Source of the DNA: Akkermansiaceae bacterium
Lineage (GTDB): Bacteria; Verrucomicrobiota; Verrucomicrobiia; Verrucomicrobiales; Akkermansiaceae
NCBI GenBank assembly: GCA_023301765.1
Contig: JALZUC010000058.1
Location: 1 to 45,809, forward strand
DNA length: 45,809 bases
Direction: 5' to 3'
Of this stretch, positions 1 to 45,809 are shown in pieces. Both the position numbers and the translations under genes were made by a program. The notes beneath the pieces are model-generated. The model was not told where the DNA came from and made no database searches. It saw nothing but the letters and a program-made list of their open reading frames with translations. How positions within the stretch are numbered: the stretch's first letter is position 1; each line of letters opens with the position of its first letter.

Positions 1-605
1 TTTTCTTTCATAAAACGCATCCCTTCACGGAAAAATACGTCAGTGCAGTAACCTTTAAATTTCTCAAATTTCCCAGCTCTACTGCCCGGGGTGACACGCT
101 CGTAGGTGTCATCAAAATAGGTATTACCCCAATAGTCAGACCCCTGGCCGATACCACCGCATCGATGCCAGACTACATCCTGAAATCCTCGATCTTGCGG
201 GCGGTGTGGTGCGTTGTCTCCTAAGTGCCACTTCCCAGCCATACCTGTCACATAGCCAGCATCAGCAAATATATCTGCGATAGTTTTCTCATCCTTGTGC
301 ATCATAGAGCGGCCACCTGTGGTGCGGAATGCTCCTGTTCTTCCTGCATGGTGCCCAGTCATTAGGGAAGCCCTTGTAGGGGTGCAAAACGGGCTAACGT
401 GAAAGTCATTAAGCCTGATCGACTCACTGTATAAGCGGTCTATCATGGGCGTTTTAAGAATCGGGTTCCCGTGGCAGCCTAAGTCGCCATAGCCTTGGTC
501 ATCAGTCATCACCAAAATAACATTGGGGCGTTCTGAAGCAACTAGGACACTCATGAAACTGAGAGCCGTAGCAATGATCGCGCATAAAGTGATTTGGTTT
601 TTCAT
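1..605 (-). CDS. secreted arylsulfatase, N-terminal part (runs off the window)
   Basis: This is the first 201 residues of a sulfatase of the alkaline phosphatase superfamily; the 3' part lies outside the window. A signal peptide of about 23 residues (MKNQITLCAIIATALSFMSV then LVAS) points to export. The metal-binding motif is seen as MTDDQGYGDLG (Asp35, Asp36). The sulfatase signature CTPTR has Cys74, which in this family is oxidised to formylglycine by an anaerobic- or FGE-type maturase. The conserved GKWHLG motif follows near residue 123. Type I sulfatases of this kind remove sulfate esters, usually from algal or mucin polysaccharides; the substrate cannot be told here. The ATG at 605 has an AT-rich upstream region and no Shine-Dalgarno sequence. 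Confidence 0.9.
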   Translation of the reverse strand, partial: MKNQITLCAIIATALSFMSVLVASERPNVILVMTDDQGYGDLGCHGNPILKTPMIDRLYSESIRLNDFHVSPFCTPTRASLMTGHHAGRTGAFRTTGGRSMMHKDEKTIADIFADAGYVTGMAGKWHLGDNAPHRPQDRGFQDVVWHRCGGIGQGSDYWGNTYFDDTYERVTPGSRAGKFEKFKGYCTDVFFREGMRFMKE

Positions 606-897
606 AGTATTAAATTTTACTCTTAGCATCTAATAGATTTATTTCAATCATAGTAATTTGTTCATTATCTCAATGACTGCAGTGTAAAAAAACATACAAT
701 GTCTGCCACCACGGCCTCTAGGAGCATCTCATTTTTACAGTTTACAGTAAAGGGTGGTAAGTGCACCGGTGAGCTATGGTGGGCTTGAGGTCACATTAGC
801 AGTAACCAGATCGCTGGGTTCCTGCCCAGGGTTACCTAAAAAAAGCCGCTGAAATCAGAAGCATTTGTTGCTACCCCGCTCCTCTAGGACATAAAAA
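606..897. other. intergenic region, no gene recognised
   Basis: About 290 bases lie between the sulfatase start and the terminator of the PEP-CTERM gene. It must hold the sulfatase promoter, but I do not see a clear sigma70-type pair. Short open stretches on the minus strand carry no convincing protein similarity. Confidence 0.5.
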
Positions 898-923
898 AAG
901 AGATGCTAATTAAAGCATCTCTT
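898..923 (-). terminator. intrinsic terminator of the PEP-CTERM gene
   Basis: A perfect 10-bp stem (AAGAGATGCT, loop AATTAA, AGCATCTCTT) lies 27 bases beyond the stop of the PEP-CTERM gene. On the minus strand it is followed by a run of T, which comes from the A-run at about 893-899. Confidence 0.85.
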
Positions 924-950
924 CTTAGTTAATTTGTATAAACTTACAGC

Positions 951-1586
951 TTATGCACGCTTGCGACGTCCAAGCAGAAGTAAACCTCCAAGGCCGAGTA
1001 GAGCAGCTGATGTCGGCTCAGGAACTGCTGAGGCAGCAAGAGTACCGAAGTTTGACGTAGGTGGCGTCGATAGTGTTGCGTCATTACTAGTTAAAACAAG
1101 TATGTTGAAGTGTGATCCACCGCCGTCACCAGACAGCGTAAATTGTTGAAGGCCACTAGCATCAGCAGTGAAAGTGCCTGTGCTGAAAGATCCATTAGTG
1201 AGTGACGCTACGTTACCATTGGTATCATCAATATTTTGAATTCTACCTGCGTTAGCTGGAGTACGATCATCAACGTAGAAAAGTTGAACATTATAGTTAG
1301 CGCCAGCTTGAAGCCCGTTCAATTGAAAACCAGTTGAACCAAAAGCGAATGTATCCAAGAAACTTGCATAATCAGCACTGCTAACACCTGACACTGATGA
1401 ACCAGTTGTTGTTCCAGTGAAGATATCAGGTTGGTCGATAGTATCTAGATTATAGACAGCGGATGTAACTCCTGTAATAATCTGATCAGTATTTCCTGTA
1501 AGAGCCGTAGGATTAACATCCCACGTGACAGTGGCCGCATGAGCCAAAGACGCCGAAGCGAATAGAGCGAATAGGGTGAATTTCAT
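951..1586 (-). CDS. PEP-CTERM sorting domain protein
   Basis: This is a 211-residue secreted protein of unknown function. Residues 1-17 form a signal peptide (ends SLAHA, then ATVTWD). The middle is rich in Thr, Ser, Gly and Asn, as expected for a beta-rich extracellular domain. The last 25 residues are a clear PEP-CTERM sorting signal: VPEP, a Leu/Gly-rich membrane segment (AALLGLGGLLLLG) and the basic tail RRKRA. Such proteins are cut and sorted by an exosortase (EpsH family) and usually go to the cell surface or to exopolysaccharide. No exosortase gene is in the window. The gene is alone, with a good promoter at 1641-1669 and a terminator at 898-923. Confidence 0.88.
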   Translation of the reverse strand: MKFTLFALFASASLAHAATVTWDVNPTALTGNTDQIITGVTSAVYNLDTIDQPDIFTGTTTGSSVSGVSSADYASFLDTFAFGSTGFQLNGLQAGANYNVQLFYVDDRTPANAGRIQNIDDTNGNVASLTNGSFSTGTFTADASGLQQFTLSGDGGGSHFNILVLTSNDATLSTPPTSNFGTLAASAVPEPTSAALLGLGGLLLLGRRKRA

Positions 1587-1640
1587 AGTTTTTTGTATTT
1601 TTAGTTTCTAGTGGCTGAAGTTGAACAACGACCACGGCAC

Positions 1641-1669
1641 CTTTTAACCCATCAAAATAATCTTGTCAA
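1641..1669 (-). promoter_or_regulatory. sigma70-like promoter of the PEP-CTERM gene
   Basis: On the minus strand a consensus -35 TTGACA (1664-1669) is followed after exactly 17 bases by TAAAAG (1641-1646). This predicts an RNA start near 1634 and a leader of roughly 48 bases. Seen in sequence only; the start site is inferred. Confidence 0.6.
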
Positions 1670-1821
1670 TACTCAAAAAATACCATAATGCAAGAAAGAG
1701 GCTGCTGAATCCTATATAGAATATAGGCTAAATAGCTGTCATACGGGTAAATACGCGATTTGTGTCATGCAAATATTAGTAGTATGTCGCTGGGGTGAGG
1801 ACTCTCTGTCTACCTCTACTA

Positions 1822-2943
1822 TTATTTTGTGAGTTCGTAGCTCTCTATGGCGGCGCAAACTTCAGCTTCATCATCAGTGCAGAGTAGCATTTCACCGTAT
1901 TTTTTACCTTCAGCTAGCTGGCTAATACATGGGAATAGCATGGTATCTTCTGTGTAGCGTTTTTTACCAAGAAAAATCATCGGGCTAATCCACTCAAATG
2001 TAGCGTAATGGTTCTGCGTAGCATCCATAAATATTTCCTGCGTAGTCCCAGCGCTACCTGGTGCAAATATCACTCCGTGTATAGCAATAGCTAACAAGCC
2101 ATCTTCCCGAATACTGTTAGAAAAATACTTAGCTACGTGGCGGGAAAAAAGATTAGTAGGCTCATGGCCATAGAACCAGGTGGGAATAGCTAAACTGGAG
2201 CCTCCAGAAGGGTGGAGATCTATCACGTCTTGGGCTCTCTCCATGTAGCCTTCATCGGTATAGACTGGACTGCCTGCAAGTATCTCTAAGGCCTTTTCTA
2301 ACATACCTTCTTCTGCAGTAGCCATCCATGCACCTAGATTAGTGGCCTCCATCATGCCAGGCCCACCTCCGGAGGCGACAAAGTAGCCAGCGCGTGTGAG
2401 CTGGCGTGTGATGACGGCCACTTTCTTATAATAGGGATCTGTCCTAGGGGTGCCGTGCCCTCCCATTACGGCTACTACTTTTTTCTGCCCCCCATCTTCC
2501 ACCCTTCCTTCCAGAAGGTCTCGTAGGGCATCATCTACGGCATGATCATGAATCCTCTGTGAGAGTGCTTCTAAAACATCAGGAGAATTTGCTCCTTTAG
2601 CATGAAAGTGATCATAGATCTTTTTATCCACGCTATTATCTTTAGCCGTAGTCCAGCCATTCATCAGCTCTTCTCTAGTGTATAGCTGATTTCTGTATGG
2701 GTCATACGGGAGATCTGGGAAGCGAGGCAGAATCATCGCGCCACGTAAGCGTAGGCTCTGCTCATCTAGTCCGTCAGGAAAATGACAGCCCATAAAGACA
2801 GCCCCCGCACACTCTAGCTTATCCCACTTTAGATCTACATTAGTAAGATCGAGACCTTGTATAACAGCACAGTTAAGCTGTCCATTCTGCCCGAGTAGGG
2901 CTGAGAGGGTATCAATTTCGCGGATGATTGAGCATTTTTTCAT
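1822..2943 (-). CDS. LOG-family (PpnN-like) nucleotide-binding protein
   Basis: A 373-residue Rossmann-type protein of the LOG / 'lysine decarboxylase-like' superfamily. Members hydrolyse nucleoside 5'-monophosphates to base and ribose 5-phosphate. The nucleotide-binding region starts near VVAVMGGHGT (residue 156) and contains SGGGPGMMEAT (191-201). The usual family motif PGGxGTxxE appears as PGSAGTTQE (295-303), so the second Gly is Ser. The protein is far longer than plant LOG proteins (about 200 residues). The first 150 residues include a stretch (about 25-56) with the spacing of pentapeptide repeats (LDLTN, VDLKW, DKLEC). The gene lies 12 bases downstream of hpt in the same direction, which fits a role in purine nucleotide turnover. 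The fold assignment is firm; the substrate is inferred. Confidence 0.75.
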   Translation of the reverse strand: MKKCSIIREIDTLSALLGQNGQLNCAVIQGLDLTNVDLKWDKLECAGAVFMGCHFPDGLDEQSLRLRGAMILPRFPDLPYDPYRNQLYTREELMNGWTTAKDNSVDKKIYDHFHAKGANSPDVLEALSQRIHDHAVDDALRDLLEGRVEDGGQKKVVAVMGGHGTPRTDPYYKKVAVITRQLTRAGYFVASGGGPGMMEATNLGAWMATAEEGMLEKALEILAGSPVYTDEGYMERAQDVIDLHPSGGSSLAIPTWFYGHEPTNLFSRHVAKYFSNSIREDGLLAIAIHGVIFAPGSAGTTQEIFMDATQNHYATFEWISPMIFLGKKRYTEDTMLFPCISQLAEGKKYGEMLLCTDDEAEVCAAIESYELTK

Positions 2944-2955
2944 AATGTATAGTTG

Positions 2956-3489
2956 TTAGATTGCTGATTCTTTGAGAATGCCAACGTAGGGGAGGTTACG
3001 GTATCTGCCTTGGTAGTCCAGCCCGTAGCCTACTACAAAGTCGCTACCTATGGCAAAGCCTGAGTAGTCTGCCTCCTTCACACTCTCACGAGGGATGTCT
3101 TTTGTGAGTAGAACACAGGTTTTAATGTCTGAGGCTCCTAGTGCGGTGAGCTTTTCTCTTACCGCGTGTAGTGTGCGGCCCGTATCAAGTATATCATCTA
3201 GTATAAGAACACTTTTACCTTTTACGTCAGGCAGTGTTTTATCCAGAAATTCTACGGTGCCGCTGCTCTCTGTTTTACCGTGGTAGCTGGAGACATTAAG
3301 GCACTCTATCTCCATGGTCAGAGGCACTCGGCGCAGGAGGTCTGCCATAAAGAGGATGGCTCCTTTTAAAAGGGCAACAACAACGATGGATTGGCCTGCA
3401 AAATCATGGGTGAGCTTTTCTGCAAGGATGTCTAACCTCTTCTGAATTACCTCTTCATCAATAAGCACTTTTTCTATATCCGCATGCAT
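2956..3489 (-). CDS. hpt: hypoxanthine phosphoribosyltransferase
   Basis: This 177-residue cytosolic enzyme makes IMP (or GMP) from hypoxanthine (or guanine) and PRPP in purine salvage. The PRPP-binding loop VLILDDILDTGRTL is at about 94-107, and the N-terminal LKGAILFMADLLR and SSYHGKTESSG segments are typical of bacterial Hpt. The length fits the family. It is the first gene of a two-gene unit with the LOG-like gene. The ATG at 3489 has no clear Shine-Dalgarno sequence. Confidence 0.93.
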   Translation of the reverse strand: MHADIEKVLIDEEVIQKRLDILAEKLTHDFAGQSIVVVALLKGAILFMADLLRRVPLTMEIECLNVSSYHGKTESSGTVEFLDKTLPDVKGKSVLILDDILDTGRTLHAVREKLTALGASDIKTCVLLTKDIPRESVKEADYSGFAIGSDFVVGYGLDYQGRYRNLPYVGILKESAI

Positions 3490-3604
3490 AGCGCCAGCTT
3501 AGCTAAGATTTTTAATTTCCAAATCTTAATTTTTCTACCGATCACTGACGCTATCCTTTTAAAAAATTACGTGTATTTAGAGGTTTCAATGATTACACAG
3601 AGCT

Positions 3605-4735
3605 ATGCCCAGTTGCGCAGTATCTCTACTTCAGAAACTCATCCGTACTCCAAGTGTAAATCCAGATAATGCTCCTGGCACAGATATGACTGGCGAGGCT
3701 GCGATGGCTGAGATGGTGAGGGAGTATCTCAGTCCGCTAGGATTTCATACAGAACTAGTAGAGATCCAGCCCGGTAGGCCCAACATAATTGCGCGTGCTC
3801 CTGGCTCGGATGACCGGCCTCGCATTTTATTAGGTCCACATCTGGATACTGTGGGCGTGGACGGTATGACCATAGATCCCTTTGACCCCGTAATCCGCAA
3901 TGGGAAAATATATGGCCGTGGGGCATCAGATACTAAAGGGCCAATGGCTGCGATGTTACAGGCGCTGAAGAACTGTCAACCTCTGCTAAGTAGCCTACCT
4001 GTAGCTGTAGACTTTGTAGGGTTTATGGGGGAAGAGTCCAGCCAGTGGGGATCTAAGCATTTTGCCAAAAAACACGCCGGTGAGTATTCATTCGCCCTCG
4101 TAGGAGAGCCCACCTCACTAGATATCGTTCACACCACAAAGGGCTCTTTGTGGACTACTCTAAAGACCTCAGGTAAAGCCGCGCACTCATCACAGCCAGA
4201 GCTAGGGGAAAATGCTATTTTGAAACTTACCAGCTCACTAGACCGTATGAACCGCAAGCTCACCGCTAGGCTAGCAAGCTACACTCATCCAGTGCTAGGG
4301 CATAGCACACTTAATGTCGGAGTTATCCAAGGTGGTTCTAGACCTAATATTGTTCCAGACTCCGCGAGTGCTGAGATCGATATCAGGACCACACCATCAC
4401 TACATGCAGATGGCGGTGCGCTAAAATTGTTAGAGGATTTCATCATTGAAAATAAACTACCAGTTGAAGTGATGGAGGCACAAGAGAACCCACCAATGGA
4501 GTTGGCAACGGATAGTGTATGGATTAAAAAAATGATGAGTGCTAATACTGGCTCTAAGGCAGTGGGCGCACCGTGGTTCTCTGACGCAGCACACCTTAAC
4601 GAGGCCGGTATCCCCTCAGTATGTATCGGCCCGGGGTCAATTACTCAGGCTCATACCAAGGATGAGTTTATCCAAATCTCTGAGCTGGAAGCTGGGGTAG
4701 AGTATTTCGAGAAATTCATCAAAAGCCTCGCTTGA
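3605..4735 (+). CDS. M20 family metallo-deacylase (ArgE/DapE-like)
   Basis: A 376-residue zinc amidohydrolase related to acetylornithine deacetylase and succinyl-diaminopimelate desuccinylase. It shows the family metal-site pattern: HLDTV (His79, Asp81), GRGASDTKGP (Asp109), GEES (Glu143-Glu144), GEPT (Glu168) and a late His in GSITQAHTKDEF. The dimerisation lid contains GKAAHSS. Sequence alone does not decide between arginine, lysine and peptide substrates. The start is uncertain: ATG 3605 gives an N-terminus that fits the family, but a better placed ATG at 3589, with GAGG about 9 bases upstream, is in another frame and runs into a stop. It is divergent from hpt and convergent with the RNase III-like gene. 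Confidence 0.85.
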   Translation: MPSCAVSLLQKLIRTPSVNPDNAPGTDMTGEAAMAEMVREYLSPLGFHTELVEIQPGRPNIIARAPGSDDRPRILLGPHLDTVGVDGMTIDPFDPVIRNGKIYGRGASDTKGPMAAMLQALKNCQPLLSSLPVAVDFVGFMGEESSQWGSKHFAKKHAGEYSFALVGEPTSLDIVHTTKGSLWTTLKTSGKAAHSSQPELGENAILKLTSSLDRMNRKLTARLASYTHPVLGHSTLNVGVIQGGSRPNIVPDSASAEIDIRTTPSLHADGGALKLLEDFIIENKLPVEVMEAQENPPMELATDSVWIKKMMSANTGSKAVGAPWFSDAAHLNEAGIPSVCIGPGSITQAHTKDEFIQISELEAGVEYFEKFIKSLA

Positions 4736-4803
4736 GAAGGCTGAGGAAATATTCCTGAAAAAATGCCTAAGGCCGTTTTTCACTACGGCTGCCCGATGTG
4801 GTA

Positions 4804-5172
4804 TTACTTCTTTTTTCTACGCTTTCCCTTTAGCTGAGTCTCACGGTTACGGTAGTTTTTTTCTTGTTTTCTAAAAACGGGTAAAAGCTCGAACTCCATC
4901 CACTCGAATGCTGCTTCTAGGCCTTTTTCTTCATAGATACGGCCAATCAGAGCCTCCACTGAGGTGGCGTTACCAATGTTGCGGAGAAAATCATTTGATG
5001 TGCAACGGACGAACATTTCACCATCCATCCTCCCCTGCTCTTTAAGGATAAGTTTACGCATATAGAGAGCTAATACAGCGTCCCCCACCCATGCTTCTTC
5101 ACGCTCACGCATGAGGTCCTCGTCTACTTTCTTTGGTGCTGACATATCTTGTGTGAAATAAAAATTATTCAT
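4804..5172 (-). CDS. Mini-III-like ribonuclease III domain protein
   Basis: A 122-residue protein made of little more than an RNase III catalytic domain. It contains REEAWVGDAVLALYMR, the equivalent of the RNase III signature (ExxEFLGDAVL), and a second acidic site in SVEALIGRIYEEKG. It has no double-stranded RNA-binding domain and ends in a basic tail (KGKRRKKK). Mini-III enzymes of this kind trim 23S rRNA precursors in Bacillus; the substrate here is inferred. I chose the ATG at 5172 because it overlaps the stop of the upstream lipoprotein gene (ATGAATAA), an arrangement for translational coupling. A longer reading from 5220 would overlap that gene by over 50 bases. Confidence 0.75.
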   Translation of the reverse strand: MNNFYFTQDMSAPKKVDEDLMREREEAWVGDAVLALYMRKLILKEQGRMDGEMFVRCTSNDFLRNIGNATSVEALIGRIYEEKGLEAAFEWMEFELLPVFRKQEKNYRNRETQLKGKRRKKK

Positions 5173-5725
5173 CCATACTCTTCCGCAGAGCTGTTTCTGA
5201 CTCTGCATCCCAGTAGCCACTATCCAGCTCTACAAAAACGCTAGAGTATGGTAGTGCGGTGCGTGTTTTAATGACTAACACGCGGTAGCTCTTGGCCGTG
5301 TTATTAACAAGGCTCATCAGTATCTTGTGATCTAGCCTTACCGCCTGCCTCCCGTGTAGGGCCTCTTCAAGCTCGGCCCTGTGCACGTCTACCCCCGGTG
5401 CATAGTCATAGTCTAATCTACCAATCTCTCTGGCAATATGAATACGGGGTTTTACGTGGTGTTTCTCCTCAATGAGATCCTCTAGAGACTCTAACACATC
5501 AGGAATATCTGCATCTACCTGTATGACACGTAAACCACTGCGACTGGCTATGGGAAATGCAGCTTCTGCTATGACTACCCAGTTTCTAGCACCTAGGTAG
5601 CCTAGCTCATGCCTGATCTCCCCCTGCCACGGGCGATGATCTACAGAATTACCTATACAACCTACTAGACTCAACACGCAAAAACACGCGGCAAGACTAA
5701 CAATTTGATTCAAAAAGGATGACAT
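5165..5725 (-). CDS. putative lipoprotein with RbsD/FucU-like domain
   Basis: A 186-residue protein with a lipoprotein signal (CVLSLVGC, lipobox Cys at residue 23), so it is probably anchored to a membrane facing the periplasm. The segment from LGARNWVVIAEAAFPIA to the C-terminal YSSVFVELDSGYW resembles the RbsD/FucU fold of sugar mutarotases (compare MGHGDEIIFSDAHFP in FucU), but the usual catalytic His after Gly is not seen. A lipid-anchored form is odd, because RbsD and FucU are cytosolic. I used ATG 5725 to give a normal signal peptide; a longer start at 5773 is possible. It lies between phoH (18 bases from that stop) and the RNase III-like gene, with which it overlaps. Confidence 0.55.
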   Translation of the reverse strand: MSSFLNQIVSLAACFCVLSLVGCIGNSVDHRPWQGEIRHELGYLGARNWVVIAEAAFPIASRSGLRVIQVDADIPDVLESLEDLIEEKHHVKPRIHIAREIGRLDYDYAPGVDVHRAELEEALHGRQAVRLDHKILMSLVNNTAKSYRVLVIKTRTALPYSSVFVELDSGYWDAESETALRKSMDE

Positions 5726-5791
5726 AGAGCTAATGGCGACTGGCCTGCACGAACTTAGGCTAGTCACCCTCAAACATCAATCTGAATACTT

Positions 5792-7336
5792 CTACATTAA
5801 CTGGGCGCCCGCTTCAGCTAGTGGGCTACGCTCGCCGCGTGATAGCGTGACATGGGCGGTAAAAGGCTGCCCTTTCAGGCGATTCTTAGTAAATACCAAA
5901 CCGTTGCTCCTGCTGTCCACATAGGGGTTATCTATCTGCTCTGGATCACCTATGAGGACTAGCTTAGAGCCACGCGACATACGGGTCACCACCGTCTTAG
6001 CCTCCTGTGGGGTAAGCTGCTGGGCCTCATCTAGAATGAAGAATCGGTTAGGGATAGAGCGTCCACGGATGTAGCAGAGTGCTTCTATCTCGATGATACC
6101 GCGCTCAATAAGATCGTCATAAGGCTTACTGACCTGCTCACCTGCATTCTCTTTTTTCTGTAGCTTTCTTCGCGGCCCCTGATTACTAGTTGGCTGCATA
6201 AGTAAGTCCAGAGCGTCATAGATGGGCTGTAGCCATGGGCGCATTTTCTCATCTAAGGAACCTGGTAAAAAACCTAATTGATCTCCCATGGAGACTACGG
6301 GTCTACTTATCGTGAGCCCATTATAGCGCCGGTTAAACATCTCATGTAGTCCAGCGGCTACAGCGACTAATGTTTTACCCGTGCCAGCCTGACCATAGCA
6401 TGTGACGAGAGATATTTCTGGATTGAGCAAGGCGTCAATAAGGCACTTCTGCCCTAAATTAAGTGGCTTCAGATGATGACCGTCAGGGATACGTAGTATA
6501 TCCGGAATCTGTAGGCGGACGAGATTACCCTCAGCGTCTAAGCGTGCAGGCATCTCTTGTTTATCCCCTACCTTTAGCATTACATACTGATTAACTACGA
6601 TATCTTTCCGGCGATGGTGCTCTATGACAAGCTCCCCAGAACTAGCAAACCGCTGTAACTCAGCAGCGTCTAGATCGACACTATACATGTCATAACTACT
6701 CAACTCTAGCGGGTCCACTTTATCGTTCAGGTAGTCCTCACAGTTAATCCCTACAGCTTTAGCTTTAAGCTGCATATTTAGATCTTTAGTTACCAAGACG
6801 ACATGAGCTGAGTTATACTCTTTAAGAAGAACGGTAGCAGCAAGGATACGGTGATCTACTTGCCCTCGATCTGGGAAAATCCGCAAAAACTGGCTAAGAG
6901 CCTCTGAATTTTTATCACAAAAATCAGGATCATAAATCACCAGGCGGATAGTGCCACCACCCGCAGTTGGCACGCCGGCTGTTACATTCCCTCCTGAGAA
7001 AAACATCTCAGTAAGCCTACGGTGGACTTTACGGGCATTAGCACCACGCTCGCTCTGCTCACCTTTAAATTTATCAAGCTCTGCTAGAACATCAGCTGGC
7101 ACACAGATATGGTTATCTTTAAATCTACCCAAGCACTCTGGATCATGCAGGAGAACATTAGTATCTAAGACAAAGTTTTTAACTTTATCAGATGGGGCCT
7201 TAAGGCCAAAATCTTGGATGCGCGCATTATTCACGCGCTTGTTATTAGAACTAGGGGTATGAGATTGAGGGCATGTTTTCTGCTCAATAGTCTCAGTAGA
7301 GGTTAATTTTGATTCTGAGGTATTAGGTGTGATCAT
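5792..7336 (-). CDS. phoH: PhoH family ATPase with N-terminal PIN domain
   Basis: A 514-residue fusion of a PIN nuclease-type domain and a PhoH ATPase (PhoH2/YlaK type). The PIN part begins at NFVLDTNVLLHD (Asp58) and has further acidic sites near Asp90 and in LVTKDLN. The PhoH part has Walker A GQAGTGKT (315-322) and a Walker B-like FILDEAQQLT (434-442), followed by the LVLIGDPEQID sensor motif. PhoH2 proteins are reported to unwind and cut RNA in an ATP-dependent way, so the enzyme likely acts in cytosolic RNA processing. It heads an operon that also contains the RNase III-like gene. Confidence 0.92.
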   Translation of the reverse strand: MITPNTSESKLTSTETIEQKTCPQSHTPSSNNKRVNNARIQDFGLKAPSDKVKNFVLDTNVLLHDPECLGRFKDNHICVPADVLAELDKFKGEQSERGANARKVHRRLTEMFFSGGNVTAGVPTAGGGTIRLVIYDPDFCDKNSEALSQFLRIFPDRGQVDHRILAATVLLKEYNSAHVVLVTKDLNMQLKAKAVGINCEDYLNDKVDPLELSSYDMYSVDLDAAELQRFASSGELVIEHHRRKDIVVNQYVMLKVGDKQEMPARLDAEGNLVRLQIPDILRIPDGHHLKPLNLGQKCLIDALLNPEISLVTCYGQAGTGKTLVAVAAGLHEMFNRRYNGLTISRPVVSMGDQLGFLPGSLDEKMRPWLQPIYDALDLLMQPTSNQGPRRKLQKKENAGEQVSKPYDDLIERGIIEIEALCYIRGRSIPNRFFILDEAQQLTPQEAKTVVTRMSRGSKLVLIGDPEQIDNPYVDSRSNGLVFTKNRLKGQPFTAHVTLSRGERSPLAEAGAQLM

Positions 7337-7432
7337 GAGGTGTTAGAGTAACAACATAACAATACGGACGTAGACTAAAATTTTTAATCTAATCTAATAT
7401 CAACGATCTCTTTAAGTAAGGCAACTACTATT

Positions 7433-8572
7433 TCAACACCCTCGACTTACCAACTTTTCTTTAAGTAAAGCATAGCTTATTTTACCAATACCTGTGAGTG
7501 GCAACACAGTAAAAGAAACTACCTTTTCTATTCTATGCAGCGGATGACAACAACTATTATGAAGATCTAACAGATCAGAAAAACACACTTCACTCTCTAA
7601 GCAAAGTATCAGCCTGTAACCTGCCCTTTTATCCTCTAGTGCTACTACGGCGAAGTTAACATGACCCTTATTTATCTGATGAAAAATTTCAGCTAGAGTA
7701 TTTTCAACATCTGTTAAATTAACTAATTCACCGAGTATTTTAATACAGCGGTCTACACGCCCTTTGATAACAAGGTGATCTACTGAAACCTCTCCTAGAT
7801 CATTACTCGTCCACCAATCATTTTTCTTAGGGTCCTCCATAAAACACTGGCCCCCTTGATTGATACCCACGTATGCGGTGAGTAGTGGCTGACCAGAAAT
7901 CTGGATTCTACCCTGATCATCTGTCTGCACTTGCCAGCATGACAGCATCTCTAAGTCTCTAGTATCAGCCTGAGAGGTAGCTATCTGAGAGGATGTCTCT
8001 GTCATACCGTAGGTCTCGCGTATCGGCCACTTCAGCTCTATAGCCTGCCTATAGAGCTCATCATCCAGCTTGCCACCACCGATCATTACCACCCTTAGCG
8101 ATGGAGGTGCAGGAAGAGCCTGCTTTACCATATCTGCTAACTGAGTAGGTACAAATGACGTAAGCGTAATTTTTCCGCTACACAATACCCTATGACAGGT
8201 AGCCGCATCCCATTTCCCCTCATAACTAATCAACTGGCTATCACTCAGGTAGGCGCGCGCGGCGATACCTAAGCCACCTACATGAAATAAAGGTAGCGTC
8301 TGTAGCCATCTATCTGCAGTGCTTACTACTAGAAGGTCATTCACCGCTCGCGCTGAGGCCAGTATACCATTCTTTGCCAGTGCCACCCACTTCCCCCGCC
8401 CCGTAGAGCCCGATGTACGAAAGAGTATATGCGCTCTCAGCACTGGCTGATGCTGCACCCAGTGCTGGAGTAAAGATGCCTCCTCTGCTGCGTCACGGTC
8501 TCTGGGATTTACCAGCACCTCTACACTGGGGGATTCCCAAAACTCAGAGTTTGTTAGATCAAGCGTCTCCAT
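7433..8572 (-). CDS. menE: O-succinylbenzoate-CoA ligase (MenE-like)
   Basis: A 379-residue AMP-forming acyl-CoA ligase. The phosphate-binding motif is ILFRTSGSTGRGKW, the adenine motif is RETYGMTETSSQIA, and the hinge region is VIKGRVDRCIKILGE. It is shorter than most MenE proteins (about 450 residues), mainly at the N-terminus. The assignment rests on its position as last gene of a menA-menC-menE operon: it overlaps menC by 19 bases. The reaction activates O-succinylbenzoate for ring closure by MenB in menaquinone synthesis. Confidence 0.85.
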   Translation of the reverse strand: METLDLTNSEFWESPSVEVLVNPRDRDAAEEASLLQHWVQHQPVLRAHILFRTSGSTGRGKWVALAKNGILASARAVNDLLVVSTADRWLQTLPLFHVGGLGIAARAYLSDSQLISYEGKWDAATCHRVLCSGKITLTSFVPTQLADMVKQALPAPPSLRVVMIGGGKLDDELYRQAIELKWPIRETYGMTETSSQIATSQADTRDLEMLSCWQVQTDDQGRIQISGQPLLTAYVGINQGGQCFMEDPKKNDWWTSNDLGEVSVDHLVIKGRVDRCIKILGELVNLTDVENTLAEIFHQINKGHVNFAVVALEDKRAGYRLILCLESEVCFSDLLDLHNSCCHPLHRIEKVVSFTVLPLTGIGKISYALLKEKLVSRGC

Positions 8573-9510
8573 GGTAAAGCTTCTAGTAAATCATCAAATC
8601 CGAGGCCACTTCCGTGTGGAGCAGAGAACGCTGGCTTCACCGGCCCCATCCGCTCAGTAAAAGCATCCGGCTCGAATAATCCATGCGTCATCAGCCCGCA
8701 GGTATCTATCATACTTGGATATTTCTGCGCGGCTAACGCGGCACACCAAGCTGCATAGGTCTGCCCTATGGGGTGATCCATGTAGCTGGTATAGACCACG
8801 CGCCGGCTTTCCACGTACGCATGCGCTAGGACTTTATTAAGCGTATTAACTGCGGGCTTTAGGACGGCCACGTTGAAGGAGTGCGTAGCTGATTCCACAT
8901 CATGATCCACAGCTAGAGCTATACCATAGCGTCTATGTAGTTCCTCCCAGTATTTTATTTCATAACCGCAGGGGTCTTCTAGGAAATCTATTTTACTACG
9001 AAAACTCTCTGGGAGGTTATCTAGTAATTGTTCGATATCCCCTCGCCCTAGCGAGCTATTAAAATCAATACGCCATTTCAGTTCTGGAAAACGCTTAGCC
9101 AGCGCCAGTATAAACTCCGTTTCACGAGCTAGATCTCTGCCCATTTTCACCTTCACCATAGCAAACCCCGAGGCCACTGCTTGATCAAAAAAAGCTTCAT
9201 CCATCAGCAACGTAGCATGACTCTCTGGGACGTGAAGCCCTGCGAAAAGGCTACGTCCCTCGTGCCGGGCAAGGGCATCTTCACTTGCACAGTGTAATGC
9301 CGCTCCTATGATAGGTGTGGTGCCTCCATTTTTAAGTATATCTAGCAGGGTATCAAGTGACTCATCACCTAACTCTGGCCATGAGTGGATACAGCCATGG
9401 CCATCACCCACTTTAATTAAGGCTCCCTCGTGCTCGAGCCTGCTAGAGCTAGCATTCAGAACACCGGAGCTCCGCAGAGTATAGCGGTGAATGTAGATAG
9501 CTGATTTCAT
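8554..9510 (-). CDS. menC: O-succinylbenzoate synthase (MenC-like, enolase superfamily)
   Basis: A 318-residue enolase-superfamily enzyme that dehydrates SHCHC to O-succinylbenzoate in the menaquinone pathway. The barrel shows the expected metal and base residues in order: MVKVKMGRD (the KxK base), WRIDFNSSLG (Asp), DFLEDP (Glu), AVDHDVES (Asp) and AVLKPAV (Lys). It overlaps the menA stop by four bases (ATGA) and menE by 19 bases, so the three genes are surely translated from one mRNA. The superfamily is sequence-divergent, so the name depends partly on context. Confidence 0.85.
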   Translation of the reverse strand: MKSAIYIHRYTLRSSGVLNASSSRLEHEGALIKVGDGHGCIHSWPELGDESLDTLLDILKNGGTTPIIGAALHCASEDALARHEGRSLFAGLHVPESHATLLMDEAFFDQAVASGFAMVKVKMGRDLARETEFILALAKRFPELKWRIDFNSSLGRGDIEQLLDNLPESFRSKIDFLEDPCGYEIKYWEELHRRYGIALAVDHDVESATHSFNVAVLKPAVNTLNKVLAHAYVESRRVVYTSYMDHPIGQTYAAWCAALAAQKYPSMIDTCGLMTHGLFEPDAFTERMGPVKPAFSAPHGSGLGFDDLLEALPWRRLI

Positions 9511-10370
9511 AAGATCACGATAATTTGAATCGCAGTAGCGTAAAGTAACAGTTGCAGAGCAGATAGCGCCAGAAATCGATTATAAATAGCACCCGGAGAA
9601 GTCCGGTAGACCCACACCTGAATTAATACCCCTAATAAAAACGCTGGTAGAAAATAAAACACACCTCCTTCTACCCCAAAAACAAAGCCAGTAACTCCAT
9701 AAGGTACAATTGTCATCACCTGCAGTAGCGCTAAGGCCTTTTTCCGTCCCCACTTTACTGCTAGCGTATTTTTTTGATGTTTACGGTCTTCATCCACATC
9801 ACGCAGATTATTAATGGAAATAAGAACTGCGGATAAACAACCTATCGCTACGCCCATGATTAGCGCCACTGGCTCCCAAGTGCCAGTTTGCACAAATACT
9901 GTGCCAGTGACAGCCACCACACCAAAAAACAAAATAACAAACAACTCCCCTAATCCACGATACGCCAGCGGTAATGGACCACCTGTGTAGCCGTAGCAAA
10001 GATACAGTGATGGCACGCCAATGGCCAAAATCGGCCACCCTCGCGACTGGATAAGTAACCACCCAAAGATGGATGCTACCAGTAGGCAAACTAGGGCCAC
10101 AGCATAGACTGCCCTAACAGAAAGCTGACCAGATGCCGTCGCCCTAACAGGCCCTAGCCTATCCTCGGTGTCAGCCCCCTTTTCAGAATCAATGGCATCA
10201 TTAAAAAAATTAGTCGCTATCTGGATCCACACCGCCCCCATGAGGGTATAGACGGCCAGTCTAGCATCCCATTGCTCTGTTAGGTAATATGCTAGCATAC
10301 AGCCCACCCACACCGGCACGACGGCGGCAGGTAGAGTCTTAGGTCTGGCAGCGAGGATATAAGATTTCAT
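9507..10370 (-). CDS. menA: 1,4-dihydroxy-2-naphthoate polyprenyltransferase
   Basis: A 287-residue UbiA-family membrane prenyltransferase with about eight predicted hydrophobic segments. The first Asp-rich site is [14 protein letters not shown] (Asn57, Asp58, Asp61, Asp67), and the second is [16 protein letters not shown]. These bind the polyprenyl diphosphate through magnesium. The N-terminus [20 protein letters not shown] is characteristic of MenA. It attaches the side chain to dihydroxynaphthoate at the inner membrane. It is the first gene of the men operon. Confidence 0.92.
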
Positions 10371-10488
10371 AATTTCATAGGCTTAGTTCCTTAGGCAAGT
10401 GATGGATGGAATCTAGTCGTAAGTAAAGAAGATCACTCTAGATCAATCCACCATTGACGAATACCCATTGCTCAATCCACTCTGCATC

Positions 10489-10764
10489 ATGATTGCCAAA
10501 CGTGTTATTTTCGAGGGCCGCGTCCAAGGTGTAGGCTTTCGCTACGCGGCTAAACAGCTCGCCATGGGATTTGACGTCTGTGGCTGGATCAAGAATCTTC
10601 CTGAAGGAACTGTAGAAATCCAGCTCATGGGGGATTCTGATGAGCTAGATGAGTTTATCCAAGAAATCACCGAGGAAAGCGCTATGGCTCACCATATTAA
10701 AAATGTGTATACTGAAGAAATACCTCTTCTTGAAAACGTGAAAGGTTTTACCATTTCAGCCTAA
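10489..10764 (+). CDS. acyP: acylphosphatase
   Basis: A 91-residue enzyme that hydrolyses acyl phosphates. The active-site loop is EGRVQGVGFRYAAK (phosphate-binding Arg in GVGFR), followed by GWIKNLPEGTVEIQLMG with the catalytic Asn. Length and motif order match the family. ATG 10489 begins just before the conserved core; an in-frame ATG at 10468 would add seven residues. Neither has a Shine-Dalgarno sequence. Confidence 0.92.
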   Translation: MIAKRVIFEGRVQGVGFRYAAKQLAMGFDVCGWIKNLPEGTVEIQLMGDSDELDEFIQEITEESAMAHHIKNVYTEEIPLLENVKGFTISA

Positions 10765-10774
10765 CTATTCTTAA

Positions 10775-10800
10775 CCACGGAAAATAAAAAATCCACGGAA
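10775..10800. repeat. short direct repeat CCACGGAA
   Basis: Two copies of CCACGGAA (10775-10782 and 10793-10800) sit directly after the acylphosphatase gene. The pattern recalls the 'accacggaa...cacggaa' intergenic repeats of many environmental genomes. This could be a decayed copy of such a repeat, or chance. Confidence 0.25.
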
Positions 10801-10889
10801 GGTAAGGTGCTAGTATCCACACACACAGCAGATACAGCCCTCACTTATCTTACGGTTTCCCCACCACCTAAAACACACTACTGAGAGTT

Positions 10890-11243
10890 ATGAGCATACA
10901 ACGACAAGATACTAAAACCCGCATGAGCCGTACCGTCACCCACAACGATACCGTTTACCTATGCGGCCAAGTCTGTAAAGACGCCACCAAGGATATCACC
11001 GAGCAGACTATAACGATGTTAGAAAAGGTGGATGATTTACTCCTCCAGGCTGGATCAGACCGCCAGCACATGCTCTCCGCCACCATCTATGTGCGAGATA
11101 TGAAAGACTTCGCCGCGATGAACGCCGTCTGGGACACCTGGATCCCCGAAGGCCACGCCCCAGCACGAGCCTGTGTAGAAGCACGCATGGCACGCGCTGA
11201 ACTTCTGGTAGAAATATCAGTGGTAGCTGCGGTGAAAAAATAA
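10890..11243 (+). CDS. RidA/YjgF family protein
   Basis: A 117-residue protein of the Rid family, which deaminates reactive enamine/imine intermediates. It shows the family pattern: [13 protein letters not shown] near the N-terminus, [21 protein letters not shown] in part, and [10 protein letters not shown] with the Arg that binds the substrate carboxylate in RidA. The ATG at 10890 gives the usual short N-terminus. It sits alone, between acyP and a gene remnant. Confidence 0.85.
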
Positions 11244-11371
11244 ATGTGCTACCTACGTTATAGCCACAAACCATGAATCGTAAGATTCAGAATACCAACC
11301 TCTTCAGCTCCCTACCCTTGATTTCAATAAGGCCTTATGCTCTTGAGCAGAAAGTCCAGAATCTTGTTATT

Positions 11372-11686
11372 TTAAATCAAGCTCTTTACAATAGAGAATA
11401 GTCTATCTGAGAGTCGCTGAACGCGGAGATCGATGGGAGCTAGTATACCATCGGTTATTAGGATGATATTTCCCAAGTGAGTATCTGACACAACGATTTT
11501 CCTGAGAGGATCAAATAATGCTAGGTTTCCTCTAATATGAAAGAGCTTCCAACCTGTGCTAGAGAAAAAAACGTAATCTGATCTTCTGTGGCAATCGCCC
11601 CCTTAATAGCAGGCTGTTCGATCAGTAGACGTAACCCATCTGGTGTGTCGAGAGCGAGACTCTCGAAGCTTTTCCGCTATTTCCAT
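11372..11686 (-). pseudogene. frameshifted remnant of a small gene with a DxHxxN-type motif
   Basis: The first and last parts share one frame and the middle lies in another, so two compensating shifts break a gene of about 105 codons. From ATG 11686 it reads MEIAEKLRES. It then continues in another frame as LALDTPDGLRLLIEQP and AIKGAIATEDQITFF, and returns to the first frame as STGWKLFHIRGNLALFDPLR, VVSDTHLGNIILITDG and APIDLRVQRLSDRL, with TAA at 11372-11374. The DTHLGNI...APID part recalls the DxHxxN...ID pattern of kinase-like domains found in phage polyvalent proteins. That identity is a weak guess. Sequencing error is possible but would need two indels in 315 bases. Confidence 0.5.
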
Positions 11687-11757
11687 ATATCGACACTATA
11701 CGCTTATTGGCACAGGGTGAAAGGCGAGGTTACCTTGCACGAATGCTGCGTAAAGGG

Positions 11758-11783
11758 CGGTTTGAAGGAGCCTTTAGACTAGG
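11758..11783. terminator. weak hairpin near the YebC gene end
   Basis: AAGG, a bulged A, GCCT, loop TTAGACT, then AGGCCTT and a short T-run on the plus strand. It could stop transcription between the gene remnant and the YebC gene, but it is only a moderate match. Confidence 0.3.
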
Positions 11784-11808
11784 CCTTTTACATTTCCCTT
11801 ATCCCTAC

Positions 11809-12519
11809 CTACGCGATATTAGTATAGACCGCTTGCACGTCGTCGTCTTCCTCAAGTTTATCGATGAGTGCTTCGACCTCTTCTATCTGGGCTTCTGACA
11901 TCTCCACTGGACTATTAGCGATGCGCTGAAGGTTAGCTTTAAAACCTTGGATACCCATGTCTTCACACGCTTTGGTAAGATCTCCAAAGCTGGTAAACTC
12001 ACCGTAGACGATTACGCGGCCCTCTTGCACATCCATTTCCTCTAGTCCAAAGTCAATAAGACTTAGCTCTAGTTCTTCCAGATCCACGTTCTCAGTTTTT
12101 TTAAATTCGATAACGGCTTTACGAGTGAACATAAAATCAAGTGAGCCACTGTTGACCACTTGACCATTGTTTTTATTAAAGACTGTTTTGACGTTAGCCA
12201 CTGTGCGCGTACTATTGTCCGTTGCGCATTCTACCCAGATGAGAGCTCCGTGTGGGCCCTTACCCTCGTAGCTGATTTCGTCATAGTTAGCAGCATCCGC
12301 TGCGGTGGCACGCTTGATAGCCTTCTCAATATTATCCTTAGGCATGTTCTGTGCCTTAGCGTTATTGATAGCTGTCTTAAGAGCGGTATTAGAGTTAGGA
12401 TCTGACCCACCTGCCTTTACGGCCATTGTGATGATCTTACCCAGCTTAGGGTAGAGGCGAGACATTTCCCCCCAACGTTTTTCTTTTCCTGCACGACGTG
12501 CTTCAAATGCTCTTCCCAT
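11809..12519 (-). CDS. YebC/TACO1 family protein
   Basis: A 236-residue protein of the YebC/PmpR/TACO1 family, whose members affect translation of difficult (proline-rich) stretches or act as regulators. Family hallmarks are the N-terminal MGRAFEARRAGKEKRW, the NAKAQNMPKDNIEKAIKRA helix, YEGKGPHGALIWVE and the NNGQVVNSGSLDFMF loop. Length fits. The MSRLYPKLGKII variant after the N-terminus is like the TACO1-type branch rather than E. coli YebC. The ATG at 12519 lacks a Shine-Dalgarno sequence. Confidence 0.93.
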   Translation of the reverse strand: MGRAFEARRAGKEKRWGEMSRLYPKLGKIITMAVKAGGSDPNSNTALKTAINNAKAQNMPKDNIEKAIKRATAADAANYDEISYEGKGPHGALIWVECATDNSTRTVANVKTVFNKNNGQVVNSGSLDFMFTRKAVIEFKKTENVDLEELELSLIDFGLEEMDVQEGRVIVYGEFTSFGDLTKACEDMGIQGFKANLQRIANSPVEMSEAQIEEVEALIDKLEEDDDVQAVYTNIA

Positions 12520-12630
12520 GGTAAAATTAGTATCTAGTTTGCTGGGGCGACCATAATGAAACCATCAAGATTCTCAAGCATTCATTAGAGTAACCTAAAA
12601 TAGGTATAGAGTATGGGGGTTTTAATCTAT

Positions 12631-15327
12631 TTATGGCTGGCAGAAGATGATACGCAGTGAGTCTAAACGTAGTCTGGACTTGGAAATACTCTGGTGTAGC
12701 GCATCACGTTGATCTTTTAGGGCCTTAATTTCCAGCTCACTGACATGATCGTTAATTTCCCCCAGTGCCACGAGACGGTCAATCTCACGGTTAAGCTGGG
12801 TATCTGATGCGGTGACGGCAGCGGTGATGATACCTTGCATATTAGCAGTAGCGATTTCACGGCACTTCTCTAGCATCATAGGGATCATCTCACGGCGGAA
12901 TTTCTCCTGCTCCAGAAGTTTGTGTAAATTCCCCACACGAAGAGTCTCCGCAGTAAGGCTCGGTGAACACGTTTTATCCGCACCACTATGGTCTACCTGC
13001 ACGCGGATAGGTGTAGTGGGAAGGAAGCGATCACTATGCAGCTGCGCTGGTGCCACACACTCCACTACAGAGAAGGTCTCTAGCAGAACACCCTTACTAG
13101 GAGCACCCTCCCAGACGCCAAAGGAGGCATTACCAGCCTCAGATGTTAGTAGTAGCTCCAGAGCGGTGCGTGCCACAGGGTGATCCCAGCTCATAAAGGC
13201 GGCGTCCTCACGAGAGAGAGCGCGTGCACGATCAAAGGTGATATTGAGCCCCTCATCAGGTAACGCCGGAAAGGCATCGGTAATCAAGTGGCCAGGGAGG
13301 AGTAAATAAGCGCGGTTCACCAGTTCCTCGACATGGAGGCCAAAGTGATCCCACAGACGCAGGAGAAACTCTTCTGAACTTTTATCGGCATCCATCTCTG
13401 CCATCTGGCGGATCACAGCGGCTGCCTTACCCGGCCTACTAGAGTTCATTTCTAACAATTTATCATATCCACGCTGAAGTTTCTGAGCAATGTGTTTACG
13501 GCTCTGCTGGGACTTTAGAATAAATTCATCCAGACTATCAACACTCTCTGGAACCCCGCCTAACTCACGTAAAATTTCAGTAGCACCGTGTAGGCTATGC
13601 TCAAATGCCTGCAAACCTTCATGATACCAGCGTGCGAGAAACTCACTGCGTGTGCCCTTTTCATAAGGCACATGGATATTGATCGTCTCCGTCTGGCCAA
13701 TACGGTCTAGGCGGCCAATACGCTGCTCTAGCAATTCAGGGTCTTCTGGTAGATCAAATAGTACGAGGTGGTGGGCAAACTGAAAATTCCGCCCCTCACT
13801 GCCAATCTCTGAACAGATTAAAATCCGTGCCCCATCATCCTCTGAGAAATAGGCCGCAGAGCGGTCACGCTGCAGCAGAGTCATCCCCTCATGGAAGTGC
13901 GCACAGTTAATATTAATGATCTCCTGTAGCTTCTCAGAAATATCCTCCGCCATCTTGCGGGTCTTACAAATCAGTAATACCTTTTCATCACCCAGCTGTT
14001 TTAAAAGCTCCACTAACCACGGCATTTTACCACCATCTACGGCGATGAGGTGAGCCTTACGCTCTGGAAACCCTTGTAGGGCGTGGCGCGTATTTCTAAA
14101 CATCACACGCCCAGTGCCAAAGGCGTCCAGAAGCTCACTAATTAAGGGCTCACGGGCAGACTCATCACCACCATCAAATGCCAGGCAGTGCTCATGCACT
14201 CGTTCTGACTGAGTGGTAAACAAATCACGATCCGCCGCGCTAAGCAGCTCACCATCGTGCAACCTGCCAACGGCATCTGCCACTGCCTCATACTGCTCAG
14301 CCTCGGCTTGAAATTTCTGTAAATCAACATATCGCTCAGGATCTAACAACCGCAACCTAGCAAAGTGCCCCTCAGCACCCAGCTGCCGTGGCGTAGCGGT
14401 TAACAGAAGTAAACCCTCCGTGCGTTGAGCAAGTGAATCCACCATCTGATAGGCTGGGCTAGCCTCTTGCTCAGACCACTCTAGGTGGTGAGCCTCATCC
14501 ACGATTAAGAGATCCCAACCAGCCTCGATGACCTGCTGAGAACGCTTCGGATTTTCTGCCAAGAAGCTCACACTGCACAAGACCAGCTGACTATCGAGAA
14601 AGGGGTTCTCCCCATCAGTTTCTATAGATCTACAGCGCTCTTCATCAAAGAGGCTAAAGAGTAGATTAAACCTCCGCAGTAACTCCACAAACCACTGATG
14701 TAGTAATGGCTCTGGCACTAGGATTAATACCCGCTCCGCCCGACCCGTTAGATGAAGCCGATGCATGATCAAGCAGGCCTCTATGGTCTTCCCCAGTCCC
14801 ACCTCATCTGCCAGAAGAACGCGCGGTGCTAAACGCGAGGCCACTTCATCTGCGATGGAAATCTGGTGCGGAATCAAGTCCACACGCCCACCTACAAAGC
14901 CACGCACTGGAGACTGCATCACCTCACACTGGCGCTGTAATGCATCCACACGGAGGTCATAGGTATTTAAATCATCAATGCTCCCGGCTAAAAGACGGTC
15001 TTCAGGTCTGCTGAAGCTCATAGTATCTGCTAGCTGTGCCTCCTTGATTTCACGGCCGCCACAGAGGTAGACAAGAAGTTTCTCTCGTTTCTCCACAGCA
15101 TCGATCTCAAGTATTTCACCTTCATGAGTCTCTAGCTCTTCACCAGGTTTTAGCTGCACGCGGCGCAGCGGTGCTGACTCCAGAGCATACTGACGCTGTT
15201 CCTGTGCGGCAGGAAACATGACCTCCACCCGCTTAAACTCGACCTTTAACATAATTCCGAGGCCAAGTTCAGGTTCCGTTTCACTGATCCAGCGTTGCCC
15301 CGGGGCGATGTGCAAATTTATATCCAT
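12631..15327 (-). CDS. rapA: RapA-like SNF2 ATPase (RNA polymerase recycling)
   Basis: An 898-residue SNF2-type ATPase that resembles E. coli RapA (968 residues), which binds RNA polymerase and helps release stalled post-termination complexes. N-terminal Tudor/KOW-like segments start at APGQRWISETEPELGLGI. Helicase motifs follow in order: Walker A LADEVGLGKT (172-181), LLIVDEAHHLEW, LLTATP, then LICSEIGSEGRNFQ and QRIGRLDRIGQ in the second lobe. A long C-terminal region ends in a coiled coil. Length, motif variants (SEIGSEGRN) and N-terminus favour RapA over other SNF2 proteins. It is divergent from the ABC-F gene, sharing about 110 bases of upstream DNA. Confidence 0.87.
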   Translation of the reverse strand: MDINLHIAPGQRWISETEPELGLGIMLKVEFKRVEVMFPAAQEQRQYALESAPLRRVQLKPGEELETHEGEILEIDAVEKREKLLVYLCGGREIKEAQLADTMSFSRPEDRLLAGSIDDLNTYDLRVDALQRQCEVMQSPVRGFVGGRVDLIPHQISIADEVASRLAPRVLLADEVGLGKTIEACLIMHRLHLTGRAERVLILVPEPLLHQWFVELLRRFNLLFSLFDEERCRSIETDGENPFLDSQLVLCSVSFLAENPKRSQQVIEAGWDLLIVDEAHHLEWSEQEASPAYQMVDSLAQRTEGLLLLTATPRQLGAEGHFARLRLLDPERYVDLQKFQAEAEQYEAVADAVGRLHDGELLSAADRDLFTTQSERVHEHCLAFDGGDESAREPLISELLDAFGTGRVMFRNTRHALQGFPERKAHLIAVDGGKMPWLVELLKQLGDEKVLLICKTRKMAEDISEKLQEIININCAHFHEGMTLLQRDRSAAYFSEDDGARILICSEIGSEGRNFQFAHHLVLFDLPEDPELLEQRIGRLDRIGQTETINIHVPYEKGTRSEFLARWYHEGLQAFEHSLHGATEILRELGGVPESVDSLDEFILKSQQSRKHIAQKLQRGYDKLLEMNSSRPGKAAAVIRQMAEMDADKSSEEFLLRLWDHFGLHVEELVNRAYLLLPGHLITDAFPALPDEGLNITFDRARALSREDAAFMSWDHPVARTALELLLTSEAGNASFGVWEGAPSKGVLLETFSVVECVAPAQLHSDRFLPTTPIRVQVDHSGADKTCSPSLTAETLRVGNLHKLLEQEKFRREMIPMMLEKCREIATANMQGIITAAVTASDTQLNREIDRLVALGEINDHVSELEIKALKDQRDALHQSISKSRLRLDSLRIIFCQP

Positions 15328-15436
15328 AGGAGATAGCGGCGGAGGCTACAGGGATCTCACCATCTCGCAAGAAAATCATATCACACTATGCCGCAAAAAG
15401 CATGACAAGAGCGCGGCTCTCCGTATAGTCCCGCCC

Positions 15437-17320
15437 ATGTCAGATTCCATTGCCAGTGCCAGCGAGCTTTGCGTGAGCTATAGCTCTCATACCGTTCTTG
15501 ATGGTGCCACTCTCGCCATTCAGCAGGGAGACCGTATTGGCCTCGTAGGCCGTAACGGCGCAGGGAAGTCCACCTTTTTGAAAATCCTCGCTGGAGAAAC
15601 TGTCGGTGATTCCGGTGAAGTAACTCAAAGGCGAGGTCTCGTCACTGGCTACCTGCCTCAGAATTTCGAGCTCAATGATGAGGCCAACGTTCTTGATAAC
15701 GTCCTCGCAGGTGTCCAGCACGTACTGGATATGATAGCGGAATATGAAAACCCAGAGACCAATGATGACCGCAGCTCTGAGCTACTTGACCTTATCACCC
15801 ACCACGAGGGTTGGGAACTAGAACACCGCGCACAAAGCCTCCTGACAAACCTTCATGCACCTGACTCCACCGCAACGGTGAAAAACTTATCAGGTGGAGA
15901 GAAACGCCGAGTAGCACTATGCCGCGCCCTACTATCACAGCCAGATTTCCTCATCCTTGATGAGCCTACTAACCACCTAGATACAGGCTCTATCGAGTGG
16001 CTTGAGCAGTTTCTCTCCCGCTACAGCGGCACATGTTTATTTGTCACTCACGATCGTTATTTCCTAGACCGTATCGCAAACCGCATAGTGGAAATCCGCC
16101 GTGGGAAATGTGACAGCTATCAAGGTAATTACACCGAGTATCTCGTCTCACGCGCAGAGCGAGACATGGCTGAAGCACGTAATGAGCATAAAAGGCAGCG
16201 CTTCCTCAGCCGCGAGCTAGAGTGGGTAAGACGTGGGCCAAAGGCACGTAGCACCAAGGCAAAAGACCGTATGGACCGCTACTTTGAAGTGGCGGATCAG
16301 GAAGCCCCTGAGCAGGAACTCGATGTAGATCTCATCATCCCACAGGCACCTAAACTGGGGAACAAAATCATCGATGCTCGTGGTGTGGGTATGAGCTTTG
16401 GAGATAACAGACTATTTTCCAAAGTAGACCTTTCACTAGAAGGCGGGCAGCGCCTCGGCGTAGTAGGCCGTAATGGTATGGGTAAGTCCACATTACTAAA
16501 GATCATACTCGGTCAGCTAGAACCTATGGAGGGCACGGTAGAGATCGGCATGAAGACGGAGATTAACTTCATTGATCAAAACCGCCTGATGCTAGATGAT
16601 GAAAAATCTGTCTTTGAAGAAGTCGGAGAAGGTCAGGAAAACGTTCGCCTAGGGGATGAAACCATCGGTCTACGTGCCTACCTACGCCGTTTTCTATTCA
16701 CCGAGGAGCGTATCAACACCAAGATCAATCTCCTTAGCGGTGGTGAGCGTAGCCGTGTAATGCTAGCCAAAATCCTTAAACGTGGAGGTAACGTCCTCGT
16801 ACTTGACGAGCCTACTAACGACCTTGATCTAAATACCCTCAGACTCCTAGAAGAGGCGCTGCTAGCCTTTCAGGGAAGTGTCATCGTAGTCAGTCACGAT
16901 CGCTATTTCCTTAACCGCGTCTGCACAGACATCCTCGCCTTTGAGGGTAACGGCATCGTAGACTACCAAGTAGGAAACTATGATTACTATCTAGAAAAAA
17001 AAGCCGCACGTGAAGCCACCGCCGCAAGCTACCAGAACACTTCAAAAAAACAAAAAACCAAGTCACGCCAAGAACGTCCCCGTAAACTTAAATGGGCAGA
17101 AGAACGTGAGCTAGAGACCATCGAAGAAATTATCATGGAAGCTGAAGAAAAAGTGGCACGCCTAGAAAAGACTTTTAACGCACCAGATTTCTACGAGAAA
17201 CATGCTGATAACTGGAAAGAGCTAGAGGAAGAGCTAAAAACAGCCAAAGAAAAAGTCCCTAGCCTATACTCTCGCTGGGAAGAGCTAGAGGCAATCAAGA
17301 AGGCCGCCGAGGAACAATAG
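15437..17320 (+). CDS. ABC-F family ATPase (Uup-like)
   Basis: A 627-residue soluble protein with two ABC domains and no membrane segments, as in ribosome-associated ABC-F factors. Domain 1 has Walker A GRNGAGKS (38-45), LSGGEKRR and LILDEPTNHLD. Domain 2 has GRNGMGKS, LLSGGERSR and LVLDEPTNDLD. The linker region GPKARSTKAKDRM and a C-terminal coiled coil of about 80 residues (from roughly KWAEERELETIEE) point to the Uup branch. I chose ATG 15437 because the ABC domain begins directly after it; upstream codons from 15218 overlap rapA and show no domain. It is likely cytosolic and acts on the ribosome. Confidence 0.88.
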   Translation: MSDSIASASELCVSYSSHTVLDGATLAIQQGDRIGLVGRNGAGKSTFLKILAGETVGDSGEVTQRRGLVTGYLPQNFELNDEANVLDNVLAGVQHVLDMIAEYENPETNDDRSSELLDLITHHEGWELEHRAQSLLTNLHAPDSTATVKNLSGGEKRRVALCRALLSQPDFLILDEPTNHLDTGSIEWLEQFLSRYSGTCLFVTHDRYFLDRIANRIVEIRRGKCDSYQGNYTEYLVSRAERDMAEARNEHKRQRFLSRELEWVRRGPKARSTKAKDRMDRYFEVADQEAPEQELDVDLIIPQAPKLGNKIIDARGVGMSFGDNRLFSKVDLSLEGGQRLGVVGRNGMGKSTLLKIILGQLEPMEGTVEIGMKTEINFIDQNRLMLDDEKSVFEEVGEGQENVRLGDETIGLRAYLRRFLFTEERINTKINLLSGGERSRVMLAKILKRGGNVLVLDEPTNDLDLNTLRLLEEALLAFQGSVIVVSHDRYFLNRVCTDILAFEGNGIVDYQVGNYDYYLEKKAAREATAASYQNTSKKQKTKSRQERPRKLKWAEERELETIEEIIMEAEEKVARLEKTFNAPDFYEKHADNWKELEEELKTAKEKVPSLYSRWEELEAIKKAAEEQ

Positions 17321-17337
17321 GGCAAGAAAGAGTCTTC

Positions 17338-17378
17338 AAACTCGCATCGCTAGTGGCGCAACGGCCTTAAGCGAGTTT
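17338..17378. repeat. inverted repeat overlapping the toxin-module promoter
   Basis: AAACTCGC (17338-17345) and its exact complement GCGAGTTT (17371-17378) flank 25 bases. The right arm overlaps the -35 box at 17377, so it could be an operator for autoregulation. It also follows the ABC-F stop and could contribute to termination. Confidence 0.45.
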
Positions 17379-17405
17379 GACAAATCAGTGAGTATTGAAT
17401 AGAAT
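17377..17405 (+). promoter_or_regulatory. near-consensus sigma70 promoter of the toxin module
   Basis: TTGACA (17377-17382), a 17-base spacer and TAGAAT (17400-17405). The -10 box ends only 5 bases before the ATG at 17411, so an RNA starting at the usual distance would begin at or next to the start codon (leaderless mRNA). Confidence 0.7.
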
Positions 17406-17410
17406 TAGAC

Positions 17411-17650
17411 ATGGCCGAGAGCGACACAGAAACTGCATCAACCGATATGGTGAATAGCCGTATTGAGCTGCTGGCTCGTAAAGCTTTCCGTTCAGCTTAC
17501 AAAGAAGCACTGGCATCAGAGGGTGGCGTTACCGCCGTTGTCGATGGTGTTTTGTACCAGATTTATTCTGACGGAAGTCGTAAAAAACTCAAGAAGGTAG
17601 CCAAACGGATAGAGGTGGACCCTAAGAAAAGGTATTCTTTAAAAGCCTAA
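17411..17650 (+). CDS. small protein upstream of zeta-like toxin, putative antitoxin
   Basis: A 79-residue protein that I do not recognise by motif. It has an N-terminal acidic part (AESDTETASTD), a helical middle (IELLARKAFRSAYKEALASE) and a basic C-terminal third (SRKKLKKVAKRIEVDPKKR). The position argues for an antitoxin: the stop is 6 bases before the GTG start of the zeta-like kinase, and the pair has its own promoter and inverted repeat. A second in-frame ATG at 17447 would allow a short leader. The role is inferred from context only. Confidence 0.6.
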   Translation: MAESDTETASTDMVNSRIELLARKAFRSAYKEALASEGGVTAVVDGVLYQIYSDGSRKKLKKVAKRIEVDPKKRYSLKA

Positions 17651-17656
17651 CATACA

Positions 17657-18385
17657 GTGGCCAGAGTTCCAAGGGTAAGAATGTTTGCCGGACCAAATGG
17701 TTCCGGTAAAAGCTGCCTTAACAATATCGTCAACAAAAGGTGGCTCGGAGTCTATGTGAACGCCGACGAGATCGAAAAGCAACTTAATGAGAGCGGAGGA
17801 ATACAGCTTTCTCATTTCAAAGTCAGATTAGATGACTCCGATTTTTTAAAGGAGTTCACAGTGGTTTGCGAGAAACGGCAGATGCAACTCCCCTCGATTC
17901 GGTGTGTTGATGGTCTGGTATCCGTAAAGAAAAAGGATTTAAACTCATATTACGCTGCTATGATTGCAGAGCTAATACGCATGTATTATCTACAGAACAG
18001 GATATCTTTCACCTTTGAGACGGTGATGTCACATGAAAGTAAAATTGCATTTCTTAAGCTCGCAAAAGAACAAGGCTTTAGAACTTACCTCTATTTTATT
18101 GCTACCGAAGACCCTCAGATCAACATTGCACGAGTGGCTAACAGGGTGATGAATGGAGGTCATGATGTACCTCAGGGTAAAGTCATCAGTCGTTACCACC
18201 GTGCGATAAAACTACTCCCTAAGGCCTTGAAAATTGCGGATCGGGGTTACGTCTTCGATAACTCAGGAGATAGCGAAGAATGGGTGCTTGAAACTGCCAA
18301 TGTTAAAGAAGAAGAGGCCACTATAATGAATTTCAAATCGAGTCACCTCCCTCACTGGATGGAAGCCGTAATCCGTGTGAAGTAA
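17657..18385 (+). CDS. zeta toxin-like P-loop kinase
   Basis: A 242-residue P-loop protein like the zeta toxin / 'predicted ABC-type ATPase' group (COG4185). Walker A is AGPNGSGKS (11-19). YVNADEIEKQL (33-43) matches the substrate-binding Asp motif and FTFETVMSH (118-126) the second zeta motif, followed by RVANRVMNGGHDVP with basic residues that would contact ATP phosphates. Zeta toxins phosphorylate UDP-N-acetylglucosamine and block wall synthesis; many chromosomal relatives have unknown targets. It starts with GTG 6 bases after the small upstream gene and shows no Shine-Dalgarno sequence, so translation probably depends on coupling. No frame damage is seen. Confidence 0.75.
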   Translation: MARVPRVRMFAGPNGSGKSCLNNIVNKRWLGVYVNADEIEKQLNESGGIQLSHFKVRLDDSDFLKEFTVVCEKRQMQLPSIRCVDGLVSVKKKDLNSYYAAMIAELIRMYYLQNRISFTFETVMSHESKIAFLKLAKEQGFRTYLYFIATEDPQINIARVANRVMNGGHDVPQGKVISRYHRAIKLLPKALKIADRGYVFDNSGDSEEWVLETANVKEEEATIMNFKSSHLPHWMEAVIRVK

Positions 18386-18483
18386 GAGCCTTGCCATCCA
18401 TAACTATAAGCCGGAAACCATCGAGAAAGCATCGGAGGAACAATAATCTGGCGGACATCAAAAACTACGTTATTTTATCAACT

Positions 18484-18783
18484 ATGGAAACACGCGTGCA
18501 TCTACCCGACATGGAGCCCCCATCAAGTATCACTGAAGTGATGGTGGCACTCCGCAGTAAAAAACTGGAACCTAAGCACGAAAAAAAGGACTGGGGAGAC
18601 TGGATCACATTCCCGGAGAAACAAACTGTCATCAGCATCGAGTCCATGCGCGGTCTTACTAGCTCAGCCACTATTGAACATGAGGAAGATGACGGCTATG
18701 AGATTAATACGAGCATCCTCGCTGCCTTTGGAAAGCTCGGGTGGATGGGCTCGGATGAGGACGGTGAGTTCCGGCTGGATTAA
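18484..18783 (+). CDS. hypothetical protein
   Basis: A 99-residue protein I do not recognise. It is charged, with Trp-rich turns (KKDWGDWITFPEKQTVISIE) and an acidic C-terminus ending in GSDEDGEFRLD; no signal peptide or membrane segment. The pattern suggests a small soluble alpha/beta domain. I prefer ATG 18484; an in-frame start at 18391 would add 31 residues of low-complexity basic sequence. It follows the toxin module by about 100 bases and need not be part of it. Confidence 0.5.
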   Translation: METRVHLPDMEPPSSITEVMVALRSKKLEPKHEKKDWGDWITFPEKQTVISIESMRGLTSSATIEHEEDDGYEINTSILAAFGKLGWMGSDEDGEFRLD

Positions 18784-18792
18784 TTCTTTTAA

Positions 18793-18872
18793 GACAGGAT
18801 GAACATGATTTTTCAAGATCTACTGGATTATCCAGTCCTGTTAAATCTAAACAATCCTGTAAATCCTTTCTG
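18793..18872. repeat. palindromic intergenic repeat with ACAGGAT/ATCCTGT arms
   Basis: ACAGGAT (18794-18800) pairs with ATCCTGT (18854-18860), and an internal palindrome CTGGAT-T-ATCCAG lies at 18823-18835. The 'atcctgt...aaatcct' phrasing is like widespread noncoding repeats in Verrucomicrobia and Planctomycetes genomes. It lies between two genes and does not look coding. Confidence 0.4.
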
Positions 18873-18932
18873 ACGCCGCAGGCATCCTAAATTCCTTGCC
18901 AAAACACGCTTACTCATGGACGGTTCTTTGCC

Positions 18933-19325
18933 ATGAGAATTATTTCTACCAAGGATGCCGTTTTTCAGAAAATTGCGGAAGCACTAGGCAGCCGCCAAGA
19001 GGAAACCCAGCTAGAGACACTTGCGGGTATTGATTGTGATGAAGAGGATCTGCATAACCAGCACGAGCTGGGAGAAGAAGACCCCATTACTACCATCGAG
19101 CTAATTGCTCAGTGGCTACCCGATACCGGTGAGGGCATTCTAGATTGGTTCTACCTCCGCGTATCTGGTGCTGAGACAGACCCGCCAGAGATAGAGCACG
19201 GCGGCCCCCTACTCGCTTTTAATACGCAAGGACATGCCCCTGACCTTGACGCGCTTATAAATGATGCGGTGACCGCCCTGAACGGAGCCATCGAGTGGGC
19301 AGAGTTTGAGCTAGAAGAGGCTTAA
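18933..19325 (+). CDS. hypothetical acidic protein
   Basis: A 130-residue strongly acidic protein with no motif I recognise and no export signal. The middle (TIELIAQWLPDTGEGILDWF) and the C-terminal helix (NDAVTALNGAIEWAEFELEE) are likely helical. It lies 21 bases upstream of the flavoprotein gene in the same direction and may be co-transcribed with it. Coding is supported by length, codon use like the neighbours and position. Confidence 0.65.
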   Translation: MRIISTKDAVFQKIAEALGSRQEETQLETLAGIDCDEEDLHNQHELGEEDPITTIELIAQWLPDTGEGILDWFYLRVSGAETDPPEIEHGGPLLAFNTQGHAPDLDALINDAVTALNGAIEWAEFELEEA

Positions 19326-19346
19326 CACATCACAATCTAACCGATC

Positions 19347-20573
19347 ATGAATAAACAATGGGATGTCATCGTGATCGGAGGTGGCGCTGCTGGATTTTTC
19401 TCTGCTATCACTTGTGCAGAGACATCTGGAAAGCGCGTGCTGATTCTAGAAAAAACGGCACACGTGCTGGGAAAGGTAAAGATTTCCGGTGGTGGGCGCT
19501 GTAACGTCACGCATGCTTGCTTTGAACCTAAGCCTCTAACAGCCCACTACCCACGGGGGGGGAGATCTCTCATCGGGCCATTCCACCGCTTTGGCGCTTC
19601 AGACACCGTAGAGTGGTTTGAACAGCGTGGTGTGACGCTAAAAACGGAGGCAGATGGGCGTATGTTCCCCATCACAGACAACTCACAAACAATCATTGAT
19701 ACCCTTACCCATGCCGCACGCGCTGCGGGTATAAAGGTGCAGGCGTCCACAGGAGTGCAGACCATCTCCGCTAACGACCACTTCTCCCTAACAACAAATA
19801 AGGACGAGACACTAACAGCGGATCACATTATCATCGCCACAGGAGGCACGCGCCTAGCAGCTGGTGCACGGCTAGCTGAAGCTCTCGGGCATCAGCTTAT
19901 ACCTAATGCCCCCTCCCTCTTTGCATTTAATATAGCAGACGCCCGCACAGATGACCTTCCGGGAGTCTCTGTGCCCTTGGCAGAAGTCTCTGTAGATGGC
20001 ATGAAACTTAAGGCCACCGGCCCACTCCTCATCACCCACCACGGCCTCAGTGGCCCAGGCATCCTCAAGCTCTCCGCCTGGGGCGCACGTGATCTACACG
20101 ACCGTGATTACCGTTTTCATATCAAGATCAACTGGCTACCTAACATAAAGGTAGCCGAGCTAGAGAGCAAGCTAGTCTCAAAACGCCAGACTTGGGGTAA
20201 ACGCCGCGTGCGTGGTCACTGTCCATTTGAAGCTATCCCCAAACGCCTCTGGGATAGGCTCTGTGAGGCAGCTGGTATTTCTACTGATACAATATGGTCC
20301 CAGCTAGGAAAAGAGCCTACACATAAGCTGATCACTGAACTTAATGCAGGTAGCTTTCAGGTCTCAGGCAAAAGTATCAACAAAGATGAATTTGTCACCT
20401 GCGGTGGAGTGAAACTCAAAGACGTAAACTTAAAAACCATGGAGAGCAAACTCCAGCCCGGTCTCTACTTTGCCGGAGAGGTATTAGATATCGATGGTAT
20501 CACTGGCGGTTTTAATTTCCAAAACGCATGGACTAGTGGATATCTCGCTGGTACAGCGATTGCGGATATATAA
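19347..20573 (+). CDS. NAD(P)/FAD-dependent oxidoreductase (YhiN/HI0933 family)
   Basis: A 408-residue flavoprotein of the HI0933/YhiN family ('aminoacetone oxidase' type). The FAD dinucleotide-binding motif VIGGGAAGFFSAITCAE is at 9-25, the family marker KISGGGRCNVTH follows near 46-57, and a second FAD motif FAGEVLDIDGITGGFNFQ lies near the C-terminus. The physiological substrate is not known. The length is typical. Confidence 0.87.
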   Translation: MNKQWDVIVIGGGAAGFFSAITCAETSGKRVLILEKTAHVLGKVKISGGGRCNVTHACFEPKPLTAHYPRGGRSLIGPFHRFGASDTVEWFEQRGVTLKTEADGRMFPITDNSQTIIDTLTHAARAAGIKVQASTGVQTISANDHFSLTTNKDETLTADHIIIATGGTRLAAGARLAEALGHQLIPNAPSLFAFNIADARTDDLPGVSVPLAEVSVDGMKLKATGPLLITHHGLSGPGILKLSAWGARDLHDRDYRFHIKINWLPNIKVAELESKLVSKRQTWGKRRVRGHCPFEAIPKRLWDRLCEAAGISTDTIWSQLGKEPTHKLITELNAGSFQVSGKSINKDEFVTCGGVKLKDVNLKTMESKLQPGLYFAGEVLDIDGITGGFNFQNAWTSGYLAGTAIADI

Positions 20574-20634
20574 TTCCACCCGCAATCGCTTCATATTCAC
20601 ATACAGCGCCCTACCAAGCTTTATGAGTATAAAA

Positions 20635-20662
20635 AAACACGGTGAGTTTCCTCACCGTGTTT
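20635..20662. terminator. bidirectional intrinsic terminator
   Basis: A perfect 12-bp stem AAACACGGTGAG / CTCACCGTGTTT around loop TTTC lies between the convergent flavoprotein gene and tpiA. T-runs occur on the plus side and, from the A-run at 20630-20637, on the minus side. Confidence 0.88.
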
Positions 20663-20685
20663 TATAATTCTCAGACTTAGTCCTT

Positions 20686-21456
20686 TTAGCCGTTAGATAC
20701 AGCGGCGCGGATGAGGTCTAGGAAGCTCTGGGCTTCTAAGCTAGCTCCACCTACGAGACCGCCATCGATGTCTGGCTGGGCAAGAAGCTCAGCTGCATTC
20801 CCAGCCTTCATACTACCGCCGTATTGGATACGGATCTTCTCAGCAAGCTCCTTACTGTAGAGATCTGCGATAACTGAGCGGCAGAATGCGTGTGCTTCCT
20901 GCGCCTGCTCAACAGTGGCTACCACTCCAGTGCCAATGGCCCATACAGGCTCATAGGCTACCACCGTCTCCTTCATGTCCTTTTCTTTAACACCTGCGAG
21001 GCCTTCAGAAATCTGACTACGGAGCACGTCCTCTAGTTTTCCAGCTTCACGCTCTTCCAGAGTCTCTCCGATACAGAAGATCGGCTTGAGATTAGCGATG
21101 CGGGCCTGCTTGATCTTAGCATTGATAACTTCGTTACACTCACCGTAAAGAGTACGGCGCTCACTGTGGCCGATGATAACGTAGCGTACGTAGAGCTCCT
21201 TGAGCATCATAGTGCTAACTTCGCCGGTGAAGGCTCCATTGTCATTCTGAGATACGTTTTGAGCAGCTATAGAGATGGCGGAGTTCGATGATAGTGTCTC
21301 GATAGCAGCCGGGATAGAAATAAAAGGAGGAGCTATGACTACGTCTGCCTCGTCTGTTATATTGTCTAGTTTAGCAGAAAATGTCTTTAGAAAATCAATT
21401 GCCTCACTTGGCCCGATATTCATTTTCCAGTTCGCTGCGATGATTGGTTTGCGCAT
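20686..21456 (-). CDS. tpiA: triosephosphate isomerase
   Basis: A 256-residue TIM barrel that interconverts dihydroxyacetone phosphate and glyceraldehyde 3-phosphate. Seen are the N-terminal AANWKMN (catalytic Lys), IIGHSERR (catalytic His), [13 protein letters not shown] (catalytic Glu and flexible loop) and the phosphate-binding [11 protein letters not shown]. It is the last gene of gap-pgk-tpiA, 33 bases after pgk, and ends at the bidirectional terminator. Confidence 0.97.
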
Positions 21457-21489
21457 GATATTAAATAGTTAGTAGAGATTAGATAAAAG

Positions 21490-22689
21490 TTAAGCTTCGC
21501 TAAGTGCGGCTACACCAGGGAGGGCTTTACCCTCAAGTAGCTCAAGAGATGCTCCCCCTCCTGTGGAGATGAAGTCAAAGTCGTCAGGGTTTCCGAATTT
21601 TTTAACGGCAGTAACAGAGTCACCCCCGCCCACGATAGTAAGTGCTGAGGATTCAGCAACAGCCTTAGTAAGAGCCTTGGTGCCTGCGGCAAAGTTGTCC
21701 ATTTCAAAAACTCCCATTGGTCCATTCCAGAGCACTGTCTTAGCTCCAGCAACTACCTTGGCAAAGTCTTCAATAGCTTGATCACCGATGTCGATACCTT
21801 CCCAGTCGTCAGGGATTTCGCCACCATTTTCATAAGCAGCTGTTACCTTAGTCTCAGCATCAGGGGAAAATTCCTGAGTAATACGAGTATCGGCAGGTAG
21901 GTGAAAGTGGATGCCTTGCTCTTTGGCCTGCTCGAGAATCTCAGTGGCCAGATCAAGAAAATCATTTTCCACAAGTGATTTACCAATTTTATATCCCTGA
22001 GCCTTACGGAATGTGTAGGCCATAGCTCCACCGATGATGAAGGTATCTGCCTTACCCATCATAGCCTTGATGACTTGGATTTTATCAGAAACTTTAGCCC
22101 CTCCCATGATGGCGACAAATGGCTTACCTGGCTCCCGTAGCTTTCCTTCGAGGAACTCAAGTTCACGCTCGATGAGGAAGCCCATAGCACTCTGAGAAAT
22201 GTGATGAGTTACACCCTCTGTGGAAGCGTGCGCTCTGTGTGCTGTGCCAAAGGCATCATTCACAAAGATATCAGCACCACCTGCGAGGGCGCCGGCGAAG
22301 TCAGAATCGTTTGCCTTTTCCTCAGAGTGAAAGCGGGTGTTCTCTAGTAGAAGTATCTCACCAGACTCAAGCTCGGTGCGAGCTGACTCAGTGGCACCCC
22401 CTACGCAGCTTTCAGCAAATGCTACCTCTTTACCAAGATGCTCAGCAAGACGTAGTGCTACTGGTTCCAGTGAATACTTAGGATCTGGCTCGCCCTTAGG
22501 TCGGCCCATGTGGGAGCAGAGTGTGAGCTTAGCACCTCCGTCTAGCAAATGCTTGATAGTGGGTAGTGCGGCTACGATGCGTGTATCATCTGTGATTTCA
22601 CCACTGTCATTAAGTGGTACATTGAAGTCTGCGCGCATAAGAACGGACTTCCCATTGACGTCGAGATTGCGGATGCTGAGTTTAGCCAT
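21490..22689 (-). CDS. pgk: phosphoglycerate kinase
   Basis: A 399-residue glycolytic kinase that makes ATP from 1,3-bisphosphoglycerate. Motifs include VLMRADFNVPL (substrate site), LCSHMGRPKGE, the hinge region and the nucleotide-binding GPMGVFE and IVGGGDSVTAV. The start is ATG 22689 (MAKLSIRNLDVNGKS), typical for Pgk; a longer reading to 22830 would run into gap. A strong hairpin terminator sits between gap and pgk. Confidence 0.97.
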   Translation of the reverse strand: MAKLSIRNLDVNGKSVLMRADFNVPLNDSGEITDDTRIVAALPTIKHLLDGGAKLTLCSHMGRPKGEPDPKYSLEPVALRLAEHLGKEVAFAESCVGGATESARTELESGEILLLENTRFHSEEKANDSDFAGALAGGADIFVNDAFGTAHRAHASTEGVTHHISQSAMGFLIERELEFLEGKLREPGKPFVAIMGGAKVSDKIQVIKAMMGKADTFIIGGAMAYTFRKAQGYKIGKSLVENDFLDLATEILEQAKEQGIHFHLPADTRITQEFSPDAETKVTAAYENGGEIPDDWEGIDIGDQAIEDFAKVVAGAKTVLWNGPMGVFEMDNFAAGTKALTKAVAESSALTIVGGGDSVTAVKKFGNPDDFDFISTGGGASLELLEGKALPGVAALSEA

Positions 22690-22720
22690 GGTATTTAAGT
22701 TAGTTATATAAAGAGGCAAA

Positions 22721-22750
22721 AAGGCGGAGAAAGTGACCTTCCTCCGCCTT
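22721..22750 (-). terminator. hairpin terminator between gap and pgk
   Basis: Read on the minus strand, AAGGCGGAG and CTCCGCCTT form a 9-bp stem. It extends through G-T, A-T, A-T and G-C pairs to a four-base loop GTCA, and TTTTG follows. It lies 18 bases after the gap stop, so part of the transcripts should end here and pgk-tpiA may be expressed at a lower level or from another promoter. Confidence 0.75.
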
Positions 22751-22768
22751 GGAATAAATGATTGTTGA

Positions 22769-23788
<1,020 letters not shown>

Positions 23789-23819
23789 TTATCTGCGGCT
23801 ATAGAAAGCGCAGGAGCGG

Positions 23820-23849
23820 AGATTATGCCTCCCGATCTCTCCACGTCAA
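23820..23849 (-). promoter_or_regulatory. candidate promoter of gap-pgk-tpiA
   Basis: On the minus strand TTGACG (23844-23849) is followed after 18 bases by TAATCT (23820-23825). The leader would be about 45 bases. The rest of the roughly 300-base gap between gap and the helicase gene shows no gene. Confidence 0.45.
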
Positions 23850-24067
23850 TACTTGCGTAGAGCATTATTAAAAAATAGACACATAAACGCCTTAAAATTA
23901 AGCACTACACCCCTTCATTATAACCACCTTACTTCATTGCGGCTTGGTTTTTAAAGTTGCTAATAGTAGAAGAGGACACTAAGGCTCGCGCTCCGCTCCG
24001 TAGCGCTGGTTCATTGATCCTAAGGCTACCGCCCACTGATCAACTCATTTTATAACACCATTTCCTC

Positions 24068-25753
24068 ATGACAGACGTCTCATTTTCCGATCTCGGCCTC
24101 TCCGATGACCTCCTTAAGGCCATCTCCTACCTAGGCTACGAAAGCCCCTCCCCTATTCAGGCAAAGGCAATCCCTCAAATTCTCAAAGGCACTGACATCG
24201 TGGGCCTCTCCGAAACTGGCTCAGGTAAAACCGCTGCATTCACTCTACCTGCCCTGCAGATGATCGATCTAGAGGATAATTTCACTCAGGTGCTTATCCT
24301 CTCCCCCACTCGTGAGCTCTGTGTGCAGGTCTGCGAAGAAGTACACAGACTAGGTGGAAAAATGCAGGGACTCCGCGCTGTGCCGATCTACGGCGGTGCT
24401 CCTATTGATCGTCAGATCACTCAGCTCAAGAAGGGTGCACATATTGTAGTAGGCACACCTGGCCGACTACTAGACCATCTCCGCAGGAAAACGCTCAAGC
24501 CCGCCACTATCAAACTCGCCATTCTCGATGAGGCCGACCGCATGCTTGATATGGGATTTCGTGAGGACATGGAAAATCTTCTAGGTGCGATGAAGAAGGA
24601 CCACCAGACACTCTTTTTCTCCGCCACCATGAATAAACATGTGGAGAAACTCATCCACAAGTTTGGTAATGACCCTCAGGAAATCTCCATCAAAGGGCAG
24701 ACAAAAACCGTCTCTACCATCAGCCAGTCATACTACGAGGTGAGAAACCGCTCGAAAATAGAGGTCCTGAGCCGGATATTAGACCTAGATAGCCCACGCC
24801 TAGCTGTCATTTTCTGTAATACTAAGCGTAGCGTAGACGAGTGCACAGAGGCTCTCATCGCACGTGGATATGGTGCAGATAAATTACACGGCGACATTGG
24901 CCAGCAAGCACGTGAGCGCACCACTAAACGATTCCGCGAAGGTAAATTTGAGCTTCTAGTAGCCACAGACGTAGCTGCACGGGGACTAGATATTGATGAT
25001 GTGCAAGCAGTCTTCAACTACGATATACCGCAGGATCCAGAGGACTACGTCCACCGTATCGGACGGACGGGCCGCGCCGGTCGTGAGGGTAAGGCTATAA
25101 GCTTTGTCTTTGGCCGTGATATCTACCGCCTACAGAGTATTGAACGCTATACCAAGCAGCAGATCCAACGCGAAAAAATCCCCACTCAAGAAGAAGTCGA
25201 GGGAGTCCGCGCAGATCAGCTTTTCCAACTTGTGCAAACGCGCCTGGAAAAGGAGGTTAATCGTAGCTACCGCCACTATATCGACAGACTCTTAGATCAG
25301 GGGCATACCGCCACAGACATTGCCGCAGGAGTCTTTGAACTCCTCCGTGAATCCATGGGCCGGGAGGGACAGGCTATCGATGAAGATAACCCTAACTTCA
25401 AACCAGAGACACAACGTAAAGACCGTAAAGGCCGCCCAGATCGGGGGGACCGCGGTGATCGCTCTGACAGACGTGGTGGCAGAGATGGAGGTAAACCTCA
25501 TAAAAAAGATCCTAACATGACTACTCTCTTCCTCAGTCTTGGAAAAGCAGCCAGTGTCCGCCCAGCCGATATCCTCGGTATGTGCTACCGTGAGGGCTCT
25601 ATTCCTGATTCATCTGTAGGACGTATCCAGCTCTTTGAACGCCACAGCCTAATAGATGTAGATAAAGATGTAGCTGACAAGCTGATCAAACAACTCAGTG
25701 ACTCCAAGCTAAGGAACCAGAGGTTCCGCATTGGCGTGGACCGTATGTCATAA
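24068..25753 (+). CDS. DEAD-box ATP-dependent RNA helicase
   Basis: A 561-residue helicase of the CsdA/DeaD/DbpA type. Motifs in order: Q motif [11 protein letters not shown], Walker A SETGSGKT (48-55), [30 protein letters not shown] and [14 protein letters not shown] basic low-complexity linker rich in Arg, Gly and Asp (about residues 445-480) leads to a DbpA-type RNA-binding domain near residues 485-560, with [16 protein letters not shown]-like sequence. Such proteins act in ribosome assembly, often at low temperature. It stands alone with a leader of up to 300 bases. Confidence 0.9.
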
Positions 25754-25862
25754 GCTCTCTGCGACTATTAGAATAGTCCAACATTGACCTACAGCTATAT
25801 TGTGTAGCACGTTTGCGGTAGACGCTACGTGCACACTCTATACACATGCCCCCTACCCAGCT

Positions 25863-26216
25863 ATGAGTAACTCAGAAGATCCTTCAGAAAAAATGAACTA
25901 CGGCTTTGTAGGAACAGATAGTCAGAGCTTAACAGAGAAACTGGAAAAATATACAGGTGTGGTAGACTGGGAATATCTGAAGCCGCATTACAAGTCTGGA
26001 GCCCTGATCTATGTAGACCCCTGTCTAAAAATCACCGAGGTCGGACAGGCTGTAACAGATGATAATAAAGAGCAGATCGAAACTTGGCTAAAGTCTGGAG
26101 ACCTAGTTAAGCCATCAGAGCTCCACGAGCAATGGTGGGAGCAGAATCCGCAGGATTTCACAGCACTAGTGGTCAGCCCATTTGTGCTCATGCAGCCTGT
26201 GGCGACCTCTAACTGA
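25863..26216 (+). CDS. DUF2288 family protein
   Basis: A 117-residue protein that resembles the DUF2288 family, which has no known function. The matching pattern is LEKYTGVVDWEYLKPHYKSG, a hydrophobic strand ALIYVDPCLKITEVG, and the C-terminal ALVVSPFVLMQP. No export signal. ATG 25863 gives the expected N-terminus; a longer reading from 25800 adds an unlikely leader. It lies about 110 bases downstream of the helicase gene. Confidence 0.65.
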   Translation: MSNSEDPSEKMNYGFVGTDSQSLTEKLEKYTGVVDWEYLKPHYKSGALIYVDPCLKITEVGQAVTDDNKEQIETWLKSGDLVKPSELHEQWWEQNPQDFTALVVSPFVLMQPVATSN

Positions 26217-26445
26217 TACCAAAGGTTAGACTCACCACTCCAGCCGGAACTTCTTTCAAATCCTCTCTATGTGCTCAGAATGCACTTGGGCTCGATGTAC
26301 TTAGTCAGGCTACTCCCTTACTGCGCCAACTACATGCCGACTCTCTCTATGAGATTCTTTCAGGCTTTAAAGCCTCTCTGTTAGAAGGCAGTCATCTCTA
26401 AAACCCACCAGCGAGCTCTCCTAAACACCTACTACACAGGCAAAA

Positions 26446-26471
26446 AAAAACCCTGCTAATGCAGGGTTTTT
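26446..26471 (-). terminator. intrinsic terminator of the tRNA-Asp transcript
   Basis: AAAAACCCTGC and GCAGGGTTTTT pair around loop TAAT. On the minus strand, the direction of the tRNA gene, the stem is followed by a long T-run (A-run at 26442-26450). Confidence 0.88.
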
Positions 26472-26484
26472 GCCAGAAAGCAAA

Positions 26485-26561
<77 letters not shown>

Positions 26562-26637
26562 TCGCTTTGCGTGGGCGGGCGGAAACTAGGAGGATTTCCG
26601 CCAATACGCAATACCTTTTTTACGGAAAATGAATTTT

Positions 26638-27564
26638 TTATTTAAATGTAATAACTGCAGCCTCTAAACTCTCTACATCCTCTACTGAAATCACCTTCAC
26701 AGACTTATCAATCCTCGCCATTAAACCAGATAACACCTTACCTGGCCCAAGCTCGATAAATGTAGTATTACCCTCTGCAATGAGTTTTTGCATAGATGCC
26801 GTCCAGCGCACTGACCCAGTAACCTGCTGCTCGAGCATGGCTTTAATATCATCCGCACCACTTACCTTACGGGCGCCATAGTTACATACCACTGGAATGG
26901 ACGGCTCTGACATCTCTGTATCAGCTAGCACAGTGGCCAATTTATCTTGAGCACTCTGCATTAACCGTGAATGGTAGGCTCCTGCTACGTTAAGTTTTTT
27001 ACCCATTCGGATACCCACAGCTTTTGCACCAGCCACTGCTTGATCGATACCAGCTTCACTACCTGAGAGCACTATCTGGCCAATCGCGTTAAAGTTGGCC
27101 ACATCTACATCACAATCACTAGCAAGCTGCTCAACAGCAGACTCATCACCGCCGATCATGGCAGCCATGGCACCATCTGTAGCATCACAAGCTTCCTCCA
27201 TAAATGCACCACGCTGAGAAACTAGACTTAACCCCGTGGCAAAATCAAACGTCCCTGCCGCTGCATGAGCCGTAAACTCACCGAGGGAGAGGCCTGCTGC
27301 TGCTACTGGATTTAATGACGGCACCTTTTCTTTTAACACCTCGAGACAGGCCAGGCCATGAAGATATAGCGCAGGCTGACAGTAAGCGGTCCGCGTTAGT
27401 TGGTCATCCGGGCCGGTAAACATAATATCACTCAGTGAGTAACCTAGGGCTTCATCTGCTTTTGCAAACACTTCTCTAGCCGCCGGATAAGCATCTACTA
27501 GATCCTTGCCCATACCTACTTTTTGCGCACCTTGACCGGAAAATAATATAACAACATTGTTCAT
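26638..27564 (-). CDS. fabD: malonyl-CoA:ACP transacylase
   Basis: A 308-residue cytosolic enzyme that loads malonate onto acyl carrier protein for fatty acid synthesis. The N-terminus VVILFSGQGAQKVGMG, the catalytic Ser93 in GLSLGEFTAH, Arg117 region VSQRGAFME and His198 in AGAYHSRLM are all in place. The motif reads GLSLGE where most family members have GHSLGE. ATG 27564 is preceded by a purine-rich GAGGGGGG, one of the few Shine-Dalgarno-like sites here. No other fab genes are adjacent. Confidence 0.93.
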   Translation of the reverse strand: MNNVVILFSGQGAQKVGMGKDLVDAYPAAREVFAKADEALGYSLSDIMFTGPDDQLTRTAYCQPALYLHGLACLEVLKEKVPSLNPVAAAGLSLGEFTAHAAAGTFDFATGLSLVSQRGAFMEEACDATDGAMAAMIGGDESAVEQLASDCDVDVANFNAIGQIVLSGSEAGIDQAVAGAKAVGIRMGKKLNVAGAYHSRLMQSAQDKLATVLADTEMSEPSIPVVCNYGARKVSGADDIKAMLEQQVTGSVRWTASMQKLIAEGNTTFIELGPGKVLSGLMARIDKSVKVISVEDVESLEAAVITFK

Positions 27565-27702
27565 AGGCCCCCCTCTTAATAGGTGGCCGTATTTCACGCA
27601 AGCCTTGAACTTCGTATAAAATGTAAAATCGTTGCAAACTATTCTTGCAAATTACCGGCGAATCGTGAAAGTTCTCCGCGACCGCAATCTGATTGCACTT
27701 CT

Positions 27703-27790
27703 GGAGGGGTGGCAGAGTGGTCGAATGCACCGGTCTTGAAAACCGGCGTGGCGCAAGTCACCGTGGGTTCGAATCCCACCCCCTCTGCCA
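27703..27790 (+). tRNA. tRNA-Ser (anticodon TGA)
   Basis: An 88-base class II tRNA with encoded CCA. Acceptor GGAGGGG pairs with CCCCTCT (terminal G-T), discriminator G. The D arm is GCAGAGTGGTCGAATGC, the anticodon stem-loop CGGTCTTGAAAACCG reads TGA, a long variable arm GTGGCGCAAGTCAC follows, and the T arm is TGGGTTCGAATCCCA. It is divergent from fabD. Confidence 0.97.
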
Positions 27791-28062
27791 TTTATTCCCG
27801 CCCGCTTAAGGGCTATTAGTGCTATAGTGTGGTTATTGATTAAATGAGGGGTAGTAGTTCCCCCTTTCTCAAGCTCCAGAGCCACCCATTAAGACGGCAC
27901 TCATCTGACTAACCTACAAAAAAGTTATATATTCATGATAAGTGAATTTTATGTTTTCATTAAATACACGATTATTGTGTAGCGATTTATTATATTACCA
28001 TTGGATTTCCATATTTCCTATCTATATTAAATATTCACACCGTCTCTTACCCAAACATTAAT
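27791..28062. other. intergenic region after tRNA-Ser
   Basis: AT-rich and without an open frame of note. A short hairpin (GGGG, TAGTAGTT, CCCC then CTTTC, near 27848-27865) may end the tRNA transcript. The plsY promoter must lie in the AT-rich right half. Confidence 0.4.
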
Positions 28063-28764
28063 ATGCCCCTCTGGTTGCCACCTCTTATCGCCTTTATAGC
28101 AGGCTCCATCCCGTTTGGCCTTATTATCGCTAGGGTAAAGGGCGTTAACATCCGCGAACAAGGTTCTGGTAATATCGGCGCCACAAACGTTCTCCGAGTC
28201 ATAGGTAAGCCCTACGGCATCGCCTGTCTACTCCTAGATTTCCTTAAAGGCTTCCTGCCCACACTACTAGCTATCAGCATCTATTTAATCATAGGCAAAA
28301 ATGCCCAGATGTCTGTGGAATCACTACAAGAACTCGGCACCATCTTTCCAGTAGTAGACGCATGGAAAGCGCAGACACTGATTATCCTAACAGGACTCGC
28401 CGCCATTCTAGGACATAACTACTCACCATGGATTGGCTTTAAAGGAGGTAAAGGCATCGCTACATCCGGCGGAGTTCTAATAGCACTTATGCCCGTTGGA
28501 GTGCTCATACTTCTACTCATCTGGTTACTACTCTTCTTTGGCACACGCTATGTCTCCGTGGCAAGTATCGGCACCGCTCTTGCGGTCCCCTTCCTCACCA
28601 TCTACGGTTCATACAGCCACGGTTACCTCGCAGACGGCACCTGGAACAAACCTTTATTTATATTTTCTATAGTTATTGCACTTATGGCAACATGGCGACA
28701 CCGCTCTAATATTATAGACCTCAAAAACGGTAGAGAACATAAATTCACCAGAAAAAAGAAATGA
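28063..28764 (+). CDS. plsY: glycerol-3-phosphate acyltransferase PlsY
   Basis: A 233-residue inner-membrane enzyme with about five membrane segments. It transfers acyl groups from acyl phosphate to glycerol 3-phosphate, the first step of phospholipid synthesis. The three PlsY motifs are visible: GSIPFGLIIA, NIREQGSGNIGATNVLR with LLDFLKGFLP, and GHNYSPWIGFKGGKGIATSGG. Its stop overlaps the gpsA start (ATGA), so the two are coupled, which links supply and use of glycerol 3-phosphate. Confidence 0.95.
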   Translation: MPLWLPPLIAFIAGSIPFGLIIARVKGVNIREQGSGNIGATNVLRVIGKPYGIACLLLDFLKGFLPTLLAISIYLIIGKNAQMSVESLQELGTIFPVVDAWKAQTLIILTGLAAILGHNYSPWIGFKGGKGIATSGGVLIALMPVGVLILLLIWLLLFFGTRYVSVASIGTALAVPFLTIYGSYSHGYLADGTWNKPLFIFSIVIALMATWRHRSNIIDLKNGREHKFTRKKK

Positions 28765-29759
28765 TTAAGCGCGCAGCTATTCTTGGTACAGGTTCGTGGG
28801 GTACGGCCCTCGCCACACTTCTTGCTAACACTCTCGATGAAGTATGTATCATCGGGCGTAATAGTAAAACCGTGGAAGAAATTAATCGCCACCATACGAA
28901 CCAACACTATCTTCCTGGCCTCCCACTAGCACATAACATCATCGCCAATACTGATGTTACAGAACTTCAGAAATACCCACTTATACTCTTTGCTGTACCC
29001 ACCTCAGCTACAGAGCAAACAGCAAAATCACTAGCTGAAATGAAACTCCCAAGTGAGACCGTGCTAATATCATGCGCAAAAGGTATTTCCTCAAAAACCG
29101 GTGCAGGGATGAGCCAGTTGATTCACTCTCACCTACCTGATAATCCACTTGCTGTAATCTCAGGACCAAATCACGCCGAAGAAGTAAGTAAAGGGCTAGC
29201 CACATGTGCTGTTATTGGAGCTAAGGACCATGCACTAGCACAGCAGCTACAGAGGATTTTCACCACCAATGCATTCCGCTGCTACACCAGCGATGACATA
29301 GTAGGTATCGAATTAGGCGCTGCTATGAAAAACGTCTTTGGCATAGCTGCGGGCATCGCTGAAGGGCTAGGACTGGGTGATAACGCCATCGCTGCACTTG
29401 TTACCCGTGGCCTAGCAGAAATGACGCGACTCGGCACTCACCTTGGAGGTAAGATGGAAACCTTTATTGGCCTCTCTGGTGTAGGAGACCTAATGGCCAC
29501 TTGCTATTCAGCCCATTCACGAAACAATCGCGTAGGTAAAGCTTTAGGTAAAGGCGGCAACCTGCAAGACATCATAGCTAACCTCGGCATGGTCGCCGAG
29601 GGAGTGCCAAACACCAAGTCCATCTACGAGGCAGCCAAGAAAACAGAGATTCGCACTCCACTCATTAATGCTGTTTACCAGATTCTCTACGAAGAAAAAC
29701 CAGCGTCAGAAGCGTTACAAGACCTTCTTACACGTGATACTAGACCAGAGACAGGCTAG
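28761..29759 (+). CDS. gpsA: glycerol-3-phosphate dehydrogenase [NAD(P)+]
   Basis: A 332-residue cytosolic dehydrogenase that makes glycerol 3-phosphate from dihydroxyacetone phosphate. N-terminal Rossmann motif AILGTGSWGTALATLLA, ISGPNHAEEVSKG, catalytic Lys in ELGAAMKNVFGIAAGI and GLSGVGDLMATC are diagnostic. It overlaps plsY by four bases and makes that enzyme's substrate. The ATG has no Shine-Dalgarno sequence of its own. Confidence 0.96.
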   Translation: MIKRAAILGTGSWGTALATLLANTLDEVCIIGRNSKTVEEINRHHTNQHYLPGLPLAHNIIANTDVTELQKYPLILFAVPTSATEQTAKSLAEMKLPSETVLISCAKGISSKTGAGMSQLIHSHLPDNPLAVISGPNHAEEVSKGLATCAVIGAKDHALAQQLQRIFTTNAFRCYTSDDIVGIELGAAMKNVFGIAAGIAEGLGLGDNAIAALVTRGLAEMTRLGTHLGGKMETFIGLSGVGDLMATCYSAHSRNNRVGKALGKGGNLQDIIANLGMVAEGVPNTKSIYEAAKKTEIRTPLINAVYQILYEEKPASEALQDLLTRDTRPETG

Positions 29760-29827
29760 TAGCAGCTCACCAGAGGTAGTAATCTGAAACACTGGGGTAA
29801 CACTTTATCTGTAAATAAAAAATAGTC

Positions 29828-30616
29828 ATGCGTTTTGGCGGTATTGAGCGGCTCTATGGAAAAGTCGCGATGCAGAGGTTCAGCAAAGCTCACATCTGTA
29901 TCGTAGGCATCGGCGGTGTAGGCTCATGGGCCGTAGAAGCGCTGGCTCGATCAGGTATTGGTAAAATCACCATGATCGACCTTGATGAAATATGTGTCAC
30001 TAATATCAACCGCCAGCTACACGCTATGGATGGAGAAATTGGCCGCCAAAAAACAGCAGCCATGGCTAGCCGTATCAGTGCTATCCATCCTGAGTGTGAA
30101 GTTGTCTGCCTAGAGACTTTTTTTAATCGCCGTAATGCGGATGAAATCCTCGACCAAAGTTTTGACTACGTCATAGACGCCATCGATCGAGTGCAGTCAA
30201 AAGCACTCCTATTAGCAGGATGCTATAAACGTGATATTCCAGTTATTAGCTGCGGAGGAGCTGGTGGTTTACGTGATCCCTCACAAATTAAAATAGATGA
30301 CATCTCACGCTGCTATAATGACTCGCTCATGAACCACGTCCGTGTCAACTTGCGTAAAAAATACGGTTTCCCTGCTGGGCCAGATCCTAAAATAAAGCGT
30401 AAGCTTAAGAAGTTCTACATCGATTGCATCTTTTCATCAGAGAGCCCAGTCTACCCACACTGTGATGGAGAAGTCTCAGAGCAGCGCCCTAATAACGAAA
30501 AAGATGCTGATACACGTATTAACTGCGTCTCGGGCCTAGGGAGCATTACACACATGACTGCTACTTTTGGATTTTTTGCAGTTTCTCGGTGTCTAGCCAC
30601 ACTCGCTGAGGGTTAA
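29828..30616 (+). CDS. tcdA: tRNA threonylcarbamoyladenosine dehydratase
   Basis: A 262-residue E1/ThiF-like ATP-dependent enzyme (TcdA, formerly YgdL/CsdL) that cyclises t6A37 in tRNAs. The nucleotide-binding motif IVGIGGVGSWAVEALARSGI is near residue 25, followed by MIDLDEICVTNINRQ, the FDYVIDAIDRVQSK segment and the Cys-containing loop VISCGGAGGLRDP. The distance to gpsA (68 bases) allows co-transcription. It converges with the minus-strand thrS-infC cluster. Confidence 0.92.
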   Translation: MRFGGIERLYGKVAMQRFSKAHICIVGIGGVGSWAVEALARSGIGKITMIDLDEICVTNINRQLHAMDGEIGRQKTAAMASRISAIHPECEVVCLETFFNRRNADEILDQSFDYVIDAIDRVQSKALLLAGCYKRDIPVISCGGAGGLRDPSQIKIDDISRCYNDSLMNHVRVNLRKKYGFPAGPDPKIKRKLKKFYIDCIFSSESPVYPHCDGEVSEQRPNNEKDADTRINCVSGLGSITHMTATFGFFAVSRCLATLAEG

Positions 30617-30640
30617 ATAAACACTTAACTCAGCAATCTT

Positions 30641-30874
30641 TTATGCCCCATACTGTCTGATACGTTTAGGACGACGAATAAGTAAGTAGATCAGAGCACC
30701 TACCCAGCCGGTAAGGGCGATTATAATTACCCATACCATTTTATCACTCTCCTCGGCAGGCTCATTCTTGATGCAGTCAATTAGCATCCAAAGCCAAAAT
30801 CCAAGGAACAGGGAGCTAACAGCTAATATCACCAATGTGATAATCAGCTCAGAAAAGCTGATAGACCCTAACAT
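30641..30874 (-). CDS. PLDc_N-like small membrane protein
   Basis: A 77-residue protein with two membrane segments (LIITLVILAVSSLFLGFWLW and WVIIIALTGWVGALIYLLI) joined by IDCIKNEPAEESDKM and ending in a basic tail. This is the pattern of the 'phospholipase D-nuclease N-terminal' domain found alone in many small proteins; function unknown. It follows infC by 13 bases, in the place where rpmI often lies. Confidence 0.75.
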   Translation of the reverse strand: MLGSISFSELIITLVILAVSSLFLGFWLWMLIDCIKNEPAEESDKMVWVIIIALTGWVGALIYLLIRRPKRIRQYGA

Positions 30875-30887
30875 AATAAAGATTAAG

Positions 30888-31571
30888 CTACTTCTGATCC
30901 TCCGTAGCTACATTAGTATCAGCTACATCATCACCATCATGCTCCTCATCATCATCAAATTCGACATCCTCATCCCCCTCATCATCGGGGTCTACAAGGC
31001 TACCATGACTCAGGTAGAAGTGGCGTTTACGCTGTTCCTTAGGAAGAGGAGAAAGCATCATATTCACGGCGCGCCCTGCTAAACGTGGTGCCTGATCTAC
31101 ATTAGCAATTTGCTTCAGATCCTCAGCTGCCTTGTTAAGAACTACAAAGCCAATTTCACGGTGAGCATTCTCACGGCCACGGAATTGAAGTCTAACACGC
31201 ACCTTATTCCCCTGATCAAGAAACTGCTCAGCGCGAGCTAGCTTGATATTATAATCATGAGTATCAGTTCCTACGCGGAGTTTTATCTCCTTAATTTTGT
31301 TAGTTACCTTAGGTGTCTTTTTCTTTAGTTTAGACTGCTCATACTTATATTTACCGTAGTCACATACACGGCATACTGGTGGGCTAGCATTCGGGGCTAC
31401 CTCTACTAGGTCTAGACCTACAGATTTAGCTTTTTCTACTGCTACACGAGAGCTCATCACTCCCAACTGCTGGTCTTCATATACTACACGGACCTTAGGC
31501 GCACGGATACGATCATTGACACGTGTCATGTCACGGCGGCTACGGAATGGCTTTTTTTTCGGTTTTGCTAT
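30888..31571 (-). CDS. infC: translation initiation factor IF-3, ATA start
   Basis: IF-3 binds the 30S subunit and checks the start codon and initiator tRNA. The conserved N domain begins VNDRIRAPKVRVV, with the linker YKYEQSKLKKKTPKVTNKIK and the C domain EIKLRVGTDTHDYN to APRLAGRAVNMMLSP. I start it at ATA 31571: AAGGAG lies 6 bases upstream, and the codons from ATA on give (M)AKPKKKPFRSRRDM, which runs in frame into the later ATG at 31529. The ATG has no Shine-Dalgarno sequence. Rare start codons (AUU, AUC, AUA) are known in infC and let IF-3 repress its own synthesis. The last 34 residues are very acidic (DDEGDEDVEFDDDEEHDGDD), unlike most IF-3. Confidence 0.85.
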   Translation of the reverse strand: MAKPKKKPFRSRRDMTRVNDRIRAPKVRVVYEDQQLGVMSSRVAVEKAKSVGLDLVEVAPNASPPVCRVCDYGKYKYEQSKLKKKTPKVTNKIKEIKLRVGTDTHDYNIKLARAEQFLDQGNKVRVRLQFRGRENAHREIGFVVLNKAAEDLKQIANVDQAPRLAGRAVNMMLSPLPKEQRKRHFYLSHGSLVDPDDEGDEDVEFDDDEEHDGDDVADTNVATEDQK

Positions 31572-31583
31572 GGTATTCTCCTT
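31572..31583 (-). promoter_or_regulatory. strong ribosome binding site before ATA-started infC
   Basis: On the minus strand AAGGAG is followed by AATACC and then ATA. Strength and spacing are ideal, in contrast with nearly all other genes here, and this decides the non-AUG start. Confidence 0.75.
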
Positions 31584-31746
31584 GGTTGTTTAGGGAAAGC
31601 GGTGTGCCTAAATGATTAATCATATAAGCTGTTTACACGTCACATTGACGCATAAATAAGTGAGTATGCCAATTTATTCTCCATGCCCAATGTAGGTGTG
31701 GGGACATAAAAAGCCGCTATCATACATAAATATATCTGACGCCAGC

Positions 31747-33651
31747 TCAGAGAGCACGGTCGGCAATTTCCTGTTTGATGGTTTGGACAAATTCATGAAT
31801 CGGCATGGCACCTAGATCATCTCGATCTCTATGCCTTACGGTTACCGTGCCGCTCTCAGCTTCACGTGCTCCGATGACTAACATATAAGGCACACGGTCC
31901 AATCTTGCAAGTCGAATCTTAGCTCCCACCTTATCAGCATTTCTATCTGCGGAGACACGCACCTTTATGTCTGTAAGAGCCTTCACCACCTCATCAGCTG
32001 CATCATTAAATTTCTCAGAAATAGGTAATACACGCACCTGCTCAGGTGATAGCCAGGTAGGGAATTTACCCTCAAAGTGCTCAATAAGTAGCCCCCCGAA
32101 ACGTTCAAGAGAACCAAATGGAGCACGGTGAATCATCACCGGCCGGTGTGGTTTATTATCAGAACCTACATAGGAAAGATCAAATCTCTCAGGGAGATTG
32201 TAGTCCACCTGCACAGTGCCTAACTGCCAGTCACGGCCAATAACATCCTTTACCACAAAATCAATTTTAGGACCATAGAACGCTGCCTCTCCCTCTTCCT
32301 CTGTGTAATCAACATCTAGTGTCTGCACAGCCTGACGTAATGCATCCTCTGCTTTATCCCAATTTTCAGGATCACCCACGTATTTATCTGAGTCAGGATC
32401 TCGCAGAGATAAGCGCACACGGTAATCATTCATCCCGAGAGTCTTAAGCACCTTTTTGACAAGAGCGAGACAGCTCTGCACTTCCTCTGCCACCTGATCC
32501 GGTGTGCAGAATAGGTGTGCATCATCTTGAGTAAATCCACGCACACGTGTCATACCGCCCAGTTCACCTGACTGCTCCCAGCGATAAACTGTACCAAACT
32601 CCGCAAGCCTAACAGGTAGGTCACGATAACTATGATGATCACTTGCAAAAATCTTTATATGGTGAGGGCAATTCATCGGCTTTAGCATGTAGCCCTCTAT
32701 TGCCCCTGTCTCCAGACCATTGGTTAATACAGAGCAGCTAGCCTTTTCATCAGAAAGCTTTTCCAGTGCATCACGCTCAGGAATAGCAGGATACTGGCTC
32801 TCCTGGTAGTAAGGAAAATGACCACTAGCACGGTAGAGGTCTAGCTTACCAATGTGTGGCGTGAAAACTTGTGAGTAACCCTGCTTGTCAAGCTCCTCAG
32901 TAATGAAGTCCTGCAGAGCTCGGCGCATAAGTGCACCCTTTGGCTTCCAGAGGATAAGCCCCTGCCCTACAGCCTCATCAATATGGAAGATTCCCAACTC
33001 TTTACCCAGCTTACGGTGATCACGCTTTTTCGCCTGCTCTAGCTTTTCTAGATGTTCCTCAAGCATGGTCTTGTTTTTAAAACATGTACCATAGATGCGC
33101 TGTAACTGAGGGCGAGTATTATCTCCTTTATAGAAAGCCGAGGCCACGCTCATGATCTTATAAGCCTTACAGTTACCTGTACGGCCTACATGGGGCCCAG
33201 CACAAAGATCCCAGAATTCACCATTTTTAAATATCGAAATTTCCTCATCCTTAGGGATGTCATTAAGTAAATCCACCTTAAACTGGCTAACTGAATCACG
33301 CTCATCAAGAGCACCTAATCGGCCGCTCTTTGCCAGTCTCATGGCATCCTCACGTGAGACCACCATTTTTTCAAAGGTCTGATTCTCCTTAACAATCTTC
33401 TTCATCTCCGCTTCGATCTTCTCGAAATCACCAGGAGTGATTGAATGCTCTAGGTCTACATCATAGTAGAAGCCACTCTCCACAGGAGGTCCGCCTGCTA
33501 ACTGAGCATCCGGCCATATACGAAGCACCGCAGTAGCAAGGACATGAGCACATGAATGACGCAAACGTTCCAGATCCGTCATCTGGTGGCGTTCCTCTAA
33601 TGTTTTACGATCTTTTTGTGGTTCGTTTGCGGCTTCATTTACTTCGGGCAT
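31747..33651 (-). CDS. thrS: threonyl-tRNA synthetase lacking the TGS domain
   Basis: A 634-residue class II synthetase. The editing domain starts almost at the N-terminus: HSCAH (32-36), LCAGPHVGRTG and KAYKIMSVASAFY. The catalytic core has MLKPMNCPHHIKIF (zinc Cys), YRWEQSGELGGMTRVRGFTQ (motif 2) and MIHRAPFGSLERF. The anticodon-binding domain is at the end (VRVLPISEKF). The usual N-terminal TGS domain of about 60 residues is absent; only a short charged leader precedes the editing domain. I prefer ATG 33651; a TTG at 33690 would add 13 residues. infC follows 175 bases downstream. Confidence 0.95.
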   Translation of the reverse strand: MPEVNEAANEPQKDRKTLEERHQMTDLERLRHSCAHVLATAVLRIWPDAQLAGGPPVESGFYYDVDLEHSITPGDFEKIEAEMKKIVKENQTFEKMVVSREDAMRLAKSGRLGALDERDSVSQFKVDLLNDIPKDEEISIFKNGEFWDLCAGPHVGRTGNCKAYKIMSVASAFYKGDNTRPQLQRIYGTCFKNKTMLEEHLEKLEQAKKRDHRKLGKELGIFHIDEAVGQGLILWKPKGALMRRALQDFITEELDKQGYSQVFTPHIGKLDLYRASGHFPYYQESQYPAIPERDALEKLSDEKASCSVLTNGLETGAIEGYMLKPMNCPHHIKIFASDHHSYRDLPVRLAEFGTVYRWEQSGELGGMTRVRGFTQDDAHLFCTPDQVAEEVQSCLALVKKVLKTLGMNDYRVRLSLRDPDSDKYVGDPENWDKAEDALRQAVQTLDVDYTEEEGEAAFYGPKIDFVVKDVIGRDWQLGTVQVDYNLPERFDLSYVGSDNKPHRPVMIHRAPFGSLERFGGLLIEHFEGKFPTWLSPEQVRVLPISEKFNDAADEVVKALTDIKVRVSADRNADKVGAKIRLARLDRVPYMLVIGAREAESGTVTVRHRDRDDLGAMPIHEFVQTIKQEIADRAL

Positions 33652-33725
33652 GACGTAGTCAAAAAAGCCACCTCTACCACTGATTTGCAACCTTTTTCAG
33701 CAGAGGATTACAGTCCAGCAAATAC

Positions 33726-33757
33726 AAAAAGGAGTGCGTAGGGCAATACACACTCCT
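33726..33757 (-). terminator. intrinsic terminator after the prepilin cassette
   Basis: Minus-strand AGGAGTG...CACTCCT with further GTA/TAC pairing across one mismatch, followed by TTTTTG. It lies just past the stop of the last prepilin gene and separates it from thrS. Confidence 0.8.
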
Positions 33758-33767
33758 CATGAGATAA

Positions 33768-34706
33768 TTATGGGCGAGGAGTAGTGATACTCTTCGAGAA
33801 ATGCTTACCATGCTCACGAATTAATTTAGCACGGTCAATACCACTTCTCTTAGCGAGAGTGAGCCCTTGATCAGTTAAAACAGTGATACTAATATCTACA
33901 CCTACAATAGTCCCGCCACGCACTTGATCTTCTGTGAGATTAGAATTATTGGGGAATTGAATGTTACCATCAAAATCAATACCTGTTTCTGACATGGTAA
34001 ACTCCTGTAGCTGGTTCCCTGGAGACATCGTAGCCCTCACTGTATGAGTAACTGGAGCACTCCCACTATTTACAGTTACCTCAACGAGAAAAGTAACTGA
34101 AAATTCATAGATGTTTTCTACAAGAAAGTTCTCAGAGGTAAAGTCTTGTTCATCGGTAAACTGACCAGTATACGCCTGCTCAAGATCATCCTCTGCAAGT
34201 AAGTGGGTAAATGCTTCATCCGGATTAATCAGGTGACGATAGAGTGAAAATACGGCATGCGTGTCATCCCCTCCAGTGGTGATCTGATCTCGGTAAACAA
34301 GACGGTAGCTCACTGCCGAAACGTCACCACCCAAATCATCAGCTCCACCAATATCACCATTATAACGATCAGTCGCTCCAGTGAAAAAGATTAAGCGACA
34401 AGTATTAGGAATCTCTCTCCCAGAAGGCCCCTGAAGGTTACTCGTCTCTTCACCAGCATAGAGCCACTCATGATTACTCCCGCCTTTACGAAGAACAATA
34501 CCCTCAAAGTCTTTCGCAATAGTACTAATCGCCTCTTTCGCCTGACGTGATGCGCGTACTTGATTACGGCTGTCACGGAAAGTATCCATGGAAATACCAG
34601 TCAAGAAGATTAGCACACCCAATAGGATAATCGTAATAGTCATAGCTACCAGAAGCTCCACAAGCGTGAATCCTGGTTTTGTGGACTTAAATTTCTTAAT
34701 ATTCAT
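33768..34706 (-). CDS. prepilin-like protein (PulJ-like; Verru_Chthon cassette C type)
   Basis: A 312-residue protein with a type IV prepilin N-terminus: basic leader, cleavage site PG/FTLVELLVAM (Gly12/Phe13, Glu17 at +5) and one membrane helix. The region after it (RQAKEAISTIAKDFEG, NTCRLIFFTG, VSYRLVYRDQ) resembles minor pseudopilins of the PulJ type and, from memory, the Verru_Chthon cassette protein C family. It is the last of three prepilin genes read in one direction. It is likely assembled in the envelope after cleavage by a prepilin peptidase that is not in this window. Confidence 0.7.
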   Translation of the reverse strand: MNIKKFKSTKPGFTLVELLVAMTITIILLGVLIFLTGISMDTFRDSRNQVRASRQAKEAISTIAKDFEGIVLRKGGSNHEWLYAGEETSNLQGPSGREIPNTCRLIFFTGATDRYNGDIGGADDLGGDVSAVSYRLVYRDQITTGGDDTHAVFSLYRHLINPDEAFTHLLAEDDLEQAYTGQFTDEQDFTSENFLVENIYEFSVTFLVEVTVNSGSAPVTHTVRATMSPGNQLQEFTMSETGIDFDGNIQFPNNSNLTEDQVRGGTIVGVDISITVLTDQGLTLAKRSGIDRAKLIREHGKHFSKSITTPRP

Positions 34707-34742
34707 CAGTTAAATTATTTATAAGTTACTACCGCTCAAGAA

Positions 34743-35468
34743 CTAACGGCGCACCGCAAGATTCCCAGTAAAGACTGCTTTACCGGGCCTATCAGGATCA
34801 AATGTGTTTCTAATGTAAGGAACCAAACTACTCTCCATTACAAAGAATTCTACCTGCATAGCTATCACAGCATCAGGGTAGCTAGCATGGTCACTTACTG
34901 TATTAGGAGGCCTCTGACCACGAATAGTACCAGGTTGGTCACTCACCTCTAACTCACCGTCATCATTAAATATAAGCTGCGTCATACGGACATAGAAGAC
35001 TCGGCCTTCTACTACACGTGGAATAAGCTCCTCATCGACTTGGGGGTCACCAAGACGCCGCACTACAGATTGAATAACAAAAGTTTCACCTGGGATGTCA
35101 TTATCTCCAGCTGCAATTGGCATAAGTGTGCCATCTTCACGCACATTGTTTGGATCTCCACGGTATTGATAAATTAACACCATATTATCGTTTCCTACTG
35201 CAGTCTCCACTGACCCTTCAATCCAAGTGAATGCTTTTTCAAAAGCAGTAGTAAACTGGGACTCCCCCGGACGAAGCACTGAGAGTTCTGCTTCTAGAGA
35301 ACTGGAGAGCCGGTTCGCCTCCTTATAGGAAATAGACTTACGCACTCCCTGTACAGCGGGCCCGAAAGCAGCCAAAAACGCTGTCACCATGACGGCAATA
35401 ATACCCATAGCGATTACTGTCTCTACGAGAGTAAAACCACAGTTTTTTATGTTACGATTAATTTTCAT
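34743..35468 (-). CDS. prepilin-like protein (PulI-like; Verru_Chthon cassette B type)
   Basis: A 241-residue protein with the prepilin signal CG/FTLVETVIAM (Gly11/Phe12, Glu16 at +5) and a single membrane helix. The soluble part (KEANRLSSSLEAELSVLRPG, LIYQYRGDP, GETFVIQSVVRRLGD, VIAMQVEFFVM) is probably a beta-rich pseudopilin head. The order in the cassette and the features fit the Verru_Chthon cassette protein B family, as I recall it. It is 36 bases from the next prepilin gene. Confidence 0.7.
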   Translation of the reverse strand: MKINRNIKNCGFTLVETVIAMGIIAVMVTAFLAAFGPAVQGVRKSISYKEANRLSSSLEAELSVLRPGESQFTTAFEKAFTWIEGSVETAVGNDNMVLIYQYRGDPNNVREDGTLMPIAAGDNDIPGETFVIQSVVRRLGDPQVDEELIPRVVEGRVFYVRMTQLIFNDDGELEVSDQPGTIRGQRPPNTVSDHASYPDAVIAMQVEFFVMESSLVPYIRNTFDPDRPGKAVFTGNLAVRR

Positions 35469-35547
35469 CTTAAATGTTAAGTTCCTTAGCTTGTTAGCTT
35501 AGTATGTTGGTATTGATTATTTACGAAAATATTAAATTAGAAGTTTA

Positions 35548-36282
35548 TTAAAACTCATCTCCATTATCGATATCATCTGGAATTTCCATTTGATCTGGAT
35601 GGCGGAATGTTGAGGTAGTGCCTTTCCTCCAGACAACAAACCCACCAAAGTTTGCCACGCCACTTCCGGACGTAACCCTAGGGGCTGTTGCCCCAGGAGG
35701 CCTACTACCTGCCCCTACGATAAAACTGGCACCTGCATTAGCAGAGATACCTTCCGCGTTAAACTCGTAGTAAAAATAATCCCCAGAGAGGTTAGAGTTA
35801 GCACCTCCAGAAGTATCCGCACTAGAAAAAATCTCATGATTTGCTGATGGAATATCACCGGAACCCATTTGATGATTTAATAAACTATACTCCTGACTTA
35901 GAAAAACTCCTTGCGGCAAGTAAATACCACGGCTAGCGGCTACCCAATCTCCAGACTCTGACTCAAATGCTACCATCATATAGCGTAGATACCTTTCCTC
36001 ATCATCAGGGTCTGCACTGATTAAAACTCGAGCATTAGTACCTGATGCAGAAGCTACTGTGCGCGCTTCAGCAAATACACCCTCAGCGAGCGGTATTCCT
36101 GCTGTGACACCGCTTGATTTAGATACGTTTTTGAGGCCTACCGCGCCTACGGTGAGTAAAACACCAATAATAGTGATAACTACCAAAAGCTCCACGAGAG
36201 TAAAGGCAGCAAGAGAACTACAACGGTTAAATTTTCCATGTAGATTATGCATACTGGTATTGCTAGAAGAAATATTATTCAT
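35548..36282 (-). CDS. prepilin-like protein (GspH-like; Verru_Chthon cassette D type)
   Basis: A 244-residue protein with a prepilin motif AA/FTLVELLVVI (Ala26/Phe27, Glu31 at +5). The residue before the cut is Ala instead of the near-universal Gly. Conserved-looking parts are ARTVASASGTNARVLISADP, ERYLRYMMVAFES and WVAASRGIYLPQGVFL, which agree with my recollection of cassette protein D. The start is either ATG 36282 or ATG 36252. It heads the three-gene cassette. A 9-bp hairpin lies in its upstream region at 36314-36337. Confidence 0.68.
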   Translation of the reverse strand: MNNISSSNTSMHNLHGKFNRCSSLAAFTLVELLVVITIIGVLLTVGAVGLKNVSKSSGVTAGIPLAEGVFAEARTVASASGTNARVLISADPDDEERYLRYMMVAFESESGDWVAASRGIYLPQGVFLSQEYSLLNHQMGSGDIPSANHEIFSSADTSGGANSNLSGDYFYYEFNAEGISANAGASFIVGAGSRPPGATAPRVTSGSGVANFGGFVVWRKGTTSTFRHPDQMEIPDDIDNGDEF

Positions 36283-36747
36283 AGTCTGGTGAGCAGGTTA
36301 TTAAAATTGTTTATAGATGAAAGCTTCTTTTCATCTATTCTTAATCTAAGCTCCCACCCCTTGCAAGCCCTAATGTAAATACATTGAAGCTACTGATTCT
36401 AAATCCAAATAATGTTTGATCAGATAGCCTATTGTAACACTTTGAACGCTACAATCCATCAACATCATAACTCTTCCCTGTCTCCCCAGGATTTACAACT
36501 ACTCTAATAAGCATTGCCTCTAGGGCGAAGAATGCTGCTGACTAATCCAGCCAGTATACAGAAGCTCAACTCTTCCCTCTTTATAGAGCATTACTTGCTA
36601 ACAAAAAATAAATACGAAGCAAAAAAATATCGATTAACAATGAAATACCGAGTCTAAATTCATCTAATGGGGGGGGCTTCTCTATATTTTGACGGCAATC
36701 TTAATTACTTAAATAAGAGGGCAACATGCAATCAGTAGAAAATAAGA
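36283..36747. other. intergenic region upstream of the prepilin cassette
   Basis: About 465 AT-rich bases. A perfect hairpin TAGATGAAA / TTTCATCTA with loop GCTTCT is at 36314-36337, about 30 bases before the first prepilin gene. A run of eight G lies near 36669-36676. No gene is clear; a 21-codon open stretch at 36449-36514 (minus) is too short to call. Confidence 0.5.
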
Positions 36748-36963
36748 TTATTTCATATCGATGCTATCACTCTCTGCTCCTTCATCTTTACGACCAAGGA
36801 AACGAGCTAAATCAAAACCAAAGTAACGAGCACAAGCTATCAGAACCGCTGTCGCTGTCGCTTCGTCAAGAGCACCGATGAGAGGTATAACTTCAAATGG
36901 ATCCGGAATACACAAGACCACGAACGCAATAAGGCCGATAACGATAACAAACAGGTTTTTCAT
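36748..36963 (-). CDS. small membrane protein (YkvA/DUF1232-like)
   Basis: A 71-residue protein with a hydrophobic N-terminal half (FVIVIGLIAFVVLCIPDPFE) and the segment IPDPFEVIPLIGALDEAT, which recalls the IPDFIPVLGYLDD pattern of YkvA/DUF1232 proteins. The C-terminal tail is charged. It is likely an inner-membrane protein of unknown function. It is alone on the minus strand. Confidence 0.6.
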   Translation of the reverse strand: MKNLFVIVIGLIAFVVLCIPDPFEVIPLIGALDEATATAVLIACARYFGFDLARFLGRKDEGAESDSIDMK

Positions 36964-37110
36964 ACCCCTACATTACTCATTCCGCGGAAATACGCAAATA
37001 CTGAAAATACGCCCTATGAACAAAAACAAAGCAAGTCAGATAAATCGCTAGATAAAATCTGTCATGTTAGAGCCAGCCAAGATCTAATTAACAAAGTGAT
37101 TACCGCGGCG

Positions 37111-37571
37111 CGAGACTCCTTGAAGTTGGTAATTAGACAAAGGTGCAAAGAAGTAGCTGGAGTATTTAAAAAATATCTACTGGGGCTCTGACGCTGACCC
37201 TGCCGAGGAGTAGCTTAACCCGTTTCGTGAAAAATGTGCTACGAGATACCAGATTACTGGAGAGCCGCGGGCGCTTAATTGGGAAATGCCCCCATGATTT
37301 TTGCATATCCAGCTGATAACCGAAGTGCAATTTATACTAACAATTCCATAGAAAACCTTACCCTCGGAATACGCTCTACCTAAAGTAATCTACCTCAGTA
37401 TCGAGCGAGCGAGTATGATGCCCACGCTGACGATTCAGAACTGGCGCCAGAATTAGTGTAATCTAACTCCGAGATTAGAAATCTGGGTGCCCGACCAAAG
37501 GTAAATCAACTTCTAATTTCAAAGCGGAAATTGCAGCCCTCACACTTCATTACACAAAAAATATCTACTGA
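37111..37571 (+). pseudogene. decayed IS256-family (Mutator) transposase remnant
   Basis: Three islands in three different frames, in the right order, match conserved parts of IS256 transposases. The first is RDSLKLVIRQRCKEVAGVFK at 37111-37170 (compare RNSLKYVxxKDRKAVAADLK). The second, from 37295, is FAYPADNRSAIYTNNSIENL (compare AFPxEVRRVIYTTNAIESL). The third is NFKAEIAALTLHYTKNI at 37515-37565 (compare HFPNDEAALKLLYLAxKNI). Several stops lie between them. The N-terminal catalytic part is not recognisable and I found no terminal inverted repeats. Confidence 0.65.
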
Positions 37572-37635
37572 TCATCGCTTTGAAAAGCAATGAGCAGGAA
37601 ATAAGACATCAAACACGAAAAAACGTTCAAAACCA

Positions 37636-38763
37636 CTAACTAGCAGCCCTTAGCTTCTTAATAGCAGCCAAGCGGTTTTTAACTTCTAATTTGATATAGA
37701 TATTTTCAAGATGTTTCTCAACGGTCCTCTTACTTATTGTTAGAGCATCAGAAATTTCCTGACTAGATTCATCCGCAAGCATTAATGTCGCTATCTCAGA
37801 CTCTCTACGTGTAAATCTAGACTTCTGCTCTTCATTAAGCTTCTGGTATGGTGAATTTTCACTAGAACAAATTAATAACCCTCCTGCCCCAGCTCGCTCA
37901 AGGTAAACTGCAGCCTCTAGCTCACAGCCCTTCGTTCCAAACTTCTGGGTATAGGCTATTTCTCTAGGGAAAATACGTGCATCATTTTTCACCATATTTT
38001 CAACCCAAAGGCTTAATTCATCTTTAAGCGCCCATCTACCTTCAATTTTTTCACCTAGCCTTGTGCGGCCCAAGATTAGTTCTGAAGTTTTATCCACATC
38101 CCAGAGCTTAGCTCCATCACTTGAAATTACACTAACTCCTGTAACCTGTTTTGTCTTACGCGTCTCTTGAAGCGTCTTAATGAGGTTAGAGCAACTTCTC
38201 ATCTGAGCAATTTTCTTTGCTGCTGCACGTATATGATCTCGGATGTAGGCTAAGTCTTTTCTATCATCTGCCGCTAAACCTTGCTGCTTCATTCCTAATG
38301 TTAGGATTACAGCTCCACTTTCTGAGTTATAAGCTTGGAGATTAATTGTATCACGTAGACCTGCTGGCTCCATTCCATGTTGAAAATAAGCAGTTTTAGC
38401 TAATTCCGACTGCGAAGCAATTTCACTGAGAAGGATGATATCATCACACTCCTCCTCACGATACCTCTTTATCACTCTGCGTAGAGCGTTAATTTCTGTC
38501 GCCCCCCCCAGCTTATCATGACTAGATGGAATATCAGAATCACTATGAATACTACTCCAGAGCAATTTACCTTCGGCCTTATCAACCTCTAACCATGAAA
38601 TCTCCGCAGATTTATAAATACTACTGACCCCTTTAACTACGACATCAGTCAAAGCAACCAAATTTTTACAGGATTGAATTGCTAAACATAATGACCTTAC
38701 AGCATTCTCAGTCGCCAATCGCTGCGGTTCTACGCAACTTTTGTTATCTATCTCATCTAGCAT
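37636..38763 (-). CDS. LuxR-type transcriptional regulator
   Basis: A 375-residue DNA-binding protein. The last 60 residues form a LuxR/NarL helix-turn-helix: FTRRESEIATLMLADESSQE then ISDALTISKRTVEKHLENIY, with the typical T-V-E-K-H recognition helix. The N-terminal 300 residues carry no clear receiver Asp; the spacing suggests one or two GAF- or PAS-like sensor domains, but that is a guess. It lies 55 bases downstream of menF and may be co-transcribed with it. Signal and targets are unknown. Confidence 0.8.
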   Translation of the reverse strand: MLDEIDNKSCVEPQRLATENAVRSLCLAIQSCKNLVALTDVVVKGVSSIYKSAEISWLEVDKAEGKLLWSSIHSDSDIPSSHDKLGGATEINALRRVIKRYREEECDDIILLSEIASQSELAKTAYFQHGMEPAGLRDTINLQAYNSESGAVILTLGMKQQGLAADDRKDLAYIRDHIRAAAKKIAQMRSCSNLIKTLQETRKTKQVTGVSVISSDGAKLWDVDKTSELILGRTRLGEKIEGRWALKDELSLWVENMVKNDARIFPREIAYTQKFGTKGCELEAAVYLERAGAGGLLICSSENSPYQKLNEEQKSRFTRRESEIATLMLADESSQEISDALTISKRTVEKHLENIYIKLEVKNRLAAIKKLRAAS

Positions 38764-38818
38764 CGCAAAGGTAGATGAGAATGTATGCCTATTTTGTCAC
38801 AAATTATTCTATATGCAT

Positions 38819-39832
38819 TCAAATACTGTTTAAACTAGCCCTCACAGCCTCGCGTTTCAACCGTAACTCGCGCCATTCATTAACTAGGCGAGAAGCCTCA
38901 ATTACGCCACAGCCTGATGGTATCTTCACCTCATTACCTGCCCAGTGAATACCGCGTATAGCTACAACAGCGGTGAACTCACCTCCGTTCAACAGCCCAA
39001 ATGGCGCACCAAAGCACACTGGGCAACCCAGCCGCTGACGCCATTCTAGTAATATCTTGAGCGTTTCGCCAGTTCTAGGAAGAGGGCCCAGTGCTGGTGT
39101 TGGGTGTAATCTCCTCATCAGATCATCTACACCGTGCTTTTCAAATAACTCTACCTCAATAGGCGTATGAAAATGAACCAGTTGCCCAAGATCCATAATA
39201 CTACGCTCTGCACGCAAGACAGAACCAATATCAGAAAGCTTAGCTACCAGAGTCTGTGCCACAAACTCATGTTCACGAATTTCTTTCCCGTCCACGGCAA
39301 AAACATCACACTCTTCAGACTTCGCCGTACCTGCTAACGCCATAGTTTTTAAACTTTTACCTCTTAAGCTAAATAATAGCTCTGGAGTCGCGCCACAGAA
39401 ACCTTCATCGCCAGAACTCCAGCCATAGCTATAGAATGAATCTCCTCGGACCATTAATTTGGCTAAAAGGCTCTCTGCGTTTCCTTCCGTAATCGAACCT
39501 TGCTCAGTAGCTACCGGTACAGACTTCACCATCACACCTCGTGTAATCATTTCATTAATTTCGCTAAAGACCTGAGCAAAATCCTCCGATTCTAATTCTT
39601 CCCATTTTATGCTAACCAGTTCTTCCGCCAGCCCCACCTCTTTCAGAGAACTAACCTCCTCTACCTTTGCTGGAATCTTCCATGGCCGCGCGTCAGAAAG
39701 TGAAAAGTCATTCCTGTAAAAAGCTGTAGTATATTTTGGCGCATCGGAAGATTCCTCGAAAGGGCCGTAGCCTACGGTGTAATTTCCATTACCAGTCTTT
39801 AAAAACGCTATCCCATTTTCCTGCACACCCAT
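38819..39832 (-). CDS. menF: isochorismate synthase (MenF-like)
   Basis: A 337-residue chorismate-binding enzyme that makes isochorismate, the entry to menaquinone synthesis. Conserved parts are GFCGATPELLFSLRG, MALAGTAKSEE, HEFVAQTL, LVHFHTPIEVEL, LHPTPALGPLPRT and IPSGCGVIEASRLVNEW. It is shorter than E. coli MenF (431), at the N-terminus. The start is ATG 39832 or GTG 39859; neither has a Shine-Dalgarno sequence. An isochorismate pathway to a siderophore is possible, but the men operon at 7433-10370 favours menaquinone. Confidence 0.88.
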   Translation of the reverse strand: MGVQENGIAFLKTGNGNYTVGYGPFEESSDAPKYTTAFYRNDFSLSDARPWKIPAKVEEVSSLKEVGLAEELVSIKWEELESEDFAQVFSEINEMITRGVMVKSVPVATEQGSITEGNAESLLAKLMVRGDSFYSYGWSSGDEGFCGATPELLFSLRGKSLKTMALAGTAKSEECDVFAVDGKEIREHEFVAQTLVAKLSDIGSVLRAERSIMDLGQLVHFHTPIEVELFEKHGVDDLMRRLHPTPALGPLPRTGETLKILLEWRQRLGCPVCFGAPFGLLNGGEFTAVVAIRGIHWAGNEVKIPSGCGVIEASRLVNEWRELRLKREAVRASLNSI

Positions 39833-39860
39833 AGTCAATATCGAGATACCCTGGCACACA

Positions 39861-39912
39861 AGACAGAAGAATGCAGAAGAATGCAGAAGAATGCAGAAGA
39901 ATGCAGAAGAAT
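39861..39912. repeat. tandem repeat of a 10-base unit ahead of dnaG
   Basis: ATGCAGAAGA occurs four times without a change (39871-39910), preceded by one imperfect copy (AGACAGAAGA) and followed by AT. Every unit contains an ATG, and because the unit is 10 bases the ATGs fall in all three frames. It lies between divergent menF and dnaG. Confidence 0.95.
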
Positions 39913-39961
39913 TTCTATTTTGGTATTTGGTATTTTAAAATTCGAACCTAGAAATAGCTCC

Positions 39962-41791
39962 GTGGGTCGTATTCCAGAAGAAACTATAGAACAGATACTC
40001 GCAGCCACTGATATCGTGGATGTGATAAGCGGTTACTTACCTCTGAAGAGAGCTGGCTCCAGCTTCAAGGCTAACTGCCCATTTCATAATGAAAAAACTC
40101 CATCCTTTCACGTAAATCCTTCACGGCAAAGTTTCCACTGCTTCGGCTGCGGTGAAGGCGGTAGCTCCATAGGTTTTGTAATGAAGTATGAAAATTTACC
40201 TTTTATAGATGCCGTAAAAAAACTCGCCTCACGCGCCGGAGTTCTTATACAAGAAGATGTCTATGATCCGGAAGCAGATAAAAGGCGGCGGAAAATATCA
40301 CGTCTAAAAGAGCTACATAATGGTGCCGCACGCTTCATGCATGAACTACTACTGAAAGCTCCAGAAGCACAGCATGCACGCGATTACCTGAAATCACGCG
40401 GCTATGGTAGAGAGATGGCAGAGCGCTGGCTCGTAGGCTGGATGCCTGCACAACCAAGCGTATTTACAGACTGGGTAAAAGCCAATAACTACACCGGCCG
40501 TGAACTCTGTGACAGTGGCCTAGCTGCTCCAAAAGACGCCGGAGGCCTCTACGTCCGCTTCCGTGATCGACTCATGTTTCCCATCCACAACGATTACGGA
40601 GACATCATCGCATTCAGCGGTAGACAACTACGAGAGGACCCTAACAGCGGTAAATATATCAACTCTCCAGAAACCCCCCTTTTTAAGAAATCTAAAGTCT
40701 TCTTTGCTCTCGATAAAGCACGCAGAAGTATGACCAAGGATAAATTCGCCCTGCTCTGCGAAGGTCAAATCGATGTTATAGCTTGTCATGAGGCCGGTAT
40801 CACTAGCGCTATAGCCACACTCGGAACTGCCTGCACACCAGAGCATGCGCGACTCCTCAAACGCTATACTAACGATGTAGTAATTTGCTTTGATGCAGAT
40901 GCCGCAGGCTTTAAGGCAGCAGACAAAGCCTTTACCATCATGTCAGCAGAAGGAATGAACTTGCGGATGGTCGCTATGCCCGAGGGCGAAGATCCGGATT
41001 CCTTAATGAAAAAAGAGGGTTCGGAGAGCTTCCGCAAATTGGTAAATGAATCTCGTGACTATTTTGAGGTAAAACTAAATCATGAAACAATGGTACGTGA
41101 CCTAACATCCGTTAGGGAACGCGCAGCACTAGCCCACGATCTAGCCGAATTAGTAGCTCATGTTGATGATAAGATGACCAAAGACGCGCTCATTAATCAG
41201 ATAGCTACCCGCCTAGAGATAGGTACAGAAGAATTACGTGCAGGAGTCGTCCGTGCAGAGAAACAAAAAAGCCGCTCCCAGTTCTACGATACCCGGCAAA
41301 CAGCTAGAGACAAACAAGCCGCTGAAACAACGCCTCGTGTAACCGCCACACAGATCAACGGCTCAGTCTCCTATCTATGCCAACTGGCACTATCATCACA
41401 AGAGGCTCAAGACTGGCTTGGCGAACAGCTAGAGTCACTAGGAGAACCGCTAGCACATCTACCAGGCGGATCTATCCTCCGTAATATTCTAAGCCGCTGC
41501 CCAGACACTACAAAACCTGCTACTATACAAATTTTCATAGCCTCTTTCAGCCAGGAAGACCAACTAGCACTTAGGTCTAGCCTAATGCAAGATTCGCCAC
41601 TAAACCCGGTACGTGCTGCTGAAGAAACAACAGCTATGCTCGTCAGCACACACTTTCAAAACAAGGAAGCATCCATCCGGGCACGCCTCCGTGAGCCAAA
41701 CCTAGGCACAGAAGAAATGATGGACTTAATGAATCAGGCTAAAGATTTACAAGATATCTTAAAAAATCTACAACAGCGCTTCATACGCTAA
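39962..41791 (+). CDS. dnaG: DNA primase
   Basis: A 609-residue primase that makes RNA primers at the replication fork. The CHC2 zinc finger has Cys39, His42, Cys60 and Cys63 (CPFH ... CFGC). The TOPRIM core shows LLCEGQIDVIACHEAG and VVICFDADAAGFKAA, and a C-terminal helical part for helicase binding follows. I start it at GTG 39962 (GRIPEETIEQILAATDIVDV), the usual N-terminus; the frame is open further upstream to an ATG inside the decamer repeat (39881), which would add 27 unusual residues. Confidence 0.93.
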   Translation: MGRIPEETIEQILAATDIVDVISGYLPLKRAGSSFKANCPFHNEKTPSFHVNPSRQSFHCFGCGEGGSSIGFVMKYENLPFIDAVKKLASRAGVLIQEDVYDPEADKRRRKISRLKELHNGAARFMHELLLKAPEAQHARDYLKSRGYGREMAERWLVGWMPAQPSVFTDWVKANNYTGRELCDSGLAAPKDAGGLYVRFRDRLMFPIHNDYGDIIAFSGRQLREDPNSGKYINSPETPLFKKSKVFFALDKARRSMTKDKFALLCEGQIDVIACHEAGITSAIATLGTACTPEHARLLKRYTNDVVICFDADAAGFKAADKAFTIMSAEGMNLRMVAMPEGEDPDSLMKKEGSESFRKLVNESRDYFEVKLNHETMVRDLTSVRERAALAHDLAELVAHVDDKMTKDALINQIATRLEIGTEELRAGVVRAEKQKSRSQFYDTRQTARDKQAAETTPRVTATQINGSVSYLCQLALSSQEAQDWLGEQLESLGEPLAHLPGGSILRNILSRCPDTTKPATIQIFIASFSQEDQLALRSSLMQDSPLNPVRAAEETTAMLVSTHFQNKEASIRARLREPNLGTEEMMDLMNQAKDLQDILKNLQQRFIR

Positions 41792-41914
41792 ACAGATATC
41801 GTCATTAGCAATATATAGCAGCGCTATCTCTAATCCAGCGTAGTAGCCACACCTCTAACACACTTGCACTCAGATAGATTACTAGCTACTACTTTACATT
41901 AATCTCTCATAAAA

Positions 41915-41945
41915 AAACGGCGGCCACCGAAGTGCACCGCCGTTT
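41915..41945. terminator. bidirectional intrinsic terminator
   Basis: AAACGGCGG and CCGCCGTTT enclose an inner CAC-CGAA-GTG stem. It lies between convergent dnaG and the coiled-coil gene. The A-run at 41911-41917 gives a T-run on the minus strand; on the plus strand the following bases are TTTAATTAAATT. Confidence 0.85.
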
Positions 41946-41968
41946 AATTAAATTTATTCAGTATCTCT

Positions 41969-42781
41969 TTAGTTAGTTACAGGCTTACTAAGTACTACAG
42001 CATCACCTGATTGAATCACCATTCCAGGAGCTAATGTCTTGTAGTCAATATCAGCAATGATACGTGTGCCTTCAATAGCATTAATTTTAAGATTTCCAAC
42101 ATAAGCAGATCCACGCTTAATAATAAGCTTAGAAGCACTAGTTACAGGCATATTACTCGGAATACTGACGGTTACAAATCCCCAGTCATGATTAACTGCA
42201 CTAACGCGGCCCTGGAGTGCATTTGATTTGATACGGCTTGCACGCCTGCTAACACGCTCATTAAGATCAGTAATTTGAGTTTCACTAGAGCTAGCACGCC
42301 TATCAGCAACTTCAACGTTGGTATTGAGCTCCTCTAAATCTTTGTTAGCTTGCTGAAGATCCCCTTCGAGTTTACTGATAAGGCCTGGAATTTCGTCAAG
42401 TTCAACATCATCACCCACTTCAGATGCAAAATTCTTTTTAATCTGAACAATTAGATCTTGAATTTCTTGAAGTCTCTCTTTTTGTCCAGCAATTTTACTA
42501 CTCCACGTGGCTGCCTGCTTTTTAGCGAGGTCTGCATTATTATTAGTATTGTCACGGCTGGACTCTAGTTCAGCAAGCTCTTGCTTAGCAGTTTTGAGTG
42601 CATCCTCAACTTCGTCAGCCTCTTTACCCGCTTTCTTAATGTTTTTCTTACGAGTTTCATTTTCTGAATCAAGCTGCTTGCGCGCTGTCTGCAGATCTTT
42701 AAATTTGTTCATACTATCGTATGAGAACCACCCGGCGGCGGCGATTGCGACGATTGCAATGATGTAAGTAATAGCTTTCAT
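41969..42781 (-). CDS. membrane-anchored coiled-coil protein, paralogue 1
   Basis: A 270-residue protein I cannot name. It has an N-terminal membrane helix (ITYIIAIVAIAAAGWF), a coiled coil over about residues 25-185 broken near residue 125, and a C-terminal globular part of about 75 residues (GRVSAVNHDWGFVTVSI, LIIKRGSAYVGNLKINAIEG, ADIDYKTLAPGMVIQSGDAV). The last part is probably beta-rich. The same architecture and C-terminal pattern occur in the gene immediately upstream (42842-43648). It likely faces the periplasm. Ends at the terminator at 41915-41945. Confidence 0.75.
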   Translation of the reverse strand: MKAITYIIAIVAIAAAGWFSYDSMNKFKDLQTARKQLDSENETRKKNIKKAGKEADEVEDALKTAKQELAELESSRDNTNNNADLAKKQAATWSSKIAGQKERLQEIQDLIVQIKKNFASEVGDDVELDEIPGLISKLEGDLQQANKDLEELNTNVEVADRRASSSETQITDLNERVSRRASRIKSNALQGRVSAVNHDWGFVTVSIPSNMPVTSASKLIIKRGSAYVGNLKINAIEGTRIIADIDYKTLAPGMVIQSGDAVVLSKPVTN

Positions 42782-42841
42782 AGTGCTTAAAATGGATGTG
42801 ATAATTAAATGTGTAGGTCGGCTGCTTGATCTATAACAGTT

Positions 42842-43648
42842 CTATCGAGTAGCGGTAGTGCTGGTATTAGCTTCTACTAATGCACGTTCAGCGACTACTG
42901 AATCTCCAGCTTGAAGTGTTACGCCCTCTGCTACTGAATCAAGTATGATGTCAGCAGATGCTCTGCCAGATTCTACGGCTGTTACTTTGAGCTTACCAAT
43001 GAGTTCATTTCCACGGAGAACATCAAGATTGGAGCCACTTACTACGCCCTGCTTGTCACCTGCTGAAAGAATCACAAACCCCCAGTTACGGTAGACCGAG
43101 CTGATTTTGGTGCGTAATGTTGGGAATGATTTCCCTGTACTCTGGAGGTCAATTAAGTTACGAATACTAGCAATTCGATTTTCAGCATTTTCACTACGTT
43201 GAAGAAGATTGGCAAGAGTTGCTTTACTACTATCAATCTCACTAGCTGCTGCGCTGAGCTCAGTGCGCATGCGCTTGACTTTGGGAATTAGGTCAGAAGG
43301 GTTAGGTAGCTCCTTCAGAGTCTCATCCCCAGCCGCCATTTCTAATTCGTTTGCTGCGTGTTCTGATTTGAATGTAGTTACGCTTTTCTCAGCAGCCTCA
43401 AAATTCGCTGTAGCTTCTTCCAGCTCTCCTTGGACTACTTTGGCAGTTGCGATTTTCTCCTCCTTTTCAGCTTCAGCACTTGTAAGGCGTTCCTGCTCCT
43501 CACCCAGCTCTTTTTCCGTAGAGGTCTGTAATTTCAAGGCCGTTTTGTTAATATCAATCTCGCCTTGATACGCTTCCTTATTTTTAAATGCAACGAATGC
43601 TGCAATAGCAAGTAATACTGCTGCTATGGATCCAAATACTGTAGACAT
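42842..43648 (-). CDS. membrane-anchored coiled-coil protein, paralogue 2
   Basis: A 268-residue protein of the same kind as its neighbour: membrane helix (VFGSIAAVLLAIAAFVAF), acidic coiled coil over about 25-190, and a C-terminal part reading TKISSVYRNWGFVILSAGDK, LIGKLKVTAVESGRASADII and GVTLQAGDSVVAE. WGFV, the K-L-K/I-N pattern before V/IE, ADI and GD-V are shared with paralogue 1. The function is unknown. The two genes are 60 bases apart on one strand and probably arose by duplication. It has no Shine-Dalgarno sequence. Confidence 0.75.
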   Translation of the reverse strand: MSTVFGSIAAVLLAIAAFVAFKNKEAYQGEIDINKTALKLQTSTEKELGEEQERLTSAEAEKEEKIATAKVVQGELEEATANFEAAEKSVTTFKSEHAANELEMAAGDETLKELPNPSDLIPKVKRMRTELSAAASEIDSSKATLANLLQRSENAENRIASIRNLIDLQSTGKSFPTLRTKISSVYRNWGFVILSAGDKQGVVSGSNLDVLRGNELIGKLKVTAVESGRASADIILDSVAEGVTLQAGDSVVAERALVEANTSTTATR

Positions 43649-43838
43649 AATAGTAAGTTAATGTGGTGAAATCGCTACGATTTCGGTGTGATGAAACAAA
43701 CTACTGTCTTATAGGGGGGCGCGGCAATAGCAAACTTGATCAATTTTACTCTTGCACATCTGAGCCATTACCCTTTTGAGACTTCACAGCGTAATTATAC
43801 ATTGTAATTTAGGTCCCCTCAGACGCCAAATATCTATC

Positions 43839-45563
43839 ATGAAGACTATTCTCCGCATTTTCTCTTACCTCGGTAAGTATCCTAAGCTCGCTACCGCCCA
43901 GCTTCTTTGCGCCATTGTAATGACACTTATGCTTCTGGCATTCCCTATTATAACGGGGCGCGTGAAGCGAGAGGTGATTGATGATGGTGCAATTGGATTA
44001 CTTCTCCCATACATCATCATTGTCTTTGTGGCATTCTTTGCCCGCGATTTCTTTAATTATTTACGTATTCTAATAAATAACACCTTCGAGCAGAAAGCAG
44101 TTTATGATCTACGCTCAGAATTATATAATAAACTCCAAAATCTGCGCTTAAAGTGGTTCGATGAACGTCGTACGGGTGACATCATGACACGTGTAGCGGA
44201 AGACGTTCCCCAAATGGAACGGGTTATGATTGATGGTATTGAACAAGGCCTTATCGCAGCCCTCCAAATTATAGCCGTCAGTATCTTCCTCTTTACCCGT
44301 TCCCCTATCCTAGCGTTATCAGCACTCGCTCCTATTCCACTACTTATTTTGGGAGCATGGCTCTATACGCGCCACGCAGCTGCACGTTATCGTATCGTTA
44401 GAAAAGCGACAGGGGAAATGAACGCAGCTCTGCATGACAATATCGCAGGGATACGGCAGATCAAATCCTACGCAGCAGAAAATGAAGAGCACGCAGCATT
44501 TAATGAGACCTCGGCCAAAGTAAGCACTGCTAATCTTAGAGTCATGAAAGCATGGGCCCTCTACTCACCCAGCATGAGCTTCTTTAACTCGATAGGCTAC
44601 ACCCTCGTATTAGGAGTTGGAGCTTGGGAAATCCACCACGGTAGAATGGGATCAGATGTACTCTTGGAGTTTTTCACCATCATATGGGCGCTCTATGAAC
44701 CAATGGGCCGCCTCCACCAACTTAACCAAATGACGCAGTCATCACGCGCCGCCGCTGAACGGGTCTTTAGTATCCTAGATGAAGCTAATGAACCTCACGC
44801 ACACGATGGCAAACCTCTCAAATTACCTGTGCGTGGGCACGTGCAATTTACAAATCTTAACTTTTCTTACTCAGCTAAACAAACCCTCACCAATATTACT
44901 ATAGAGGCGAAACCCGGGCAAACTATTGCCCTCGTTGGATCCTCTGGCGCAGGTAAATCAACCATCGTAAATCTACTCTGCCGCTTCTATGAATACGAAG
45001 ACGGATCTATCACCATTGATGGCACAGAGCTTAACACCACCAATAAAACATCACTACGCTCAGCCATTGGTTACGTCACACAAGACCCCTTTTTGTTTAA
45101 TAACTCTGTCAGGGAAAACCTCTATCTCGCGCAGCGTGATGCTACTGATGAGGCCTTGTGGTCAGCACTCTCCTCTGCCAATGCAGAGAGCTTCGTTCGT
45201 GCTCTCCCAGAAGGCCTTGACACAGTAGTCGGTGAGCGTGGCGTAAAACTTTCAGGAGGTGAACGGCAGCGCTTATCCATTGCCAGAGCTCTACTCAAAA
45301 ATCCTCCCATACTCTTGTTAGATGAAGCTACCGCATCAGTAGATAGCGAAACTGAAATACTCATTCAGGAAGCTTTAGATCGACTTATGGAAAGCCGCAC
45401 TGCCTTTGTCATCGCCCACCGCCTCTCCACTATCCGAGATGCAGATGTTATTCATGTGTTAGATAAAGGCCAGATCATTGAAACAGGAACGCACAGAGAG
45501 CTCCTCGCAATGGGTGGTAAATACACTAGACTCTCTAAACAATCGTTTTTAGCTGATAAGTAA
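43839..45563 (+). CDS. ABC transporter, fused permease and ATPase (MsbA-like)
   Basis: A 574-residue half-transporter: six membrane helices in the first 310 residues, then an ATPase domain with Walker A VGSSGAGKS (about 366-374), signature LSGGERQR (about 471), Walker B ILLLDEATAS and the H-loop IAHRLST. The intracellular-loop motif DERRTGDIMTRVAEDV is typical of MsbA/multidrug exporters. Such proteins flip lipid A core or export lipids or drugs; which one cannot be decided here. I chose ATG 43839 (MKTILRIFSYLGKYP); an in-frame upstream start at 43776 adds 21 residues with no support. Confidence 0.9.
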   Translation: MKTILRIFSYLGKYPKLATAQLLCAIVMTLMLLAFPIITGRVKREVIDDGAIGLLLPYIIIVFVAFFARDFFNYLRILINNTFEQKAVYDLRSELYNKLQNLRLKWFDERRTGDIMTRVAEDVPQMERVMIDGIEQGLIAALQIIAVSIFLFTRSPILALSALAPIPLLILGAWLYTRHAAARYRIVRKATGEMNAALHDNIAGIRQIKSYAAENEEHAAFNETSAKVSTANLRVMKAWALYSPSMSFFNSIGYTLVLGVGAWEIHHGRMGSDVLLEFFTIIWALYEPMGRLHQLNQMTQSSRAAAERVFSILDEANEPHAHDGKPLKLPVRGHVQFTNLNFSYSAKQTLTNITIEAKPGQTIALVGSSGAGKSTIVNLLCRFYEYEDGSITIDGTELNTTNKTSLRSAIGYVTQDPFLFNNSVRENLYLAQRDATDEALWSALSSANAESFVRALPEGLDTVVGERGVKLSGGERQRLSIARALLKNPPILLLDEATASVDSETEILIQEALDRLMESRTAFVIAHRLSTIRDADVIHVLDKGQIIETGTHRELLAMGGKYTRLSKQSFLADK

Positions 45564-45809
45564 ACTAGATTACGCAAGCGCTCATCCTACGGTATAACTA
45601 ATATATACCCCTTTTAGTTAATTAAATGTGGGTGGCCCCACATAGCCACTAATTTTACATATCCTCAGTATCAACCATACTAGCTGACGAATGCTACCAA
45701 ACACACAGAAAACCCCTGCAAATATAATCGTCCGCGGCACTAGGGCACCATTTATATATGCCTACACCATTATCGATTAGAAAACTCTAGCTCAATAACA
45801 CTTCCCTGT
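45564..45809. other. window end, hairpin and possible partial gene
   Basis: A 7-bp hairpin ATGTGGG-TGGC-CCCACAT is at 45626-45643, without a T-run. At the edge, the minus strand reads QGSVIELEFSNR followed by TAA at 45770-45772. This could be the C-terminus of a gene that begins outside the window, but twelve codons prove nothing. Confidence 0.3.

Follow-up and report, generated by a model that had tools for sequence, protein, structure and literature searches.

A tandem pair of paralogous membrane-anchored coiled-coil proteins with a predicted C-terminal barrel in the Akkermansiaceae

Organisation and paralogy of the gene pair

Two adjacent genes, P2 and P1, are encoded on the minus strand of the window, the whole 45,809-nucleotide stretch analysed here, which is contig C58 (JALZUC010000058.1) of the 2.46-Mb, 97.8% complete genome of an Akkermansiaceae bacterium (GCA_023301765.1). 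The pair and its surroundings comprise the following features:

43776..45563, plus strand: MsbA-like ABC exporter gene, divergent neighbour of the pair (TIGR02203; synteny); likely true start, read by eye, ATG at 43839
42842..43648, minus strand: P2, the upstream gene, 268 amino acids; membrane helix, helical hairpin/coiled coil and C-terminal barrel (ORF, ortholog alignment, model)
43586..43642, minus strand: predicted membrane helix of P2, residues 3-21 (Kyte-Doolittle maximum 2.45)
43316..43582, minus strand: first long helix of P2 after the membrane, residues 23-111 (predicted secondary structure)
43136..43291, minus strand: second helix of P2, residues 120-171, past a proline-marked break conserved in the ortholog alignment (model)
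42884..43120, minus strand: predicted C-terminal six-strand barrel domain of P2 (model; 75 residues superpose on the FlgT C-domain with Z 11.3 and rmsd 2.2)
42782..42841, minus strand: P2-P1 intergenic gap, 60 bp
41969..42781, minus strand: P1, the downstream gene, 270 amino acids, with the architecture of P2 (ORF, ortholog alignment, model)
42725..42781, minus strand: predicted membrane helix of P1, residues 1-19 (Kyte-Doolittle maximum 1.84)
42419..42718, minus strand: first long helix of P1, residues 22-121 (model)
42221..42391, minus strand: second helix of P1, residues 131-187 (model)
41978..42226, minus strand: predicted C-terminal six-strand barrel domain of P1 (model; 70 residues superpose on an F1-ATPase N-terminal barrel with Z 10.8 and rmsd 2.2)
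41910..41950, minus strand: likely intrinsic terminator 3' of P1 (inverted repeat and T-run; fold z -3.65)

The lengths, coordinates and strand given for both genes in a first-pass annotation agree with the ORF list and the sequences. Sharing a strand, separated by 60 bp and followed by a hairpin, P2 and P1 likely form a single transcription unit. None of 200 shuffled sequences was as stable as this hairpin, which was overlooked by a simple terminator scanner and found through its inverted repeat and folding, and promoter-like sites near the pair occur at chance level (six versus 4.7 in shuffles). The convergent gene beyond the terminator reads by eye as dnaG. The divergent neighbour scores 442.7 bits against the TIGR02203 MsbA model, below the cut-off of 602. 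Elsewhere on the minus strand of the window, three successive prepilin-like genes (33768-36282) show weak, sub-cut-off matches to the Verru_Chthon cassette proteins C, B and D, and a 375-amino-acid protein (37636-38763) combines a LuxR-type DNA-binding C-terminus with an N-terminal part that has no assignment.

P1 and P2 are full-length paralogs whose similarity exceeds chance. Paralogy with a common C-terminal domain, as proposed in the first-pass annotation, is borne out by BLASTP of the C-terminal 103 amino acids (E 1e-16, 32% identity), by a search of the own genome, in which P2 retrieves P1 over residues 8-258 (E 7.1e-14), and by hhalign comparison of profiles built from 30 orthologs each (probability 99.9, E 1.9e-33, 250 columns). 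The motif order claimed to be common to both proteins is likewise found, as WGFV, LKINAIE, ADI and GDAV in P1 and WGFV, LKVTAVE, ADI and GDSV in P2. As the best-aligning part is the barrel domain, the coiled coil alone is insufficient to account for the similarity. Matches to SMC, Rad50, myosin, tropomyosin and similar proteins in Pfam, NCBIfam and the PDB cover the helices only, fall below the cut-off where curated and are attributed to coiled-coil chance. All Pfam and NCBIfam matches of P1 and P2 lie below the curated cut-offs, and no model in either library names them, in keeping with the first-pass annotation, which did not recognise the family. No literature on the pair was found in open-licence papers.

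Distribution, gene order and age of the duplication

Matches to P2 occur in 93 of the 97 genomes and 15 of the 16 genera of the window's family, f1, taken to be the Akkermansiaceae (E 0.01 or better), and those to P1 likewise in 93/97 genomes and 15/16 genera at the same threshold; because P1 and P2 cross-match, the intact pair was counted apart from single matches. The order P2-P1 on one strand, with one gene of each type, is found in 37 of 38 loci, with gaps of 28-142 bp (median 45). These loci comprise the window, L009-L037 and eight from family f2 and genus g3, and represent 37 genomes, L078 and L129 belonging to one genome. At the sole exception, L019, the contig ends 245 bp past P2. Akkermansiaceae/Verrucomicrobiales relatives of P2 share 68% (L004) or 50-55% (L005-L008) identity with it. 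Two genomes of genus g5 (G004 and G017, about 1.5 Mb each) each give only a single weak match to the pair; in genomes this small, one partner may have been lost or have diverged strongly. The P2 orthologs of family f2 (L128:1398-2480 and L098:9493-10587) carry long C-terminal tails of repeated SDPFGAPA-like units, and a similar DPF motif occurs at the end of the Akkermansiaceae P2 orthologs at L031 and L067.

Across the Verrucomicrobiota, the P2 profile matches 132 of 288 genomes and 79 of 152 genera (E 0.001), although the weakest of these matches may be coiled-coil noise, and most other members of the phylum with the gene carry one copy. The contig scan reaching beyond the phylum used P2 as its only query. 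A search for carriage of the pair on plasmids gave no match.

A maximum-likelihood tree was built from 57 full-length relatives, hand-picked from the fetched loci. A split with support 98/99 sets every f1 and f2 sequence, along with one long-branch row from family f5, apart from the remaining genes, most of which are single-copy. The P2 sequences of f1 and f2 group together (91/91); the f1 P1 sequences form one group (94/94), and those of f2 branch from the same unresolved node. This is most simply explained by a single duplication that preceded the split of f1 and f2. The tandem copies of families f22 (100/98) and f19 (100/99) represent separate duplications, as each pair groups with itself, so that tandem duplication has recurred as if two copies were useful. 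The pair provides a clean example of a tandem duplication fixed as two distinct putative subunits, an event repeated separately in other families. The strict conservation of the tandem, together with the separate P1 and P2 clades, favours a putative heteromer.

The divergent MsbA-like gene lies upstream of the pair in 27 of the 29 genomes of L009-L037, and beside it in 58 of 61 loci, a count in which loci repeat genomes. The loci without this neighbour, L018/L046 and L033, are at contig ends. It is also absent at L112 (genus g3), where the flanking genes look by eye like dnaX and radC, and at L098 (f2), and it does not adjoin the single-copy relatives at the context loci examined. Clustering of the neighbours at 21 loci yielded no conserved operon partner, no family besides the target occurring in more than five.

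Predicted fold and comparison with known systems

AlphaFold2 single-chain models of P2 (m21c0989bc943) and P1 (m1d1cb1a233c2) were built from 30-row alignments and have mean pLDDT values of 85.7 and 82.7, respectively. Helices are predicted at residues 2-111 and 120-171 of P2 and 2-121 and 131-187 of P1, followed in each case by six strands. The barrel block has a pLDDT of about 86-94 in both models, and the arrangement of helices versus barrel is uncertain, as the pTM is just 0.44-0.45 for both. The best VIA matches of the P2 barrel are to FlgT, namely 8z5n (Z 11.3, 75 residues, 2.2 Å) and 3w1e (Z 10.3), the two together covering 74-75 residues at 2.1-2.2 Å, with F1-ATPase barrels tied or nearly tied at a Z of about 10. 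For P1, the top VIA row is a Rad50 coiled coil (Z 11.0, 122 residues, 3.6 Å), a common helical arrangement, followed by an F1 barrel (Z 10.8) with many more below. Foldseek also recovers the FlgT C-domain for both P2 (E 1.2e-3) and P1 (E 1.1e-3). Both barrels are thus predicted to share one fold of the FlgT C-domain/F1-ATPase N-domain type, at Z scores of about 10-11. The structure prediction that the first-pass annotation had called for gives the two C-terminal domains one predicted fold, rather than unrelated families, the outcome which that annotation had named as refuting it. A barrel-domain sequence profile searched against the PDB gave nothing below E 0.14, and FlgT 3w1e was not among its matches.

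According to PMC4446572, the FlgT C-domain shares its topology with the beta-barrel domain of periplasmic adaptors and is also similar to the N-domain of the F1 beta subunit. This likeness connects the FlgT, F1 and adaptor matches. The P1/P2 barrel has the fold of the six-stranded FlgT C-domain (PF16538) in the predicted models, and eight of 30 domains weakly match Pfam FlgT_C (best E 2.2e-4). P1 and P2, however, have a membrane anchor and coiled coil and are without the FlgT N and M domains; the P2 domain scores 13.8 bits against the FlgT_C cut-off of 27, and the full-length proteins are unmatched at E up to 1. The flagellin N domain, the sole flagellar marker searched, was not found in the 97.8% complete own genome (controls positive in 5/14). 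The likeness to the N-terminal barrel of F1/V1-ATPase, at a Z of about 10, is one of shared fold only, that barrel being a domain of a cytoplasmic enzyme whereas P1 and P2 have no ATPase domain.

The predicted anatomy of the two proteins, with an N-terminal membrane anchor, a long alpha-hairpin and a beta-barrel of FlgT-C topology, would suit that of EmrA (4tko) and MacA (4dk0), periplasmic adaptors of tripartite pumps. EmrA is the best Foldseek match of P1 (E 2.0e-4, 243 columns; TM 0.18, rmsd 28.8 Å) and MacA ranks 23rd (E 4.9e-3, 236 columns; TM 0.28, rmsd 15.3 Å), but the low TM-scores and high rmsd values mark these as a hairpin plus barrel loosely superposed, and the barrel is also matched by MreC, F1 and FlgT. 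P1 and P2 further differ from the adaptors in having no lipoyl domain, with no Pfam match to lipoyl or HlyD-type domains at E up to 1, and in a barrel that lies entirely C-terminal to the hairpin. EmrA is described in PMC4158417 as having no membrane-proximal domain. In the own genome, TolC-type proteins are encoded in four places and two weak HlyD-type matches lie next to TolC-type genes.

MreC consists of a membrane helix, a coiled coil and a periplasmic beta domain, in that order. P1 and P2 follow this order, and MreC (2j5u) is the third-ranked Foldseek match of P2 (E 6.3e-3), but they have one barrel only and are unmatched by Pfam MreC at E up to 1; of the 30 domains, one matches MreC in Pfam (E 0.024) and two in NCBIfam (best E 0.048). 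FtsB/DivIC and FtsL, small bitopic proteins with coiled coils, work as a heterodimer. DivIC is matched by six of 30 P2 orthologs (best E 0.0084), whereas P1 and P2 themselves are unmatched, are much longer and have the barrel in addition. PilN/PilO, Tol and Lpp roles were also considered, and no Pfam match pointed to any of them. P1 and P2 are not members of the FlgT, MreC, FtsB or HlyD families and fill none of these known roles by membership, since the genome has a separate, clear MreC (130.7 bits, C2:42098-42541), a separate locus that passes the DivIC cut-off, no flagellin match, and TolC-type proteins with two weak HlyD-type matches beside their genes.

Barrel-domain relatives, membrane side and candidate roles

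The barrel-domain profile detects four proteins in the own genome: P1, P2, a 228-amino-acid membrane protein encoded on C17 (E 3.3e-6) and one encoded on C32 (E 4.5e-4). The latter two represent further forms:

C32:9065-9802 (= L140:9068-9805; L150): barrel paralog flanked by rpsS (S19) and rplV (L22) within the S10 ribosomal operon
L139:9410-10096 (own C17), also at L141, L142 and L143 in f2: short membrane form with a membrane helix, a variable/proline-rich middle and the same barrel

The S10-operon paralogs (L140/L150, L148, L149, L151-L170, L172, L175 and L176) carry N-termini that look exported, and several of them also have a coiled coil. A profile of the C32 protein and three relatives matches 63 of 115 genomes at E 0.001, many of the matches being of P1/P2 type or other relatives. 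S19 and L22 flank the paralog in 26 of the 30 loci returned, which span nine families (f1, f2, f5, f6, f8, f20, f25, f28 and f30); of the other four, L174 and L177 show only L22 and S3, and L171 and L173 neither. An envelope protein encoded in the S10 ribosomal operon is unexpected and is perhaps a more striking find than the P1/P2 pair.

The first-pass annotation had the pair reaching into the periplasm, and the evidence on this point is divided. At most one K/R residue precedes the membrane helix in 30/30 P1 and 29/30 P2 orthologs, with one to five after it, although the invariant K2 of P1 can fall within the 19-residue helix window used for this count. From this distribution, the positive-inside rule would rather place P1 and P2 in the cytoplasm. 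The N-termini of the domain paralogs, read by eye, resemble signal peptides (L127, L133 and L175) or a lipobox (L125), which makes the periplasmic side likely, and several single-copy relatives, such as L110 and L114, carry K/R before the helix. Judged from these relatives, P1 and P2 are probably periplasmic, though the charge rule does not favour it. The opposite topology, a membrane coiled-coil pair with N-terminus out and C-terminus in that serves as a tethered scaffold inside the cell, would suit the charge distribution in the orthologs of both proteins and the occurrence of the same barrel fold in the cytoplasmic F1-ATPase, but is quite unlikely in view of the exported-looking domain paralogs, the K/R before the helix in single-copy relatives and the K2 kept by all P1 orthologs.

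The explanation tentatively favoured is an inner-membrane-anchored periplasmic hetero-oligomer, a reduced adaptor or scaffold in which the heteromer, the periplasmic side, the collar and the partner are putative. One old tandem duplication would have given the two subunits, each anchored in the inner membrane by its single N-terminal helix. A long helix would leave the membrane and turn at the conserved proline-containing break, from which the shorter helix would return to the six-stranded barrel. Bundling of the P1 helices with those of P2 may give a rod or tube, with the barrels packed next to each other to form a collar, and the complex, extending towards the wall or outer membrane, would hold or gate an inner-membrane partner; in f1 the likeliest candidate is the MsbA-like exporter encoded divergently. 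Of the elements of this picture, the paralogy, the gene order, the age of the duplication and the synteny are established by the sequence analysis, whereas the membrane helix and the fold are predictions. The main rival, credible but given less weight, is a plain tether or spacer that would act, without a transporter as partner, as a general strut from the inner membrane to the wall or outer membrane, the position of the MsbA-like gene reflecting shared promoter geography. Such a strut would fit a phylum-wide family mostly encoded by solitary genes whose neighbours are not widely conserved, a domain paralog whose place in the S10 operon is that of a growth-coupled structural product, and about 140 helical residues which, if opened to a rod, could by simple arithmetic span about 20 nm. 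It sits less easily with the divergent MsbA-like synteny, unbroken in the sampled part of f1, and with P1 and P2 themselves, which have neither a Pfam peptidoglycan-binding match nor a cysteine usable for a lipobox. An MreC-like role in cell elongation, as bitopic proteins with coiled coil and beta-barrel that organise wall synthesis beside MreC, would draw on the shared part order, the third-ranked 2j5u match and the few weak MreC domain matches; it is very unlikely, as the genome has its own MreC elsewhere, the FlgT and F1 barrels score higher and Pfam MreC matches neither protein.

A more far-reaching and rather unlikely proposal is that the hetero-pair beside the MsbA-like exporter and the single-copy, short-membrane and S10-operon forms together make up an envelope module of the Verrucomicrobiota's own, a phylum-specific trans-envelope adaptor/scaffold whose synthesis would be tied to ribosome production and growth rate. 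Spread through the phylum and nearly ubiquitous in f1, the unnamed family likely performs ordinary but important envelope work, including in gut Akkermansiaceae. A published transposon screen of Verrucomicrobium spinosum is reported to have yielded 100 essential proteins of unknown function (PMC12283558).

The insert in the S10 operon is not universal in the phylum. Among 30 loci found through S19, an insert of 575-801 bp is present in four, the S19 and L22 matches lie 25-129 bp apart in 11, and in the remaining 15 no L22 could be detected over 1.5 kb. At these 15 loci (L182, L184, L185, L187, L188, L190-L193, L196, L200, L201, L203, L206 and L211), other genes follow S19, and the S10 operon of these lineages seems to be broken at this point. 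The short membrane form at L141 sits between what are presumably an isochorismate-synthase-like gene and a TlyA-like gene.
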